Shown here piece after piece: positions 1 to 64,000 of a stretch of 64,000 nt of DNA. A program made the translations under genes and the position numbers. The notes under the pieces were generated by a model. It worked only from the letters and a program-made list of their open reading frames with translations. It was not told the DNA's origin and did no database searches. Source of the stretch: Actinoallomurus soli (GTDB lineage: Bacteria; Actinomycetota; Actinomycetes; Streptosporangiales; Streptosporangiaceae); assembly GCF_024055715.1 (NCBI RefSeq), contig NZ_JAMXMV010000033.1, positions 1 to 64,000 of the forward strand, read 5' to 3'. Within the stretch, counting starts at the first letter, position 1. Each line of letters starts with the position of its first letter.

Positions 1-291
1 GAGCACGACGGCGCCCGCGCCGCCATCACCGAGGCCGTCCGCCTCGGCGCGCAGTGCTCCACCCTCCTGTTCGTCGCCTACCAGGCGTGGGAGGTCGAGG
101 CGGCGCTGAGGGCCGGCGACGCGCCCATGGCCGCGGACCGCATGACCGCGCTCGCCCGCATCGCGCCGCTCATCTCCTCCGCCCGGGTGGGCGCCCACAT
201 CGCCGACGTCTACCGCCTGTCCGGCCGCTGGGCCGGCCTGCCGGAGATGCACGACGCCCGCGAGCACCTCCGCTCCGTCATCCGAGCCTGA
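1..291 (+). CDS. C-terminal fragment of an XRE-type regulator-like protein (5' end outside window)
   Basis: The frame is open from the first base to a TGA at 289-291, so only the last 96 residues are visible. They are alpha-helical and alanine/leucine rich with a TPR-like pattern (AYQAWEVEAALRAGD, MTALARIAPL) and end in REHLRSVIRA. That ending is typical of the long helical C-terminal half of actinobacterial helix-turn-helix (XRE) regulators. No DNA-binding part is visible, so the family call is inference. It is convergent with the DUF1737 gene and shares a strong hairpin terminator with it. Confidence 0.5.
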   Translation, partial: EHDGARAAITEAVRLGAQCSTLLFVAYQAWEVEAALRAGDAPMAADRMTALARIAPLISSARVGAHIADVYRLSGRWAGLPEMHDAREHLRSVIRA

Positions 292-300
292 GCGGATCCG

Positions 301-350
301 TGATCATCGGCGTCCGCCGCCTGCAGGACGGCGGCGGACGCCGGTGATCA
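301..350. terminator. Bidirectional hairpin terminator
   Basis: Arms GGCGTCCGCCGCC (309-321) and its exact complement (330-342) enclose an 8-nt loop, and the stem extends outward to 301/350 with one G-T pair. It lies between two convergent genes and should stop both. Confidence 0.8.
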
Positions 351-354
351 GGAT

Positions 355-546
355 TCAGCGAGCGCCGGTGTCCGCCGGGCGTACCAGGGCCTGAGCGACG
401 ATCACCTGGTCGCCGTTGAACGTCACCGCGGGAGAGCCGTGGAGCTCGTAGCCCAGGTCGAGTGCCTCGCTGACCCGCCGGCAGAAGGAATCGTCGTCCG
501 GGCCGGTGAGCACGCGGTACCTGGGGAGATCATCGATGTCGGCCAT
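355..546 (-). CDS. DUF1737 domain protein
   Basis: A 63-residue protein that is almost entirely the DUF1737 fold. It begins with YRVLTGPDDDSFCRRVSEAL and continues with GYELHGSPAVTF, the family hallmark. These small proteins are cytoplasmic and of unknown biochemical function. The start is an ATG at 546. There is no obvious operon partner: the gene stands alone, convergent with the truncated gene at the window edge, and the next gene upstream (TetR, also leftward) ends-on about 115 bp away. Confidence 0.85.
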   Translation of the reverse strand: MADIDDLPRYRVLTGPDDDSFCRRVSEALDLGYELHGSPAVTFNGDQVIVAQALVRPADTGAR

Positions 547-660
547 GCGCGCAGCCTAACGTCGCCCGAACCGCCCGAGAGGGTCCGGACGCGCGGTGCC
601 GGCGCCAGTGGGGCGGCGCCGAGGTCCGAGACCACGGCGACGAACCCACCGCTGCCGGGC

Positions 661-1239
661 TTACGACGCGCGTACGCCGTCGATGGCGATCGCCAGCATG
701 CGGTCCGCTTCGGCCGGGCCGTCGGGTTCGTGCTCGGTGGCCAGGGCGATGGCGCTGACGAGCTTCAGCAGATGGGTGATGGCGATCCCGGGCCGCACGA
801 CGCCCGCCGCTCTGGCGCGGGCCAGCAGGGCGTCGCCCGCGTCGATGACCATGTCGTGGCAGCCGCTGCCCAACGCCGGGTCGCCGCGCATCAATGATGC
901 CCCCAGCCCCCGGTTGGCCACGGCGTGTGCGCCGACCGCCCGGAGCCAGGCGAACAGGGCCTCTCCCGGATCGGGGTCGGAGAGCAGGTCGTCGGCCTTC
1001 GCGCAGAGAGCCTCCACCCGGCCTCTGAAGACCGCCTCCAGGAGCGCCTGGCGGGAGGGGAAGTGCCGGTGCAGGGTGGCCGAGCCGACCCCGGCGCGGC
1101 GGGCGACCTCCTCCAGGGAGGCGTCGGCGCCGTGCTCGGCGATGACGGCTCCGGCGGCGGCGATGATCCGGTCGACGTTACGGCGGGCGTCGGCGCGCAT
1201 CCGTTGCCGGGGCGGCACGGCGGCGGCGTCCTTGGGCAC
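661..1239 (-). CDS. TetR-family transcriptional regulator
   Basis: A 192-residue repressor. The N-terminal helix-turn-helix runs from about residue 20 to 65 (EEVARRAGVGSATLHRHFPS), followed by the usual all-helical ligand-binding domain (ALFAWLRAVGAHAV, LLKLVSAIAL). I chose the GTG at 1239 because AGGAG lies five bases upstream; an internal ATG at 1200 is also possible, but would sit directly against the HTH helix. It is divergent from an NmrA-type reductase, and the gap holds a 20-bp inverted repeat, so it probably represses both itself and that reductase. The ligand is unknown. Confidence 0.9.
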   Translation of the reverse strand: MPKDAAAVPPRQRMRADARRNVDRIIAAAGAVIAEHGADASLEEVARRAGVGSATLHRHFPSRQALLEAVFRGRVEALCAKADDLLSDPDPGEALFAWLRAVGAHAVANRGLGASLMRGDPALGSGCHDMVIDAGDALLARARAAGVVRPGIAITHLLKLVSAIALATEHEPDGPAEADRMLAIAIDGVRAS

Positions 1240-1259
1240 GGGGGCTCCTGGCGACTTGA

Positions 1260-1316
1260 TAACCGGGGTGGTCCTCCATATCGTAGCCAACCATAAATGG
1301 AGGACCACCCCGGTTA
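1260..1316. promoter_or_regulatory. Long inverted repeat, probable TetR operator
   Basis: The arm TAACCGGGGTGGTCCTCCAT (1260-1279) is repeated as its exact reverse complement at 1297-1316, with a 17-nt spacer. It occupies half of the 114-bp gap between the divergent TetR and NmrA genes. Binding at both arms would cover both promoters. Confidence 0.7.
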
Positions 1317-1353
1317 ACGGAAACGGTCCTCTTCTGGACGCGAGGGAGAGACA

Positions 1354-2280
1354 GTGACGCCGACGAACAGGACCGTCGTGGTGGTGGGAGCGACCGGTCT
1401 GCAGGGCGGGGCCGTGACACGCCACCTGCTCCGCGGCGGCTGGCGGGTGCGTGCGCTCACCCGTGACCCGAACGGGACACGGGCACGAGCGCTGGCGCGG
1501 GCCGGGGCGCAGGTGGTGCGGGCGCAGATGGAGGACGTCGATTCCCTGACCATCGCGGCCGAGGGCGCCTGGGGGCTGTTCAGCGTCCAGCCCACGGTCG
1601 GCTCGCCCGGCACCGCACCGGACTTCACCACCGAGGACGAGGTGCGCTGGGGCGTGAACGTCGCCGAGGCCGCGCACGCCGCCGGCGTCGGGCACCTGGT
1701 CTTCACGTCGGTCGCCGGCGCGGACCGCCACCTCACCGAGAGGGTGCCGGTGAACCTGGTCAGCAAGTGGCGGATCGAGCAGCACATCGCCCACCTCGGC
1801 CTGCCCGCGACGATCCTGCGTCCGGTCTCGTTCATGGAGAACTTCACCGGCGGATACGCGCTGCAGAGCGGGAACCTGGCCACCGGGCTCGCACCGGACA
1901 CGGCGCAGCAGCTCATGGCCGTCGACGACGTCGGCTTCATCGCGGAGCTGGCGTTCTCACACCCCGGGGAATGGATCGGCCGGGAGGTGTCCCTGGCCGC
2001 CGACGAGCTCACGCCGGTTCAGGTCGCCGCGGCCGTCGGAGAGGCACTCGGCACACCGCTGCCCTACGTCCAGATCCCGATCGAGACGATCCGGGCCGTG
2101 AGCGAGGACTTCGCCTACGCCAACGAATGGCTCAACGAACGCGGCTACCGTGCCGACATCGCGGCCACCCGGCGGATCCACCCGGCCGCGATGGACTTCG
2201 CCACCTGGCTGGAGCGCACCGGCGCCGCCCAGATCTCCGCCTTCCTGGCCCCCGCGCCCGCCGGGGATCACCTCGCCTGA
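1354..2280 (+). CDS. NmrA-family NAD(P)-binding protein
   Basis: A 308-residue atypical short-chain dehydrogenase. The N-terminal dinucleotide-binding motif is VVVGATGLQGGAVTRHLL, and the family's conserved stretch appears as TSVAGADRH and ILRPVSFMENF. NmrA-like proteins bind NAD(P) and act as redox sensors, NAD(P)H-quinone reductase-like enzymes or isoflavone-reductase relatives. The usual SDR catalytic Tyr-x3-Lys is not apparent. The start is a GTG at 1354 with GGGAGAG just upstream. It is divergent from a TetR regulator, which suggests induction by a small molecule. Confidence 0.85.
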   Translation: MTPTNRTVVVVGATGLQGGAVTRHLLRGGWRVRALTRDPNGTRARALARAGAQVVRAQMEDVDSLTIAAEGAWGLFSVQPTVGSPGTAPDFTTEDEVRWGVNVAEAAHAAGVGHLVFTSVAGADRHLTERVPVNLVSKWRIEQHIAHLGLPATILRPVSFMENFTGGYALQSGNLATGLAPDTAQQLMAVDDVGFIAELAFSHPGEWIGREVSLAADELTPVQVAAAVGEALGTPLPYVQIPIETIRAVSEDFAYANEWLNERGYRADIAATRRIHPAAMDFATWLERTGAAQISAFLAPAPAGDHLA

Positions 2281-2305
2281 CGGCGGGCTCCGCACTCGAC
2301 GCGAA

Positions 2306-2335
2306 GGGGCCGGGTGCGCGTGCGCACCCGGCCCC
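2306..2335. terminator. Bidirectional hairpin terminator
   Basis: GGGGCCGGGTGCGC (2306-2319) pairs perfectly with 2322-2335. It lies between the convergent NmrA and S53 peptidase genes, with no T tract, as is usual in actinomycetes. Confidence 0.8.
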
Positions 2336-2370
2336 CGGTTCGCCGGCCGTCTAGGGCCGGCTGTGACCGG

Positions 2371-4383
2371 TCAGAACCGGTAGGACAGCAGGTACTTCGC
2401 CGTCGGGGTGCCGACGCCGGTGATGCTGTCGTAGCCGCGGACCGCGGGCAGCGCGTCACCCTTGGGGATGCCGTAGTTGCCGGTGGTGCGCAGGACGTAG
2501 ACCAGCGGACCCTGCTTGGCGTACGGGTCGGTGTAGTTCGTCCGCACGAACGCCACCGGGTTCTTCTTGCCGAGCGGGGTGTCGGTCACGTCGTGCAGGA
2601 GGCCCTTGTTCGCCCGCAGGTAGATCGCCGGGTTGGCGAAGCCGATCGGCGCGCCGCCCTGGCGCTGCTGGGCGAGCGCCTGCAGGCCCGCGATGACCGG
2701 GCAGGCGAGGCTCGTGCCGCCCACGCGGCTCTCCGCGTAGCCGTACGACCCGTCCGGCAGCTGCGCCCACTCCGGGTACCGGATGCCGGTCGTGGAGTCC
2801 GCCACGGCCGAGATGTCCGGGATGACGCGCATCGGCTTGGCCGCCTTCGACCCGTCCGGCAGCGTACGGCTCAGTGACGACGGCACGACCGCCCGCTGGT
2901 AGCCGGGCTGGGTGAACAGCTCGCTGGTGCCGCCGCCGGAACCGCCCGCGTAGTTGTCCGGGTAGTGGCCGGGAGGCGCCGGGCTCCACGTCTTGCCGTC
3001 CGCGGACAGGCTGTCGGTGGTGAAGTTCCAGCCGGTCTCGAACTTGTAGTCGTTGCGCTTGCCGACCGCGAGGGTCGTGCCGCCGACCGCGGTCACCCAC
3101 GGGTCGGAGGCCGGCATGTCCGTCTGGCGCTTCGTGGACCCGGCGTTGCCGTAGCGCGCCTGGCAGGGCGTGCCCGGCACCTCATAGCCGCAGTCACCGG
3201 TCGAGAAGTAGAAGCCGATGCCCTCGATGGCGGCCTGCTTGTAGATCGACTCCTCGGCCTGGATCATCGAGGCGTCGTAGTGCTCCGACAGGTCGCCCCA
3301 GGAGTTGCTGACGATGTCGGCCAGGTGGTGGTCGACGATGTTCAGCATGGCGTCGTCGAGGCCGGTGTCGAGGCAGTTCTGCGCGCCGACGTAGACGACC
3401 TTGGCCTTGGGCGCCACCGCGTGCACGGCCGTGACGTCGAGGGCCTCCTCGCCGTACCAGCCGGACGCCCCGCACTCGTCGACCTGGTCGAACGTCGCGG
3501 GCAGGACCTCGCGGTACTGGCCCTGGGCGAACGGCCGCTCACCGTACTTCTTGGAGAAGGTGTTCGAGACCTCGAGCATCTTCGGCGCCGCGTAGGCGTC
3601 GACGATCGCGACCGTCGCGCCTTTGCCGGTCAGGCCGCTCGACGTGGCGCCGTACGCCCCGCGCAGCTGCTTGGGGAGCAGACCGCACATCGCGTACGGC
3701 TGGTGCTTGCCGTACGCCTTGGGCTGCTTGGTGGCGATCTTCTGGCCGTAGTACTGCTCGCACGGCTGGGCGACCCAGTAGTTGGGCTCGGGCGGGGGCA
3801 GCGTGTCGCCGACCACCCGGACGTGCTTGGCGCTGTCCAGGCCGGTGATCGTGCGCACGGCCGAGGCGACCGAGGCGGGGACGGTCGCCTCGCCGGCCGG
3901 TGCCCGCACGATCGTGTGCTGGGCGGCGTAGTTGTGGAAGTCGGTGCCGAACGCCTTCTTGGCCTGGGACACGCGCCCGGTGACGTGAACGTAGTGGCTG
4001 TTGACCGCGTCGACCGTCAGGCCCGCGGAGGTCAGCCAGGACTTCACGGCGTTCTTCTGCGCGTCCGTGGGGCCGAAGCGGCTGTCGAAGTCGGCCGGAC
4101 TGAGGAATCTGCGGTACAGCGGGCCGCCGGGCGTGGAGACCGCCTCGGCGTACGCGTCCAGGCCCTTCGGGTCCTTGCCCGCCAGCCAGATCCTCGCGTC
4201 CAGCCGCTGATCGTCATTGGTCTTGCCGCGGTCGGCGGAGGCGTGCGCCCACGTGGGGCGGGTGCCGGCGACCGTTTTCCGGTCGTTCGCCTGTGCGGTG
4301 GTCGTGGCCGACAGGCCCGCCGCGAGAAGCGGCAGGGCCACGGCCGCGGCCGTCAGCACGCGGCGTCGTCCGTCTCGGGACAT
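2371..4383 (-). CDS. Secreted S53 (sedolisin/pro-kumamolisin) peptidase
   Basis: A 670-residue secreted acid serine-carboxyl peptidase. Residues 1-32 are a Sec signal peptide (RRR, hydrophobic core, ATTTAQA). A pro-kumamolisin activation domain follows (about 50-190, with RRFLSPADFDSRFG). The S53 catalytic domain carries Glu312/Asp316 in GEEALDVTAV, the oxyanion Asp364 in NSWGDLSEH and the nucleophile Ser558 in VGGTSLACP. A C-terminal calcium-site region contains YDSITGVGTP. All catalytic residues are present, so it should be active after self-removal of the propeptide. Extra cysteine pairs suggest disulfides outside the cell. The start is an ATG at 4383 with AAGGA upstream. Confidence 0.95.
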   Translation of the reverse strand: MSRDGRRRVLTAAAVALPLLAAGLSATTTAQANDRKTVAGTRPTWAHASADRGKTNDDQRLDARIWLAGKDPKGLDAYAEAVSTPGGPLYRRFLSPADFDSRFGPTDAQKNAVKSWLTSAGLTVDAVNSHYVHVTGRVSQAKKAFGTDFHNYAAQHTIVRAPAGEATVPASVASAVRTITGLDSAKHVRVVGDTLPPPEPNYWVAQPCEQYYGQKIATKQPKAYGKHQPYAMCGLLPKQLRGAYGATSSGLTGKGATVAIVDAYAAPKMLEVSNTFSKKYGERPFAQGQYREVLPATFDQVDECGASGWYGEEALDVTAVHAVAPKAKVVYVGAQNCLDTGLDDAMLNIVDHHLADIVSNSWGDLSEHYDASMIQAEESIYKQAAIEGIGFYFSTGDCGYEVPGTPCQARYGNAGSTKRQTDMPASDPWVTAVGGTTLAVGKRNDYKFETGWNFTTDSLSADGKTWSPAPPGHYPDNYAGGSGGGTSELFTQPGYQRAVVPSSLSRTLPDGSKAAKPMRVIPDISAVADSTTGIRYPEWAQLPDGSYGYAESRVGGTSLACPVIAGLQALAQQRQGGAPIGFANPAIYLRANKGLLHDVTDTPLGKKNPVAFVRTNYTDPYAKQGPLVYVLRTTGNYGIPKGDALPAVRGYDSITGVGTPTAKYLLSYRF

Positions 4384-4520
4384 CCACCAGTCCTTTCGTG
4401 AGCGGCGTAGGGGAACGCCGCGACGCGAGGATTTCGGTGGGACCGGCGTGAATCAAGAGTCGTTATGAAATAGATGCGTAATTCGGGAACTGAGGGCCAC
4501 AATCGGACATCGAACGCCGC

Positions 4521-4567
4521 TCTCGCGGATGGCGGAGGCGACCGGCGGCGTCTTGCGGATGGCGGAG
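4521..4567. repeat. Direct repeat pair upstream of ctaD
   Basis: The 17-bp word TCTYGCGGATGGCGGAG occurs at about 4521-4537 and again at 4551-4567, 30 bp apart (close to three helical turns), 52 bp before the ctaD start. It may be an activator site or a chance duplication. The rest of the 235-bp gap shows no gene. Confidence 0.35.
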
Positions 4568-4618
4568 CGACGGCTGATAGTGGAAGACGGCGGTGCCTGA
4601 GGGCAGGGGAGACCTTCA

Positions 4619-6295
4619 ATGGTCCTACTTGGGCGTACGCCACCGACCGCGGCTAAACCGTCCCGGCCCCGTTCGAAGGGCCACACTCTTGTTAACTGGG
4701 TGTCATCAACCGATCACAAAGTGATCGGTTATCTGTATCTGACGACCTCGTTCATCTTCTTCCTGATCGCCGGGTTGATGGCGATGCTCATCCGCGCCGA
4801 GCTCATGCACCCCGGCCTGCAGTTCGTCAGCAATCAGCAGTACAACACGCTGTTCACGCTGCACGGCACGATCATGCTGCTGCTGTTCGCCACCCCGCTG
4901 TTCGCCGGGTTCGCCAACGTGATCATGCCGCTGCAGATCGGAGCGCCGGACGTCGCGTTCCCGCGGTTGAACATGTTCAGCTACTGGGCGTTCCTCTTCG
5001 GCGGGCTCATGGTGCTGGCGTCCGGGTTCATCCCGAGCGGGCCCGCGGACTTCGGCTGGTACGCCTACGCGCCGTTGAACAGCGTCATCCGCACCCCCGG
5101 CTTCGGGCCCGATCTGTGGATCATGGGTCTCGTCCTGTCCGGGCTCGGAACCATCCTGACCTCGGTCAACTTCATCACGACGATCGTTTGCATGCGGGCG
5201 CCGGGCATGACGATGTTCCGGATGCCGATCTTCACGTGGAACATCCTGTTCACCGCCATCCTCGTCCTGCTGGCCTTCCCCGTCCTGGCGGCGGCGCTGC
5301 TCGTGCTGCTGGCGGACCGCAAACTCGGCGCACACGTGTTCGACCCGCAGGTCAACGGGGCCATGCTCTGGCAGCACCTGTTCTGGTGGTTCGGTCATCC
5401 GGAGGTCTACATCGTCGCGTTGCCGTTCTTCGGCATCGTGACCGAGATCATCCCGGTCTTCGCCAGGAAGCCGCTCTTCGGGTACGTCGGCATGGTCAGC
5501 GCGACGATGGCGATCACCGGCCTGTCGGCGACGGTCTGGGCGCATCACATGTTCCCGACGGGGCAGGTGCTGCTGCCGTTCTTCTCCTTCATGACGTATC
5601 TGATCGCCATCCCGACCGGGGTGAAGTTCTTCAACTGGGTCGGCTCGATGTGGCGCGGGCACCTGTCCTTCGAGTCGCCGATGCTGTGGTCGATCGGCTT
5701 CCTCGTCACCTTCCTGTTCGGCGGCCTGACCGGCGTTATCCTCGCGTCACCGCCACTGGACTTCCACCTCAACGACTCCTACTTCGTCGTGGCGCACTTC
5801 CACTACGTGCTGTTCGGCACGGTGGTGTTCGCGATGTTCGCCGGGTTCTACTACTGGTGGCCGAAGATGACGGGGAAGATGCTCAACGACCTGCTGGGGA
5901 AGATCCACTTCTGGATGCTGTTCATCGGCTTCCACACGACGTTCCTGATCCAGCACTGGCTCGGCGCCGAGGGAATGCCGCGCCGTTACGCCGACTACTC
6001 GCGGATCTTCACCGCGCTCAACCTGGTCTCCAGCCTCGGCGCGTTCCTGCTGGGGCTGTCCACGCTCGTGTTCATCTACAACGTCTACCTGACCTGGCGG
6101 AAGGCACCGCACGTGGGAGTCGACGACCCCTGGGGCTTCGGCAACTCCCTCGAGTGGGCCACCTCGTGCCCGCCGCCGCGGCACAACTTCACCTCGATCC
6201 CGCGGATCCGCTCCGAGCGGCCGGCGTTCGACCTGCACTATCCGCGCGTGCCGACGCCGCCGATCGAGGAGCTCCCGGCCGGGCGCAGACAGTGA
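4619..6295 (+). CDS. ctaD: Cytochrome c oxidase subunit I
   Basis: The 558-residue catalytic subunit of aa3-type cytochrome c oxidase, with about 12 membrane helices. It reduces oxygen to water and pumps protons. Visible ligands are His82 (low-spin heme) in [10 protein letters not shown], the cross-linked His260/Tyr264 pair in FGHPEVYIV, CuB ligands His309/His310 in VWAHHMF, and the heme ligands in [11 protein letters not shown]. The length is normal. GGGGAG lies upstream of the ATG at 4619. None of the usual partners (ctaC, ctaE, qcr genes) is adjacent, so it is probably an additional copy rather than the main respiratory one. The neighbours are a peptidase and an SDR. Confidence 0.95.
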
Positions 6296-6329
6296 GCGGC
6301 TCCCGCGTACGGCCCCGGCACGCCCGGCC

Positions 6330-6350
6330 CCGCGCCGTACGCCGGCGCGG
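6330..6350. terminator. Hairpin terminator after ctaD
   Basis: CCGCGCCG (6330-6337) pairs with CGGCGCGG (6343-6350) across a 5-nt loop, 35 bp past the ctaD stop and before the convergent SDR gene. The remaining GC-rich bases to 6497 show no gene. Confidence 0.5.
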
Positions 6351-6497
6351 ACCGCCCCCATCCGGTGGGTCCGCGCCGCGCAATCGGGGTGCGTCGCGCC
6401 ATAGGCGGACGCCGCGCCGCAGGCCCAGGTCCCAGCGGACGGACCTCAGCCGCCGGGTCCGCGCCACCGTAGGCCCGGCCCCGGCGGCCGGCGGTTC

Positions 6498-7319
6498 TCA
6501 GCCGCCGAACGCGCGCATGCGCCGTACGCTCAGGCCCGCGATGCGGACGGCCGCCCGGGGCGACAGCCGCGCGCCCCGCCAGGCCGCCCGGCCGGACGCC
6601 GGCGCGACGATGAGCGCGTCGTTCCGGTCGATCCCGCGCATCACGTCGCGGGCCAGGGCGGAGGCGGAGTAGAGCCTGCGCTGCACCTGCTGCGCGGCCC
6701 GCCGGGCGTTCCTGCCGGTCTCGGTCGCCGGCAGATCCGGGTTGGCGTTGTCGAGCAGGGGCGTGTCGACGAACCCCGGGCAGATCACGCTGACCCGGAC
6801 GCCGCGGCTCGCGGCCTCCGCGCGCAGCGCCAGGCTCATCCCGACGACCGCGTGCTTGGTGGTGGTGTAGGGCAGCATCAGCGGGGCGGGCACGAGGCCG
6901 GCCAGCGACGCGGTGTTCACGATGTGGCCGTGCCCCTGCTCCAGCATGATCGGGTACGCCGCGTGCACGCCGTGGACGACGCCGCGCAGGTTGACGTCGA
7001 TCGTGCGGTTCCAGTGGTCGAGGGTCATCTCCTCGGTGAGGCCGCCGACGGCGATGCCGGCGTTGTTGAACACCAGGTCCAGGCGGCCGTGCTCCTCCCG
7101 GACCGACCGGTAGAGCGCGGCGACCGCGCCGGCGTCGGTCACGTCCAGTTCGGCGGCCGTGGCCGGCGCGCGCTCCGACAGCCGGGCCGCGACCTTCTCG
7201 GCCCCGGCGACGTCGATGTCGGCGACGGTCACGATGTCACCGCGCGCCGCGAGGGCGGCCGCGATGGCCCGGCCGATGCCGGAGGCTCCGCCGGTGACGA
7301 TGGCGATCCGGGAGGGCAT
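6498..7319 (-). CDS. Short-chain dehydrogenase/reductase
   Basis: A 273-residue classical SDR. The cofactor motif TGGASGIG is at residues 9-16, NNAG and the catalytic NTAS serine are present, and YTTTK supplies the Tyr-x3-Lys pair. An acidic residue after the second strand (VADID) favours NAD over NADP. The C-terminal 40 residues are arginine rich and longer than the catalytic core. AAGGAG sits six bases before the ATG at 7319. It is 21 bp downstream of the AurF-like oxygenase and in the same direction, so the two, with the TetR gene, form one operon. The substrate is unknown, probably a lipid-like alcohol. Confidence 0.92.
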   Translation of the reverse strand: MPSRIAIVTGGASGIGRAIAAALAARGDIVTVADIDVAGAEKVAARLSERAPATAAELDVTDAGAVAALYRSVREEHGRLDLVFNNAGIAVGGLTEEMTLDHWNRTIDVNLRGVVHGVHAAYPIMLEQGHGHIVNTASLAGLVPAPLMLPYTTTKHAVVGMSLALRAEAASRGVRVSVICPGFVDTPLLDNANPDLPATETGRNARRAAQQVQRRLYSASALARDVMRGIDRNDALIVAPASGRAAWRGARLSPRAAVRIAGLSVRRMRAFGG

Positions 7320-7340
7320 GTGGGACTCCTTGCAGGGTTC

Positions 7341-8336
7341 TCAGCGGGCGGCTCGGGCCCGGCGCGAGGTCGGCGTGTCCCAGAGGCCCACGGCCTTCCA
7401 CACCCGCTTGCTGACAGGGTTGAGCAGGCCGAGCTCGGCCGCGAGGTCGCGGATCTTCGCGACGCAGTTCTTGAACTCCTCCGTCCAGTCCTCCGCGCCG
7501 TACGCCTCGCGGACGACGTCCTTCGGAATGTCGAAGTACCGGACCATCGGGCCCGGAGGAGCGAGCATGATCCGCGCCATCACGCCGAGGATCAGCGGGG
7601 TGGCCACGGACAGCGCGCGGCGACGCGGGGCGGGCATCGTGGGCACGCGGTGCCGCAGGTAGTGGCGGGCGAACGAGATGTGCCGCGCCTCCTCGGCGAT
7701 GTGGATCCGCATGATCGTCTCCTGCAGCGGATGCCTCGCCTCGCCGTTCTTGACCGTCTTGCGCTGGACGTAGTCGATGGGGTCCTCGCCGCCCAGCACG
7801 AAGATGAAGAACAGCTCCGTCGAGATCCGCGGGATGTGCGGAGCGATCTGGGACAGGGCGTCCAGGGCCCTGGGCATGCCGCGGATCGGCATCTTCGTCC
7901 GGTTGACGAACTCCTGGAACATCATCGCGTGCTGACATTCCTCGCTCGTCTCGTGCAGGACGTAGCGGAACTCGGGGGAGCCGTTCGGCAGCCGGTAGGC
8001 GTAGTTCAGCAGGCCACGCTTGAGCAGGTTCTCGAACTGCAGGCCGATCTTCATCATCGTGGCCACGCGCCACAGGCCGATCCGGGACTGCACCTCCGGC
8101 GGCTGCGAGCGGTACCACTCCGTACGGCCCAGGGGGTCGATGGACGGCAGGATCCAGCGGGGGTCGTCCGGGTCGACCGCGAAGTCCGGGTCGGCCCAGG
8201 GGATGTCGGCGTAGGCGTCCCAGTGCTTGTCGACCGACGCCTTCGACAGGCGCTTGATCACACCGGTGTAGGCCGCACGGTCCTCGACCTTCGCGTGGAT
8301 CTCTTCGTCCAGGGTCTTGCTCGGGGGATTGGACAT
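7341..8336 (-). CDS. AurF-like diiron oxygenase
   Basis: A 331-residue protein of the AurF (p-aminobenzoate N-oxygenase) fold. Diiron ligand motifs are GLQFENLLKR, the ETSEECQHAMMF helix (Glu-Glu-x2-His) and HIAEEARHISFARHY (Glu-Glu-x2-His). Both EExxH motifs are complete, so it should bind two irons and activate oxygen. AurF itself oxidises aryl amines. Many actinobacterial relatives sit with SDR and TetR genes and have unknown, probably lipid, substrates. The start at ATG 8336 (MSNPPSKTL) follows GAGGGAGAG. It begins 11 bp after the TetR stop, so coupling is likely. Confidence 0.88.
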   Translation of the reverse strand: MSNPPSKTLDEEIHAKVEDRAAYTGVIKRLSKASVDKHWDAYADIPWADPDFAVDPDDPRWILPSIDPLGRTEWYRSQPPEVQSRIGLWRVATMMKIGLQFENLLKRGLLNYAYRLPNGSPEFRYVLHETSEECQHAMMFQEFVNRTKMPIRGMPRALDALSQIAPHIPRISTELFFIFVLGGEDPIDYVQRKTVKNGEARHPLQETIMRIHIAEEARHISFARHYLRHRVPTMPAPRRRALSVATPLILGVMARIMLAPPGPMVRYFDIPKDVVREAYGAEDWTEEFKNCVAKIRDLAAELGLLNPVSKRVWKAVGLWDTPTSRRARAAR

Positions 8337-8347
8337 GACTCTCTCCC

Positions 8348-8992
8348 TCACGCGGGATCCGGGATGAGCAGGCGGGCCAGCGCCTTGATTCGGCCGAGCA
8401 CCGCCGCCTGGCGGCCGTGGGCGTCGTCGTCCAGGGAGTTCTGCAACGTGAGCCCGACGAACATGGCGAACACGGCTCGGATGAGCGTGCCCGCGGTCTC
8501 CTCGTCCACCGACTCGGGGAAGAGCCGCTGGAACACCTCGAGGATGACCGCGATGATCCGCTCGTTGATGTCGATGCTCAGCTCGCGCAGCGTCACGTCG
8601 GTGCGCGCGGCCATCGCGAGCTCCATGAGGGCCAGCGCGGGAGCCTGACGGAAGGTCTCCCACAGCAGGTCCAGCGCGCCCTCCACGTTGCGGCGCTCCG
8701 CCGGCAGGGCGGCGAACGCCTGCTCGAACGCCAGCCGCTGTCGCTCCAGGAGGTGCTCGAGCGCGGCTCCGACCAGCAGCATCTTGGTGGGGTAGTGATG
8801 CTGCTGCGCGCCCCGCGAGACGCCGGCGCGGCGGGCGACCTCGGTCGTCGAGGTCCCGGACCAGCCGAGCTCGGCGAGACACTCCACGGTGGCGTCCAGC
8901 AGGCGGGTCTGCGTCTCCACCCGTCGCTCCTCCTGGGTGCGGGGAGCGCGGCGGGCGACCTGCCCGTCACGTTGGCGGCTGCTCACTGACAC
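8348..8992 (-). CDS. TetR-family transcriptional regulator
   Basis: A repressor of about 214 residues and the first gene of a TetR-AurF-SDR operon. The HTH region is TSTTEVARRAGVSRGAQQHHYP; the C-terminal part is helical (AVFAMFVGLTLQNSL). The GCs, HTH position and a nearby palindrome argue for the GTG at 8992 or 8986. The open frame extends to a TTG at 9028, but that codon lies inside the palindrome and has no ribosome site. It probably represses its own operon. The ligand may be an acyl-CoA or aromatic substrate (inference). Confidence 0.88.
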   Translation of the reverse strand: MSVSSRQRDGQVARRAPRTQEERRVETQTRLLDATVECLAELGWSGTSTTEVARRAGVSRGAQQHHYPTKMLLVGAALEHLLERQRLAFEQAFAALPAERRNVEGALDLLWETFRQAPALALMELAMAARTDVTLRELSIDINERIIAVILEVFQRLFPESVDEETAGTLIRAVFAMFVGLTLQNSLDDDAHGRQAAVLGRIKALARLLIPDPA

Positions 8993-9021
8993 ATTGTCGA
9001 CGGTAGGCGCGGAGAAACATG

Positions 9022-9037
9022 CAATCAAGCCTGATTG
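9022..9037. promoter_or_regulatory. Palindrome, probable TetR operator
   Basis: CAATCA-AGCC-TGATTG, an AT-rich 16-bp inverted repeat, lies 30 bp upstream of the TetR start. It stands out against the GC-rich surroundings and is placed to block the leftward promoter. Confidence 0.55.
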
Positions 9038-9170
9038 TTTGTTGCGCCCGTCACACTATTGGACGTGACGTCCAAGGGAGGCCGGTCGCGGTCCCCGGCC
9101 CGGCGGGCGGCGCGCCCGCACGGCGATAATCCCGACGACGGGGCCGGGGAGGCTTCGTTAAGGTGTCCCC

Positions 9171-10382
9171 ATGCAGGTCAGCCAGTCGGACAAGCTCGCC
9201 AACGTCCTGTACGACATCCGGGGCCCGGTCCTGAAGCGGGCCATGCAGCTGGAGGCCCAGGGCCACCAGATCCTCAAGCTGCACATCGGCAACCCCGCGC
9301 CGTTCGGATTCGAGGCCCCCGACGAGATCCTCCAGGACGTCATCCGCAACCTGCCGATGGCGCACGGCTACAGCGACTCCAAGGGCATCCTGTCCGCCCG
9401 CCGGGCGGTCGTGCAGCACTACGAGCAGCAGGGGTTCCCGGGAGTCGGCGTCGACGACGTCTACCTCGGCAACGGCGTGTCCGAGCTGATCGTCCTGGCC
9501 CTGCAGGCGCTGCTGAACAACGGCGACGAGGTGCTGATCCCGGCCCCGGACTACCCGCTGTGGACGGCGGCGGTCTCCCTCTGCGGCGGCACGCCGGTCC
9601 ACTACCTCTGCGACGAGGACCAGGGCTGGATGCCCGACCTCGCGGACATCGAGGCGAAGATCACACCGGCCACCAAGGCCATCGTGATCATCAACCCGAA
9701 CAACCCGACCGGCGCGGTCTACTCCCGCGAGCTGCTGCAGGGCGTGGCCGAGCTGGCCCGGCGGCGGGGGCTGCTGATCCTCGCCGACGAGATCTACGAC
9801 CGGATCCTGTACGACGGCGCCGAGCACGTCTCGATCGCGCCGCTCGCCCCGGACGTGCTGTCCCTCACCTTCTCCGGCCTGTCCAAGGCGTACCGCGTCT
9901 GCGGGTTCCGTTCCGGCTGGATGGTCGTCTCCGGGCCCAAGGACCACGCCGAGTCCTACATCGAGGGCCTGGACATGCTCGCCAACATGCGGCTGTGCCC
10001 GAACGTTCCGGGCCAGCACGCCATCCAGGCCGCGCTCGGCGGCCACCAGAGCATCAGGGACCTCGTGCTGCCCGGCGGCCGGCTGCGCGAGCAGCGGGAC
10101 CGCGCCTGGCGGCTCCTCAACGAGATCCCCGGCGTCAGCTGCGCCAAGCCCTCGGGCGCGCTGTACGTCTTCCCGCGTCTGGATCCGGAGGTCTACCCCA
10201 TCGAGGACGACCAGCGCTTCGTGCTGGACCTGCTGGAGAGCCGGCAGATCCTCGTCGTCCAGGGCACCGGCTTCAACTGGCCGTCCACCGACCACTTCCG
10301 GATCGTCACCTTGCAGCACGCCGACGACCTCGAAGAGGCGATCGGCAGGCTCGGCGAGTTCCTGGCCACCCGCCGCGCCTGA
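9171..10382 (+). CDS. Alanine-type PLP aminotransferase
   Basis: A 403-residue class I/II aminotransferase, fold type I. The PLP lysine is Lys239 in SGLSKAYRVCGFRSGW, the PLP-phosphate Asp is in LADEIYDR (about 206), the PNNPTGAVYS motif contacts the cofactor, and HIGNPAPFGF and a C-terminal Arg region bind the substrate carboxylate. The sequence pattern matches the AlaA/AlaT group that interconverts alanine and glutamate with pyruvate and 2-oxoglutarate. The start is an ATG at 9171 preceded by AAGGTG. It is monocistronic; a perfect hairpin follows at 10465. Confidence 0.9.
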   Translation: MQVSQSDKLANVLYDIRGPVLKRAMQLEAQGHQILKLHIGNPAPFGFEAPDEILQDVIRNLPMAHGYSDSKGILSARRAVVQHYEQQGFPGVGVDDVYLGNGVSELIVLALQALLNNGDEVLIPAPDYPLWTAAVSLCGGTPVHYLCDEDQGWMPDLADIEAKITPATKAIVIINPNNPTGAVYSRELLQGVAELARRRGLLILADEIYDRILYDGAEHVSIAPLAPDVLSLTFSGLSKAYRVCGFRSGWMVVSGPKDHAESYIEGLDMLANMRLCPNVPGQHAIQAALGGHQSIRDLVLPGGRLREQRDRAWRLLNEIPGVSCAKPSGALYVFPRLDPEVYPIEDDQRFVLDLLESRQILVVQGTGFNWPSTDHFRIVTLQHADDLEEAIGRLGEFLATRRA

Positions 10383-10464
10383 CCCTCGCGTCCGCGGACG
10401 GCCGGTACCGGGCCTGGCGCGGGCGGCCGATGCCGGCGGCCTCGCCACCGGCGGCCCGAGGCGT

Positions 10465-10492
10465 CGCCAGGGCGGGCGACCCCGCCCTGGCG
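10465..10492. terminator. Bidirectional hairpin terminator
   Basis: CGCCAGGGCGGG (10465-10476) and its exact complement (10481-10492) enclose a CGAC tetraloop between the convergent aminotransferase and NTF2-like genes. Confidence 0.8.
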
Positions 10493-10498
10493 GCCGGG

Positions 10499-10990
10499 TC
10501 AGCCCGTCACGGCGCGCTGGTAGGCCGCCAGGGCCTCCGCGTCGTCGATGCTGCCGTGGTGGTGGAACTGGCGCCAGCGGCCGTCTTCGTAGCGGAAGTA
10601 ACGGGTCGTCCGGATCCGCAGGGGGACCGGCACGCCGTCCGGTCCGGTGTACGTCCCGACCTCGCGCCCCGCGAACACCGCGTGGTCCGCGCCGACGTAC
10701 TCCACCACGTCGCCGAAGGTGACCTCCACGCGCACCGGGCCGGTGAAGATCTTCTCGTACAGCCCGGCGACCGCGTCGCCTCCGCGCAGGACGCCGCCGA
10801 GCGGGTTGTTGAGCTGGGCGAGCGGGTGGTCGCTCCAGTCCTCCCGAAGCGCCTGCGCGTCGCGGTTGTTGAGCGCGTAGTAGAAGGACTCCAGCGCCGC
10901 GTACGCCCCCGTGGGAGACGGGTCGGCGGTCTCGGGCAGACGGTTGCGCGCGTCCGGGCCGTACGCCGGGTCGGTGTGCCTGATCACCAT
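10499..10990 (-). CDS. NTF2-like/SnoaL-like protein
   Basis: A 163-residue single-domain protein of the NTF2-like cone fold. The pattern is AALESFYYALNNRDAQAL, WSDHPLAQLNNP, then strand-rich VRVEVTFGDVVEY and TTRYFRYEDGRWRQFHHHGS. Such proteins act as small-molecule isomerases or hydrolases, or simply as binding proteins; no catalytic assignment is possible. The start at ATG 10990 follows GAGGAG. It is divergent from an ArsR-type regulator with only 37 bp between starts, which suggests shared control. Confidence 0.85.
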   Translation of the reverse strand: MVIRHTDPAYGPDARNRLPETADPSPTGAYAALESFYYALNNRDAQALREDWSDHPLAQLNNPLGGVLRGGDAVAGLYEKIFTGPVRVEVTFGDVVEYVGADHAVFAGREVGTYTGPDGVPVPLRIRTTRYFRYEDGRWRQFHHHGSIDDAEALAAYQRAVTG

Positions 10991-11004
10991 GACTCCTCGC
11001 CTAA

Positions 11005-11054
11005 AGTGTTCGATGGAGGTCGACCACATGAGTGTACGACGAGAATCGAACACT
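11005..11054. promoter_or_regulatory. Inverted repeat flanking the ArsR start
   Basis: AGTGTTCGAT (11005-11014) recurs as its exact reverse complement at 11045-11054, one arm upstream of the ArsR start and one inside the first codons. It probably marks paired regulator sites. It does not fit the SOS box spacing. Confidence 0.45.
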
Positions 11055-11387
11055 GAGGCACGCGGGCCGTCCGCGCGCGCCCGCGGGCTGACGCATCGCC
11101 ATCCGTCCGAGGTGCCGCTCCAGGACGCCCTGGACGCGGTCGCCGACCCCGTCCGCCGGACGATCCTCCGCGAACTCGCCGGGCGGCCCGACTGGACCCG
11201 CGCCTGCGGCACCTTCGACCTGCCGGTGTCCAAGGCGACCCGGAGCCACCACTTCGCCGTGCTGCGCGCCGCCGGGCTGATCGAGCAGCGCGACGAGGGG
11301 CCACGCCGGTTCAACCGCCTCCGCCGGGCCGAGTTCGACCAGGCGTTCCCCGGCCTCCTGGCGCTCGTGCTGGCGGAGCGGGTCTGA
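11028..11387 (+). CDS. ArsR-type winged-helix regulator
   Basis: A 119-residue protein with an ArsR-like winged helix: ALDAVADPVRRTILREL starts the fold and DLPVSKATRSHHFAVLRAAG is the recognition helix region. It lacks the cysteine metal sites of classical ArsR sensors, so it more likely senses an organic ligand or redox state. It is closely similar in design to the regulator at 46906 (DIPVSNSTATHHFRILREAG), so the two are probably paralogues. The start at ATG 11028 follows GGAGGT. It is divergent from the NTF2-like gene. Confidence 0.88.
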   Translation: MSVRRESNTEARGPSARARGLTHRHPSEVPLQDALDAVADPVRRTILRELAGRPDWTRACGTFDLPVSKATRSHHFAVLRAAGLIEQRDEGPRRFNRLRRAEFDQAFPGLLALVLAERV

Positions 11388-11521
11388 CCGCATCCGGTCG
11401 GCCGGGCTCGGCGATCCGGGCTGTCCGGATCGCCGGCGGCCGCTCGGAGGCGGCTGAGGTCACCGGGCAAAGCGTGGCTGTCGGGGGCGAGCGGTCATGG
11501 GCGCCCGGTAGCGTTGACCGG

Positions 11522-13633
11522 GTGGCCGAAGACCTCCTCGACTCCCCGGAAAAGACCGACGTTCCCGACGTCGGGCACCTTCTCGCCGCCGCGGTCGCCG
11601 GCGTCGGCGGCGCCGAGCGGCCGGGACAGGTCAAGATGGCCGAGGCCGTCGCCCACGCCATCGCGTCGGGCGAGCATCTGGCGGTTCAGGCGGGCACCGG
11701 CACCGGGAAGTCCCTGGCCTACCTCGTCCCCGCCGTCCGCCACGCGGTGGCCGAGAACGCCTGCGTCGCGGTCTCCACGGCGACGATCGCGCTGCAGCGC
11801 CAGCTCGTCGAGCGGGACCTGCCGCGCCTGGCCGAGTCGCTGACGCCGCTGCTCGGCCGCGAGCCGGTGTTCGCGATCCTCAAGGGCCGCCGCAACTACC
11901 TCTGCCTGCACCGGATGCAGGTGGACGAGCCCGACGACCCCGACGAGATCCTGTTCGACGCGCAGTCGGTGTCCGCGACGGGGCGGCAGGTGCAGCGCAT
12001 CCACGAGTGGGCCGAGACGACCGAGACCGGCGACCGGGACGAGCTCGTCCCCGGGGTCTCCGAGCAGGCGTGGCGCCAGGTCGCCGTGAGCGCCCGCGAG
12101 TGCCTGGGAGCGCAGCGCTGCCCGTTCGGCACCGAGTGCTACGCCGAGCGCGCCCGCGACAAGGCCGGAGAGGCCGACGTCGTCGTCACCAACCACGCGC
12201 TGCTGGCCATCGACGCGCTGGAGGAGTTCCAGGTCCTCCCCGAGCACGACGTCGCGATCATCGATGAGGCGCACGAGCTCGTCGACCGGGTGACCTCGGT
12301 GGCCACCGCGGAGCTGTCCGCATCGGCCGTGGAGTTCGCCGCGCGCCGCTGCGGCCGGCTCATCGAGGACGATCTCGCCGACCGGCTCAAGGAGGCGGGC
12401 GAGGCGCTGCAGCCGATCCTCGCCGACACCGCGGCGGGTCGCATGGACGTCCTGCCGCAGGCCCTCGGCGGGGTCCTCCTGTCCATCCGCGACGCCTCGT
12501 ACGGCTGCATGACGGCCCTGCGCACCACCCTCAAGACCGCCGAGGACGACGCCGAGCGGCTCGGCGCCGGCCGCGCCGCCCTGACGGCGCTGGAGGAGAT
12601 CCACGACACGGCCGGGCGGCTCCTGGAGACGTTCGAGACCGACCTGGCCTCCCGGCACGACGTCGTCTGGCTGGACCGTCCCTTCACCGAGGACTCCCGG
12701 CGGCCCACCGCGCTCCGCGTCGCGCCGCTGGGCGTCGGCGGCCTGCTGCGCGAGCGGCTGTTCGGCCGCCGTACGACCGTGCTGACGTCGGCGACCCTCT
12801 CGCTCGGCGGGTCGTTCGAGCCGCTCGCCCGGCAGTGGGGCCTGCCGCCGCTCGGCACGGCGGCGGACGGAGCGGCGGAGGCGGCCGAGCCGCCCGAGGG
12901 CGACGAGCCGGTGAAGAAGGACGGCGCGGAGCCGGTGAAGAAGGACGGCGGGGAGCGGCCGCTGCGGTGGTCGGGCCTGGACGTCGGGTCGCCGTTCGAC
13001 CACGCCCGCAGCGGGATCCTCTACATCGCGCGGAGCCTGCCGCAGCCGGGCCGCGACGGGCTGCCCGAGGCGTACCTCACCGAGCTGACCGAGCTGATCG
13101 AGGCCGCCGGGGGCCGCACTCTCGGCCTGTTCTCCTCGATGCGGGCCGCCAAGCAGGCCGCCGAGGCGCTGCGCGGCCGCCTCACCCATCCGCTGCTGTG
13201 TCAGGGGGACGACTCCACCTCCCAGCTCATCAAGCAGTTCACCGAGCACGAGCCGACCTGCCTGTTCGGCACGCTGTCCCTCTGGCAGGGCGTCGACGTG
13301 CCGGGGCCGTCGCTCCGGCTGGTCGTGATCGATCGCATTCCCTTCCCGCGCCCCGACGACCCGCTGTCCTCGGCCCGGCAGCGGGCCGTCGCCGCGCACG
13401 GCGGGAACGGTTTCATGGCCGTCGCCGCGACGCATGCCGCACTGCTGCTCGCGCAGGGCGCCGGACGCCTGCTGCGGTCGATGACCGACCGCGGGGTCGT
13501 CGCGATCCTGGACCCGCGGCTGGCCACGGCACGCTACGGCACGTTCCTGCGGTCGTCGCTGCCGCCGTTCTGGACGACGTTCGACTCCGCCACGGTCAAG
13601 GCCGCCCTGCGCCGCCTCGACTCCGCGGGCTGA
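11522..13633 (+). CDS. DinG/XPD-type ATP-dependent DNA helicase
   Basis: A superfamily 2 iron-sulfur helicase of about 703 residues. Walker A is QAGTGTGKSLAYL (about 57-64). Four cysteines (NYLC, RECLG, RCPFG, TECYAE) form the Fe-S domain. The Walker B/DEAH motif is VAIIDEAHELVDR, and the C-terminal motor half has LGLFSSMRAAKQA, FGTLSLWQGVDVPG and the VI-like RLLRS. It unwinds DNA during repair or R-loop and G-quadruplex resolution. The GTG at 11522 is preceded by a TAGCGT -10-like box, so it may be leaderless; an in-frame GTG at 11474 is an alternative. A short lysine-rich repeat linker lies near residue 465. Confidence 0.9.
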   Translation: MAEDLLDSPEKTDVPDVGHLLAAAVAGVGGAERPGQVKMAEAVAHAIASGEHLAVQAGTGTGKSLAYLVPAVRHAVAENACVAVSTATIALQRQLVERDLPRLAESLTPLLGREPVFAILKGRRNYLCLHRMQVDEPDDPDEILFDAQSVSATGRQVQRIHEWAETTETGDRDELVPGVSEQAWRQVAVSARECLGAQRCPFGTECYAERARDKAGEADVVVTNHALLAIDALEEFQVLPEHDVAIIDEAHELVDRVTSVATAELSASAVEFAARRCGRLIEDDLADRLKEAGEALQPILADTAAGRMDVLPQALGGVLLSIRDASYGCMTALRTTLKTAEDDAERLGAGRAALTALEEIHDTAGRLLETFETDLASRHDVVWLDRPFTEDSRRPTALRVAPLGVGGLLRERLFGRRTTVLTSATLSLGGSFEPLARQWGLPPLGTAADGAAEAAEPPEGDEPVKKDGAEPVKKDGGERPLRWSGLDVGSPFDHARSGILYIARSLPQPGRDGLPEAYLTELTELIEAAGGRTLGLFSSMRAAKQAAEALRGRLTHPLLCQGDDSTSQLIKQFTEHEPTCLFGTLSLWQGVDVPGPSLRLVVIDRIPFPRPDDPLSSARQRAVAAHGGNGFMAVAATHAALLLAQGAGRLLRSMTDRGVVAILDPRLATARYGTFLRSSLPPFWTTFDSATVKAALRRLDSAG
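12905..12949 (+). repeat. 24-bp tandem duplication inside the helicase gene
   Basis: GAGCCGGTGAAGAAGGACGG is present twice (from 12905 and from 12929), encoding two copies of EPVKKDG in an insertion between the two motor domains. Confidence 0.85.
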
Positions 13634-13927
13634 GCCGGACCCTGTGGGGCGCCGGCGGAGACTCCCAACGGAGAGCCCTCAGGGACGGTGAAGGAGGGCG
13701 GGGCCTGAACGGCGATCTGGGTGTCGTCACGGACCGCGGCCCAGGCCGGAGCGGCAGGCGTGGCCGGGAGACCAATCCAGGGTTGTCGTGTTACATGGCA
13801 TGTCTACGTGTTCCGCACCGTATCGACCGGTTTAGCGTCAGATGTCCAATGTTTGACTGTGCGCCTTCCTAAGGCAAACCGCGATCTTTAGCTTTCCTTA
13901 CTGAAGATCGAGCCAAGGGAGACCGGC

Positions 13928-14284
13928 ATGCACAGGAGCCCTGCAGTCCGGGGCGGCGGGATCAGCGAGTCCTACGGTGAGATGGTCGCCCTCGACGACG
14001 TCGACCTCGACGTGGCGAGCGGGTAGGTCCACTGCCTGGTCGGCCCGAACGGCACGGGCAGTGGACGACGCTCTTCGGTCGGCTACCGGGCTTGCGGTCG
14101 AGGACGACGGCAGCCTCGAGATCCTGGGCACGCCGGCCGGGAGGACGCTCGTCGTCCCCGGCGGCGTCGCCGGCTTCGTGGACGGACCCGGGCTCTGTCC
14201 GCGCCCACCGCGCGGGGAACCTCTCGGCCCTGGCCGCACTGCGCGGGCACGACGCGGGTCGTACCGCCGGCGTCGGTGACGCAC
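13928..14284 (+). pseudogene. Decayed ABC transporter ATP-binding protein
   Basis: From the ATG at 13928 (AAGGGAG upstream) the frame reads SYGEMVALDDVDLDVASG, hits TAG at about 14024-14026, and continues as VHCLVGPNGTG, an ABC Walker A start. After that the similarity jumps frames: WTTLFGRLPGL, then VEDDGSLEILGTPAGR and VAGFVDGPG, then NLSALAALRG, each recognisable as successive pieces of an ABC-2 type ATPase. So there is one stop and at least three frameshifts, and the signature and Walker B regions are gone. No permease gene remains beside it. It is a relic of an export system. The 294 bp upstream (13634-13927) are relatively AT-rich and hold no gene. Confidence 0.8.
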
Positions 14285-14384
14285 GCCAAGTACCTGCTCG
14301 GACCGGGGGCGCACCCCACCTCTTTTTTCGCGGCCGCTCGACAAGAACGTCGACCGGCGCTCACGTACTACAAAGGAATCATTC

Positions 14385-17300
14385 ATGCAGGTAACGCGCC
14401 AGCGCGTCGTAAAGGCCCCTCAAGGGCTCTTCCGGCGTTTCACAGGTGGCCGGATTCGCCTGGTGGCGGTCGGCGCCGCGGCTCTCGCCATCGCCAGCGC
14501 AGGGGTCTCGTACGCCTCGACAACGCAGTTCGGCACCCAACAGGTCGGCCAGACCACCGACCAGGGCCAGGTCGTTTCCGACGACCAGTACATCAAGCCG
14601 ATCGGCCGACGTCTGGTCATACCAAATGGCAAGATCATGTCATCCTCGGTCAGCCCGGACGGCACCCACCTCGCGGCCTCGCTCACCGACGGTGGGCAGG
14701 TGCTCGCCATCGTGGACCTGAAGAACTACAAGGTGCAGCAGTACGTCGGCGACAACGCACAGTCGGATCTGCGCATCTCCGGCGGCGACGTGGGCCAGGA
14801 AGGCCCGACGTACTCGCCCGACGGTTCACAGCTGTGGCTGGGCCGGATCGACGGCTACACCAAGTTCACCGTGAACTCGGACGGCAGCCTCGCCGACCCG
14901 ACGAACATCAGCATCGCCGCGCAGGGCTCGAAGCACGCGCTGTCGGCCGAGCCGGTCTTCTCTGCCGACGGCAAGACCGTGTACGTCGCCGTCAACGGCC
15001 AGAACCGCGTGGTCGCCCTCGACGCGGCCACCGGGGCCATTCAGCAGAGCTGGACCGTGGGCACCGCCCCGCGTGGCATGGTCAAGGTCGGGAACAGGCT
15101 CTACGTCGGCAACGAGGGCGGCCGCCCGGCCAAGCCCATGCCCGGCAGCCTGCTCGACCAGGTCGGCACGGTCACCGCGAGCGGCGAGAACCCGCCGAAC
15201 GAAGTCGCCGTGAACCTCAAGGACCACGATCCGTCGACCAAGTGGCTGGCGCGCCAGCCGACCGGCTGGGTGACCTATCAGCTGGCCAAGCCCGAGGCGG
15301 TGGTGCAGTACTCGTTGACCTCCGCGAACGACTCGCCGGGCCGCGACCCCAAGGACTTCACCCTGCAGGGGTCGAACGACGGCAGTGCCTGGACCGACCT
15401 GGACAAGCGGACGGGGCAGCGCTTCGACTCGCGGTACCTCACCAACAGCTACACCTTCGACAACACCACCGCGTACCGCTACTACCGGCTGAACGTCACC
15501 GCGAACTACGGTGACTCGCTCCTTCAGCTCAGCGGCTGGGACATCAGCGACTCGACCGCCCGGGCCGAGACCACGATGAACTCCTACGGCACCCAGGTGC
15601 CGGCCGACCCGTTCACCGGTTCCTCCACCACCGGCACGGTCAGCGTCATCGACCTGGCGAACCCGACGGCCGCCGCCGCGAGCATCGACGTGGGTCTGCA
15701 CCCGACCTCCGTGTACGCCAGAAACGGTGCGGTGTTCGTCACCAACACCGCGTCCGACAACGTGTCGGTCATTGACACGGCCAAGGACAAGGTCGTCCAG
15801 ACCATCGCCACCCAGCCGTGGCCGGAGGCGTCGGTCGGCTACGAGCCCACCGCGGTGACGCTCACCGACGACGGCCACCTGCTGGTGACGCTCGGCCGCG
15901 CCAACGCGGTCGCCGTCTACCGCTACACGAAGCCGCTGGAGCCGGTCGGCTACATCGGCCTGCTCCCGACGGACTACTTCCCGTCGGAGGTCACCACCGC
16001 CGGCGACGATGTGGTGATCTCCAACACCCGGGGTATCGACGCCCTGCGCAACACCAGCAGGCACAGCACCCACGACACGACGTCGAGCCTGACGCGGTTC
16101 GCACTGCCGAGCGACGGCGCCATCAGGACCTACACGGAGCAGGTCTTCAAGCAGAACGGCTGGACCCCCGACTCGGTGCGGTACGCCAAGGGCAAGGGCG
16201 CCAAGCCGGTCCCGGTCCCGGTGAAGCTCGGTGACCCCTCGGTCATCAAGCACGTCTTCCTGCTCGTCAAGGAGAACCGGACCTACGACCAGGTCTACGG
16301 CGACATGCCCGAAGGCAACGGCGACCCGACGCTGACCGAGTACGGCGAGAACGTGACGCCGAACCAGCACGCGCTGGCCAAGCAGTTCGGGCTGTACGAC
16401 AACACCTACGACATCGGCACGAACTCCGCCGAGGGTCACAGCTGGCTCATGCAGGCCGACGACCCGGAGTACACCGAGTCCTCGGCCGGTGAGTACACGC
16501 GCAGCTACGACAGCTACAACGACGTTCTCGGCCACCAGAAGAGCGGCTTCATCTGGACCGGTGCGGAGGCGGCGGGCAAGACCGCGCGGGACTTCGGTGA
16601 GTACCAGATGCAGTCCAACAACAAGCCGTCCAGCGCGAGCTGGCAGAACCTGTACTGCGACACCAGGAACATGGCGGCGAACCCCGCGCAGAACACCGCC
16701 TACCCCATGTACTCGAACGTGGACATCCCGTCGCTCGATGACATCTCCGTGCACGGCTACCCGGGAGGCGACCTCAGCATCCCCGACATCTACCGGTACG
16801 AGATCTGGAAGCGTGACTTCGCCAAGAACGGCCCGGCGAACCTGAACATGTTCTGGTTCCCCAACGACCACACCGGTGGGGGGCCGACCGGGCCGGCTCA
16901 GGTCGCGGACAACGACCTCGCCGTCGGCAAGGTGGTCGACACGATCTCGCACAGCAAGTACTGGAAGGACTCCGCGATCTTCGTGCTCGAGGACGACTCC
17001 CAGGCCGGCATCGACCACGTCGACGGCCACCGTGCCCCGATCCAGATCATCAGCCCCTGGGCCCAGCACGGCACCGTCGACAGCCACTACTACTCCCAGA
17101 TCGCGGTGATCCGCACCATCGAGCAGATCCTCGGGATCCACCCGATGAACCAGAAGGACAGCGCCGCCACCCCGATGCGTGCGGCGTTCACCAACAAGCC
17201 CGACGACACACCGTTCACCGCTCTGCCCAACCGGACCTCCCTGACCCAGGGTCTGTCGACCCAGCCGACCTGTGGCGCGGACATCCCGGCGGCGCAGAAC

Positions 17301-17558
17301 CCGAACGCCGCACCCGCGCCGACGGGGAAGGTCCCGGCGGCCGACCAGGCAGTGGCGGCGAAGTGGGAGGCCTGGAAGTCCAAGCAGCCGTTCAACGGTC
17401 CCAACGCAAAGGTCGACTCCGCTCCCCCCGAGCAGATGAACCGCTTCTCGTGGTACGAGGCGCACGGGTTCACCAAGCCGTACCCGGGTGACACCAAGAT
17501 CTACGCGCCGGACCAGGTCCCGGGCGCGTACATCCCGGGGTCGGACTCCGACGGCTGA
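14385..17558 (+). CDS. Secreted YncE-like beta-propeller / discoidin / phosphoesterase fusion
   Basis: A 1057-residue exported protein. An N-terminal signal or anchor (residues 24-45) is followed by YncE-like propeller repeats (SVSPDGTHLAASL, YSPDGSQLWLG, FSADGKTVYVAVN). An F5/8-type C (discoidin) carbohydrate-binding domain interrupts them at about 255-390 (DHDPSTKWLA, FTLQGSNDGSAWTDL, YRYYRLNV). The propeller then resumes (VTNTASDNVSVIDTAKD). A phosphoesterase (PF04185-type alkaline phosphatase superfamily) domain occupies about 618-920, with KENRTYDQVYGD, SAEGHSWLM and EDDSQAGIDHVDGHR metal-site motifs. It likely cleaves phosphoesters at the cell surface. AAAGGA precedes the ATG. Confidence 0.92.
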   Translation: MQVTRQRVVKAPQGLFRRFTGGRIRLVAVGAAALAIASAGVSYASTTQFGTQQVGQTTDQGQVVSDDQYIKPIGRRLVIPNGKIMSSSVSPDGTHLAASLTDGGQVLAIVDLKNYKVQQYVGDNAQSDLRISGGDVGQEGPTYSPDGSQLWLGRIDGYTKFTVNSDGSLADPTNISIAAQGSKHALSAEPVFSADGKTVYVAVNGQNRVVALDAATGAIQQSWTVGTAPRGMVKVGNRLYVGNEGGRPAKPMPGSLLDQVGTVTASGENPPNEVAVNLKDHDPSTKWLARQPTGWVTYQLAKPEAVVQYSLTSANDSPGRDPKDFTLQGSNDGSAWTDLDKRTGQRFDSRYLTNSYTFDNTTAYRYYRLNVTANYGDSLLQLSGWDISDSTARAETTMNSYGTQVPADPFTGSSTTGTVSVIDLANPTAAAASIDVGLHPTSVYARNGAVFVTNTASDNVSVIDTAKDKVVQTIATQPWPEASVGYEPTAVTLTDDGHLLVTLGRANAVAVYRYTKPLEPVGYIGLLPTDYFPSEVTTAGDDVVISNTRGIDALRNTSRHSTHDTTSSLTRFALPSDGAIRTYTEQVFKQNGWTPDSVRYAKGKGAKPVPVPVKLGDPSVIKHVFLLVKENRTYDQVYGDMPEGNGDPTLTEYGENVTPNQHALAKQFGLYDNTYDIGTNSAEGHSWLMQADDPEYTESSAGEYTRSYDSYNDVLGHQKSGFIWTGAEAAGKTARDFGEYQMQSNNKPSSASWQNLYCDTRNMAANPAQNTAYPMYSNVDIPSLDDISVHGYPGGDLSIPDIYRYEIWKRDFAKNGPANLNMFWFPNDHTGGGPTGPAQVADNDLAVGKVVDTISHSKYWKDSAIFVLEDDSQAGIDHVDGHRAPIQIISPWAQHGTVDSHYYSQIAVIRTIEQILGIHPMNQKDSAATPMRAAFTNKPDDTPFTALPNRTSLTQGLSTQPTCGADIPAAQNPNAAPAPTGKVPAADQAVAAKWEAWKSKQPFNGPNAKVDSAPPEQMNRFSWYEAHGFTKPYPGDTKIYAPDQVPGAYIPGSDSDG

Positions 17559-17576
17559 CCTCCGTACGACTCACGC

Positions 17577-17606
17577 GACGGCCCGCCGGGATCCCGGTGG
17601 GCCGTC
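17577..17606. terminator. Hairpin terminator after the phosphoesterase gene
   Basis: GACGGCCCGCCGGG (17577-17590) pairs with CCCGGTGGGCCGTC (17593-17606) with a single G-T pair, 18 bp past the stop codon. Confidence 0.8.
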
Positions 17607-17625
17607 GTCCTAACGGTTACGAGCC

Positions 17626-17787
17626 GTGACCGTCGCCGACGAGTACCGGCCCGGCCGTGCGACGGTCGCCGTGACCCGGCCGCGCCCGTCCGCCCAGGCG
17701 CAGGCGATGGTGGCAGCCCTGCGGCACCAGGCCGCCTGCCTACACGACGCTCCGGACGCGACGGCCGGCCGCGTCCGGGGAGCATGA
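17626..17787 (+). CDS. Possible small protein, unknown
   Basis: A 53-residue frame from GTG 17626 to TGA 17787 with about 90% G/C at third positions, like real genes here. It contains RPRPSAQAQAMVAALRHQAA. There is no ribosome site, and it begins 20 bp after a terminator, so its expression is doubtful. It may be the remnant of a longer gene. I recognise no family. Confidence 0.2.
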   Translation: MTVADEYRPGRATVAVTRPRPSAQAQAMVAALRHQAACLHDAPDATAGRVRGA

Positions 17788-17818
17788 GTGCCCGATTCGG
17801 CTGGAAGGGCGGAGGAGT

Positions 17819-19519
17819 TCACGACAGGGAGTTCTCCTCGCGGAGGACGCGGCGCAGGACCTTGCCGAGCATGTTGCGCGGCAGGTCTGGACGGAACTCG
17901 ACGAAGGTGGGCACCTTGTACCCGATGAGCTGCTGCGCGCAGTAGGCCCGCAGCTCGTCCTGGCTCGGCCGGTGGGCCTGTCGCGGGATGACGTACGCCG
18001 CGACCGCCTCGCCGTGGCCCGGCTCCGGCACTCCGACGACGGCCGCCTCCTCCACGGCCGGATGCGCCTGGAGGACGGCTTCGACTTCGGAGGGGTAGAC
18101 GTTGAAGCCGTCGACGATGATGACGTCCCGTTTGCGGTCGATGAGGGTGAAGTAGCCGTCCGGGCTCATCACCGCGATGTCCCCGGTACGGAACCAGCCG
18201 TCGGGGGACAGGCTCTCCGCGGTCTCGGTGGGCTGGTTCCAGTAACCGGCGAAGACCTGCGGGCCGCGGATCAGCAGCTCGCCCGGATAGCCGATCGGGA
18301 GGATGCGGGATGGATCGTTCTCGTCGACGATCCGCGCCTCGGTGCTGGGCAGGGGAGTGCCGACGGACACGTGCCGGGCGTTCCCGTCGAGCGGGTTGGC
18401 CATCACCACCGGCGACGTCTCCGTCATCCCGTACCCCTGGATGACGTGGCCGCCCGTCCCCGTCTTGAACGCGTCGACCGTCGTACGGGCGAGTCGCATC
18501 GCCCCCGAGACGCAGGTGCGGATCGAGCCCACGCCGGCCTTCTTCGCCTCGGGTGCGGCGGCGAGCTGCTGGAACAGCGGCGGGACGCCGGGGAACAGCG
18601 TCGGCTTGTGCTTGCGGACGGCGTCCAGCACCAGCTCGAGGTCGAAGCGGGGGACGAGCACGACCGTTCCGCCGATCAGGATCGTGCACGTCAGGCAGAA
18701 CGTCAGGCCGAAGACGTGGAACAGCGGCACGACGGCGAGGGCGACGTCCTGCCCCTGCCGGATCCCCGGATCCCACGCCGTGGTCTGCAGCGCGTTCGCG
18801 ACGAGGTTGCGGTGGGTGAGCATCGCGCCCTTCGGCCGTCCCGTCGTACCGCCGGTGTACTGCAGGACGGCCAGGTCACGGAACGGGTCCACCATCGCCT
18901 GCGGGTGCGGTTCGCCCGTCTCCTTGAGCAGGTCGTCGAACCAGAGGACCGGCGCCTCCGCCGGCACCTCCGTGCTCAGTTCGGCGGCCAGCCGGCGCGC
19001 CCTGGCCAGCGGGAGCTTGAGCAGCTCCCGTTTGACGAAGGGCAGGTAGTCGGGCAGAGAGGTGACGATGACGTGCTGGACCGCCGTGCCGGGCGCCGCC
19101 TCGTGGACCGTCGCGTACGCCTTGTCGAAGACGACGACCACACGCGCCCCCGAGTCGGCGAGCTGGTACCGCAGCTCAGAGGCGGTGTACAGCGGGTTGG
19201 TGGGGACCACGACCGCGCCGAGCCGCAGCACCGCGTAGAAGGCGATGACCTCCTGCGGGCAGTTGGGCAGGATGACCGCGACCCGGTCGCCCTTACGGAC
19301 GCCCAGCCGGGCCAGCGCCATCGCGAAGCGGTCGACCGCGTCCCGGAGCCGGGCGTACGTCATCGAACGGCCGAGGAACTCCAGCGCCCGATGGCCCGGG
19401 AACCGGTCGGCGGACGCGTCGAGCAGCCGGGTGAGCGGCACGTCCGGCACGTCGACGTCGGCGGGGACCCCTTCCGCGTAATAACGAAGCCATGGCCTGT
19501 CGTCGTAGGGAGTGCGCAT
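17819..19519 (-). CDS. Long-chain fatty acid-CoA ligase (AMP-forming)
   Basis: A 566-residue ANL-superfamily enzyme. The P-loop-like motif is QYTGGTTGRPKGAMLTH; A5 is GYGMTETSPV, A7 is WFRTGDIAVM, A8 is DGYFTLIDRKRDVI, and the adenylation Lys lies near the end in PRNMLGKVLRRVLRE. It activates a fatty acid with ATP and transfers it to CoA. The closest pattern is the FadD group of medium- to long-chain ligases. The ATG is at 19519. It stands alone, with 273 bp upstream to the divergent DUF4192 gene, and may feed the branched-lipid genes downstream (inference). Confidence 0.92.
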   Translation of the reverse strand: MRTPYDDRPWLRYYAEGVPADVDVPDVPLTRLLDASADRFPGHRALEFLGRSMTYARLRDAVDRFAMALARLGVRKGDRVAVILPNCPQEVIAFYAVLRLGAVVVPTNPLYTASELRYQLADSGARVVVVFDKAYATVHEAAPGTAVQHVIVTSLPDYLPFVKRELLKLPLARARRLAAELSTEVPAEAPVLWFDDLLKETGEPHPQAMVDPFRDLAVLQYTGGTTGRPKGAMLTHRNLVANALQTTAWDPGIRQGQDVALAVVPLFHVFGLTFCLTCTILIGGTVVLVPRFDLELVLDAVRKHKPTLFPGVPPLFQQLAAAPEAKKAGVGSIRTCVSGAMRLARTTVDAFKTGTGGHVIQGYGMTETSPVVMANPLDGNARHVSVGTPLPSTEARIVDENDPSRILPIGYPGELLIRGPQVFAGYWNQPTETAESLSPDGWFRTGDIAVMSPDGYFTLIDRKRDVIIVDGFNVYPSEVEAVLQAHPAVEEAAVVGVPEPGHGEAVAAYVIPRQAHRPSQDELRAYCAQQLIGYKVPTFVEFRPDLPRNMLGKVLRRVLREENSLS

Positions 19520-19731
19520 TCGCCGACGATCACCACCGTAAGCAGACGAAACCTTTCAGTAACCCTCGCATCATCTGCCGCACAATGCCCAGTCTTCTAG
19601 TGATGTGGAGCGAATGCGCGGTCAGGACCGGCCCGGCTGGACCGCGTCCTGCAGCCGTGACCGCGGCGCGAAGACGCGGTTCCGGATGACGAACGCGTGG
19701 ATCGTGCCGCCGAACCAGCGGATCGGCGAAG

Positions 19732-19740
19732 TTGTCCACA
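19732..19740 (+). promoter_or_regulatory. Single DnaA-box-like 9-mer
   Basis: TTGTCCACA matches the actinobacterial DnaA box. There is only one copy, so no origin is implied; it may be chance or may influence the DUF4192 promoter. Confidence 0.2.
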
Positions 19741-19792
19741 GATCCTCGGGCGGGGCTGTCGGGGGAGATGCCGGGGACGGGAGGCTCGGGGC

Positions 19793-21187
19793 ATGAGGTC
19801 GAACACATTGCGGCTCCGGTCGCCCGCCGACGTCGTCGCCGCCATCCCCTATCTCGTCGGGTTCCACCCCACCGACAGTGTCGTCGTGCTGTGCTGTGGC
19901 GGCTCGGACGGCGCATACGCGATCCGGCTCGACTTAACCGCCTCCGACGCTCTCCTCGACCACGTCACCGAGCTCATCACCCGGCGCCGGCCCGCCGACG
20001 TCATCCTGACCGGCTACGGCCCGGGCGCGCGGGTGACGCCCGTCGTCGAGCGGGTCGGCGACCGCCTCACCCGCGATGGCGTACGGCTCCGCGAGGTGCT
20101 GCGCGTCGAGGACGGCCGCTACTGGTCCTACCTGTGCACCGACCCGGCCTGCTGCCCGCCGGAGGGCACGTTCGTCGACGTGCGCGGCAGCGCGGTGGCC
20201 GCGGCCGCCATCGCCGGGGGCCTGGTCGCGCTCCCGGACCGTGAGGAGCTGGCGCGGATGATCGCGCCGGTGGGCGGCGAGGCGATGCGGCAGGCCACCG
20301 ACCGGGCCGAGCGCCGCCTAACCTCCTGGGCCGCCGCGATCGCGACCGGAAGCGGCGGCATGACCGGCGAGGCCGCCGTCACCTCGGGCGACGGGATCCC
20401 CGACGGCACCCCTACGAATCTGGAGCCCAAGACCGGTACGACCGACCCCGGCGGGACCGGCATCAGCGGGACCGGCATCAGCGGGACCGGCATCAGCGGG
20501 ACCGGTGTCGGCGGGACCGGCATCAGCGGGACCGGTGTCGGCGGGACCGGTGTCGGCGGAGCCGGCGGCATCGACCGCGGCGGCGTCCGCGTCAGCGGGG
20601 TCGACACGGATGAGGCGGGTGGCGGAGGGCCGGGTGCGGCCGACGTCGGCGGGATCGACAGGGGCGGGGCCCGGGGGGCCGATGCGGACGACGCGGCCGG
20701 TCGAGGGTCCGGTCGGGCCGGCGTCGGCGTGGCGCGGGCTCAGGCGACACGTGGCCGGATGCCGCGGCGGGTGGCCGAGGAGGGAGTGCGGCTGGTCCGG
20801 CTCCTCATCGAGCGCGCGCGGGCGGGCGGCGACCCGCCCACCGACGAGGAGGTCGCCTGGCTCGGGGTGCTCCTGGTCAACCTCCGCGTCCGCGACGAGG
20901 CGTGGGTGCGCATCGACGACGGCGAGATCGGCGCGCACATCCGGCTCTGGCGTGACGTCGTACGGCGCGTGGCCGAGCCCTACCTGCCGGGGCCGGCCTG
21001 TCTCCTGGCGTTCGCGGCCTGGCGGGCGGGCGAGGGCGCGCTGGCCAACCTGGCGCTGGACCGGGCGCTGGCCGCCGACCCGCACTACTCCATGGCCCGG
21101 CTGCTGCACGAGCTGTTCGTCAGCGGCCTGCCGCCCTGGTCCGTGCCGCTCGACATCACCCCGGAGCAGCTCGACGAGGCGAGCTGA
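19793..21187 (+). CDS. DUF4192 domain protein
   Basis: A 464-residue actinobacterial protein of unknown function. The N-terminal half is DUF4192: LRLRSPADVVAAIPYLVGFHP, then SVVVLCCGG and LTGYGPGARVTPVVE. The C-terminal half is also family-like (WLGVLLVNLRVRDEAWVRI, YLPGPACLLAFAAWRAGEGALANLALDRALAADPHYSMARLL). Between them lies a roughly 120-residue glycine-rich low-complexity insert built from a 15-bp tandem repeat (GTGIS/GTGVG). The ATG at 19793 follows GGAGG. No operon partner is evident. DUF4192 proteins appear cytoplasmic. Confidence 0.9.
   Translation: MRSNTLRLRSPADVVAAIPYLVGFHPTDSVVVLCCGGSDGAYAIRLDLTASDALLDHVTELITRRRPADVILTGYGPGARVTPVVERVGDRLTRDGVRLREVLRVEDGRYWSYLCTDPACCPPEGTFVDVRGSAVAAAAIAGGLVALPDREELARMIAPVGGEAMRQATDRAERRLTSWAAAIATGSGGMTGEAAVTSGDGIPDGTPTNLEPKTGTTDPGGTGISGTGISGTGISGTGVGGTGISGTGVGGTGVGGAGGIDRGGVRVSGVDTDEAGGGGPGAADVGGIDRGGARGADADDAAGRGSGRAGVGVARAQATRGRMPRRVAEEGVRLVRLLIERARAGGDPPTDEEVAWLGVLLVNLRVRDEAWVRIDDGEIGAHIRLWRDVVRRVAEPYLPGPACLLAFAAWRAGEGALANLALDRALAADPHYSMARLLHELFVSGLPPWSVPLDITPEQLDEAS
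20451..20555 (+). repeat. 15-bp tandem repeat inside the DUF4192 gene
   Basis: Seven in-frame units of GCGGGACCGGCATCA or GCGGGACCGGTGTCG encode alternating GTGIS and GTGVG pentapeptides, a likely length-variable linker. Confidence 0.95.
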
Positions 21188-21218
21188 GGAGCGCGGGCGC
21201 GTCACGAGGCGCCCGGCA

Positions 21219-21258
21219 CCTGGCGGGTGCTGTCTCACACCCGGCAGCGCCCGCCAGG
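21219..21258 (+). terminator. Hairpin terminator after DUF4192
   Basis: CCTGGCGGGTGCTG (21219-21232) pairs with CAGCGCCCGCCAGG (21245-21258) with one G-T pair and a 12-nt loop. Confidence 0.7.
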
Positions 21259-21281
21259 CGGAGCTGTCCGCAAGGGGCGAG

Positions 21282-21490
21282 CGGGCGTATCGCGCAACAA
21301 GCAAGCGGATGCGTCGCCCAGGAAGTGGATGCGTCGCCCAGGAAGTGGATGCGTCGCCCAGGAAGTGGAGGCGGACGTACTGCTCAGGGAGGGGGCGGAC
21401 GTGCTGCTCAGGGAGTGCGCGGCGTATCTCCCAGGAAGGGAGCGGATGTGCTGCCCAGAGCAGGGGCGCACGTATTTCCCAAGAAGGAAG
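21282..21490. repeat. Degenerate minisatellite array in a 460-bp gene-free gap
   Basis: Three exact 20-bp units (GATGCGTCGCCCAGGAAGTG at 21308, 21328 and 21348) are flanked on both sides by diverged copies with a period of about 20-24 bp (for example GCGGACGTACTGCTCAGGGAG, shortened core CGTACTGCTCAGGGA, and CGTATTTCCCAAGAAG). The common core is roughly CGKAYGTRYTGCYCAGGRAG. There are about nine units. No reading frame in it looks like a conserved protein. The remaining bases of the gap (21491-21647) carry the promoter side of the DUF2207 gene. Confidence 0.8.
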
Positions 21491-21647
21491 AAGGATGCTC
21501 TCCGATGAACAAAAAGGACAAAAGTGCACCGGGGGAGGCCACCGCACAGTCCGCACTCATGGGGCGAGACGGATGAAATAGCTCAACTAGCACATTCCTT
21601 CCGTCAAGGCACCGATAGCGTTTCCGCGTGCGGATCAAGGGAGATCG

Positions 21648-23453
21648 ATGATCAGACGGATCGCAACAGCGGCGGCAGCCGCCGTGGCACTTCTCCTGGC
21701 CGTGCCGGGCACGCCGGCTCACGCCGCGGCGCCCGGCCAGGCGGCCGAGCACATCGACTCTTACTCCGTCATCCTGACGCCGATGCCCGGCGGAGGGCTG
21801 CACGTGACCGAGCAGATCCGTTATGTCTTCGGACCAGGGGAGCACCACGGCATCGACCGCTGGATCCCGGAGCGCTCACGGTATGACGCCCGGCACCGCC
21901 GGCTCATGCCCATCAGCGGGTTCCGCGTCAGCAGCCCGAAGGGCCCTGCGGGCGAGGCCACGGTCCGCGACGACGACGGCACGGTGAAGCTGCGCATCGG
22001 TGATCCGCACCGGACCGTCACCGGCACGCAGACCTATGGGATCGACTACGACGTCGATCGGGCGCTCACCCATGACGGCCACGGAATCTCGCTGACGTGG
22101 AACGCTCTCGGTTCATCCTGGAAGGTCCCGGTCTCACGGGTGAACGTGAAAGTCGTCTCTCCCGTCCTGATAACGAGCGTGGCCTGTGTCGCCGGTCGGG
22201 AGGGCAGCACGACGCCGTGTCCCCCGGGCACGCGTACGGGGGCGATCGCCGACTTCTCCGCCGCCTTCCTGCCGGCTCACAGCGGCGTCACCATCCGTCT
22301 CGGCCTCCAGGACGCGATGCCCGTCGCCCCTCCCCGGCTCGTGGCGGTCAGCGCGCCGTTCGCCATGACGCGCTTCACCACGTGGGGGCTCGCCGCCGCG
22401 GGTGGCCTGTTGGTCATCGCCGCCTGGTGGTTCCTGCCGCGCCGCCGGTCCGGCTTCGGACGCCGGTACCGTGTGAGGCGCCGGTTCGGCTTGGGACGCC
22501 GGGACGGCCACGTCTCGGGATTTCCCCCGGACGACTCGCGAATGCGTCCCGGCGTCGCCGCGGTACTCGCGAAGGGCTGGCGCACGGATCGGCACGCCCT
22601 CGCCGCCACCTTGGTCGACCTGGCCGTCAGAGGCCACATCCATCTGAAGGCGGAACGGCAGACCTGGGGCGAGAACGAAGTGAGGTTGACCCCGGGAGAC
22701 GCCGCAGAACGGGGTCTGGTCGGCGTCGAACGCCGGCTCCTCAACGAGATCTTCAGAAGGGATGAGGCCGTCTCCCTCGACAGGGTCTGGACGCTGGCGC
22801 CGCAGCGTCCGCTCTACGAGGTGCTCGAGCGGGCGCCCGTCGACCTCGGCCTGTACCGCAGGACCCCGTCGGCGCAGGCGCTCCAGTCGAAGCTGCTGGC
22901 ATGGTCGGCCGGGATCGCCGGCCTGATCCTGCTCTGCCTCGCCGCCACCTCACCGGCCTTCGCGGGCGGGGGATGGGTGAGCCTGACGCCGATCGTGATC
23001 GCGCCGGCGGTCGTGCTGATGGGACACACGGTGCCGCGCCGGGCGTCCGGCGCGCGAGCGGAGGCGCTGGCGAGCGCCTGGCGGCAGGCCGTCTCGGCCG
23101 AGCCGCCGAGCGGGGACCCCGGCGAACTGACGCGCACGTTCCCGTACGCCATCGCGTTCGGGGAGACGGCGCGCTGGAGTGACGCGATGGCGTCTCCGGC
23201 GCAGGCAGGCGGCCTGAGGTGGTTCGAGGTCGACAGGCCGCTCCGGCCGCGGAAGCACCGGCCGGTGGTCGTCGGCCTGCTTCAGGGGCTGTCGGCCGTG
23301 TGGCCCCAGCCCGTCACCTCCCGTAGCTCCCGTGGCCGCAGCCGTGGGAGCGGCGGCTTCCTCCGCGGCGACTACGGTGGCGACTCGAGTTTCAGCGGCG
23401 GCGGGATGTCCGTGGGCGACGGCGGCGGCGGAGGCGGCGGCGGAAGCTGGTGA
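21648..23453 (+). CDS. DUF2207 membrane protein
   Basis: A 601-residue membrane protein. A signal peptide (residues 1-27, ending TPAHA) leads to an extracellular DUF2207 beta domain (SYSVILTPMPGGGLHVTEQIRY, HHGIDRWIP). A membrane helix at about 244-266 (TWGLAAAGGLLVIAAWWF) and two more at about 418-460 follow. The cytoplasmic part contains AVLAKGWRTDRHALAATLVDLAVRGHI, the family's conserved helix. The C-terminus is SSFSGGGMSVGDGGGGGGGG followed by SW, typical of DUF2207. The function is unknown, possibly envelope homeostasis. AAGGGAG precedes the ATG. Its stop codon is the first triplet of a heptamer repeat. Confidence 0.9.
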   Translation: MIRRIATAAAAAVALLLAVPGTPAHAAAPGQAAEHIDSYSVILTPMPGGGLHVTEQIRYVFGPGEHHGIDRWIPERSRYDARHRRLMPISGFRVSSPKGPAGEATVRDDDGTVKLRIGDPHRTVTGTQTYGIDYDVDRALTHDGHGISLTWNALGSSWKVPVSRVNVKVVSPVLITSVACVAGREGSTTPCPPGTRTGAIADFSAAFLPAHSGVTIRLGLQDAMPVAPPRLVAVSAPFAMTRFTTWGLAAAGGLLVIAAWWFLPRRRSGFGRRYRVRRRFGLGRRDGHVSGFPPDDSRMRPGVAAVLAKGWRTDRHALAATLVDLAVRGHIHLKAERQTWGENEVRLTPGDAAERGLVGVERRLLNEIFRRDEAVSLDRVWTLAPQRPLYEVLERAPVDLGLYRRTPSAQALQSKLLAWSAGIAGLILLCLAATSPAFAGGGWVSLTPIVIAPAVVLMGHTVPRRASGARAEALASAWRQAVSAEPPSGDPGELTRTFPYAIAFGETARWSDAMASPAQAGGLRWFEVDRPLRPRKHRPVVVGLLQGLSAVWPQPVTSRSSRGRSRGSGGFLRGDYGGDSSFSGGGMSVGDGGGGGGGGSW

Positions 23454-23499
23454 CCGGTGACCGGTGACCGGTGACCGGTGACCGGTGACGGGTGACCGG
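23451..23499 (+). repeat. Heptanucleotide array TGACCGG x7
   Basis: Seven consecutive copies of TGACCGG (one TGACGGG variant) begin exactly with the TGA stop of the DUF2207 gene. Scattered copies of GTGACCGGTGAC continue to about 23590. It may be slippage-prone and lies between convergent genes. Confidence 0.9.
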
Positions 23500-23604
23500 T
23501 GCGGAGTGAGCAGCGGCCGGTGACGAGTCGCGGGTCACTGGTGAACGGCCAGGCGTGACCGGTGACGCGTACCCGTGACGGAGCCCGGCGCGGTCGCCTC
23601 TCGG

Positions 23605-23955
23605 TCACAGGGAGGCGGTGCCGCCCTGGCGTTTGCGGCGCTCGTTGTAGTCGCGCATCCGCTGCGGATAGCCGGTGATCTGGACGTCGTACACCGGGAG
23701 GCGCAGGTCGCGGGCGACCTTGCGGATGACCTGCGGTGAACCGACGCGGCGGCGGGTCCACTCGCCGTCGGCGGCGATCGCCACGGCGGTGGTGTCGGTC
23801 GCGAAGGTCTCGGGCTCGACGTAGAACTCCACACCCTTGCGGCTGCGGGCGAAGGCCCTCAGCGACTCGATGTCGGCGTTCGTCGCCTCCCGGTCCAGAA
23901 TCGTCACCCGGTTACCCCGCCACCGGCGAATCCCGAAGCGATCGCCCCACCTCAT
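23605..23955 (-). CDS. Conserved actinobacterial protein of unknown function
   Basis: A 116-residue protein beginning MRWGDRFGIRRWRGNRVTIL. Its middle and end (GVEFYVEPETFATDTTAVAIAA, DGEWTRRRVGSP, LPVYDVQITGYPQRMRDYNERR) are strongly conserved, from memory, in Streptomyces and relatives, where it is variously called hypothetical or oxidoreductase. No catalytic motif is visible and the name oxidoreductase is not supported by sequence. It has no membrane segment. The ATG is at 23955. It is convergent with DUF2207 and divergent from a polysaccharide deacetylase. Confidence 0.8.
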   Translation of the reverse strand: MRWGDRFGIRRWRGNRVTILDREATNADIESLRAFARSRKGVEFYVEPETFATDTTAVAIAADGEWTRRRVGSPQVIRKVARDLRLPVYDVQITGYPQRMRDYNERRKRQGGTASL

Positions 23956-24137
23956 CGGACGCCCTCCCCAGAGCCCGTCGCGATCCCCGCCTCCGTCACA
24001 GATGGCTGGCTTATGGGTGGATCGCGCGATTAGTCACGTCTTCAACGCCGACCCATCGTGCAGGGTTCCCGAAGATGGCACCATGCTTTTTCGGCACTTG
24101 GCCGACAATGGAACCTCAACAGAAATAGGGAACTAAG

Positions 24138-25238
24138 GTGCGCGATGTCGCGCAGAAGGCCGCGAACGGGGGTCCGATGAGCGTCACCGTCCCGTCGAGG
24201 ACCCTCCGAAGGACGATGGTGGTCGTCGCGGCCGTGCTCGGGCTGGGCTGGCTCAGCGGCCTCGGAGCCCACTCCGCCGCCCCCACGGGCCGGCCGCCCG
24301 CGACCGCGGGAGGTACGGCCCCACAGGCGGCGCCCGGCCGGCCCGCCGCGCGGCTCATGGCCCGGGCCGGACGATCCGCCGTGCCGCCCGGCCCGCCGAG
24401 GTCGCGTCCCGCGGGCGGTGGGCCGGCCGGGCCCGCCGCGCGCCCGGCGGACGACCTCACCGCGCGTCTGTGGTACCTCGCCTCGCCGCCGGGGGCCAAG
24501 GCGGCGGCGCCCAGGCCGCGGGTCGACTGCAGGAAGGTCAAGTGCATCGCGCTGACGTTCGACGACGGCCCTGGCCCGTACACCGCGAAGCTGCTCGACA
24601 TGCTCGCCGCCCGGCACGTCAAGGTGACGTTCTTCCTCATCGGCGGCAACATCCGCGGCCGTGAGGCGCTGGTCCGGCGCGAACTGGCCGAGGGGCACGT
24701 GATCGGTGACCACACCTGGTCGCATCCGTCGCTCGATTCGCTGTCCGACGGTGCCATCAAGTCCCAGCTGACGCGCACGCTCGGTGAGATCCGCCGGGCC
24801 TCCGGTCACGGGACCGTCCTGATGCGGCCGCCGTACGGCGCGACGAACCGGCGGGTGGCGGTGGTCGCGCGCGGCATGCACATGGCGCAGATCCTCTGGA
24901 GCGTCGACACGAACGACTGGCTCGACCGGAACTCGGCGATCGTCGCGCACCGCGCCGTGTCCTGGGCCCATCCGGGTGACATCATCCTGATGCACGACAT
25001 CCACCCGACGACGGTGAATGCCGTGCCGAAGATCCTGGCCGGTCTGTCCCGGCGCGGATTCACGTTCGTGACCGTGCCCGAGCTGTTCGGGGATCGGTCG
25101 CTCAAGCCGGGCCAGACGTACTTCGACGGGCCCGTGCCCCGGCCGAAGAGCACACGAACGAAGGCCGCCTCGCATCCGAAGGGCGCGCCGCAGCCGACCG
25201 GCCCGGCACCGTCCGGAACCGCGCCGACCGGACACTGA
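24138..25238 (+). CDS. Membrane-anchored polysaccharide deacetylase (NodB domain)
   Basis: A carbohydrate esterase family 4 protein of 366 residues. An N-terminal membrane anchor (about 25-45, VVVAAVLGLGWLSGL) and a long proline/alanine linker lead to the NodB domain. It has motif 1 LTFDDGPGPYTAKLL, motif 2 HTWSHPSLDSL (metal His-x3-His), motif 3 RPPYGATN, motif 4 DTNDWLD and motif 5 ILMHDIHPTT. All metal and catalytic residues are present, so it should remove N-acetyl groups from peptidoglycan or another wall glycan outside the membrane. The GTG start at 24138 follows AGGGAAC; an ATG at 24177 also has a G-rich ribosome site. Confidence 0.9.
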   Translation: MRDVAQKAANGGPMSVTVPSRTLRRTMVVVAAVLGLGWLSGLGAHSAAPTGRPPATAGGTAPQAAPGRPAARLMARAGRSAVPPGPPRSRPAGGGPAGPAARPADDLTARLWYLASPPGAKAAAPRPRVDCRKVKCIALTFDDGPGPYTAKLLDMLAARHVKVTFFLIGGNIRGREALVRRELAEGHVIGDHTWSHPSLDSLSDGAIKSQLTRTLGEIRRASGHGTVLMRPPYGATNRRVAVVARGMHMAQILWSVDTNDWLDRNSAIVAHRAVSWAHPGDIILMHDIHPTTVNAVPKILAGLSRRGFTFVTVPELFGDRSLKPGQTYFDGPVPRPKSTRTKAASHPKGAPQPTGPAPSGTAPTGH

Positions 25239-25292
25239 CCCGCCACGCCCGGCGCGGGGGCAACCCCTCCGCTGCCCGGCGCGGGGCCCGCC

Positions 25293-25433
25293 CGCCGCCC
25301 CGGCCGGGTCGGTGGCCACCACCCCTGCTGCCCTGCCCGAGTCGGGGGCCGCCCCCGCCCTCCGTCCGGCTCGGGGGCTCGCCCCGCTGCCCGGCCCGGG
25401 CGGGGGGCTCGCCGCCGCCCCGGCCGGGTCGGG
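25293..25433. repeat. GC-rich imperfect repeats downstream of the deacetylase
   Basis: The 20-mer CGCCGCCCCGGCCGGGTCGG is found at 25293-25312 and 25414-25433, with related GCTCGGGGGCTCGCC words between. The 266-bp gap 25239-25504 is otherwise gene-free. Confidence 0.6.
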
Positions 25434-25504
25434 GGCTCACCCCAGGGACGTATCAGGGGTTTCCCGGATGGCTCTGGAACCGGGCGCGGCGCACGATCGA
25501 GGGC

Positions 25505-26020
25505 ATGACCATCTCCACACCGCCCGGCGCGTTGCGCGTCTCCGCCGCCGAACGCGAGCCGATCGTCGACCGGCTGCAGCAGGCCTTCGCCGAGGGCCGT
25601 CTCGACAAGGAAGAACTCGACCTGCGGCTGCACCTCGCGATGACGGCCAGGACGCGGGCCGACCTGGACGCGGTGCTCGCGGACCTGGCGCCCGCGCCGC
25701 GCGCCGTGCCGGCGCCGGTCGGTGAGCCGACCGCCGAACAGCGGGTGCTGGCCGCGCTCGCGCACGTCCTCGGCGCCACCACGCTCTTCCTGGGGCCGCT
25801 CGTCATGCTGTGCACCCGCGCGCGCCGGTCGCCGTACGTCCGGCGTCACATCGTGGAGGCCCTCAACTTCCAGCTCACCCTGCTGATGCTGACGGTCGTG
25901 ACGTTCGGCATCGGGGCGGTCGCGTACGCGGTGAGCTGGATCGTCTGCGGCGTGGCCGCGCTGCTGGGGCTCGCCGGCACGTCGTTCCGGTACCCGTTCA
26001 CCCTCCGGCTGGTGCGCTGA
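25505..26020 (+). CDS. DUF1707 / DUF4870 membrane protein
   Basis: A 171-residue, two-part protein. Residues 8-60 are DUF1707 (LRVSAAEREPIVDRLQQAFAEGRL, then LDLRLHLAMTARTRADLDAVLADL), a small helical domain common in actinobacteria. Residues about 80-165 match DUF4870, a TM-containing domain: AALAHVLGATTLFLGPLVML, HIVEALNFQLTLLMLTVVTF and a third hydrophobic segment. It is an inner-membrane protein of unknown role. The ATG is at 25505. It points the same way as the lipid genes, but a 102-bp gap separates it from them. Confidence 0.9.
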   Translation: MTISTPPGALRVSAAEREPIVDRLQQAFAEGRLDKEELDLRLHLAMTARTRADLDAVLADLAPAPRAVPAPVGEPTAEQRVLAALAHVLGATTLFLGPLVMLCTRARRSPYVRRHIVEALNFQLTLLMLTVVTFGIGAVAYAVSWIVCGVAALLGLAGTSFRYPFTLRLVR

Positions 26021-26122
26021 CGCGTCCCGGTCCTCGTCGCGGGGAGGCGTGCCCCGTACCCCGTTGCCCGTGAGGCGTGCCCGGTGCTGTGAGGCCGGGC
26101 CCGGGGATGAGAAGATCGACAG

Positions 26123-27487
26123 GTGACAGGTCACCAAACCGCGGTCGAGAGGCTCCTGGCCTCCTATCGGGCCATTCCCGAGGGCTCACCGGTCCGGCTG
26201 GCGAAACGCACCTCGAACCTGTTCCGGTTCCGCGATGAGATCCAGGCGCCCGGCCTCGACGTCAGCGGCTTCGACAAGGTCCTGAGCGTGGACCCCGAGG
26301 CCCGTGTCGCCGACGTCCAGGGCATGACGACGTACGAGGACCTGGTCGACGCGACCCTGCCGCACGGTCTCATGCCGTTCGTCGTACCGCAGCTCAAGAC
26401 GATCACGCTGGGCGGCGCGGTGACCGGGCTCGGCATCGAGTCGTCGTCGTTCCGGAACGGCTTGCCGCACGAGTCCGTCCTGGAGATGGAGATCCTCACC
26501 GGTGCGGGCGAGGTCATCACCGCGACCCCGGACAACGAGCACCGCGAGCTGTTCTACGGCTTCCCGAACTCCTACGGCACGCTCGGATACGCGCTGCGGC
26601 TCAAGATCAAGCTGCAGCCGGTGAAGCCGTACGTGGAGCTGTGGCACGTGCGGTTCTCCTCCGCCCAGGAGTGCGCGCAGGCCATCGACGAGCTCGGCGC
26701 CGAGGCGGACTTCATCGACGGCACGGTCTTCGGCCCGGACGAGCTGTACCTCACGCTGGGCCGGTTCGCCGACACGGCCGGGCGCGTCTCGGACTACACC
26801 GGACAGGGCATCTACTACCGGTCGATCCGCGACCGGTTCGTCACGCCGCAGTGGCTGCGGCCGGACGGCCCCCCGACCGACGCGCTCACGACGCACGACT
26901 ACCTCTGGCGGTGGGACACCGACTGGTTCTGGTGCTCGCGGGCGTTCGGCGTGCAGAACCCGCTGGTCCGCCGGGCCTGGCCCGCGTCGAAGAAGCGTTC
27001 CGACGTCTACCGCCGGCTGGTCGCGCTCGACAAGCGCCTGCAGACGTCGGCGCGGGTGGACCGCTGGCTCGGCCGCCCGCCCCGCGAGGACGTCATCCAG
27101 GACATCGAGGTGCCGGTGGAGCGGCTCCCCGAGTTCCTCGAGTTCTTCCACCGTGAGATCGGGATGAGCCCGGTGTGGCTGTGCCCGCTGCGGGCACAGG
27201 ACAAGTGGCCGCTGTACCCCCTCAATCCCGGACGCACGTACGTCAACGTCGGGTTCTGGGGGACGGTGCCGCAGAAGCCCGGACGGTTGCCCGAACACCA
27301 CAACCGGCTGATCGAGCGCGAGGTCGCCCGCCTCGACGGCCACAAATCGCTGTACTCGACGGCCTTCTACACCCGTGAGGACTTCTGGCGGCACTACGAC
27401 GGCGCTACCTATCGGACCTTGAAGGAGGAGTACGACCCGGAGCGGCGGCTGCTGGATCTTTACGACAAAACCGTACGAGGCAGGTGA
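26123..27487 (+). CDS. tmsA: FAD-binding oxidoreductase of the 10-methyl fatty acid pathway
   Basis: A 454-residue VAO-type flavoprotein related to DWARF1-like C=C reductases. The N-terminal FAD domain contains RLAKRTSNLFR, VQGMTTYEDLVDATLPHGLM and ITLGGAVTGLGIESSSFRNG. The C-terminal half resembles known BfaA/TmsA-type reductases. In characterised actinomycetes this enzyme uses NADPH to reduce the 10-methylene intermediate made by the partner methyltransferase, giving 10-methylstearic (tuberculostearic) acid on phospholipids. Its stop overlaps the start of that methyltransferase gene (GTGA), the expected pairing. It starts at the GTG at 26123. Symbol given by homology and context. Confidence 0.85.
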   Translation: MTGHQTAVERLLASYRAIPEGSPVRLAKRTSNLFRFRDEIQAPGLDVSGFDKVLSVDPEARVADVQGMTTYEDLVDATLPHGLMPFVVPQLKTITLGGAVTGLGIESSSFRNGLPHESVLEMEILTGAGEVITATPDNEHRELFYGFPNSYGTLGYALRLKIKLQPVKPYVELWHVRFSSAQECAQAIDELGAEADFIDGTVFGPDELYLTLGRFADTAGRVSDYTGQGIYYRSIRDRFVTPQWLRPDGPPTDALTTHDYLWRWDTDWFWCSRAFGVQNPLVRRAWPASKKRSDVYRRLVALDKRLQTSARVDRWLGRPPREDVIQDIEVPVERLPEFLEFFHREIGMSPVWLCPLRAQDKWPLYPLNPGRTYVNVGFWGTVPQKPGRLPEHHNRLIEREVARLDGHKSLYSTAFYTREDFWRHYDGATYRTLKEEYDPERRLLDLYDKTVRGR

Positions 27488-28773
27488 AGATGAAGCTGGC
27501 GGAGGCATTCGAACGCGTCGTCGGGCGTGACGCGCAGGTCGAGTTCCGGGCGTACGACGAGAGTCGTGCCGGGGCTCTCGGCGCGGACATCCGGGTGGAG
27601 GTCAGATCGCCGTACGCGGTCTCCTATCTCGCCCACGCGCCGGGCGCGCTCGGGCTGGCGCGGGCGTACGTCGCCGGGCACCTCGACGTGATCGGGGACA
27701 TGTACACGGCGCTGTTCCGGATGCAGTCGGCCATGGGCGAGCTGACCTGGGCCGACAAGGGGACCCTGCTGCGCGGCATCCTGAGTGACCCGCTGCTGCG
27801 CGCGGCCGCGCTGACGCGGCTCGACCCGCCGCCGCAGGAGGTGCGGCCGGCCCGCATGCCGCTGCTGTCGGGCCTGCGGCATTCCAAGCGCCGCGACGCG
27901 AAGGCGATCTCCCACCACTACGACGTGTCCAACACCTTCTACGAGTGGGTGCTCGGACCGTCGATGGCCTACACGTGCGCGTGCTTCCCCTCGGAGGACG
28001 CGACGCTGGAGCAGGCGCAGTACCACAAGTTCGACCTCGTGGCGCGCAAGCTCGGGCTGCGGAAGGGCATGCGGCTGCTCGACGTCGGCTGCGGCTGGGG
28101 CGGCATGGTCATGCACGCCGCACGGGAGTACGGCGTGAAGGCGCTCGGCGTGACGCTGTCCAAGCAGCAGGCCGAGTGGGCGCAGAAGGCGATCGCCGAG
28201 GCGGGGCTGTCGGAGCTCGCCGAGGTCCGTCACCTCGACTACCGCGACGTCACGGAGGAAGGCTTCGACGCCGTCAGCTCGATCGGCCTGACCGAGCACA
28301 TCGGCAAGGCGAACGTCCCCGGTTACTTCTCCTTCCTGTACGGCAAGCTCAAGCCGGGCGGCCGGATGCTGAACCACTGCATCACACGCCCGGACGACAA
28401 CGAGCCGTCGATCCGCCAGGAGGGCTTCATCAACCGGTACGTCTTCCCGGACGGTGAGCTGGAGGGGCCGGGCTGGCTGATCTCGCGGATGAACGACGCC
28501 GGCTTCGAGATCCGGCACGAGGAGAACCTCCGCGAGCACTACGCCAAGACCCTGACCGGCTGGTGCCGCAACCTCGACGACCACTGGGACGAGGCGGTCG
28601 CCGAGGTCGGCGAGGGCACCGCGCGCGTGTGGCGGCTGTACATGGCCGGCTCGCGGCTCGGCTTCGACCTGAACTGGATCCAGCTGCACCAGGTGCTCGG
28701 CGTCAAGCTGCGGGAGGACGGCGGCTCCGGCATGCCGCTGCGGCCGTCGTTCGAGCCTCCGGCGGCCGGCTGA
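27484..28773 (+). CDS. tmsB: CFAS-family SAM methyltransferase (10-methylene fatty acid synthase)
   Basis: A 429-residue cyclopropane-fatty-acid-synthase-type methyltransferase. The SAM motif I is LLDVGCGWGGMVMHAARE, preceded by ISHHYDVSNTFYEWVLGPSM and YTCACF, and followed by GVTLSKQQAEWAQ and the catalytic-loop region SSIGLTEHIGK. It is expected to add a SAM methyl to the delta-9 double bond of oleoyl phospholipid, leaving a 10-methylene group for the upstream flavoprotein to reduce. It is translationally coupled through a GTGA overlap; an ATG at 27490 preceded by AGGTGA is an alternative start. Together with tmsA it makes membrane-fluidising branched acids. Confidence 0.88.
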   Translation: MKMKLAEAFERVVGRDAQVEFRAYDESRAGALGADIRVEVRSPYAVSYLAHAPGALGLARAYVAGHLDVIGDMYTALFRMQSAMGELTWADKGTLLRGILSDPLLRAAALTRLDPPPQEVRPARMPLLSGLRHSKRRDAKAISHHYDVSNTFYEWVLGPSMAYTCACFPSEDATLEQAQYHKFDLVARKLGLRKGMRLLDVGCGWGGMVMHAAREYGVKALGVTLSKQQAEWAQKAIAEAGLSELAEVRHLDYRDVTEEGFDAVSSIGLTEHIGKANVPGYFSFLYGKLKPGGRMLNHCITRPDDNEPSIRQEGFINRYVFPDGELEGPGWLISRMNDAGFEIRHEENLREHYAKTLTGWCRNLDDHWDEAVAEVGEGTARVWRLYMAGSRLGFDLNWIQLHQVLGVKLREDGGSGMPLRPSFEPPAAG

Positions 28774-28920
28774 CCACGGCGGCGGGTGGTCGCGGCCTCC
28801 GCCGCGGCCACCCGCAGGCCACGCCGGAGGCCGTGACCCGGCCGGTACGGCGACCGCCTCGGCGAGCGGACGCCGGAGGGCGAGCGGCCCGTACGGTCAC
28901 CGGCTCGAAGCGCCGGAGAC

Positions 28921-29036
28921 GTGACGCGGCCGGCGCCGCGACCACCTCAAGCCGCCTTGCCGGAGGGGTGACGCGGTCGGCGCCGCGACCACCTCAGGCC
29001 GCCTCCCCGGAGGGCGTGACGCGGCCGGCGCGGCGG
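28921..29036. repeat. 47-48 bp tandem repeats upstream of the hydrolase gene
   Basis: Two near-identical units (from 28921 and 28968), each starting GTGACGCGG and containing CGGCGCCGCGACCACCTCA, are followed by a partial third at 29016. More diverged copies seem to fill 28800-28920. They occupy the 278-bp gap between tmsB and the epoxide hydrolase-like gene. Confidence 0.8.
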
Positions 29037-29051
29037 CTTACCGTCGGCCTT

Positions 29052-29945
29052 ATGACGGAGATCGCGACCATTCAGGCGAACGGCCTGACGTTCGGCTACC
29101 TGGAGGCCGGCCGCGGGCCGCTGGCGCTGTGCCTGCACGGCTTCCCCGACTCGGCGCACACCTGGCGGCATCTGCTTCCCGCGCTGGCCGGCGCCGGCTA
29201 CCACGCGGTCGCGCCGTTCCTGCGCGGCTACGCGCCCACGGACGTGCCGAAGGACGGCGCCTACCAGGTCGGCGCGCTGGCGGCCGACGCGAACGCCCTG
29301 CACGAGGCGTTCGGCGGGGACGCCGACGCGGTGCTGATCGGGCACGACTGGGGCGCCGCCGCGACGTACGCCGCCGTCGCGCACGCTCCGGAGCGGTGGC
29401 GGCGGGCGGTGACGATGGCGCTCCCGCCGTTCGGGGCCGTCCTGTCGGGGTTCTTCGACTACGCGCAGCTCAAACGGTCCTTCTACATCTTCCTCTTCCA
29501 GACGCCGCTGGCGGAGGCGGCGGTGCTGACGGAGGACATGGCGTTCCTCGACGGCCTGTGGGCGGACTGGTCGCCGGGCTACGACGCCGCCCGTGACGTC
29601 GCGCACGTCAAGGACTGCCTGCGCGATCCGGAGAACCTGACGGCGGCCATCGGCTCCTACCGGGCGATGTTCGACCCGTCCCTGCACCTTCCCGCGTACG
29701 CCGCGGAGCAGGAGGCGGCGGAGCGCGTCGGCGAGCGGCCGGTCCTCTATCTGCACGGTGCGGACGACGGCTGCCTGGACGCCGGGCTCGCCCGTGACGT
29801 CGAGGGGCACCTGCCGCCCGGTTCGAGGTCGCGGATCGTCGCCGGCGCCGGGCACTTCGCGCACCTGGAACGGCCCGGGGAGGTGAACCGGCTCATCCTG
29901 GACTGGCTCGCCGGGGACCGGCCCGCACCGGCCGATGCGAAGTAA
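29052..29945 (+). CDS. Alpha/beta hydrolase, epoxide hydrolase-like
   Basis: A 297-residue alpha/beta hydrolase. HGFPDSAHTWRHLLP forms the oxyanion motif. The nucleophile lies in LIGHDWGAAATY, an aspartate as in soluble epoxide hydrolases and haloalkane dehalogenases rather than a serine. The acid/His end is LHGADDGCLDAG and GAGHFAHLERP. It likely opens an epoxide through an alkyl-enzyme ester. The ATG at 29052 lacks a strong ribosome site. It precedes a P450 by 54 bp in the same direction, and such pairs can form epoxide-then-diol pathways (inference). Confidence 0.85.
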   Translation: MTEIATIQANGLTFGYLEAGRGPLALCLHGFPDSAHTWRHLLPALAGAGYHAVAPFLRGYAPTDVPKDGAYQVGALAADANALHEAFGGDADAVLIGHDWGAAATYAAVAHAPERWRRAVTMALPPFGAVLSGFFDYAQLKRSFYIFLFQTPLAEAAVLTEDMAFLDGLWADWSPGYDAARDVAHVKDCLRDPENLTAAIGSYRAMFDPSLHLPAYAAEQEAAERVGERPVLYLHGADDGCLDAGLARDVEGHLPPGSRSRIVAGAGHFAHLERPGEVNRLILDWLAGDRPAPADAK

Positions 29946-29999
29946 GTGCCCACTTTGGCAGAATGGGGCCGAATCGCGTTCTAGTCGAGGAGGAACGGC

Positions 30000-31247
30000 G
30001 TGGAGAAGACCCGGCCCGACGGGATCGATCTGACCGAGTGGGACTTCTGGGCGCGCCCGCTCGACGAGCGTCACGCGGCGTTCCGTACGCTGCGCGGGCT
30101 GGCCCGGCCGGCCTTCTTCCGGGAGCCGGAGCTGTCCTTCGTGCCGCCGGGACCCGGCTACTACGCGCTCGTCACCCACGCGGACGTCGTCGAGGCCTCG
30201 CGCCGGCCCGCCGACTTCTGCTCGGGGCAGGGCGCGATCAACATCAACGACATGCCGGCCGATCTCAACGAGTACTTCGGCTCGATGATCAACATGGACG
30301 ACCCGCGGCACGCCAAGATCCGCCGGATCGTCTCGCGTGCCTTCTCGCCGCGCATGATCCAGCGGTTCGAGGACCAGGTGCAGGCCGTCGCCGAGCAGGT
30401 CGTCGAGGAGGTCATCGCCAAGGGCGGCGGCGACTTCGTCACCGATGTCGCCGCCCGGCTCCCGCTGAAGATCATTTGTGACCTGATGGGGATCGACGAG
30501 GCGCACTACAAGACCGTCTTCGACAATTCCAACATCATCCTCGCCGGCGCCGACACCGAGTTCGTCGCCGAGGAGGCCGACCAGGTCGCGCTGCAGCTCC
30601 TGCAGGCGGGACAGACGCTGAAGGACCTCGTCGAGGACCTCGGCCGCAAGCGGCGCGAGGAGCCGACCGGCGACCTCACCTCCGCCCTGGTGAACGCCAA
30701 CATCGACGGCGAGTCGCTGACCGACCAGGAGCTCGGCTCGTTCTTCATCCTCCTGGTCGTCGCCGGAAACGAGACCACCCGCAACGCCATCGCCCACGGC
30801 CTGCACCTGCTCACCGAGAACCCCGGGCAGCGGGAACTGCTCGCGTCGGACTTCGAGCGGTACATTCCGGGCGCCGTGGAGGAGATCGTGCGGTATGCCT
30901 CGCCGGTCATCTGGATGCGGCGAACGGCGACCCGCGACACCGAGCTGAACGGGCGCGCGTTCGCGGCCGGCGACAAGCTGATCCTCTACTACTGGTCGGC
31001 GAACCGGGACGAGACGGTCTTCGCCGACCCGGAGGTCTTCGACATCACCCGCGATCCCAACCCCCACGTCGGCTTCGGCGGCCCCGGCCCGCACTTCTGC
31101 CTCGGCGCGCACCTGGCCCGCCGGGAGATCACCGTGATGTTCCGCGAGCTGTTCCGCAAGGCCCCGGGCATCCGCGCCACGGGGCGGCCCGACCGCCTGC
31201 TGTCCAACTTCATCAACGGCATCAAGCACCTGCCCTACACCGTCTGA
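30000..31247 (+). CDS. Cytochrome P450 (CYP124/125/142-like)
   Basis: A 415-residue bacterial P450. The I-helix oxygen-activation motif AGNETTRNAI is at 255-264, ExxR is Glu295-Arg298 in EEIVRYASP, and the heme thiolate is Cys367 in GFGGPGPHFCLGAHLARRE. The helix-C region (NMDDPRHAKIRRIVSRAFS) and AGNETTRN resemble the mycobacterial CYP124/125/142 group, which hydroxylates terminal carbons of methyl-branched lipids and sterol side chains. No ferredoxin gene is adjacent. AGGAGGA precedes the GTG at 30000. A hairpin terminator follows. Confidence 0.92.
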   Translation: MEKTRPDGIDLTEWDFWARPLDERHAAFRTLRGLARPAFFREPELSFVPPGPGYYALVTHADVVEASRRPADFCSGQGAININDMPADLNEYFGSMINMDDPRHAKIRRIVSRAFSPRMIQRFEDQVQAVAEQVVEEVIAKGGGDFVTDVAARLPLKIICDLMGIDEAHYKTVFDNSNIILAGADTEFVAEEADQVALQLLQAGQTLKDLVEDLGRKRREEPTGDLTSALVNANIDGESLTDQELGSFFILLVVAGNETTRNAIAHGLHLLTENPGQRELLASDFERYIPGAVEEIVRYASPVIWMRRTATRDTELNGRAFAAGDKLILYYWSANRDETVFADPEVFDITRDPNPHVGFGGPGPHFCLGAHLARREITVMFRELFRKAPGIRATGRPDRLLSNFINGIKHLPYTV

Positions 31248-31260
31248 CACCAGGGTGCCC

Positions 31261-31300
31261 GCGGCCCTTTCCCGTGATCCGCCTCGCGGGAAGGGGCCGC
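31261..31300 (+). terminator. Hairpin terminator after the P450 gene
   Basis: GCGGCCCTTTCCCG (31261-31274) pairs with CGGGAAGGGGCCGC (31287-31300) with one G-T pair. Confidence 0.75.
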
Positions 31301-31315
31301 GTCGTGCGATGGGGG

Positions 31316-31341
31316 CTGTTACCTTGGTAGCATGGTAACAG
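31316..31341. promoter_or_regulatory. Palindrome overlapping the start of a small regulator gene
   Basis: CTGTTACC (31316-31323) and GGTAACAG (31334-31341) are exact complements around a 10-nt spacer. The right arm covers the first codons of the 31332 gene, a classic autorepression position. Confidence 0.5.
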
Positions 31342-31574
31342 TTGAGCGCGTGCAGACCGGGTTGCGGATCGAGCGCACCACCCTGAAGGTCCTCAAGGGA
31401 CTCGCCGAATATCTCGACATGCCCCTCGGCGAACTCGTCGAAGGCGTGGTGCTGCACGCCTTCGAGGGCCGGGCGCCGTTCTCCTCCGAGACCCTGCACA
31501 AGATCGAGCAGCTTCGCTCGGTGTACGGCCTGACGCTGACCGCCGCCGACGCCCACCGGCTGGAGGAGCGATGA
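31332..31574 (+). CDS. Small DNA-binding-like protein (RHH-type, tentative)
   Basis: An 80-residue protein: MVTVERVQTGLRIERTTLKV, then a strand-helix-helix-like pattern (LKGLAEYLDMPLGELVEGVVLHAFEG). A short basic strand followed by two amphipathic helices suggests a ribbon-helix-helix regulator, but no database check was possible. It overlaps the next gene by ATGA and shares its operon. A palindrome over its start suggests self-regulation. No toxin-like partner is seen. Confidence 0.6.
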   Translation: MVTVERVQTGLRIERTTLKVLKGLAEYLDMPLGELVEGVVLHAFEGRAPFSSETLHKIEQLRSVYGLTLTAADAHRLEER

Positions 31575-32113
31575 CGGCCGGCGGCGCCCGCGCCGCATCG
31601 GGGACGGACCCGGCCTCCGGCGGGACGGCGGGCCGGTGCGTCCTCACCGGCACGGTCCGCGTCGGGCTTCCGCCCGCGGAGGCGTTCCGTCTCTTCACGC
31701 CGGTCGGCGAGCGCGACTGGGTGGACGGCTGGGACCCGCGCTTCCCGGTTCCCGCCGGCGATGACACCGCGCCGGGCACGGTCTTCGAGACGACGGACCA
31801 CGGCCGTACGACCACCTGGGTGGTCACGGGCCGCGAGCCCGGACGCGCCGTCGCGTACGCCCGCGTCACCCCCGGCGACCGCGCGGGGACCGTGTCCGTC
31901 GTCCTGGAGGGCGCCGACGGCGGGGACGGAGGAGGGACGGCGGCGACCGTCACCTACGAGCTGACCGCGCTCACCGAGGCGGCACGGGAGGATCTGCGCG
32001 CCTTCGCCGCCGGCTATCCGGCGTTCCTGCGCTCCTGGGAGGAGGCGATCGCCGACGCGCTGGGACGCCGGGCTCCGTCCGCCGTACCTCCGGCGTCCTT
32101 GCGTCTGCGATAG
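31571..32113 (+). CDS. SRPBCC (START/Bet v1-like) protein
   Basis: A 180-residue lipid- or small-ligand-binding protein. The pattern LTGTVRVGLPPAEAFRLFTPVGE, then WVDGWDPRFP, TVFETTDHGRTTTWVVTGRE and VTYELTALTEAAREDL, matches polyketide-cyclase/SRPBCC helix-grip folds. It has a low-complexity N-terminal tail of about 20 residues. The ATG at 31571 follows GGAGGAG and overlaps the stop of the 31332 gene, so the two are coupled. The function is likely ligand binding or transport; no catalysis can be assigned. Confidence 0.78.
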   Translation: MTAGGARAASGTDPASGGTAGRCVLTGTVRVGLPPAEAFRLFTPVGERDWVDGWDPRFPVPAGDDTAPGTVFETTDHGRTTTWVVTGREPGRAVAYARVTPGDRAGTVSVVLEGADGGDGGGTAATVTYELTALTEAAREDLRAFAAGYPAFLRSWEEAIADALGRRAPSAVPPASLRLR

Positions 32114-32122
32114 TCTTGAGGT

Positions 32123-32158
32123 ATGCGATCTCGGCTGCTCCTCAGCCGGCCGCGCTGA
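32123..32158 (+). CDS. Leucine-rich leader peptide of leuS (predicted)
   Basis: An 11-residue open frame, MRSRLLLSRPR, with three consecutive leucine codons (CTG CTC CTC). It starts 137 bp before leuS and ends in a TGA inside the next stem. The position, length and run of cognate codons are what classical ribosome-mediated attenuation needs. The ribosome site GAGGT is upstream, only a few bases before the ATG. I infer that stalling at leucine codons during leucyl-tRNA shortage sets downstream RNA folding. Confidence 0.65.
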   Translation: MRSRLLLSRPR

Positions 32159-32198
32159 CCCGAGCCGTCAGCGCGGCAGCCCCTCCTGCGTGAGGGGC
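32133..32198 (+). promoter_or_regulatory. Attenuator folding region upstream of leuS
   Basis: GGCTGC at 32133-32138 (over the Leu codons) can pair with GCAGCC at 32176-32181. Competing stems are GCGCTGAC (32152-32159) with GTCAGCGC (32167-32174), and GCCCCTC (32179-32185) with GAGGGGC (32192-32198). The last resembles a terminator followed by GTTCT. Mutually exclusive pairing supports attenuation. Confidence 0.55.
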
Positions 32199-32259
32199 GT
32201 TCTCATGCCAGGGGCACGGTTCACCGCCACCCGAAGCCGTGCGAATCAGACGAGGAACC

Positions 32260-34725
<2,466 letters not shown>

Positions 34726-34756
34726 TCATGAGCATCGGGCCCGCCTGAACGGCGGA

Positions 34757-34794
34757 CCGCTCCGGGCCGGTGCCGTGGCACCGGCCCGGAGCGG
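34757..34794. terminator. Bidirectional hairpin terminator
   Basis: CCGCTCCGGGCCGGTGCC (34757-34774) and its exact complement (34777-34794) sit between the convergent leuS and lexA. Confidence 0.85.
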
Positions 34795-34854
34795 ATCAGC
34801 CATGCCGCGGGATCGCGGAATGATCGCGTCGTCGCCCGGGACCGCCGGCGGGGA

Positions 34855-35559
34855 TCACATTTTGCGCAGGACCGCCACCACGCGCCCGAGAATGGTCGCG
34901 TCGTCGCCGGGGATCGGGTCGTACGCCGGGTTGTGCGGCATCAGCCAGACCTTGTCGTCGCGGCGCTTGAGCGTCTTCACGGTGGCCTCACCGTCGATCA
35001 TCGCCGCGACGATGTCGCCGTTCTCCGCGACGGGCTGCTGGCGCACCACGACCCAGTCGCCGTCGGCGATGGCCGCCTCGATCATCGAGTCACCGGTGAC
35101 GTTGAGCAGGAAGTGGGTGCCTTCGCCGACGAGCTGCCGCGGCAGCGCGAAGACGTCCTCCACGGCCTCCTCGGCGAGGATCGGACCACCCGCGGCGATG
35201 CGCCCGACGAGGGGGACGTACGCGGGGGCCGGCCGCGTGGGAGCCTCGTGGCCGTTGGTGACCTCGTAGGACTCGCCGTCGGTCTCGGTGGCGACCGCCG
35301 GAGATCCGGGCATGCGGACGACGACCGCGCGCGGCCGGTTCGGGTCGCGCAGCAGGAAGCCCTTGCGCTGCAGGGTCCGGAGCTGGTGGGACACGCTCGA
35401 CGTGCTGGTCAGGCCGACCGCCTCGCCGATCTCCCGCATCGACGGGGGATATCCGCGCCGCTGCACCGAGTCCCTGATCACTTCCAGCACCTTGCGCTGG
35501 CGGACTGTCAGGCCGCTCTCGTCGCCTGGGCCGTCCGGCATTTCCCGAACCTTGCTCAT
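34855..35559 (-). CDS. lexA: LexA repressor of the SOS response
   Basis: A 234-residue repressor and self-cleaving protease. The winged helix (residues about 16-80; [21 protein letters not shown]) binds SOS boxes. The C-terminal S24 domain has the Ala123-Gly124 cleavage bond in [10 protein letters not shown], nucleophile Ser158 in VTGDSMIEA and Lys195 in EATVKTLKR. RecA filaments on damaged DNA trigger self-cleavage and derepress repair genes. The ATG at 35559 follows a GGAG. Two SOS boxes upstream indicate autoregulation. The order lexA, nrdR, nrdJ (divergent) is conserved in Streptomyces. Confidence 0.98.
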
Positions 35560-35647
35560 GGTGTCTCCGATGGATGTCTTCCCGGTGACGCGTCGCCGCC
35601 GGTATTCCGGTCCCGTAGTGGGACGTTATCGCTTCTGCGGTAAATGA

Positions 35648-35663
35648 TCAAACAGGTGTTCGA
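35648..35663. promoter_or_regulatory. LexA (SOS) box, proximal
   Basis: TCAAACAGGTGTTCGA fits the TCGAAC-N4-GTTCGA consensus with one mismatch, about 90 bp upstream of lexA. Confidence 0.8.
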
Positions 35664-36103
35664 AAAATGTGGAATTTTGCGGTCCGGGGTAAGTCGCGTT
35701 TAGTTCGCACACACGTTCGATGATAATTCCCGCGCCGGGTTCGCGGAAGGCGGGCCCCATTGTGCGCGCGTCCTTGTCGCCTCGTCGTGATCGGCGCTCT
35801 CGCGCGGCGGCCGCGAAGGGGGTGCCCGCCGACACGGCGCCGACACGCCCGTGGCAGGCTGAAGGGGCCCGGGATCCGAGGCCCACGCGGCCGTCTCCCG
35901 CATGTGACCGACCTCACCTCTGATGGCCGCCGGCGGCGTTTTCGCAGGTGATTAGGGTGTCCCGGGTCGATGCGACCGGTCGTCGCCTCCATTGGACGGG
36001 GCCGACACGCCGACGGGGACGGCGGATCGCCACGTGAGCGGCCTCTTCTCGCCGGGCGCCTCACGCAGGTTGCGATGCACTCGGCCGGGCTCTACGGTTA
36101 ACC
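35664..36103. other. Gene-free part of the lexA-nrdR intergenic region
   Basis: Apart from the second SOS box at 35705-35720, I see no convincing gene here. Open frames on either strand have arginine- and proline-rich products typical of GC-rich noncoding DNA. The stretch 35950-36090 was checked for cobalamin riboswitch elements without success. Both divergent promoters should lie at the edges. Confidence 0.5.
35705..35720. promoter_or_regulatory. LexA (SOS) box, distal
   Basis: TCGCACACACGTTCGA fits the consensus with one mismatch, 57 bp from the proximal box; both lie in the lexA-nrdR gap. Confidence 0.75.
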
Positions 36104-36147
36104 CCAACATCTAGTAGTTACATAGATGTAGTTCACCATAGGTTGTG
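36104..36147. promoter_or_regulatory. AT-rich palindromic cluster, possible NrdR boxes
   Basis: CCAACATCTAGTAGTT, the palindrome TACATAGATGTA (36119-36130) and CACCATAGGTTGTGG lie in a row about 65-105 bp before nrdR, in an AT-rich island. ACATCT/AGATGT also form an inverted repeat. The last element agrees at about 11 of 16 bases with the NrdR consensus, so the site is probable, not proven. Confidence 0.5.
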
Positions 36148-36210
36148 GTTACGAGGTGAGGTTCGCGCGGTTCGCGCGTGACCCGCTGTCAGGGGGAGGA
36201 GTCCGGAGCC

Positions 36211-36675
36211 GTGCACTGCCCGTTCTGCCGACACACCGACAGCAGGGTCATCGACAGCCGGACGACCGACGACGGGGCCGCCATCCGGCGGCGACGTTCG
36301 TGCCCGGAGTGCGGCCGCCGCTTCACCACCCAGGAGACGGTGCTCATGATGGTCGCCAAGCGCAGTGGCGTGACCGAGCCGTTCTCCCGGGACAAGATCA
36401 TTGCCGGAGTGCGCCGGGCGTGTCAGGGTCGTCCCGTCAACGAGGACGCCCTCGCCATGCTCGGCCAGCGGGTCGAGGAGGCGATCCGGGCGACCGGGAA
36501 CGCCGAGATCCCCTCGCACCAGATCGGGCTGGCGATCCTCGGCCCGCTCCGTGAACTCGACGAGGTCGCGTACCTGCGATTCGCCTCCGTCTACCGGGGG
36601 TTCGAGACGCTCGACGACTTCGCCAAGGAAATCGAATCGCTGCGCGCGGCGTCCGGCGGCGACGCCCGTTCCTAG
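36211..36675 (+). CDS. nrdR: Transcriptional repressor NrdR
   Basis: A 154-residue regulator of ribonucleotide reductase genes. The zinc ribbon has Cys3/Cys6 (HCPFC) and Cys31/Cys34 (CPECGRRF); the ATP-cone follows (about 46-136, [53 protein letters not shown]). It represses nrd genes when ATP/dATP fill the cone. The GTG start (VHCPFC) is chosen because the family begins directly at the zinc ribbon; GGGGGAGGAG lies upstream. It is followed by nrdJ after 72 bp, almost certainly one operon under its own control. Confidence 0.97.
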
Positions 36676-36747
36676 GGCGGCGCCCGGACCGCGGGCTGTA
36701 CGGGTAATCCTGGAAGTGGGCCTGGTGTGCCCGAGAAGGGGAATGTC

Positions 36748-39573
36748 ATGACGGAGACGGTGAGCGGCTCAGCCCGACGGGGCAAGGCGGGTCGCAAGGG
36801 CCTGAAGATGGAGCGCATCTTCACGCGGCCGGGCGTCCACCCGTACGACGACGTCCGGTGGGAGCGGCGCGACGTCGTCATGACCAACTGGCGCGACGGG
36901 TCGGTGAACTTCGAGCAGAAGGGCGTCGAGTTCCCCGCCACCTGGTCCGTCAACGCGGTCAACATCGTCACCTCGAAGTACTTCCGCGGCGCCGTCGGCA
37001 CGCCGCAGCGGGAGTCGAGCCTGAAGCAGCTGGTCGACCGGGTCGTCGGCGTCTACACCGAGACCGGCCGCAAGCACGGCTACTTCGCCTCCGAGGAGGA
37101 CGCCGAGATCTTCGACCACGAGCTGAAGCATGCTCTGGTCAACCAGATCTTCAGCTTCAACTCGCCGGTCTGGTTCAACGTCGGCACCGCCTCGCCGCAG
37201 CAGGTCAGCGCCTGCTTCATCCTGTCCGTGGACGACACGATGGAGTCGATCCTGGACTGGTACAAGGAAGAGGGCGTGATCTTCAAGGGCGGCTCGGGCT
37301 CGGGGGTCAACCTGTCCCGCATCCGCTCCAGCAAGGAGCTGCTGTCCTCCGGCGGCACCGCGAGCGGCCCGGTGTCGTTCATGCGCGGCGCCGACGCCTC
37401 CGCCGGGACGATCAAGTCCGGCGGCGCGACCCGCCGGGCGGCGAAGATGGTCGTCCTCGACGTGGACCACCCGGACGTCGAGGAGTTCATCGAGACCAAG
37501 GCGCGCGAAGAGGACAAGATCCGCGCCCTGCGCGACGCCGGCTTCGACATGGACCTGGGCGGCAGGGACATCGTCAGCGTCCAGTACCAGAACGCCAACA
37601 ACTCCGTCCGCGTCTCCGACGAGTTCATGCGCGCGGTCGAGTCCGGCGACTCCTTCGGCCTGCGGGCCCGCCGCACCGGCGAGGTCATCGGCCAGGTCGA
37701 CGCCAAGGGCCTGTTCCGCAAGCTCGCCCAGGCGGCCTGGGAGTGCGCGGACCCGGGCATCCAGTACGACGACACGATCAACGACTGGCACACCAACCCC
37801 GAGACCGGGCGCATCACGGCGAGCAACCCGTGCTCGGAGTACATGAGCCTGGACAACTCGTCCTGCAACCTCGCCAGCATCAACCTGCTGAAGTTCCTGA
37901 CCGACGACAACGCGTTCGACGTCGAGCGGTTCGTGCAGCTCAGCGAGCTGATCATCACCGCGATGGACATCTCCATCACGTTCGCGGACTTCCCGACCGA
38001 GAAGATCGGCGAGACGACGCGCGCGTACCGCCAGCTCGGCATCGGCTACGCCAACCTCGGCGCGCTGCTGATGGCGACCGGCCACGCGTACGACTCCGAG
38101 GGCGGGCGCTCCATCGCCGCGGCGATCACCTCGCTGATGACCGGCGTGGCCTACCGCCGCTCCGCCGAGCTGGCCGGCGCCGTCGGCACGTACGACGGGT
38201 ACGCCCGCAACGCGGAGGCGCACCAGCGCGTCATGCGCAAGCACGCGGTCGCCAACGACGAGATCCGCACGCTCGACGTGATGGACAAGGCGATCCACAG
38301 CGAGGCCACCAGGCAGTGGCGGCAGTGCCTCAAGGTCGGCGAGAAGAACGGCTACCGCAACGCCCAGGCGTCGCTGCTGGCGCCCACCGGCACGATCGGC
38401 CTCATGATGGACTGCGACACGACGGGCATCGAGCCCGACCTGGCGCTGGTCAAGTACAAGAAGCTGGTCGGCGGCGGCTCGATGCAGATCGTCAACAACA
38501 CCGTCCCGCGCGCCCTGAAGAAGCTCGGCTACCAGCAGGAGCAGATCGAGGCGGTCGTCGAGTACATCGCCGAGCACGGCCACGTCGTCGACGCGCCCGG
38601 CCTGCGCCAGGAGCACTACGAGGTCTTCGACTGCGCGATGGGCGAGCGGGCGATCAGCCCGATGGGCCACGTGCGGATGATGGCCGCGGTGCAGCCGTTC
38701 CTGTCCGGCGCGATCTCCAAGACCGTGAACATGCCGGAGCAGGCCACGGTCGAGGACGTCGAGAAGATCTACTTCGAGGGCTGGAAGCTCGGCCTCAAGG
38801 CCCTGGCGATCTACCGCGACAACTGCAAGGTCGGCCAGCCGCTGTCGGCGGCCAAGAAGAAGACCGAGGAGAAGGTCGAGGAGGCGCCGGCCCCGGCACC
38901 GGTGGTCGAGCGCGGCCCGGTGCGGACCCGCCTGCCCAAGCAGCGGACCGCGACCGTCACCCGGTTCTCCGTCGGCGGTGCCGAGGGCTACATGACCGCC
39001 TCCTGCTACCCGGACAACGGGCTCGGCGAGGTGTTCCTCAAGCTCGGCAAGCAGGGCTCCACGCTCGCCGGGGTCATGGACGCCTTCTCGATGGCGATCT
39101 CCATCAGCCTCCAGTACGGCGTGCCGCTGGAGACCTGGGTGGAGAAGTTCACCAACATGCGGTTCGAGCCGGCCGGTATGACCGACGACCCGGACATCCG
39201 GATGGCGACCTCGATGATGGACTACATCTTCCGCCGTCTCGCCCTCGACCACCTGCCGTACGAGACGCGCGCCGAGCTGGGGATCTTCTCCGCCGAGGAG
39301 CGCACGGCGCAGGCGGCGGGCCAGGACCCGGCCGCGCTGCACGCCGAGGAGGACGTCGAGCGCGAGTCGCTGGCCCAGTCGGTGCCGGTCGAGCAGCCGA
39401 AGGCCAAGGAGGCGGAGCCACTTGAGGCGGCGCACTCCTCGACCGAGCTGATCGAGAGCCACCAGGGCCGTACGGCGGACGCGCCGCTGTGCCTGACCTG
39501 CGGCACGAAGATGCGCCCGGCCGGCAGCTGCTATGTCTGCGAGGGCTGCGGCTCCACCAGCGGCTGCAGCTGA
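36748..39573 (+). CDS. nrdJ: Vitamin B12-dependent ribonucleotide reductase
   Basis: A class II ribonucleotide reductase of 941 residues that makes deoxyribonucleotides using adenosylcobalamin. Signatures are QIFSFNSPVWFNVG, KGGSGSGVNLSRIRSSKE, NPCSEYMSLDNSSCNLASIN (active-site cysteines) and APTGTIGLMMDCDTTGIEPD. The extra C-terminal region ends in a redox/zinc-like tail, LCLTCGTKMRPAGSCYVCEG. I start at the ATG at 36748 with AAGGGGA upstream; a GTG at 36727 is less likely. It needs cobalamin and works with or without oxygen. It shares the nrdR promoter. Confidence 0.97.
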   Translation: MTETVSGSARRGKAGRKGLKMERIFTRPGVHPYDDVRWERRDVVMTNWRDGSVNFEQKGVEFPATWSVNAVNIVTSKYFRGAVGTPQRESSLKQLVDRVVGVYTETGRKHGYFASEEDAEIFDHELKHALVNQIFSFNSPVWFNVGTASPQQVSACFILSVDDTMESILDWYKEEGVIFKGGSGSGVNLSRIRSSKELLSSGGTASGPVSFMRGADASAGTIKSGGATRRAAKMVVLDVDHPDVEEFIETKAREEDKIRALRDAGFDMDLGGRDIVSVQYQNANNSVRVSDEFMRAVESGDSFGLRARRTGEVIGQVDAKGLFRKLAQAAWECADPGIQYDDTINDWHTNPETGRITASNPCSEYMSLDNSSCNLASINLLKFLTDDNAFDVERFVQLSELIITAMDISITFADFPTEKIGETTRAYRQLGIGYANLGALLMATGHAYDSEGGRSIAAAITSLMTGVAYRRSAELAGAVGTYDGYARNAEAHQRVMRKHAVANDEIRTLDVMDKAIHSEATRQWRQCLKVGEKNGYRNAQASLLAPTGTIGLMMDCDTTGIEPDLALVKYKKLVGGGSMQIVNNTVPRALKKLGYQQEQIEAVVEYIAEHGHVVDAPGLRQEHYEVFDCAMGERAISPMGHVRMMAAVQPFLSGAISKTVNMPEQATVEDVEKIYFEGWKLGLKALAIYRDNCKVGQPLSAAKKKTEEKVEEAPAPAPVVERGPVRTRLPKQRTATVTRFSVGGAEGYMTASCYPDNGLGEVFLKLGKQGSTLAGVMDAFSMAISISLQYGVPLETWVEKFTNMRFEPAGMTDDPDIRMATSMMDYIFRRLALDHLPYETRAELGIFSAEERTAQAAGQDPAALHAEEDVERESLAQSVPVEQPKAKEAEPLEAAHSSTELIESHQGRTADAPLCLTCGTKMRPAGSCYVCEGCGSTSGCS

Positions 39574-39638
39574 GAACAGGCCACGTCGCAGCCGATGCGA
39601 CACCCGGGCTGATCGGCTACGCCGGTCGTGTCTGGTGA

Positions 39639-39673
39639 CGAGGGGGATCCGGAGCTGCTCCGGATCCCCCTCG
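39639..39673 (+). terminator. Strong hairpin terminator after nrdJ
   Basis: A 16-bp perfect stem: CGAGGGGGATCCGGAG (39639-39654) and its complement (39658-39673) around a CTG loop. Confidence 0.85.
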
Positions 39674-39768
39674 ACGTGGCGCCCCGGCTGTCGCGTCCGG
39701 TGGATACCAGGGCCTATCAGGGATCTTCCCGATGCCGCCGGCGATGGGTCGGGGCCAGGCTCGACGTC

Positions 39769-40077
39769 ATGACCACGTCAGAACCCGCGGACCGGATTCC
39801 GGCCGGCGTCGTCCGCGGATTCCGCGATGAGCTCGTTCGCGACGAGCTCGATCGCGTCTCGCCGATGTGCCGGGTCATCATCGACCAGGCCGCCATGATG
39901 GCACGACTCCGGACACCTGCCGGAGAGGTCGTCGAGTGGTGAGAGGCCCCCAACGAGGCCGGCGGGACCTCCATCTACCTGCGCCGGCTCGCCGCCGACG
40001 GCGGAGACGAGGAGGGAAGCACCCAGGGCGACGGCGCCGAGGGCCTGCCGCCCGGCGTGCCCCCATGCTCATCGTGA
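39769..40077 (+). pseudogene. Small unknown gene interrupted by an in-frame TGA
   Basis: From ATG 39769 the frame encodes 57 residues (MTTSEPADRIPAGVVRGFRD, then MCRVIIDQAAMMARLRTPAG) and stops at TGA 39940-39942. Reading on in the same frame gives a further coding-like stretch (EAPNEAGGTSIYLRRLAADG) to a TGA at 40075-40077 that overlaps the next start. GC-rich third positions continue past the first stop. So either the gene is split by a point nonsense mutation (TGG to TGA is one step), or it simply ends early. No family recognised. Confidence 0.4.
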
Positions 40078-40349
40078 TCGAGGAGACGCTACGGCGCGGC
40101 CGCTGGTTCGTGGGCGGCCACCTGTTCAGGCCCGGAGCGGTGGCGGTTCGTCTCGACTTCGAGGACGGCCACAGCCACGAGGTCGCCGTGCAACCCAACG
40201 GCTACTTCCTGGATCTCCTGCCCAGGTCCTCGGAGGCGCAGCCGTGGCGGTTCGATGCCGTGGCCCTCGACGGTCATGGCAGGCTCATCGAGCGCCACGC
40301 GGGCCGCCGCACTCTCGATGATCTCCCCGGCGAAGCGGAACCGTCCTGA
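40065..40349 (+). CDS. Small protein of unknown function
   Basis: A 94-residue protein starting MLIVIEETLRRGRWFVGGHL. It has a beta-rich, mixed-charge composition (AVAVRLDFEDGHSHEVAVQP, RFDAVALDGHGRLIER) and no membrane segment. I do not recognise the family. It overlaps the end of the interrupted upstream frame by 13 bases, so it was probably translated with it. There is no clear ribosome site of its own. It is convergent with the SDR gene. Confidence 0.5.
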   Translation: MLIVIEETLRRGRWFVGGHLFRPGAVAVRLDFEDGHSHEVAVQPNGYFLDLLPRSSEAQPWRFDAVALDGHGRLIERHAGRRTLDDLPGEAEPS

Positions 40350-40376
40350 GCCCACGTCGGCCGGCGGGCCGGCGGG

Positions 40377-41159
40377 TCAGGCGCCGGCGCCGCCGTCCAC
40401 CGGCACGATCGCGCCGGTCACCATCGAGGCCCGGTCGCTGAGCAGCCACGCGGCCACCTCGGCGACCTCGCGGGGCTCGGCCATCCGGCCGAGCGGGACG
40501 CTCGCGTTGATGCTCTCGACGACGCCCGGGGACGCCGCCTCCCACTCGTCGATCATCTGCGTGGCGGTGCCGCCGGGGGTGATGCCGTTGACCCGGATGC
40601 CCTGCGGGGCCCAGGTCACCGCGGCGGTCTCGGTGAGGCTGTTGAGCGCGCGCTTCATCGCGCCGTACGCGGGGAGAGCCGGGTTCGCGCGGCGGCTGCC
40701 GATGCTCGAGGTGTTGACGATCGCCCCGCCACCGCCCCGGCGCATCAGCGCGGCCTCGGCCGTCATCGCGGTCCAGTGCGCGCGGAAGTTCACCGCGAAC
40801 TGCTGCTCGACCTCCTCGTCGCTCGTCGTGTCGAGCGGACCGGGCTGCTGGCCGGCCGCGCCGTTGTTGAAGGCGCCGTCGAGCCGTCCGTGCAGCTCCT
40901 CGACGCGGTCGATCGCCGCGCGAATGCTCGCGCGGTCGGCGAGGTCCATGGTCACGGCGTCCGCGACGCCGCCGTCGGCGCGGATCTCGGCGACGATCCG
41001 CTGGAGGGCGTCGGTGCCGCGGGCGGCGAGCACGACGGCGGCGCCCTCGGCGGCGAAGAGCCGGGCCGCGGCCGCCCCGATGCCGCGGCTGGCGCCGGTG
41101 ATGAACAGGACCTTGCCGGTGAGCAGGCCGATAGAGGTGATGTCGATGTGGTTCGTCAT
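40377..41159 (-). CDS. Short-chain dehydrogenase/reductase
   Basis: A 260-residue SDR. The cofactor motif is FITGASRGIGAAAA; the catalytic serine lies in IVNTSSIGS and the Tyr-x3-Lys in YGAMKRALN. The usual NNAG is NNGAAG here, a small deviation. The end, GAIVPVDGG, is typical of FabG-like and glucose dehydrogenase-like enzymes. The NAD/NADP preference is unclear. The ATG is at 41159. It is divergent from an XRE-type regulator with 86 bp between, a pairing common in actinomycetes where the regulator controls the SDR. Confidence 0.92.
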   Translation of the reverse strand: MTNHIDITSIGLLTGKVLFITGASRGIGAAAARLFAAEGAAVVLAARGTDALQRIVAEIRADGGVADAVTMDLADRASIRAAIDRVEELHGRLDGAFNNGAAGQQPGPLDTTSDEEVEQQFAVNFRAHWTAMTAEAALMRRGGGGAIVNTSSIGSRRANPALPAYGAMKRALNSLTETAAVTWAPQGIRVNGITPGGTATQMIDEWEAASPGVVESINASVPLGRMAEPREVAEVAAWLLSDRASMVTGAIVPVDGGAGA

Positions 41160-41245
41160 GACGCCAGTGTCGAACCGGCCCCGGGACCGGATGCAGGCAC
41201 AGGGAGTACCAGGATCCGCCGCCGGACGGCGTGCAGACTTGAGCC

Positions 41246-42103
41246 ATGGACAGACAAGAGCTCGGGGCGTTCCTCCGTAGCCGTCGCGAGCGGCTCCGGC
41301 CGGAGGACGTCGGCCTCCCCTCGGGCCCGCGGCGCCGGACGCCGGGTCTTCGCCGCGAGGAGGTGGCGGTCCTCGCGCACATCTCCACCGAGTACTACGT
41401 CCGGCTGGAGCAGGGCAGGGCGCCGCGGCCCTCGGGGGAGGTCCTCGCCGGGATCGCGGGCGCGCTGCGGCTCACGGACGCCGAGTCCGACCACCTCCAC
41501 CTCCTCGCCGGCACGGCGCCGAGCCGTACCGGACTGCACCGGCGCGACGTCCGCCCGAGCATCCTCGCGCTCCTCGAGCGGCTGCCGCAGACGGCCGCCT
41601 TCGTGATCTCCGCCACGTTCGAGGTCCTCGCCTGGAACGACCTCGCGGCCGCGCTCATGGAGGACTTCGCTCCGCTCGCCCCGGAGGACCGCAATCTCGC
41701 GCGCCGGGTATTCCTCGGATCGGCCGGCGCCGATACGACGCTGTACGGGGTCTCCGACGCCACCGAGTTCCGGCACCACGTCGTCATGGAGCTCCGGTCC
41801 GCCGTCGCCCGGTACCCCTCCGATCCGGCGGTCACCGGACTCGTCGACGAGCTCCGCGAGGGCAGCCCGGAGTTCGCCCGGCTCTGGGAGCGGCACGACG
41901 TGCAGGCCGCGTCGATGCTCACGAAGACCTTCCGGCACCCGGTCGTCGGGGAGGTCACCGTCGACTGCGACGCGCTGGCGCTCACGGACCGCGACCAGCA
42001 CCTCGTGCTCTACAGCGCGCCGCCGGGATCCCGCAGCGCGGAGGCTCTCGCCCTCCTCAGCGTCCTCGGAGCCGAGTACGTCGATGCGAGCAGGCCGCGC
42101 TGA
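41246..42103 (+). CDS. XRE-family regulator with MmyB-type sensor domain
   Basis: A 285-residue regulator. The XRE helix-turn-helix (about 5-75) contains RTPGLRREEVAVLAHISTEY and YVRLEQGRAPRPS. The MmyB-like PAS-fold ligand domain follows (about 100-275; AFVISATFEVLAWNDLAAAL, FRHPVVGEVTVDCDALAL), which binds fatty acid-like ligands in studied members. The ATG is at 41246. It is divergent from the SDR at 40377, which is the likely target. Confidence 0.92.
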   Translation: MDRQELGAFLRSRRERLRPEDVGLPSGPRRRTPGLRREEVAVLAHISTEYYVRLEQGRAPRPSGEVLAGIAGALRLTDAESDHLHLLAGTAPSRTGLHRRDVRPSILALLERLPQTAAFVISATFEVLAWNDLAAALMEDFAPLAPEDRNLARRVFLGSAGADTTLYGVSDATEFRHHVVMELRSAVARYPSDPAVTGLVDELREGSPEFARLWERHDVQAASMLTKTFRHPVVGEVTVDCDALALTDRDQHLVLYSAPPGSRSAEALALLSVLGAEYVDASRPR

Positions 42104-42140
42104 CGGAGCGAGTGACACCGCGCCGGGCCCCACGATCGTC

Positions 42141-42335
42141 GTGAACCCGGAAGCCATGATCGAGCCATCCCTGGATGGACCCTACTGCCTGGCCTACCAG
42201 CCCTACACCGATCCCAATGACCCCGCGCGCATGGTGGTCGTCGAGCAGTGGGCCGACCGCCGAGCCCTCGACGAACACTTCACCACCTCCCATCTCCACC
42301 ACGCGCGGCAGCGGGTCGTGGTGATCCACGTGTGA
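42141..42335 (+). pseudogene. Remnant of an antibiotic biosynthesis monooxygenase (ABM) domain
   Basis: The frame contains MIEPSLDGPYCLAYQPYTDP, NDPARMVVVEQW and ADRRALDEHFTTSHL, the middle and end of a YgiN-like ABM monooxygenase. The roughly 25-residue first strand-helix that such proteins need is missing, and the C-terminus (ARQRVVVIHV) is not the normal one. No good start is present. It is a leftover between the XRE gene and the flavoprotein. Confidence 0.6.
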
Positions 42336-42471
42336 CGACGACGTCGCCTCGTCTCAGCGTTCCGGCCGATGGTTCGGGGATCTGTGTCGCGCGTCACAGC
42401 GGCTCCATGTCACGGACGGGCGGGCAGCCTCCATCTCGTGGTCGTCAACGTAGATGGAGGAAGGCGGAACG

Positions 42472-43677
42472 ATGAGCGAGCACCACGAAGCCGGCGCGGG
42501 GACCGCACACCGCGTGGTGATCCTGGGAGCGGGGTACGCGGGCCTGTCCGCGGCGATCCAGCTCGCGGCCCGCGTCAGGCGGCGCGGGGACGTGGAGGTG
42601 ACCCTGGTGAACGCGCAGGAGCGGTTCACCGAGCGCCTGCGGCTGCACATGACGGCGACCGGGCGGCCGACGGCGGAGCTGAGCATCCCGGAGCTGCTGG
42701 AGGGGACGGGCGCGCGGTTCGTACGAGGCTGGGTGACGGCGGTCGACCTGGAGGCGAGGATCGTACGGATCGACGACGAACGCGTCCTGTCCTACGACAC
42801 GCTCGTGTACGGCCTGGGCGGCGTGGCCGACACGGCGGCGGTTCCAGGGGTGGAGGGTCACGCGTACACCCTGGACGGCGCGCAGAACGCCGAGGTCCTG
42901 GCGGGCCGGCTGGAAGGGCTGGGCGGCGGCACGGTGGTGGTCGCCGGCAGTGGGCTGACCGGCGTCGAGTCGGCCGCGGAGATCGCGGAGCGGTACCCGG
43001 AGCTGAACGTCGTGCTGCTGGGCAGGCGGGAACCCGGCGCGTCCATGAACCCGAAGGCCCGGGCCTACCTGCGGTCCGCGCTCGACCGCCTGGGCGTGAC
43101 GGTGCGCGGCGGGGTCGAGGTGACGAAGGTGCTGCCCGACGCGGTCGAACTGGCCGGCGGGGAGACCGTGCCGGCCGACGTGGTCCTGTGGACGGGCGGT
43201 ACGCGGGTGTCGCCGCTGGCGGCCGCGGCCGGGCTGACCGTCGATGAGCGCGGCCGTGTCGTCACCGACGCCGCGCTGCGGTCGGTGTCGCACCCGGAGG
43301 TGTTCGCGGTGGGCGACGCCGCCGCGATCCGCCAGGGCTACGGCGTCATGCACGGCACCTGCCAGAGCGGCATGCCGACCGGTGTGCACGCCGCGGTGTC
43401 CATCCTCCGCGTGCTGAAGGGCAGGCGGCCCAGGCCGTTCCGCTTCGGCTACTACCACACGCCGGTGAGCCTGGGCCGGAAGGACGCGGTCGTGCAGTTC
43501 ACCCGTCCCGACGACAGCCCGCGGCGGTTCTACCTGACCGGCCGCCTCGCGGCCCGCTATAAGGAGACGGTGACCGCCTCCCCCTGGCCCACTTGGACCC
43601 GTATGAAGAAGATGCCCGCCTCCGGGGCGTTCTGGCCCCGCGGCGGCCGCTTCACCCGCGTACGGGAGGCGCGGTGA
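42472..43677 (+). CDS. NDH-2-like FAD/NAD(P) oxidoreductase
   Basis: A 401-residue two-dinucleotide-binding-domain flavoprotein. The FAD motif is VVILGAGYAGLSAAI, the NAD(P) motif GGTVVVAGSGLTGVESAAEI, and the FAD-contact GD motif FAVGDAAAIRQ. It resembles type II NADH dehydrogenases and related reductases but lacks a clear membrane anchor. The ATG at 42472 follows an A/G-rich ribosome site. It overlaps the sigma factor gene by GTGA, so they are one operon; ECF41 sigma factors are commonly paired with such oxidoreductases. Confidence 0.9.
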   Translation: MSEHHEAGAGTAHRVVILGAGYAGLSAAIQLAARVRRRGDVEVTLVNAQERFTERLRLHMTATGRPTAELSIPELLEGTGARFVRGWVTAVDLEARIVRIDDERVLSYDTLVYGLGGVADTAAVPGVEGHAYTLDGAQNAEVLAGRLEGLGGGTVVVAGSGLTGVESAAEIAERYPELNVVLLGRREPGASMNPKARAYLRSALDRLGVTVRGGVEVTKVLPDAVELAGGETVPADVVLWTGGTRVSPLAAAAGLTVDERGRVVTDAALRSVSHPEVFAVGDAAAIRQGYGVMHGTCQSGMPTGVHAAVSILRVLKGRRPRPFRFGYYHTPVSLGRKDAVVQFTRPDDSPRRFYLTGRLAARYKETVTASPWPTWTRMKKMPASGAFWPRGGRFTRVREAR

Positions 43678-44594
43678 CCCAGTCCTTCCCGGACCTCGAC
43701 CAGCAGGTGTTCCACCAGCACCGCACCCTGCTGTTCTCGGTGGCCTACCGCATCCTCGGCACCGCGGCCGACGCCGAGGACGCGGTCCAGGACGCCTGGA
43801 TCAAGTGGTCGGCGGCCGATCGCTCGCTGGTGGCCGACCCCAAGGCGTACCTGGCGCGGATCGTGGCGAATCTGGCGCTGGAACGGCTGCGCTCCACCCG
43901 GTACCAGCGGGAGACCTATGTGGGGCCGTGGCTCCCGGAGCCCGTCCTCACCGACGCCGACACCGCCGACATCGTCGCGGACGCCGACTCGGTGTCCATG
44001 GCGATGCTGGTCGTGCTGGAGACGCTGAGCCCGCTGGAGCGCGCCGTGTTCGTGCTCAAGGAGGTCTTCGGCTTCGGTCACGCCGAGATCGCCGAGGCGG
44101 TGGAACGCTCCGAGGCCGCGGTACGGCAGGCCGCGCACCGTGCCCGCGAGCACGTGCGGGCCCGGCGGCCACGCTTCGCCACGGACCGCGCGCGGCAGCG
44201 GGAGGTCACCGAGCGGTTCCTGGCCGCCGCGACCGGCGGTGACGTCAACGCCCTGATGGAGCTCCTGTCCCCGGACGTCACGCTGTGGACCGACGGGGGC
44301 GGCAAGGTCCGTCAGGCCCTGCGCCCGGTCGTCGGCGCGGCGACGGTCGCGGCCTGGTTCGCGGCCATCGGCACCGTCCCCTACCAGGGCGTCGAACCCG
44401 CCGACATGCGCGCCGACCTCGTCGAGATCAACGGGGGGCCGGGCATGGTCTTCAGCGGCCAGGGCCGCGTGATCGCGACCGTCACCGTCGAACTCGACGC
44501 CGATGGCCGCATCATCACCGTCCACAACGTGGCCAACCCGGACAAGCTCCAGGCCATCGCCGACGGCACCGCCCGCAGTCTCGGCACGCGGTAG
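43674..44594 (+). CDS. ECF41-type RNA polymerase sigma factor with SnoaL-like C-terminus
   Basis: A 306-residue extracytoplasmic-function sigma factor. Sigma region 2 contains LFSVAYRILGTAADAEDAVQDAWIKW (split here for length: LFSVAYRILGTAADAED and AVQDAWIKW). Region 4 contains LSPLERAVFVLKEVF and HAEIAEAVERSEAAVRQAAH. The C-terminal third is an NTF2/SnoaL-like domain (VTLWTDGGGKVRQALRPVVG) that modulates activity in this group in place of a separate anti-sigma factor. It is translationally coupled to the flavoprotein. There is no anti-sigma gene nearby, as expected. Confidence 0.9.
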   Translation: MTQSFPDLDQQVFHQHRTLLFSVAYRILGTAADAEDAVQDAWIKWSAADRSLVADPKAYLARIVANLALERLRSTRYQRETYVGPWLPEPVLTDADTADIVADADSVSMAMLVVLETLSPLERAVFVLKEVFGFGHAEIAEAVERSEAAVRQAAHRAREHVRARRPRFATDRARQREVTERFLAAATGGDVNALMELLSPDVTLWTDGGGKVRQALRPVVGAATVAAWFAAIGTVPYQGVEPADMRADLVEINGGPGMVFSGQGRVIATVTVELDADGRIITVHNVANPDKLQAIADGTARSLGTR

Positions 44595-44625
44595 GGGCCC
44601 GAGCCGAGCGTGACCGGCACTCAGG

Positions 44626-45102
44626 TCACTCGGGGTCGATGATCTCGTCCTCCGGCAGGCTGGACAGGGTCCGCAGGGCCCGGAGGAAGGCGGTGCGGTC
44701 GGCGGCCGGAAGCCGGGCGAGCAGGCGGGTCTCCCGCTCCCTGATGCCGGCCTGGGCCGAGTCCCGCAGCCGCCGTCCCTCGGCGGTGAGCGAGAGCAGC
44801 CGGACCCGGCGGTCGCCGGGGTCGGGCCGGCGCTCGATGAGCCCCCGCTCCTGGAGGCCGTCGAGCACGCCGATGATGCGCGTCTTGTCGGCGCCGATGG
44901 CCTGCGCCAGCGCGTTCTGCGTACGGACGGGCTCCTCGCCCAGGGCCAGCAGCACGGAGTACGCCCACATGGACAGGCCGTGGGCGCGCAGCACCGGCGA
45001 CTCGGCCGCCATCAGCGCCCGGCCCAGCGGCACGATCATCGCCGCCAGGTCGCGCCGTCCGTCATGGGCCGTCCCGTCGTCCAGCGCCCTGCTCTGTGCC
45101 AT
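44626..45102 (-). CDS. MarR-family regulator
   Basis: A 158-residue winged-helix regulator. Its core is MWAYSVLLALGEEPVRTQNALAQAIGAD then KTRIIGVLDGLQERGLIERR and DPGDRRVRLLSLTAEG, the full MarR wing. The ATG at 45102 lacks a good ribosome site and may be leaderless. It is divergent from a TIGR03086 protein, and an almost perfect 29-bp palindrome lies between them, the likely operator for both. Confidence 0.92.
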   Translation of the reverse strand: MAQSRALDDGTAHDGRRDLAAMIVPLGRALMAAESPVLRAHGLSMWAYSVLLALGEEPVRTQNALAQAIGADKTRIIGVLDGLQERGLIERRPDPGDRRVRLLSLTAEGRRLRDSAQAGIRERETRLLARLPAADRTAFLRALRTLSSLPEDEIIDPE

Positions 45103-45139
45103 CCCATGAAAATACGACGTCTCAAAACATGAGCATGGA

Positions 45140-45168
45140 CAGATGATAGGCAGACTGCTTATCATCTG
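45140..45168. promoter_or_regulatory. Near-perfect palindrome, probable MarR operator
   Basis: The arms AGATGATAGGCAG and CTGCTTATCATCT (45141-45167) match at 12 of 13 positions around a single A and extend one more pair to 45140/45168. They lie four bases before the TIGR03086 start. Confidence 0.75.
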
Positions 45169-45171
45169 CTC

Positions 45172-45777
45172 ATGCAGATCATTGATCTTCGCCCGGCGGA
45201 CGAGCGGGCGGTACGCCAGAGCGTCGAGGTGGTGGCGAAGGCGGGCCGCGACGACCTCGGCCGCCCCACGCCGTGCTCGGCCTGGACGCTCGGCGACCTG
45301 CTCGCCCACATGACCGCCCAGCACCGCGGCTTCGCCGCCGCCGCGCGGGGGCGCGGCGGCGACCCCGCGATCTGGCGGCCCCGGCCGCTCGGCGCGGACC
45401 CGGCGGCCGCGTACGCCGAGGCGGCCGAGGAGGTCCTGTCCGCCTTCGCCGGGCGGGACGTGCCGGCCCGGGAGTTCGCCCTCCCCGAGATCGGGCCCGG
45501 CGTGACGGTCCCCGGCGCCCAGGCGATCGGGTTCCACTTCATCGACTATGTGGTGCACGCCTGGGACGTCGCCCGATCCCTCGGGCTGCCGTACGAACTG
45601 GACGACGACCTGGCCGAGGACGCCCTGCGGGTCGCCTCGGCCGTGCCCGGCGGGGAGTACCGGACCCGGCCGGGCGCCTCCTTCGGCCCGGAGCTGCCCG
45701 AGCCCGGGAACCCGTCCTCTCTCGACCGGGTCCTGACGGCACTCGGTCGCTCCCCGAACTGGCCCGGCGGCGCCTGA
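45172..45777 (+). CDS. TIGR03086-family DinB-fold metal-binding protein
   Basis: A 201-residue four-helix DinB-type protein. Conserved features are DLGRPTPCSAWTLGDLLAHM (metal His), then AIGFHFIDYVVHAWDVARS (second His), with GDLLAHMTAQHRG. The family includes mycothiol-dependent maleylpyruvate isomerase relatives and thiol transferases. It probably uses mycothiol and a metal to modify a small toxic compound. The ATG at 45172 sits just behind the operator palindrome. Control by the divergent MarR is likely. Confidence 0.88.
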   Translation: MQIIDLRPADERAVRQSVEVVAKAGRDDLGRPTPCSAWTLGDLLAHMTAQHRGFAAAARGRGGDPAIWRPRPLGADPAAAYAEAAEEVLSAFAGRDVPAREFALPEIGPGVTVPGAQAIGFHFIDYVVHAWDVARSLGLPYELDDDLAEDALRVASAVPGGEYRTRPGASFGPELPEPGNPSSLDRVLTALGRSPNWPGGA

Positions 45778-45797
45778 GAGGGGCGCGGGCGCGGGGA

Positions 45798-46796
45798 TCA
45801 GCGCGCGACGGTGACGACGATCTTGCCGAACTGGGCGTTGGACTCCAGGTAACGATGGGCCTCGACGATCTCGTTCAGGTCGAACGTGCGGTCCACGACG
45901 GGCCGGAAGGCGCCCGAGCGCAGTCCCGACGCCACGAAGGCCTCCGCCCGGCGCAGCCGCTCGGGTCGGCGCGTCGTCTCGTACAGGGTGTAGGTGCGCA
46001 TGCTGAGCGCGGGCATGCCCAGCTCGATCCCCGGGAAGGGCGTCGGCTCACCGCTCAGCGCGCCGTACACCAGGAGTGTGCCGTCGTCGGCCACCACCTT
46101 GGCCAGGTCCGTCACGCCGGGCCCGGCGACGGCGTCGAACACGAACTCGGCGCCCCGGCCGCCGGTCGCCGCCAGGACCCGCTCGACGACGTCCTCGGAC
46201 TCGGTGACGATCACGTCCGCCGCGCCCTGCTTCAGCAGCGCCTCCTTCTTGGCGGCGGTGCGGGTCAGGGCGATCGGCGTGGCGCCGACCCGGTCGGCGA
46301 CCTGGATCGTGGCCAGCCCCACGCTGCTGGACGCCGCGTTCAGCACGACCGTGTCCCCGGGCCGCATCCCGCCGACCTCCACCAGTGCGCCGTAGGCCGT
46401 GACGTACGGCATCCACACCGCCGCGCCGTCGACGGCACCGAGACCCTCCGGACGGCGCACCACCGCCCGCGCCGGCACGATCGCCTGCTCGGCGTAGACG
46501 CCGTGGTCGTTCTGCGAGAAGGCGGGCACGGTGCTGACCGGCTGGCCCACCCGGAGCCCGGTGACGTCCGCGCCGATCGCCTCGACCACGCCGGCGGCCT
46601 CGGTGCCCAGCCTGGCGGGGAACCGCTTCACCTCCTCGATGTAGCGGCCGGACCGGAACATTGCCTCGGCCCGGTTCAGGCCGATCGCGTCCACCCGGAT
46701 CCGTACCTCGCCCGGGCCCGGCTCGCCGACCTCCACGTCCTCCAGCCGCAGCACCTCGGGCCCGCCCAGCTCGTGAAACCGCACCATCCTGGCCAT
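45798..46796 (-). CDS. Quinone oxidoreductase-like MDR/zinc-alcohol dehydrogenase family enzyme
   Basis: A 332-residue medium-chain dehydrogenase/reductase. GTEAAGVVEAIGADVTGLRVGQ is the N-terminal catalytic-domain motif; the NAD(P) site is AASSSVGLATIQVADRVG. Zinc-ligand cysteines are absent, so it is of the zinc-free quinone reductase type. It ends YLESNAQFGKIVV. The ATG at 46796 follows AGGGA. It is divergent from an ArsR-type regulator, which should control it. Confidence 0.9.
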   Translation of the reverse strand: MARMVRFHELGGPEVLRLEDVEVGEPGPGEVRIRVDAIGLNRAEAMFRSGRYIEEVKRFPARLGTEAAGVVEAIGADVTGLRVGQPVSTVPAFSQNDHGVYAEQAIVPARAVVRRPEGLGAVDGAAVWMPYVTAYGALVEVGGMRPGDTVVLNAASSSVGLATIQVADRVGATPIALTRTAAKKEALLKQGAADVIVTESEDVVERVLAATGGRGAEFVFDAVAGPGVTDLAKVVADDGTLLVYGALSGEPTPFPGIELGMPALSMRTYTLYETTRRPERLRRAEAFVASGLRSGAFRPVVDRTFDLNEIVEAHRYLESNAQFGKIVVTVAR

Positions 46797-46870
46797 CGCT
46801 TCGTCCCTTCGCGGAGTCGCAGTGATCACACTCAAGCGCGAAAGTACGATCGCTGTCAAACTTTGATGGG

Positions 46871-46899
46871 CATCGTAATTTGATCGGCGTCGTACGATG
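46871..46899. promoter_or_regulatory. Inverted repeat before the ArsR start
   Basis: CATCGTA (46871-46877) and TACGATG (46893-46899) flank a 15-nt spacer just before the regulator start; AGTACGATC upstream is a further half-site. Confidence 0.5.
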
Positions 46900-46905
46900 G
46901 GGGTC

Positions 46906-47247
46906 ATGAGCGCCGACCGCATCCCGCCGCACCCCGACGTGCGGGCGGTACCGCTGCAGCGGGTCCTCGAGGCCCTGGCCGATCCGGTGCGACGGAGCAT
47001 CGTCACGCAGTTGTGCGACACCGCCGCCGATCTCAAGTGCGGAGGGTTCGACATCCCCGTGAGCAATTCCACGGCCACGCACCATTTCCGCATCCTGCGC
47101 GAGGCCGGGCTCATCCGGCAGTACTACGTCGGCACCTCGCGGATGAACGCCCTCAGGCGCGACGAGTTCGACGACGTCTTCCCCGGCCTGCTCGACGCCG
47201 TCGTGTCCGCGGACCGGAGATCCTCCCGGCCCGACGCCACGGCCTGA
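46906..47247 (+). CDS. ArsR-type winged-helix regulator
   Basis: A 113-residue winged-helix protein, a paralogue in design of the one at 11028. VLEALADPVRRSIVTQL starts the fold, DIPVSNSTATHHFRILREAG is the recognition region, and SRMNALRRDEFDDVFPGLL ends it. No thiol-metal site is conserved in a classical position. I prefer the ATG at 46906 behind a G-rich site; 46897 is in frame. It is divergent from the MDR enzyme, presumably its target. A perfect terminator follows immediately. Confidence 0.88.
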   Translation: MSADRIPPHPDVRAVPLQRVLEALADPVRRSIVTQLCDTAADLKCGGFDIPVSNSTATHHFRILREAGLIRQYYVGTSRMNALRRDEFDDVFPGLLDAVVSADRRSSRPDATA

Positions 47248-47290
47248 CCGCGGGCGTTCCGCCGTCCACCGGCGGCGGAACGCCCGCGGT
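47247..47290 (+). terminator. Hairpin terminator touching the ArsR stop codon
   Basis: ACCGCGGGCGTTCCGCCG (47247-47264) pairs exactly with 47273-47290 around an 8-nt loop; it begins with the last base of the TGA. Confidence 0.85.
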
Positions 47291-47376
47291 CGTAACGTTT
47301 CAGTGACCTGACGGACGCCACAGTGCACGATCAGTACCTTGTTGCGCTACCTGCTTCCCGAAAGAAAGGTCAGATC

Positions 47377-47742
47377 GTGGCTATCCGCGACAAATTGCGG
47401 GCGAACGCCGCTCCCCTCCTTCAGCCGGGGGAGAACGTCCAAGCGGTCTTCTGTGGCCAGACGACGAGTCAGTACTTCGCCCTGATCTCGGTATGGATCA
47501 TCATCTTCACGAACGCCTACCGAGTGGTGGTGGTCACGGATCGGCGGATCCTGATCTGCCGGTCGGGGCGGTTCCGGATGACCCCGGTGAAGGAGATCAT
47601 CCGGGAACTGCCGCGTGCCACGCGGATCGGCCCGGCGAGCGGTCTGTGGTGGCGTTCGGAGTCCCTCGGCGAGCGGCTGTACGTCCACAAGCGGTTCCAC
47701 AAGGACGTGGCCGCGGCGGACGGCCAGGCGCTCGCGGCCTGA
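47377..47742 (+). CDS. PH-like domain protein with a hydrophobic segment
   Basis: A 121-residue protein. The N-terminal helix (LRANAAPLLQPGENVQAVFC) and the strand pattern (YRVVVVTDRRILICRSG) resemble the bacterial PH domain that begins with 'ENV..V..g..' repeats; ALISVWIIIFTNAY is a hydrophobic segment that may be membrane-embedded. The start is a GTG at 47377 with AAAGG upstream. It stands alone. The last codons are duplicated downstream together with the stop. Confidence 0.7.
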   Translation: MAIRDKLRANAAPLLQPGENVQAVFCGQTTSQYFALISVWIIIFTNAYRVVVVTDRRILICRSGRFRMTPVKEIIRELPRATRIGPASGLWWRSESLGERLYVHKRFHKDVAAADGQALAA

Positions 47743-47802
47743 GATACCGCCCTGCCCCGGACGGCCGCGCGCTCGCGGCCTGAGACGCCGCCTTTCCCCG
47801 GA
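47721..47802 (+). repeat. 41-bp tandem duplication spanning the stop codon
   Basis: Two 41-bp units (47721-47761 and 47762-47802), differing at about six positions, each contain GCGCTCGCGGCCTGAGA; the second is downstream of the stop of the PH-like gene and begins the terminator. Confidence 0.75.
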
Positions 47803-47835
47803 CGGGCCGGCCGCGTCCCGCCGGCCCGTCCGGGG
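47796..47835. terminator. Bidirectional hairpin terminator
   Basis: CCCCGGACGGGCCGG (47796-47810) pairs exactly with 47821-47835, between convergent genes. Confidence 0.8.
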
Positions 47836-47855
47836 ATGTCACGAGCCGGGGGATC

Positions 47856-48707
47856 TCACCCGCCGGACGCCGGGGGCAGGTGGCGGTGGAGGAAGTCCAC
47901 CAGGGTGCGGGTGAGCCGTACGCGGTGGTCCGACAGGGCGTGGTCGGTCGGGAGGACGTGTTCTTCGAGACGCGCGACCGGGTGATCCCGGTAGGCGCGC
48001 GCGACCGGCTCGTGGTGGACCGGGGCGGGGGTCACGTCGTCGCGGCCGGTACCGATGAGCAGCACGGCACGGTCCGCGAGCCGCGGGGCCAGCCCGGCGA
48101 GACTCCACGAGTCGCCCGCCGCCTCCGTCTCGGCGAGCAGGGCCTCGGCGCTGGTGCCGCGGAGCGGGGCGAGGTCGCCGAACAGCTCCAGGTACGACGC
48201 GCGCCGCGCCGGATCGGCCCGGCAGGCCGCGGCCGCCCGCCCGAAGTCGAATCCGGCCACCGAGGCCACCGCGGCGATCGACGGGTCCGCCGCGGCGGTC
48301 ATCAGCGCGGTGAAGCCGCCGGCGCTGTGCCCGACCACCGCGAGACGTTCCCGGTCGAGCCGGTGGGCGGCCGCGAACTCCGGATCGCGTACGGCCGTGG
48401 TGACCCGCGCGGCGTCCTCGAGCACATGCGCCCACGACCACGAACCGCCCATTCCCCATGAGCCCCGGTAGTGGAAGACCAGGGCGGCGTGACCGGCCCG
48501 GCGCAGCGCCTGCGCCAGGTCGAAGTTGCGCTCGTAACCGGGGAAACCGTGCAGCAGCACGGCGACCGGGTGCGGCCCCGGCCCGGCGGGAACGTGCAGC
48601 ACGCCGAGCAGCGTCTCGCCCCCGCTCTCGAAGGACACCGCGGGCGTGCTCGCGGGCGGCGTCAGTTCCGGGTCGGGGTCGGTGACGAGGGGATCGAAAG
48701 CGCTCAC
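47856..48707 (-). CDS. Alpha/beta hydrolase (dienelactone hydrolase/peptidase-like)
   Basis: A 283-residue serine hydrolase. The oxyanion region is LLHGFPGYERNFD; the nucleophile elbow is VVGHSAGGFTAL, and the acid/His end is LIGTGRDDVTP and PTDHALSDHRVRL. An FHYRGSWGMGGSWSW loop precedes the core. The GTG at 48707 follows GGAGG. Typical activity is hydrolysis of esters, lactones or peptides, with the substrate not predictable. It lies downstream of the lipase on the same strand but is separated by a terminator. Confidence 0.88.
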   Translation of the reverse strand: MSAFDPLVTDPDPELTPPASTPAVSFESGGETLLGVLHVPAGPGPHPVAVLLHGFPGYERNFDLAQALRRAGHAALVFHYRGSWGMGGSWSWAHVLEDAARVTTAVRDPEFAAAHRLDRERLAVVGHSAGGFTALMTAAADPSIAAVASVAGFDFGRAAAACRADPARRASYLELFGDLAPLRGTSAEALLAETEAAGDSWSLAGLAPRLADRAVLLIGTGRDDVTPAPVHHEPVARAYRDHPVARLEEHVLPTDHALSDHRVRLTRTLVDFLHRHLPPASGG

Positions 48708-48797
48708 GCTGCCTCCGTGAGGTCGAAGGGGCCGGCGGGAGCCTAACAGGGATCGAACCGATCGGTACGTTCCGAACCGCGCGTCCGAGGTGGGTCC

Positions 48798-48826
48798 GCC
48801 GGGGGGCGGGTGACCCGCCCCCCGGC
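48798..48826 (-). terminator. Hairpin terminator after the lipase gene
   Basis: GCCGGGGGGCGGG (48798-48810) pairs exactly with CCCGCCCCCCGGC (48814-48826) around TGA, just past the leftward lipase stop. Confidence 0.75.
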
Positions 48827-48840
48827 CCGGCGGAGCGTTC

Positions 48841-49734
48841 TCAGCCGTGGGACAGGCAGGTGCTCGGAGTGGCGTGCGCGGGGTCGAGGGCGTTCTCGAC
48901 CTCGTGCAGGGCGACGGGGTCGAACGCGATCGCCACGTGCTCGGAGACGTCGGTCGGGCAGAGATTCTCCAGGAGGACGTTGTGGACGCCGGACCCGCTG
49001 AGGAACTGCGTGGCGTACGGCGTGACGACCTCGTCGTACCGGCTGGAGATCACCGTGTAGGAGACGCCGGGGACCGTGTCGCCGCCGGCGTTCAGCTTCG
49101 TCAGCAGGCTGGAGCCCACGACCTGGTCGACGCAGGCCGGGCAGCCGGCGTTCAGCAGGTCGAGCGCGCCGGGGAAGGACGCGGCGAGGGCGGCGAGGCC
49201 GTCGAGGGTCGTCCCGTGGTTCGAGGGGGCCAGGCCGACGAGCGTGTGGACCTTGGCCGCGCCGCCGAGGAACTTCAGGTAGTAGCGCGGCATCATGCCG
49301 CCCTGTGAGTGCCCGACGAGGTCGGCCTGGGCGGCGTTCGTCGCGGCGAGGACACCGGTGACGAACGTCGCGAGCTGGCCCGCCGAGCTCGCCACCGGGG
49401 CGACGGCGCGCAGGACCGGGACGCCCGGCACCTCGCCGTAGGTGAGGGCGAAGACGCAGTAGCCGCGTGCGGCGAGGGCCGGCGCGACGGTGAGCCAGTT
49501 GACGCTGCCGTTGGCGAAGGTGCCGTGGACGAGGACGACCGGCCGCGGGTGGGCCGCGGAGGGGCGGCACGACCAGTCGTTCGCGCCGGGGACGCCCGGG
49601 GCGGCGAGCGCCTTGGCCGCCTCGATCGGATCGGCGGCGTGCGCGGGGGCGGCGAGGCCGGTGACCAGGACGGACGACAGGGCCGCCGCGGCGGCGAGAC
49701 GGAGCGTGCGAAGGAGGCGGGGGCGATGGGGCAC
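48841..49734 (-). CDS. Secreted triacylglycerol lipase/esterase
   Basis: A 297-residue secreted lipase. A signal peptide (residues 1-33, ending LAAPAHA) is followed by a Streptomyces-type lipase fold: VVLVHGTFANGSVNWLTVAP (oxyanion), nucleophile LVGHSQGGMMPRYYLKFLGG, acid in SSRYDEVVTP and His in VSEHVAIAFDP. Four cysteines (SCRP, GYC, GCPAC, LCP, STC) suggest disulfides. It should hydrolyse glycerides outside the cell. The GTG at 49734 follows GGAGG. A palindrome at 49803 sits about 75 bp upstream. Confidence 0.92.
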   Translation of the reverse strand: MPHRPRLLRTLRLAAAAALSSVLVTGLAAPAHAADPIEAAKALAAPGVPGANDWSCRPSAAHPRPVVLVHGTFANGSVNWLTVAPALAARGYCVFALTYGEVPGVPVLRAVAPVASSAGQLATFVTGVLAATNAAQADLVGHSQGGMMPRYYLKFLGGAAKVHTLVGLAPSNHGTTLDGLAALAASFPGALDLLNAGCPACVDQVVGSSLLTKLNAGGDTVPGVSYTVISSRYDEVVTPYATQFLSGSGVHNVLLENLCPTDVSEHVAIAFDPVALHEVENALDPAHATPSTCLSHG

Positions 49735-49802
49735 GGTTCCTCCCGGAGGGGGTGGCGGGGGAGTGCCGTTGTGAACCGCGTCACGTAACCAGGCACTTAT
49801 GG

Positions 49803-49829
49803 AGGAAGTTACCTGCGGGTTAACTTCCT
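49803..49829. promoter_or_regulatory. Palindrome upstream of the lipase gene
   Basis: AGGAAGTTA (49803-49811) and TAACTTCCT (49821-49829) are exact complements across a 9-nt spacer, in an AT-rich patch 69-95 bp before the lipase start; a regulator site is likely. Confidence 0.5.
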
Positions 49830-49922
49830 GACCAGTGCGCAACAAATAACGGTCAAATAACGAATACCGGTCAGTAAGCGGCGGGACGCCGGAAGGTCTC
49901 CGTGCCCCGCCGCGAACCCCGG

Positions 49923-50405
49923 TCAGGCCGCGGAGACGTCCAGCGCGGTGCCGTACAGGCGATCGACGCGCAGCCGGATCACCAGCCGCCGGTCGGCCGC
50001 CATCTGCTCCAGGAAGGCCGCCCGCTCGCCGGCGTTCTCGAACGGCGGGACCATGCCGAGCAGTTCGAGCCCCGCCGGGTCGCCGGGCGTGGTCGTGACC
50101 GGGGAGAGTTCGGCGGTCCCCTCGGCGACGGCGAACGACCAGTGATCCTCGCCGGCGACGTACAGGGCGCTCCGCGGGTCCTTGCGCAGGTGGCGGACCT
50201 TCAGCCGGTCGGCCGTCGTGCTGATCCGGGCGACGCGCTCCCGCTCGTCCCACGCGTACAGGACGGTTGACAGATGCGGGTGGCCGCTGCTCTTGTTCGT
50301 GGCCAGCGCTCCGAACCGGTGATCGGCCAGGAGCCGTACGAGTGCCTCGTCGGACAGCGCGACCGGGGCGGGGCCCGATCCCGGAGTGTTCTCGGTGTCG
50401 CTCAT
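49923..50405 (-). CDS. PPOX-class pyridoxamine oxidase-like/F420-binding protein
   Basis: A 160-residue split-barrel flavin/F420-binding protein. Typical of the family are RFGALATNKSSGHPHLSTVL, RVARISTTADRLKVRHLRKD and ALYVAGEDHWSFAVAEGTAE. Related actinobacterial proteins use F420, FMN or heme. The ATG is at 50405, 12 bp after the MFS gene stop, so it is probably cotranscribed with the MarR-MFS genes and may help detoxify what the pump exports (inference). Confidence 0.85.
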   Translation of the reverse strand: MSDTENTPGSGPAPVALSDEALVRLLADHRFGALATNKSSGHPHLSTVLYAWDERERVARISTTADRLKVRHLRKDPRSALYVAGEDHWSFAVAEGTAELSPVTTTPGDPAGLELLGMVPPFENAGERAAFLEQMAADRRLVIRLRVDRLYGTALDVSAA

Positions 50406-50417
50406 CGAATCCTGCTC

Positions 50418-51911
50418 TCAGAGAATGGGGGTGGCGGTGAACGGGTCGTCCGTGGTGCCCGGGGCGGGTGTGTCGTCCGACGCTTGTCCGTCGGTCGGTG
50501 CGGCCGTCGTGGCGCGCGGGTGCCGCAGTACGGTCAGGGCGAGCGCGAAGGCGACGGCGAGCAGGCCCGCGCCGACGCCGAACGCCAGGTGGAACCCTCC
50601 GGTGAGCGCGGACGCCCGGTCGTGCCCGTGCGCCGCCAGCCCGGTGGTCCGCGCGGTCGCCAGCGTCGACAGCACCGCGACGCCGAGCGCGCCGCCGACC
50701 TGCTGGGCCGTGCTGAACAGCCCGGAGGCCACCCCCGCGTCGTCCGGCCGCGCCCCCGACATGCCGAGGCCGGTCACCGCGGAGATCGCCAGGCCGAAGC
50801 CGCCCGCGAGCAGCATCGTCGGCAGCAGGTCCACCACGTAGTCGGCGCGCGCGGGCAGCCGGGTCAGCAGCAGGAGGGCCGCGACCAGGGACGCCAGGCC
50901 GGTCAGCAGCACGAGCCGCTCGCCGAACCGCGCGATCAGCCGGGCCGACAGCAGGAGCGACACGGCCGCGATCGCGCCGGCCGCGGGCAGCATCGCCAGG
51001 CCGGTGCCCAGCGCGCCGTAGCCGAGCACGTTCTGGGCGTACAGCGCGATGAGGATCTGGAACCCGAACAGGGCCGAGACCATCAGGACCTGGATGAGGT
51101 TGGCGCCCGAGACGTTGCGCGACCGGAACATCCGCAGGGGCAGCAGGGGAGTGGCCGCCCTGGCCTGGCGCAGGACGAACGCGGCGAGCAGGGTGACGGA
51201 CACCACGCCGAGACCGAGCGTCGAGGGGGAGGCCCAGCCGTGGCGGCCCGTCCGCACGATCGTGTAGACGGTGAGCATCAGCCCGCCGGTGACCAGCAGC
51301 GCGCCGAGGGCGTCGGCGCCCGCCGCGAGGCCGGGACCGCGCTCGGCCGGCAGCGTGCGCACCGCCAGGACCAGCGTCGCCACGCCGATCGGCAGGTTGA
51401 TGAAGAAGATCCAGTGCCAGTTGATCGCCTCGGTCAGGATTCCGCCGAGGACCTGGCCGATCGACGCGCCCGCGGCCCCGACGAAGCCGAACGCGCCGAT
51501 CGCCGTGCCGCGTTCACGCGGCTCGGGGAAGAGCGTGACGATCATCCCGAGGCTCACGGCCGAGGTCAGCGCGCCGCCGACGCCCTGCGCGAACCGCGCG
51601 GCGATCAGTGTCGCCTGGCCGGTCGCGAGGCCGCACAGCAGCGAGGCCGCGGTGAACACCGCCAGGCCGGCGACGAACACCCGCTTGCGGCCGATCAGGT
51701 CACCGAGCCGGCCGGCGAGCAGGAGCAGGCCGCCGAAAGCGATCATGTAGGCGTTGACGGTCCAGGTGAGGTTCGCGGGGGAGAAGTGCAGATCCCGCTG
51801 GATGGCCGGCAGCGCGACCGTCACGATGCTGCCGTCCAGGATGATCATCAGGCTTCCGGCGCACAGCGCGACGAGCGCCGCCGTACGCGATCGGACAAGG
51901 GGTGAGGTCAT
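50418..51911 (-). CDS. MFS drug exporter (DHA2 family)
   Basis: A 497-residue transporter with 14 predicted membrane helices, as in DHA2-type proton antiporters. Motif A-like GRLGDLIGRKRVFVAGLAVF and motif C-like ASIGQVLGGILTEAINWHWI are present; SIVTVALPAIQRDL opens helix 1. The ATG at 51911 has GGGAG upstream. It is likely exporting drugs or metabolites. It lies 90 bp downstream of a MarR gene and upstream of the PPOX gene in the same direction. Confidence 0.92.
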   Translation of the reverse strand: MTSPLVRSRTAALVALCAGSLMIILDGSIVTVALPAIQRDLHFSPANLTWTVNAYMIAFGGLLLLAGRLGDLIGRKRVFVAGLAVFTAASLLCGLATGQATLIAARFAQGVGGALTSAVSLGMIVTLFPEPRERGTAIGAFGFVGAAGASIGQVLGGILTEAINWHWIFFINLPIGVATLVLAVRTLPAERGPGLAAGADALGALLVTGGLMLTVYTIVRTGRHGWASPSTLGLGVVSVTLLAAFVLRQARAATPLLPLRMFRSRNVSGANLIQVLMVSALFGFQILIALYAQNVLGYGALGTGLAMLPAAGAIAAVSLLLSARLIARFGERLVLLTGLASLVAALLLLTRLPARADYVVDLLPTMLLAGGFGLAISAVTGLGMSGARPDDAGVASGLFSTAQQVGGALGVAVLSTLATARTTGLAAHGHDRASALTGGFHLAFGVGAGLLAVAFALALTVLRHPRATTAAPTDGQASDDTPAPGTTDDPFTATPIL

Positions 51912-52001
51912 GAGCGTCTCCCGGTGCGGAGGTGGGCAACCGGGATAGGACGCTAGCAAATGGTTTTGTTGTAGACAATCTCTATCGGACCCAACTTGGG
52001 T

Positions 52002-52490
52002 TCACCCTCGGGACTGGCGCGCCCTCCGGATCGGCCGGTCGGACTCCACGGGCGTCGACAGGTGGTCTTCGGCCAGCCGGGTCAGCGCGCGGACGAGCAC
52101 CTCGCGCTCGTCCTCGGGCAGCGCCTCCAGGGCCTCGCGGTGGACGCGGTCGGCGATGCGCGTCCCCTCGTCGACGATCCGCTCGCCCGCCTCGGTGACC
52201 GAGATGATCCGCGCCCGGCGGTCCCGGCTCGACGGCCGGCGCTCGGCGAGCCCGGCCTTCTCCAGCTCGTCGACGGTGACGACCATGGTGGTCTTGTCCA
52301 GGTCGGAGATCTCGGCCAGCTGGATCTGGGTGCGCTCCTCCTCGAGAGCGTGGAAGAGCACGCAGTACGCCCGTGGGGTGATCCCGATCTCGGCGAAGGC
52401 GGCGGTCATCCGGGTCGCGAGCACGTGCCCGGTGTGGGTGAGCAGGTACGACAGGTCCGGCATGGTGCGCGACGGTGCGCTCGTGGTCAT
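52002..52490 (-). CDS. MarR-family regulator
   Basis: A 162-residue MarR regulator. The HTH and wing are present in TQIQLAEISDLDKTTMVVTV, DELEKAGLAERRPSSRDRRA and ARIISVTEAGERIV. It likely represses the MFS and PPOX genes downstream, and maybe the divergent MFS gene at 52591; the 100-bp gap between them (52491-52590) has AT-rich tracts (AACAAGTAGCGGATTATC). The ligand is unknown, probably a phenolic drug. Confidence 0.92.
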   Translation of the reverse strand: MTTSAPSRTMPDLSYLLTHTGHVLATRMTAAFAEIGITPRAYCVLFHALEEERTQIQLAEISDLDKTTMVVTVDELEKAGLAERRPSSRDRRARIISVTEAGERIVDEGTRIADRVHREALEALPEDEREVLVRALTRLAEDHLSTPVESDRPIRRARQSRG

Positions 52491-52590
52491 GTCCCCAATC
52501 TAACAAGTAGCGGATTATCTATGACCGTACGAAGTCGGGCGGTCAGCGTCCGGTAGGCGAACGGTCAGCGGCGGAGCCGAGCCTGCTCTC

Positions 52591-54180
52591 ATGAACGACA
52601 CCTCCGCCGGAACCGCGGCCAAGGCGGGCCGCAGGGAGTGGATCGCGCTCTGCGTGCTCCTGCTCCCCCTCCTCCTCGTGTCCATGGACGTCTCGGTGCT
52701 GTACTTCGCCGTCCCGTTCATCAGCCGGACCCTGCAGCCGACGAGCACCGAGCAGCTGTGGATCTTCGACATCTACGGGTTCGTGCTGGCCGGCCTGCTC
52801 ATCACGATGGGCGCGCTCGGCGATCGGATCGGCCGGCGCCGGCTGCTGCTGATCGGCGCGCTCGGCTTCGGCCTCGCGTCCGTGGCCGCGGCGTACGCGC
52901 AGAGCGCCGGAATGCTCATCGCCGCCCGCGCCGTGCTCGGGGTCGGGGGCGCGACGCTGATGCCGTCGACGCTGGCGCTGATCCGCAACATGTTCCACGA
53001 CGAGAAGCAGCGCGGCACCGCCGTGGCGATCTGGTCGGCCGCCACCACGAGCGGCATCGCGCTCGGCCCGGTCCTGAGCGGGCTGCTGCTGAACCACTTC
53101 TGGTGGGGGTCGGTCTTCCTCATCAACACCCCGGCGATGGTGCTGCTCCTCATCACCGCCCCGTTCCTGGTGCCGGAGTTCCGCAACCCGGCGGCGGGCC
53201 GATTCGACCTGGTGAGCTCGATCCTCTCGCTGGGCGCGGTGCTGCCCGTGATCTACGGTGTAAAGGAGATCGCCGCGAACGGCGTCGACCTCCCGCGCGC
53301 CCTGAGCATCACCGCCGGGCTGCTCATCGGCGCGCTCTTCATCCGCCGCCAGGGCCGCCGTCCCGATCCGATGATCGACCTGCGGATGTTCCGCAACCGG
53401 GGGTTCAGCGGTTCGATCGTCACGAACCTCATCGCGATGTTCGCCATGGTCGGCTTCGCGATCTTCTCGACGCAGTACCTGCAGTCGGTGCTCGCCATGA
53501 GCCCCCTGACCGCCGCCCTGTGGAGCCTCGTCCCCTCACTGGGCGTCGGTGTCGCCGCACCCACGGCCACGCAGCTCGCCCGGAGGGTCAACCGGGCGTA
53601 CGTGATCGGCGCCGGCTTCCTGGTCGCCGCGCTGGGCTTCGTCGCGCTGACGCGGGTCCAGGCGGGCTCGTCGGTCGCGGTGATCCTCGTCGGGGCCGGC
53701 GTGTACGCCATCGGCCTGGCCGTGGTGATGACGCTCGTCACCGACATGGTGCTGGGCGCCGCGCCGCCCGAGCGCGCCGGGACCGCGTCGGCGCTGGTGG
53801 AGTGCGGCTCGGAGTTCGGCGGCGCCCTCGGCATGGCGATCCTCGGCAGCGTCGGGACGGCGATCTACCGCCGTGACGTCACGGACGCGCTGCCCGCCGG
53901 ACTGCCGCACGGCGCGGTGCACGCCGTACGGGAGACGCTGGGCGGAGCGCTCGCGGTGGCGGGCCGGATGCCGGGCGGGGCCGGCGAGGCGATCCGGCGG
54001 GCCGCGCGTGAGGCGTTCGTCGACGGCATGCACGCCGCCGCCGTGACCGGCGCCGTGATCATGGTGGGCGCCGCCCTCCTGACGGTCCTCGTCCTGCGCC
54101 GGACCGAGATCGCCCAGCCCGCCGACCGGCCCGCCCCGGCACCCGACCCGGCGAGCCCCGAGCCCTCCCTGCGCGGCTGA
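52591..54180 (+). CDS. MFS drug exporter (DHA2/SmvA-LfrA-like)
   Basis: A 529-residue exporter with about 14 membrane helices. Motif A-like ALGDRIGRRRLLLIGALGFG, motif C-like GIALGPVLSGLLLNHFWWGS, and MDVSVLYFAVPFISRTLQPT in helix 1 resemble SmvA/LfrA-type multidrug pumps. The C-terminus is proline/alanine rich. It starts at the ATG at 52591, divergent from a MarR gene. Two DHA2 pumps next to the same MarR regulator suggest a shared drug-responsive locus. Confidence 0.92.
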   Translation: MNDTSAGTAAKAGRREWIALCVLLLPLLLVSMDVSVLYFAVPFISRTLQPTSTEQLWIFDIYGFVLAGLLITMGALGDRIGRRRLLLIGALGFGLASVAAAYAQSAGMLIAARAVLGVGGATLMPSTLALIRNMFHDEKQRGTAVAIWSAATTSGIALGPVLSGLLLNHFWWGSVFLINTPAMVLLLITAPFLVPEFRNPAAGRFDLVSSILSLGAVLPVIYGVKEIAANGVDLPRALSITAGLLIGALFIRRQGRRPDPMIDLRMFRNRGFSGSIVTNLIAMFAMVGFAIFSTQYLQSVLAMSPLTAALWSLVPSLGVGVAAPTATQLARRVNRAYVIGAGFLVAALGFVALTRVQAGSSVAVILVGAGVYAIGLAVVMTLVTDMVLGAAPPERAGTASALVECGSEFGGALGMAILGSVGTAIYRRDVTDALPAGLPHGAVHAVRETLGGALAVAGRMPGGAGEAIRRAAREAFVDGMHAAAVTGAVIMVGAALLTVLVLRRTEIAQPADRPAPAPDPASPEPSLRG

Positions 54181-54294
54181 CCGCCGGACCCGTGCCCCCT
54201 GCGCCGCCGACAGCGGGGTCCCGCGCCACCCCTGCGCGGTCGGCCGCCGAGCCCGGCGTCCTGAAGCCGTTCTCGCGCGGCCGGCCGCCGGGCC

Positions 54295-55428
54295 TCATCG
54301 GTCCACGGGCCGGGAGGCGCCCGTCTCGGCGGACCGGCGGACCGCGTCGAGCAGCCGGTGCACGCGGACCCCGTGCTCGAACCCCGGTACGCGCCGGGTC
54401 CCCTCGCGGATGTCCTCCGCCAGGTGCGCGTACAGCCGGGCGACGTTCCGGGCGAACAGCGGGATCTCGCCCGGAGCGCCGGCGTGCCGGGCCGGTCCCG
54501 TGTGCCGGGCCGGAACGGGCAGGTCCCGCCAGGGGCCGCCGGCCTCGTGGGCCTCGCGCAGCCGGGGCTCGCCCATCTGGACCTGCGCGGTCTTCCAATC
54601 GCCCGCCACGACGACGGCCAGGTCCCCCTCGGTGCCGGTGAACTCCAGGACGGTGCGGCTCTTGCCCACCTTGGCGTCCTGCAGGTGGACCGAGACGATC
54701 GCCCCGCCGGCGAGCCCGCCGTGCAGCGCGACCTGGTCCGGGGCGGTGGCGGTGACCGTCTCGCCGGTCTCGGCGACGGTGTACCGCGGGCGGGAGACCG
54801 ACAGGGCGGCCGAGAGCCCGGTGAGGTCGCCGGCCAGGTACTCCAGGACGTCCAGGGTGTGCCCGCCCACGACCTCCAGGAGACCCGCGCGCTGGGTCTC
54901 GTCGAGGGTGTAGGCGGCCCAGGCGGGGATTCGCCCGTCCGCGCCCTTGCTCCGCGCGACGTGCACGTTCACCGCCGTGACGGGGCCGAGCCGCCCGCCC
55001 GCGAGGAGCTCGCGGGCGTAGGTGATCGCCGGTGCGTACCGCGCCTGCAGGCCGACCGCGTCGTGCACCCCGGCCGCGCGCGCCGCCGCCGCCAGGCGTT
55101 CCGCCTCGCCGGTGGTGAGGCCGAGCGGCCACTCGCAGTAGACGTGCTTGCCGGCCTCCAGCGCCGCGCCGACCAGCTCGGCGTGAGCGGCCACCTTGAC
55201 GGTGACGGCCACCAGGTCGACCTCGGGATGCTCGGCGAGCCGGCGGGCGTCGGTGAACGCGTGCGCGGCGCCGAACGCGCGGGCGGCCTCGCGCGCGCTG
55301 TCCGGGCGGCTCGTCCCGACCGCGGTCAGCTCGTACTCCGGTAGCGCGCGCAGCGCGGGAATGTGCGCGTCCGCGGCCCAGCCGCGCTCGGGGCTCGCTC
55401 CGACGATGCCGACGCGAATCCGGTCCAT
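54295..55428 (-). CDS. Gfo/Idh/MocA-family oxidoreductase
   Basis: A 377-residue NAD(P)-dependent sugar- or cyclitol-type oxidoreductase. The Rossmann motif is RVGIVGASPERGWAADAHIP; the conserved KHVYCEWPLGLTTGEAERL carries the EKP-like Lys/Glu site (here CEWPL). The C-terminal domain has VVGGHTLDVLEYLAGDL. The normal EKP motif is EWP, a deviation at the lysine. An ATG at 55428 follows GGAGG. It is divergent from a TetR regulator with several palindromes between. Confidence 0.88.
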   Translation of the reverse strand: MDRIRVGIVGASPERGWAADAHIPALRALPEYELTAVGTSRPDSAREAARAFGAAHAFTDARRLAEHPEVDLVAVTVKVAAHAELVGAALEAGKHVYCEWPLGLTTGEAERLAAAARAAGVHDAVGLQARYAPAITYARELLAGGRLGPVTAVNVHVARSKGADGRIPAWAAYTLDETQRAGLLEVVGGHTLDVLEYLAGDLTGLSAALSVSRPRYTVAETGETVTATAPDQVALHGGLAGGAIVSVHLQDAKVGKSRTVLEFTGTEGDLAVVVAGDWKTAQVQMGEPRLREAHEAGGPWRDLPVPARHTGPARHAGAPGEIPLFARNVARLYAHLAEDIREGTRRVPGFEHGVRVHRLLDAVRRSAETGASRPVDR

Positions 55429-55439
55429 GTCCACTCTCC

Positions 55440-55455
55440 TCCGGTTATAACCGGA
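55440..55455. promoter_or_regulatory. 16-bp perfect palindrome upstream of the oxidoreductase
   Basis: TCCGGTTATAACCGGA is exactly palindromic and lies 12 bases before the Gfo/Idh/MocA start, probably inside its leader or promoter. Confidence 0.5.
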
Positions 55456-55463
55456 CGTCGCTC

Positions 55464-55518
55464 GTCCGCTTAGGGCTCGTGAGCGTACGATAAGCGGACC
55501 ATCGGCGTCCACTTATCG
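55464..55518. promoter_or_regulatory. Three half-sites of GTCCRCTTA, probable TetR operators
   Basis: GTCCGCTTA (55464-55472), its complement TAAGCGGAC (55491-55499) and GTCCACTTA (55507-55515). The last two lie in longer arms CGATAAGCGGAC/GTCCACTTATCG (one mismatch, 7-nt spacer) just before the TetR start. Confidence 0.7.
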
Positions 55519-55531
55519 CTAGGATGGCCTG

Positions 55532-56164
55532 GTGGACGCGGTGGACCGGTTGCTGACGAGTGAGACGGGGCGCGCGCCGCGGGCCGACGCGCGGCGCAAC
55601 GTCGAGCGGCTGGTGGCGGCCGCCCGCGGTGCGGTCGCGGAGGTGGGGGTCGACGTCACGGCGCACGAGATCGCGCGCCGGGCCGGGGTCGGCATCGGCA
55701 CGTTCTACCGCCGGGTGCCGTCCCGCGAGGCGCTGCTGGCGGCCGTGCTCGCGGAGCTCCTCGACGAGATGCTCGTCATCGCCCGCCGGGCCGTCGACGA
55801 CCCCGACCCCTGGCGTGGCTTCACCGGCTTCGCCACCGCGTACGCACGGCTGCGCGCGGCGAGCTGCGGGCTGAACGCCGCGCTCGGCGGCGAGTGCGGG
55901 CTCGCCCTCGACCCGCAACTCGCGCGGGTCCGCGAGCACATCCGGCTGCTCGTCGGGCACGCCAAGGAGGCCGGGGTGCTGCGCGAGGACGTCACCTGGG
56001 AGGACGTCGCCTTCCTGCTCGCCTCGGTGACCACCGCCGACCGCACCCTGGGTCTGCCCGCCGGCGACGAGCAGTGGCGGCGCAACCTCCGGATCGTCCT
56101 CGACGGCCTCCGCGCCGGACGCACGGAGCCGCCGGAGGAATCCGCGGCGGGCCGGCGCGGTTGA
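55532..56164 (+). CDS. TetR-family transcriptional regulator
   Basis: A 210-residue TetR regulator. The HTH is DVTAHEIARRAGVGIGTFYR then RVPSREALLAAVL; the rest is helical. The pattern ALGGECGLALDPQLARVREH, with the double cysteine, may be redox active, but this is speculation. The GTG at 55532 follows an operator pair, so it probably represses both itself and the divergent oxidoreductase. Confidence 0.9.
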   Translation: MDAVDRLLTSETGRAPRADARRNVERLVAAARGAVAEVGVDVTAHEIARRAGVGIGTFYRRVPSREALLAAVLAELLDEMLVIARRAVDDPDPWRGFTGFATAYARLRAASCGLNAALGGECGLALDPQLARVREHIRLLVGHAKEAGVLREDVTWEDVAFLLASVTTADRTLGLPAGDEQWRRNLRIVLDGLRAGRTEPPEESAAGRRG

Positions 56165-56231
56165 CGATCTGCGACAGACCGCGCGAGTCGCGGTCCGGAG
56201 GCGCCGGTCAGGATGGGCAGGGTGGGCCAAG

Positions 56232-57281
56232 ATGCACGGTGAGTACAAGGTGCCGGGCGGCAAGCTCGTGGTCGTCGACTTCGACGTCGAGGACGGGCGG
56301 TTGCGGAACACCCGGGTCAGCGGCGACTTCTTCCTCGAACCGGACGAGGCGCTCACCGCCATCGACGACACGCTGAACGGTCTGCCCGTCCACCTGGAGG
56401 CACGGGACATCGCGGCCCGGATCGACGCCCGGCTGCCCGTGGGCACCATGATGTTCGGGCTGTCCGCCGAGGCCGTCGGGACCGCGGTGCGCCGGGCGCT
56501 GACCGATGCGACCGACTGGCGCGACTACGACTGGCGGCTGATCCATGAGGAGCCGCAGGACCCGGCGCTGCACATGGCCCTGGACGAGGTCCTCACCGAG
56601 GAGGTGGGGGCCGGGCGGCGGCCGCCGACGCTGCGGGTCTGGGAGTGGGCGGCGCCGGCGGTGGTGATCGGCAGCTTCCAGTCGCTGCGCAACGAGGTCG
56701 ACGCCGACGCGGCGCGCCGGTACGGCGTGTCCGTGGTCCGCAGGATCAGCGGCGGCGGGGCGATGTTCATCGAGCCGGGCAACACGATCACCTACTCGCT
56801 GTACGTCCCCGACGCGCTGGTCCAGGGCATGACGTTCGCCGACAGCTATGCGTTCCTCGACGACTGGGTGCTCGGCGCGCTGGGCGAGCTGGGCATCCGG
56901 GCGTGGTACCAGCCCCTCAACGACATCACCTCCGACCAGGGCAAGATCGCCGGCGCGGCGCAGAAGAGGCTGAGCTCCGGCGCGGTCCTGCACCACGTGA
57001 CCATGTCGTACGACATCGACGCGGACAAGATGCTGCAGGTGCTGCGGATCGGCCGGGAGAAGCTGTCGGACAAGGGCATCGCCAGCGCGAAGAAGCGCGT
57101 GGACCCGCTGCGGCGCCAGACCGGCCTGCCGAGGGCGCAGGTCATCGACCGGATGATCGGGCACTTCCGCGGCCGGTACGGCCTGACCGAGGACCGGCTC
57201 ACGGCGGACGAGCTCGAGGCGGCGGCCAAGAGGGTGGCCGCGAAGTTCGGCACCGCCGCGTGGACGGCCCGGGTGCCCTGA
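56232..57281 (+). CDS. Lipoate-protein ligase A with N-terminal accessory domain
   Basis: A 349-residue lipoyl-transfer protein. Residues 1-65 match the accessory domain usually found at the C-terminus of LplA (HGEYKVPGGKLVVVDFDVED, LRNTRVSGDFFLEPDEAL). The catalytic biotin/lipoate ligase fold follows (about 95-340): ALHMALDEVLTEEV, SLRNEVDADAARRYGVSVVR, RRISGGGAMFIEPGNTITYS. The catalytic-lysine motif is QGKIAGAAQKRLSSGA. The order is accessory-then-catalytic, the reverse of E. coli LplA. Likely activates lipoate or octanoate for 2-oxoacid dehydrogenases or glycine cleavage. The ATG is at 56232. Confidence 0.85.
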   Translation: MHGEYKVPGGKLVVVDFDVEDGRLRNTRVSGDFFLEPDEALTAIDDTLNGLPVHLEARDIAARIDARLPVGTMMFGLSAEAVGTAVRRALTDATDWRDYDWRLIHEEPQDPALHMALDEVLTEEVGAGRRPPTLRVWEWAAPAVVIGSFQSLRNEVDADAARRYGVSVVRRISGGGAMFIEPGNTITYSLYVPDALVQGMTFADSYAFLDDWVLGALGELGIRAWYQPLNDITSDQGKIAGAAQKRLSSGAVLHHVTMSYDIDADKMLQVLRIGREKLSDKGIASAKKRVDPLRRQTGLPRAQVIDRMIGHFRGRYGLTEDRLTADELEAAAKRVAAKFGTAAWTARVP

Positions 57282-57389
57282 CCGGCTCGGGGGTCCGCGA
57301 GACGACGCCCCTCGCGCTTCGGTTGGATGGTGTTGGAGAGGGCACGCGGAGAGAGTGCTCGGCTGAGATCCGATGAAGGGGAGACAAGG

Positions 57390-59033
57390 ATGTCCGACCG
57401 TGTTCGGCTGGATGAGACGGAACAGTGGCAGGCGCTGCGACGGCACCGTCAGGAGCTCGGTGAGCTGCCGTTGCGCGAGTTGTTCGAGGCCGATCCCGAC
57501 CGGGGCCGCCGATACGCGCTGGAGGCCGGGGACCTCTACATCGACTACTCGCGGCACCTGATCACGGACGAGACGCTCCGGCTGCTGCGAGAACTGGCGC
57601 AGGCCCGTGACGTCGCCGCCCTGCGCGACGCCATGTTCGCCGGAAAGAAGATCAACGTCACCGAGAACCGCGCGGTCCTGCACGTCGCCCTGCGCGCGCC
57701 GCGGGACGCGGTGATCGAGGTCGACGGGAAGAACGTCGTGCCCGAGGTCCACGCGGTACTGGACAAGATGGCCGCCTTCGCCGAGCGGGTCCGGTCGGGC
57801 GAGTGGAAGGGCCACACCGGCAAGCCGATCCGCACGGTCGTCAACATCGGCATCGGCGGCTCCGACCTCGGGCCGAAGATGGCGTACGAGGCGCTGAAGC
57901 CGTTCAGCGACCGGTCCCGCGACTTCCGGTACGTCTCGAACGTCGACGGCGCCGACCTGCACGAGAACATCCGCGACCTCGACCCGGCCGAGACGCTGTT
58001 CATCGTGTCGTCCAAGACGTTCACGACGGTCGAGACGATCACGAACGCCACTTCGGCGCGCCGCTGGCTGCTGGCCGCGCTGGGCGACGAGGCCGCGGTC
58101 GCGCGCCACTTCGTCGCGGTGTCCACCAACACCGAGCAGGTGGCCAAGTTCGGCATCGACCCGGCCAACATGTTCGAGTTCTGGGACTGGGTGGGCGGTC
58201 GCTACTCCGTCGACTCGGCCATCGGCCTGTCCCTGATGATCGCGATCGGGCCGGAGCGGTTCCGCGAGTTCCTCGACGGCTTCCACCGGATCGACGAGCA
58301 CTTCCGTACGGCTCCGGCGGAGCGCAACGCGCCGCTCCTGCTCGGCCTGCTCGGCCTGTGGTACGACGACTTCCACGGCGCGCAGACCCACGCGGTGCTG
58401 CCCTACAGCCACTATCTCTCGCGCTTCACCGACTACCTGCAGCAGCTGGACATGGAGTCCAACGGCAAGTCGGTGGACCGGCAGGGCGAGCGGGTGGACT
58501 GGGAGACCGGCCCGATCGTGTGGGGCACGCCCGGCACGAACGGCCAGCACGCCTACTACCAGCTGCTGCACCAGGGAACGAAGCTCGTCCCGGCCGACCT
58601 GATCGGCTTCGCCCGGCCGCTCGAGGAGCTGGGGGAGCTGGCGGACCAGCACGACCTGCTCATGGCGAACCTGCTCGCGCAGGGGCAGGCGCTGGCGTTC
58701 GGCAAGACCGCCGAGGAGGTCGCCGCCGAGGGCGTGGCCCCCGAGCTGGTGCCGCACCGCACCTTCCCGGGAAACCGCCCGACGAGCACGATCCTGGCGA
58801 ACGAGCTGACGCCGTCCGTGCTCGGGCAGCTGATCGCGCTGTACGAGCACAAGGTGTTCGTGCAGGGCGCGATCTGGAACATCAACTCCTTCGACCAGTG
58901 GGGCGTGGAGCTGGGCAAGGCGCTGGCCAAGCGGCTCGAGCCCCAGCTCACCGCCGCCACCGCGGACACCTCCGACCTGGACGGCTCGACGGCCGCCCTG
59001 GTCGAGCGCTACCGCGCCCTGCGGGGCCGCTGA
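57390..59033 (+). CDS. pgi: Glucose-6-phosphate isomerase
   Basis: A 547-residue isomerase interconverting glucose 6-phosphate and fructose 6-phosphate. Conserved motifs are [40 protein letters not shown] and [20 protein letters not shown], with catalytic Glu ([11 protein letters not shown]) and the late Lys in [20 protein letters not shown]. The length is that of the bacterial/eukaryotic long form. The ATG at 57390 with GGGGAG is preferred; an earlier in-frame GTG at 57327 would add an unlikely tail. It ends only four bases before the convergent DoxX gene. Confidence 0.97.
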
Positions 59034-59037
59034 CCGC

Positions 59038-59928
59038 TCAGGAGCCCTCGGCGGACGGCCCCTTGCGCGGCCTCGCCTGCCTCGCCCGCGGCGCGGCCTT
59101 CGCGGGAGGCGCGCCGTCCGCCGGAGGCTCCCGGTCCGGCTTCGGTCCCGCGACCCGTACGTCCCGTGACGTACGGGTCGCGGCGCGTCTCGGCCGCGAC
59201 GACGGCGTCTCCTCGGCCGGCGGCTCCGGCGTGCCACCGGCCGCCGTCTCCGGAGTCGGCGGCCCCGGCGCCGGGGCCGGCGAACGTGTCGCCTCGCCGG
59301 CGGACGGGGCCGGAGGGGGCGTTCGCTCCGGACGCGTCTCGTCGGGCCGTGTTCCGCCGGGCCGCACTTCGTCGGACCGTGTCTCGCCGGGGCGCGTCTC
59401 GTCCGGTCGCCTGCGGCGGCGGTGCCCCGGCGGGCGGCCGTGCCCACCGCGCCCGAACAGCCGGTGGTCCAGCGTCAGCCGTCCGCCGCCGCCCGCCGCG
59501 AACAGCAGCGAGGCCAGGCCGAGGACGAGGACCAGCTCGAAGCCGCCCCGCGGCGTCCCCTTGTCGACGTGGAACACCCCGTGCGCGGCGTGGACGAACG
59601 CGAACGCCCCGGCCATGTCCAGGAACAGCAGCGTGCCCGCCACCGGCAGCGCGACGCCGAGGATCAGCGCCGCGCCGCCCAGCAGTTCGACGAAGGTCGC
59701 GTACACGGCCGCGGCCGTCGGCGCGGGCACGCCCATCGCGTCGAACTGATGGCCGGTCGCGGTCACGCCGACCTGGATCTTCTGCCAGCCGTGGGCCAGG
59801 AAGACCACTCCCACCCCGCACCGGGCGAGCAGGGCGACGGCGTCGAACACCGGCCGGCGGGGCGCGACGACTCTCTCCTCGTGCTCCTCGGTCCAGAACG
59901 CGTTCATGTCCTCGGGCGACGTCTCCAT
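59038..59928 (-). CDS. DoxX-family membrane protein with long disordered tail
   Basis: A 296-residue protein. Residues about 25-165 form a DoxX fold of four membrane helices ([80 protein letters not shown]). The last 130 residues are a charged, proline-rich disordered tail with [10 protein letters not shown] repeats. DoxX proteins are inner-membrane, sometimes with thiol-redox partners. The ATG is at 59928. It is convergent with pgi and divergent from rnhB. Confidence 0.85.
59336..59410 (-). repeat. 15-bp tandem repeat coding the DoxX tail
   Basis: Five 15-bp units (59336-59410; e.g. GTCTCGTCGGGCCGT on the + strand) encode [10 protein letters not shown]-like pentapeptides. Confidence 0.85.
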
Positions 59929-60006
59929 CGGTCGATGATCCTCGAGAGCCGAATCGCCGTCCACCGGTTCCGGGAACGGACCGCATCGCCGGTCCCGGCT
60001 GCCATC

Positions 60007-60783
60007 ATGGCCCCCATGGACCACGCAGGCATCATCGGCGACGCGGCGTTCACCGGCGAGACGGAGGCGGAACCCGGCAAGGCTGAGGCGGAGCCGGGGA
60101 GGACGGAGGCGAAGCCGGGGGAGACGGGGCCCGACTACTCCGTGGAGCGGCGGTTGATCGCGGCCGGGGCCGCGCGCGTCGCCGGGATCGACGAGGTCGG
60201 CCGGGGCGCCTGGGCCGGGCCGGTGGTCGTGTGCGCGGCGGTCACGGACCTGACCGCGCCTCCCGCCGGGCTGACCGACTCGAAGATGCTCACCGCCCGG
60301 CGCCGCGAGCGGATCGCCGAGGAACTGCGCGGATGGCTGCCCGCGTACGCCATCGGCATGGCGAGCCCCGAGGAGATCGACGAGGCGGGGATGACCGAGG
60401 CGCTGCGCCGCGCGGCCGTACGGGCCCTGGAGGCGCTGCCCGAACGCCCCGACGCGATCATCCTGGACGGGAAGCACGACTACCTCGGCGGAGCCTGGCC
60501 GGTGCGCACCGAGATCAAGGGCGACCTGCGGTCGGTCACGGTCGCGGCGGCCTCCGTCCTGGCCAAGGTGCACCGGGACACGCTGATGGCCGGGCTCGGG
60601 CACGAGGAGTACGACTTCGCGAAGAACGCCGGGTACCCCTCGCCGTCCCACCAGGAGGCGCTGCGCCGGCTGGGCCCGACGCCGCACCACCGGATGTCCT
60701 GGTCCTACCTCGACGACCTGCCGGAGTGGCGGCACCTGAAGCGGCGCCGCCCGGACATCGAGGGCCAGATGTCCCTGCTGTGA
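60007..60783 (+). CDS. rnhB: Ribonuclease HII
   Basis: A 258-residue RNase HII that removes misincorporated ribonucleotides and RNA of RNA-DNA hybrids. The DEDD active site is seen in [20 protein letters not shown] (Asp/Glu), [13 protein letters not shown] and [16 protein letters not shown]. An N-terminal extension of about 45 residues with three 7-residue repeats ([21 protein letters not shown]) precedes the normal [11 protein letters not shown] beginning; this extension is not typical. Start at the ATG at 60007 or 60016; no ribosome site is evident, so a leaderless mRNA is possible. Confidence 0.93.
60061..60123 (+). repeat. 21-bp tandem repeat at the start of rnhB
   Basis: Three imperfect 21-bp units starting at 60061, 60082 and 60103 encode xEAxPGx heptapeptides in an extension before the RNase HII core. 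Confidence 0.8.
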
Positions 60784-60803
60784 CCCGTCACAGCCAGCCG
60801 TTG

Positions 60804-61478
60804 TTACGGGTGCAGGTCGCGGGCGAAGCGGAGGCGCTCCTCGGAGACGGCGGTCCGGGCGAGTTCGTCGCGGGTCTCCCGCAGTTCCCGGATCGCGGCG
60901 AACAGGCGCAGCATCGTGGCGATGATGAACCCGGACAGCAGGGTGCCGTACCAGACGGCGAGGGCGTCCCCGGCCGACGCGCCCCGGGCCCAGGCCAGCA
61001 GCGCCGCGAGCACGGACAGCGGCGCGATCACCAGCGCGGGCCAGGGCCGCCGGCCCCACGGGACGACGACCCCGCAGGTCAGGGCGAGCGTGGACATCAG
61101 CTGGCTCATTCCGTGCCCGAACCAGCCGGCCAGGATGAAGGCGTCCGCCCCGGCCGCGACGAGCAGGGCGACCGCCCGCCGGTCGCCCTGGCCGCGGCGG
61201 TAGCCGTACCAGATGGCGAGGACGACGAGGACGACGTAAATCCCCAGGAGGGGACCGGACGCCCACACCGGCCGGGCCCGGCCGTGCAGCACGTCGGACA
61301 GCGCGGAGTACCCGACCAGGAGCCACGGGTAGGTCCCGTAGGGGCCGGGACCGTCGTCGACGTGGGCCGCGACGCCCGTGGGCGTCCCGGTGCCGCCGCG
61401 CCCCCCGGCCTCCGGGACGTCCGCACGCGGCCCGGCGGGCTCGCCGCTCGGCTCGGGCCGTGGCCGTTTCTGCTGCAC
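60804..61478 (-). pseudogene. Truncated sensor histidine kinase (N-terminal membrane part only)
   Basis: About 224 residues with a proline-rich start, five to six membrane helices (LLGIYVVLVVLAIWYGYR, VALLVAAGADAFILAG, PALVIAPLSVLAALLAW, GTLLSGFIIATMLRLFAAIR) and then the HisKA_3 linker and H-box beginning EERLRFARDLH. In kinases of this family the H-box continues DLLGHSL and the ATPase domain. Here a stop follows the next codon. So all of the catalytic domain is missing, 20 bases from the rnhB stop. A start at the GTG at 61478 is preferred (61487 and 61520 are possible). No response regulator is adjacent. Confidence 0.75.
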
Positions 61479-61600
61479 GCCGGACACCCTAGGGGGGATC
61501 CGACAGGCGGCGTAGATCACTCCATCCCGGTATCCGGCGGTACAAAAGTCCCGCCAGGCGGCCGCCTTATGATCACGACCGCCGAAAAGGTGCTAGACCG

Positions 61601-62314
61601 GTGTTCGTGAACTGGATGCTCGCACACCTGGAGCGAATCGAGCGGCACAACGCGGACGAACTCGAACGCGCCTGCCGGCTGCTCCTCGACACCGTCCTGG
61701 GCGGTGGCCTGGTGTACCTCGGTGGATCGGGCCACTCGCTGGCGATGGTGCTGGAGGGTTTCTTCCGCGCGGGCGGGCTGGCCTGTGTGCACCCGCTGTC
61801 CCGGCCGGAGATCTCCCCCCTCAACGGCGCCTGGCCGGCGACGGAGGCCGAGCGCCGCTCCGGCGTGGCCGCTCCGGTGCTGGAGGCCGCGGCGCCGCGA
61901 CCGGGCGACCTGGTGATGATCTTCTCCAACAGCGGCACCAACCCGTACCCGGTGGAACTGGCTGCCACGGCGCGGTCGTACGGCCTGCCGGTGATCGGCG
62001 TCGTGTCGGGCCCGTCGATGGCGGCGGCTCCGACCCGGGCGGGCGTGAAGCTGGGGGAGGTCGCGGATCTGGTGCTCGACACCCTGACCCCGCCGGGCGA
62101 CGCCTCCTATCCCGTCGACGCTCCGCGTACGGCCGCACTGTCCTCATTGTCGTGCGTTTACCTGTGGAACCTGCTTCTCGCCAGGATGTCGGAACGCGCC
62201 GAATTGCCGCTGTGGGTGAGCGCGAACGTGCCGGGGGGAGATGAGCGCAATGCCGAACTCCTGGCCCGGTACTCGGAACGGGTGCCCGTACTAAGAACGT
62301 CGGTTATGGGGTAA
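61601..62314 (+). CDS. SIS domain sugar-phosphate-binding protein
   Basis: A 237-residue phosphosugar-binding protein. SIS-type motifs are GGGLVYLGGSGHSLAMVLEG, MIFSNSGTNPYPVELAATAR and PVIGVVSGPSM. The family is often annotated as UPF0309/SIS and may isomerise or sense amino-sugar phosphates. The GTG at 61601 follows AAAAGGTG. It may be in an operon with the HhH protein 27 bp further on. Confidence 0.88.
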   Translation: MFVNWMLAHLERIERHNADELERACRLLLDTVLGGGLVYLGGSGHSLAMVLEGFFRAGGLACVHPLSRPEISPLNGAWPATEAERRSGVAAPVLEAAAPRPGDLVMIFSNSGTNPYPVELAATARSYGLPVIGVVSGPSMAAAPTRAGVKLGEVADLVLDTLTPPGDASYPVDAPRTAALSSLSCVYLWNLLLARMSERAELPLWVSANVPGGDERNAELLARYSERVPVLRTSVMG

Positions 62315-62341
62315 GGACCTGACCTACTTGGAGGTGGCGTC

Positions 62342-62974
62342 ATGGACAAGACGGTCAAGACGTTGCTGTCAGAAGCCGGACGAACCTTTGCCGAAGAGGC
62401 CGGGATCCCGCTGAAGGATCAGCCGGGCGCGCTGTTCAAACTCCTCGTACTCGCCAATCTGCTCAGTACCCGGATCAACGCCGACATCGCCGTCGCGGCG
62501 GCGCGGGAGCTGTTCGAGGCGGGCGGCGGAACGGCGCGCGGCATGGCGAAGCTGGACTGGCAGCAGCGCGTCGACGCGCTCGGCCGGGCCCACTACGTCC
62601 GCTACGACGAGAGCACCTCCACCCGTCTCGGGGACATGGCCGAGCTGGTCCTCGACGAGTACGCAGGCGACCTGCGCAAGCTGCCGCTGAAGGCCGAGCG
62701 CGACATCGGCCGCGCCAAGGAGCTGCTGGAGGAGTTCCCCGGCATCGGGCCGGTGGGCGCCGACATCTTCTGCCGAGAGGCGCAGGCCGTCTGGCCGTGG
62801 CTGCGCCCGTACCTCGACGACCTGACGCTGAAGGGCGCCGAGCGCGTCGGCCTGCCGACCGATCCCAAGCGCCTGGCCGACCTCGTCAAGGACCGCGATC
62901 TCGCGCAGCTCTCCGCGGCCCTCGTCCGCGTCGCCAAGGACAAGAAGCTCGCCGATCAGGTGGCGAAGGCCTAG
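62342..62974 (+). CDS. HhH-GPD/endonuclease III-like protein
   Basis: A 210-residue helical protein with a helix-hairpin-helix (EEFPGIGPVGADIFCREAQA) as in HhH-GPD DNA glycosylases and endonuclease III. It lacks the usual iron-sulfur cysteines and the catalytic lysine in its normal position; the Asp in YLDDLTL may be the glycosylase aspartate (inference). Length and motif fit short actinobacterial 'endonuclease' proteins. The ATG at 62342 follows GGAGGTGG. The role is DNA binding or repair. Confidence 0.7.
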   Translation: MDKTVKTLLSEAGRTFAEEAGIPLKDQPGALFKLLVLANLLSTRINADIAVAAARELFEAGGGTARGMAKLDWQQRVDALGRAHYVRYDESTSTRLGDMAELVLDEYAGDLRKLPLKAERDIGRAKELLEEFPGIGPVGADIFCREAQAVWPWLRPYLDDLTLKGAERVGLPTDPKRLADLVKDRDLAQLSAALVRVAKDKKLADQVAKA

Positions 62975-63004
62975 TGACGTACGCACCGACCCCGGCCGGG
63001 GTCC

Positions 63005-63022
63005 GCCGACCGGCCGGTCGGC
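63005..63022 (+). terminator. Palindromic terminator after the HhH gene
   Basis: GCCGACCGGCCGGTCGGC is a perfect 18-bp palindrome just past the stop codon. Confidence 0.5.
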
Positions 63023-63155
63023 CTCGGCCCGGGGGCGGGTGTCAGGGGCGGCGCCACTGTGCGATAACGGTCTTGACAGGGACGCGCGACACAATGGGTC
63101 CTGCCATTCGACGCCCAAGCTGCGCTATACACGTGCTCAGGCATGAGGGAGAGCG

Positions 63156-64000
63156 ATGCGACCGTTCGGCAGATCCCGATCGCGCCCTCCGGTGGCGCGT
63201 GATCTGTTCGAACGTGCCCGTTGGCGCTATTTCCAGATCCAGCCGGGTCTGCGGAGACTGACGTTTCTGCTGTTGGTCGTGGGATCGGCGGCGGTGGCGA
63301 TCGTCGCCGGTATCCCGCTGCTCACCACCGTCGTATTCGTCGCCGTGCTCCTGCTCGTCGTCGACTTCACCCTCCGCTCGCCGAGCGGAATGGCGACGGC
63401 CTTCGTCGTCGCGTGCTGGCTCGCGGCCGTGATCCCGCTCAGCCGCCTGTACCCGGACGGCGGCCATGAGGAGGTGTTCCTGGCGGCGCTGGCGCTCCCG
63501 GCCGCGTTCCTCGCCCACCGCATCCGCGCATACGCGCCGTGGCGCACCGCCGTCGTCTCCCTCGGGCTGGCCGGGATCGTGGCCGCCGCCCTCGCCAATC
63601 CGCTGCCGAGGCTGAACGCCGCGCCGGCGTGGGTCGCGGCGTTCGCCGTCCTCGCCTACCGCTGGTGGCAGGCACGCCGCATCGTCCCCGCCGAGGCGTA
63701 CGACACCGGCTGGGCGCAGGAGGACTACCTGGAGGACGAGTACGCCGCGACGGGCCAGGTCGAGGGGCAGGTCCAGGGGCAGGGACGCGCCGAGGAGGTC
63801 CCGGACATCTCCGTCGACGAGGCGTTCGCCGAGCTGGAGGCCATGATCGGCCTGGAGCCGGTCAAACGGCAGGTGCGGTCGATCGCGGCCTCGATCGAGG
63901 CCGCGCGGATGCGCGCCGCGGCCGGGTTCCCCACCGAGAAGCCGATGCGGCACTTCGTGTTCGTGGGCCCGGCCGGCACCGGCAAGACCACCGTCGCCCG
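63156..64000 (+). CDS. Membrane-anchored AAA ATPase (CbxX/CfxQ-like; 3' end outside window)
   Basis: At least 281 residues, running off the window. N-terminal basic tail, then a membrane region (LTFLLLVVGSAAVAIVAGIP, LLTTVVFVAVLLLVVDFTLR and further helices to about 170). A charged linker (QEDYLEDEYAATGQ) leads to an AAA domain whose start is visible: PDISVDEAFAELEAMIGLEP, KRQVRSIAASIEAAR and Walker A FVGPAGTGKTTVAR. The order resembles CbxX/EccA-type ATPases. The ATG at 63156 follows AGGGAGA. It may belong to type VII secretion or another membrane machine (unknown). Confidence 0.85.
   Translation, partial: MRPFGRSRSRPPVARDLFERARWRYFQIQPGLRRLTFLLLVVGSAAVAIVAGIPLLTTVVFVAVLLLVVDFTLRSPSGMATAFVVACWLAAVIPLSRLYPDGGHEEVFLAALALPAAFLAHRIRAYAPWRTAVVSLGLAGIVAAALANPLPRLNAAPAWVAAFAVLAYRWWQARRIVPAEAYDTGWAQEDYLEDEYAATGQVEGQVQGQGRAEEVPDISVDEAFAELEAMIGLEPVKRQVRSIAASIEAARMRAAAGFPTEKPMRHFVFVGPAGTGKTTVA

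Follow-up and report, generated by a model that had tools for sequence, protein, structure and literature searches.

A leucine-codon leader with two covarying hairpins upstream of leuS in Actinoallomurus soli and many actinobacterial families: a probable ribosome-mediated attenuator

Results

The leuS leader of Actinoallomurus soli

The window, by which we mean the whole stretch of 64,000 nucleotides of Actinoallomurus soli analysed here (contig NZ_JAMXMV010000033.1, positions 1 to 64,000), carries a leucyl-tRNA synthetase gene, leuS, that is preceded by a short open reading frame with consecutive leucine codons and by two successive hairpins, referred to below as B and C. The features of this region are the following:

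32111..32116, + strand: -10-like box TAGTCT, ending 6 nt 5' of the leader ATG
32123..32158, + strand: leader ORF, MRSRLLLSRPR and stop, 11 sense codons, ATG at 32123
32149..32177, + strand: hairpin B (proposed sensor), 32149-32159 pairing with 32167-32177, 11 bp
32179..32198, + strand: hairpin C (proposed intrinsic terminator), 32179-32185 pairing with 32192-32198, GCCCCTC/GAGGGGC
32199..32207, + strand: short pyrimidine-rich tract GTTCTCATG, directly 3' of hairpin C
32260..34725, + strand: leuS, leucyl-tRNA synthetase, proposed controlled gene; TIGR00396 leuS_bact, 973 bits against a cut-off of 548

The leader reads ATG CGA TCT CGG CTG CTC CTC AGC CGG CCG CGC TGA, with its leucine codons CTG CTC CTC at 32135-32143 and its stop codon TGA (32156-32158) lying within the 5' arm of hairpin B. 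An earlier note on this DNA had described an 11-codon frame with three leucine codons in a row, a stop codon inside a stem and a stem GCCCCTC/GAGGGGC near leuS, and all three are borne out at the positions given above. Hairpins B and C are separated by a single nucleotide, and 61 nt lie between C and the leuS ATG (32260). The distance of the TAGTCT box from the ATG suggests that the leader transcript is leaderless; the box overlaps the stop codon (32111-32113) of an upstream frame of 180 amino acids, which has no NCBIfam match and which we take to be SRPBCC-like. Termination, if it takes place at C, is likely to fall near 32206, a T that is invariant in 40 of 40 representative relatives. The tract after hairpin C is poor in U in the window and better in some of the relatives. 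No Rfam family, T-box or any other, matched anywhere in the window at gathering scores. The 191-nt region folds only modestly better than shuffled versions of itself (z = -1.97, with 9 of 200 shuffles as good), which makes the fold of this single sequence weak evidence; the case for the element is carried by its conservation.

Conservation and covariation of the two hairpins

Relatives were collected in a scan with the first 280 residues of LeuS, of which the best 80 of 531 were kept; the nearest is that of Actinoallomurus spadix (98%), followed mostly by Actinomadura and other genera that we take to be Streptosporangiales. Among these 80 named relatives, 67 have a homologous leader upstream of leuS, a count restricted to frames with at least two adjacent leucine codons and a TAnnnT box a short way upstream of the start codon; MSARLLLERPR and MRARLLLGPPR are typical peptides. 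The leader is absent in the other 13 (9 Microbispora, 3 Planotetraspora and 1 Actinorugispora). A promoter-like box has been kept, and the ATG apparently lost, in the Microbispora loci (L022, L023, L030, L032, L044, L046, L052, L054, L060), several of which show the leader-like ACG CGT GCC GCC ACC CTG CTT after the promoter without an ATG, and likewise in Planotetraspora (L065, L073, L074), where a C-like hairpin has been kept as well. Judged by eye, the leuS upstream regions of both genera look like relics of a decayed attenuator.

The structure was assessed on a MAFFT alignment of 40 representatives of the 62 distinct leaders, from which L064 was excluded for an insert in the loop of B. The pairs of B and C are standard in 98.1% of 720 cells, reaching 100% in hairpin C, and 8 of the 18 pairs change on both sides, in 58 cells, a value that none of 500 shuffles equalled. 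Four of five covariation measures gave the same result (0 of 500 shuffles as high), and the fifth, which counts further pair types, was equalled by 151 of 500. The insertion in L064 (1755 onward) is of about 80 nt, and B-like and C-like arms can still be recognised by eye on its two sides.

A covariance model of B and C was then searched in 394 genomes of the class. It matched 206 of them, from 88 of 138 genera, at an E value of 0.01 or better, and under these strict filters 188 genomes had no match; the matches include leaders of genes other than leuS. We took 110 matches, 30 returned as loci and 80 picked from the matches listed so as to span families, mostly among the higher-scoring ones. 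Counting the window's own, 105 of these 110 lie upstream of leuS (22 families); the remaining five are one at a contig end (L107), one that was left unassigned (L131) and three that precede a cimA-like gene. With a second covariance model, 27 of 396 genomes of the phylum were matched, 10 of them outside the class, and of those 10 five precede leuS and five do not. One hundred leuS leaders of the class were aligned to the model, and are hence fitted to the structure: pairing is 96.9% over 1785 cells (98.8% for hairpin C), and two-sided changes affect 13 of 18 pairs (7 of the 11 pairs of B and 6 of the 7 pairs of C) in 155 cells, with 0 of 500 shuffles as high on any of the five measures. Both signs of conservation that the earlier note had named as support for its reading, a short leucine frame and compensatory base changes in relatives, are present in these alignments. 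As a separate observation, made by eye, several families (for example L090, L095, L101, L163, L169, L189) carry TGTCCGG or a near variant of it after the U tract, and in several folds a long-range helix joins the leader with the TGTCCGG motif after C.

Fixed spacing and codon choice

Ninety of the 100 class-wide leaders were readable, ten having been dropped for lack of a start codon at the model start, of a stop codon or of an adjacent leucine pair. Because these leaders were found by a model that includes sequence, similar spacing and codons are favoured among them (the promoter lies outside the model), and the counts were therefore repeated on the 67 named leaders, which had been found through LeuS and without the model. 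In the class-wide set the last leucine codon is separated from B by 5 nt in 88 of 90 leaders and by 2 nt in the other 2, and the gap between B and C is 0, 1, 2 or 3 nt in 2, 72, 15 and 1 of 90, while the loop of B varies between 3 and 43 nt. A model-free stem search in the named leaders gave gaps before B of 4, 5, 6 and 8 nt in 15, 46, 1 and 2 of 64, and B-to-C gaps of 0 nt in 53 and of 1 nt in the other 11, the remaining 3 of the 67 having no uninterrupted 7-bp stem. The leader peptides range from 8 to 18 residues, and their stop codons can fall upstream of the 5' arm of B, within it or downstream of it. Since the position of the stop codon relative to B varies, any ruler would be the distance from the leucine codons to B, and not that from the stop codon. 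Of 93 class-wide leaders, 90 have a TAnnnT box 6 or 7 nt upstream of the start codon.

The last leucine codon shows a strong bias as well: 81 of the 90 class-wide leaders have CTT there, 9 have CTC and none has CTG, and in the 67 named leaders, read without the model, it is CTT in 41, CTC in 26 and CTG in 0. Against this, the background of 2673 leucine codons in leuS genes consists of 82.5% CTG, 12.6% CTC and 1.3% CTT. CTC and CTT are both read by the GAG isoacceptor.

A proposed attenuation mechanism and its alternatives

We regard a leucine-sensing, ribosome-mediated transcription attenuator of leuS as the best explanation of these observations, with a probability of about 0.8. Transcription would begin about at the leader ATG, and a ribosome would load on the 5' end of the RNA and read the three leucine codons. 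With ample charged tRNA-Leu, the ribosome would run into B, keep it open and finish the leader, so that terminator C would form and transcription would stop before leuS. Under a shortage of Leu-tRNA, it would wait on the leucine codons, chiefly on the last (CTC or CTT), B would fold ahead of it and the polymerase would read through into leuS. The transcription start, the premature termination at C, the leucine response with its sign and the route by which B signals to C are what we infer here. Several points weigh against the attenuator: the lack of a conserved antiterminator in the search described below, where C is predicted to stay folded in most leaders; the one covariation measure that does not beat its shuffles; the 13 of 80 named relatives that have no leader and the 188 of 394 class genomes without a match under strict filters; the U-poor tract after C in the window; and the failure of codon-based control of a similar leader in one test, since in S. 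coelicolor the replacement of codons suspected of control upstream of ilvBNC is reported to have changed nothing (PMC1262725, in the part available).

Folding was computed under a ribosome mask of 15 nt on either side of the P site, for RNA with no ribosome, with the A site at the first or at the last leucine codon, and with the ribosome at the stop codon. The median pairing of B in the 90 leaders falls from 0.97 with no ribosome to 0.91 at the first leucine codon, 0.36 at the last and 0.00 at the stop. As the pairing of B tracks the state of the ribosome, B would be the part that reads it. Hairpin C has a median pairing of at least 0.995 in all four states, exceeding 0.9 in 74 to 79 of the 90 leaders with a minimum of 0.06, and in the window its pairing stays at 0.996-0.997. 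No conserved antiterminator was found by folding the 90 leaders in the four ribosome states, among two candidate helices or on inspection by eye, and in these models nothing was found that would displace C in general.

How B might act on C is addressed by a steric sub-mechanism based on tether length, which is tentative and, in our judgement, fairly improbable. Hairpin B would be a take-up hairpin: while a ribosome sits on the leucine codons and B is closed, folding of C would require the RNA that links ribosome and polymerase to shorten to roughly the distance at which the two touch, so that C would be blocked and readthrough would follow. Once the ribosome has reached the stop codon, an open B would leave enough slack for C to fold. 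The fixed distances from the leucine codons to B and from B to C, kept while the loop of B varies from 3 to 43 nt, agree with such a tether. On the assumptions that the RNA ends 8 nt past C and that E. coli geometry applies, the distance from the P site to the RNA end with B and C folded would be 20-21 nt in 85 of 90 leaders when the A site is at the last leucine codon and 22-30 nt (26 in 56 of 90) when it is at the first. For a ribosome at the stop codon, with B open, it would be 31-70 nt, with a median of 40, in 90 of 90. The corresponding values for the window are 20, 26 and 34 nt. A review gives the contact distance between the active centres of ribosome and polymerase as 25-26 nt, and cites modelling in which collided complexes are unable to answer termination hairpins (PMC10953045, consulted in part). 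In vitro, a trailing ribosome cut termination in the pyrBI leader from 21.5 to 9.9% (PMC10135430, in part). However, a ribosome with its A site at the last leucine codon leaves the lower stem of B half unpaired, which returns some nucleotides, and at the first leucine codon 19 of the 90 leaders reach 27-30 nt. Moreover, elongation inhibitors suppressed the ribosome effect on pyrBI termination (PMC10135430, in part), which counts against a merely parked ribosome, and conflicts between structure and function are noted in the available part of the same review (PMC10953045). With these reservations, and under the assumed geometry, we propose that a stalled ribosome and a folded B may leave too little RNA for C to fold.

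It is unlikely that the leader is translated without any control by codon stalling and that B and C set a constant low readthrough. The report that the ilvB leader of S. coelicolor was unaffected when its control codons were replaced would fit this explanation (PMC1262725, in part), but the conserved leucine run, the rare final CTT and the fixed distance to B would be hard to explain without codon sensing.

Distinctly unlikely is a classical trp-type switch with mutually exclusive hairpins built on the competing structures of the earlier note, where the leucine-codon region would pair with GCAGCC and so exclude the terminator. A 6-bp helix between GGCUGC (32133-32138) and GCAGCC (32176-32181) can indeed form in the window, and the Streptomyces leuS leaders have been called classical attenuators with antiterminator hairpins (PMC1262725, in part). 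Yet this helix has 86.1% pairing and no two-sided change, is broken at one pair in 14 of 40 relatives and does not beat shuffles, and it would form with the leucine codons free, not covered by a ribosome. A second candidate, pairing of the leucine codons with the 3' arm of C, is paired in 82.5% of cells, equal to shuffles, and would be interrupted wherever the middle codon is CTG (20 of 90 leaders). The two structures of the earlier note are not upheld as real competitors. What stands of its proposal for leuS attenuation, with strong support from conservation and covariation, is the leucine leader with its terminator-like hairpin; the mechanism built on the leucine codons and GCAGCC is unsupported. 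CTCCTT resembles the anti-Shine-Dalgarno sequence. Translational attenuation, in which the leucine codons would hide the Shine-Dalgarno sequence of leuS, a mode of action put forward for the leuA LEU element (PMC1262725, in part), is nevertheless very improbable, given that pairing of the leucine codons with the predicted leuS ribosome binding site barely beats shuffles (mean z -0.46, with 43 of 143 leaders below -1 and some of the predicted sites miscalled on C) and that the interval between C and leuS varies in sequence and length among relatives.

Two LeuS types under one leader

The leuS genes of the taken matches form two types by the identity of their N-terminal parts to the window's LeuS, about 62-84% (type S) versus 32-45% (type L); L106, at 49.7%, scores as type L when more of its sequence is used. 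The best solved structure for one protein of either type is 1h3n, which we take to be the Thermus LeuRS. Gene neighbourhoods were compared in 37 loci (the window and 36 others), 6 of which are too short to tell; the neighbour names degV, plsY, comEA and comEC were assigned by eye and are presumptive. Some or all of these four genes follow 11 S-type leuS genes (9 with at least 5 kb of downstream sequence) and 10 L-type genes, whereas 6 S-type loci that extend far enough downstream, including the window, and 4 L-type loci lie outside this degV-comEA-comEC slot. All 10 L-type loci in the slot have degV, comEA and comEC; among the 11 S-type loci, 2 have comEA and comEC without degV, and 1 has only degV before the contig ends. 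In family f9 both types occupy the slot, and in family f20 the slot holds an S-type gene, and a short contig has an L-type gene preceded by LCP and PGM, the upstream genes that elsewhere come before the slot.

The C-terminal ends of the L-type proteins differ with the slot. All ten L-type proteins in it (L209-L212, L214, L216, L247, L248, L255, L256) end in the tail R[AP]P[KR]LV of type S, and the four L-type proteins outside it (L213, L215, L217, L254) end in VPGRLV or VKGRMV, none of them with the S-type tail. Exceptions to the tail within type S are L259, from outside the class, which has none, and L072, with RQPKLV. When 8 S-type and 8 L-type proteins were compared, S-L identity over the last 68 positions of the comparison was 58-59%, similar to the identities within types (62-67% for S-S and 53-56% for L-L); in the 19 preceding segments, by contrast, S-L identity was 23-67%, each time below both within-type values.

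It seems from these alignments that an L-type body has replaced most of a resident S-type leuS between leader and tail, the leader staying in place, and the slot L-type genes with an S-type tail are possibly mosaic synthetase genes. Against an exchange, the leader also precedes the 4 L-type genes that lie outside the slot, function could be what preserves the tail, and related genomes are not independent. No report of a chimeric or transferred actinobacterial LeuS was recognised in the literature searched. One genome (G209; L100 and L125) has both an S-type and an L-type leuS, and a separate leucine leader precedes each.

Similar leaders before other genes

The genome of A. soli has a second leader of this general plan (L244, G000:C59:151170-151272), which reads MRSSLVIIGWRAGT, with B- and C-like hairpins. 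The gene behind it is cimA, for citramalate synthase: of the protein families, TIGR00977 scores best on the 252 residues of the product that were scanned, with a score below the full-length cut-off. Leaders with LLII or VLII precede genes 73-89% identical to this one in three relatives (L180, L181 and L182). Outside the class, L240 has a leader ending in LLLL before a leuA-like gene, 31% identical to CimA; the leaders of L239 and L243 end in LVLIT or LLIT, and the genes behind them were named ilvB-like by eye. Judged by title, no report of cimA attenuation was recognised in the literature.

Discussion

Attenuation of leuS is not a new idea, as attenuators of this gene were predicted in 2005 for S. 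avermitilis and S. coelicolor (PMC1262725, in part) and a leaderless leader before leuS, LeuL2, with the peptide MRAVRLLLSEPR, was reported in the RNA-seq reannotation of S. lividans in 2021 (PMC8079986, in part). The element in the window belongs to this kind, already in print for Streptomyces. It resembles LeuL2 of S. lividans in being a short ORF with LLL and a PR ending, followed by a terminator hairpin, upstream of leuS. LeuL2 is reported as leaderless in the part of that report available; in the window and in 90 of 93 class-wide leaders a -10-like box at a fitting distance suggests a leaderless transcript. Hairpins B and C are shared with the Streptomyces members, since the model built from the window's relatives finds leaders with the S. 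lividans peptide, and the exact peptide occurs in 7 of the 13 taken matches of family f18. In contrast, the window's leader has 11 residues and LeuL2 has 12, and the window's LeuS is of the other type, about 40% identical. What is new here, as far as comparison of genomes can tell, is the spread of the LeuL2-type leader over many actinobacterial families, together with its covariation. No other report of leuS leaders or of their wide distribution was recognised in the literature searched, which lay mostly outside subscription journals, and the available parts of PMC13236596 and PMC4833913 contain no leuS leader.

Several known attenuators share parts of this arrangement. The trp attenuator of E. 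coli combines a leader peptide containing codons of the amino acid concerned with a terminator before the gene. The window's leader is similar in having its LLL control codons and a terminator-like hairpin before the gene, but no antiterminator overlapping the terminator was found for the leuS leader. The pyrBI leader of E. coli offers a different likeness, in that a ribosome near the polymerase would keep the terminator from folding (PMC10135430, in part); however, the leuS leader would sense codon stalling and not polymerase pausing, and would have an added hairpin that we propose acts as a spacer. The ilvB-II motif of Corynebacterium also consists of two covarying hairpins, with an upstream ORF over the first and a terminator as the second. 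It differs in a proposed pairing between the P1 loop and the 3' side of the terminator, in its codons for branched-chain amino acids and in the gene that follows, ilvB (PMC10272879, in part).

In a broader picture, an antiterminator-less ruler attenuator of Actinobacteria would be an old element that has outlasted the exchange of most of leuS for a distant type. What remained would be a mosaic gene that retains its former C-terminal tail, and leaders of cimA, ilvB and leuA would be built on the same plan of two hairpins. Taken as a whole, this picture is doubtful.

A leuS attenuator had been predicted in two Streptomyces genomes; the present analysis extends it to an element that covaries strongly over many families of the class, and supplies a precise structure model for a leuS leader that is matched by no Rfam family at gathering score in the window. 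It also exposes a mechanistic gap, since the two hairpins do not overlap and stand at fixed distances and no antiterminator was found. If true, the exchange of LeuS under the same leader would mean that a control element can outlive the gene that it controls.
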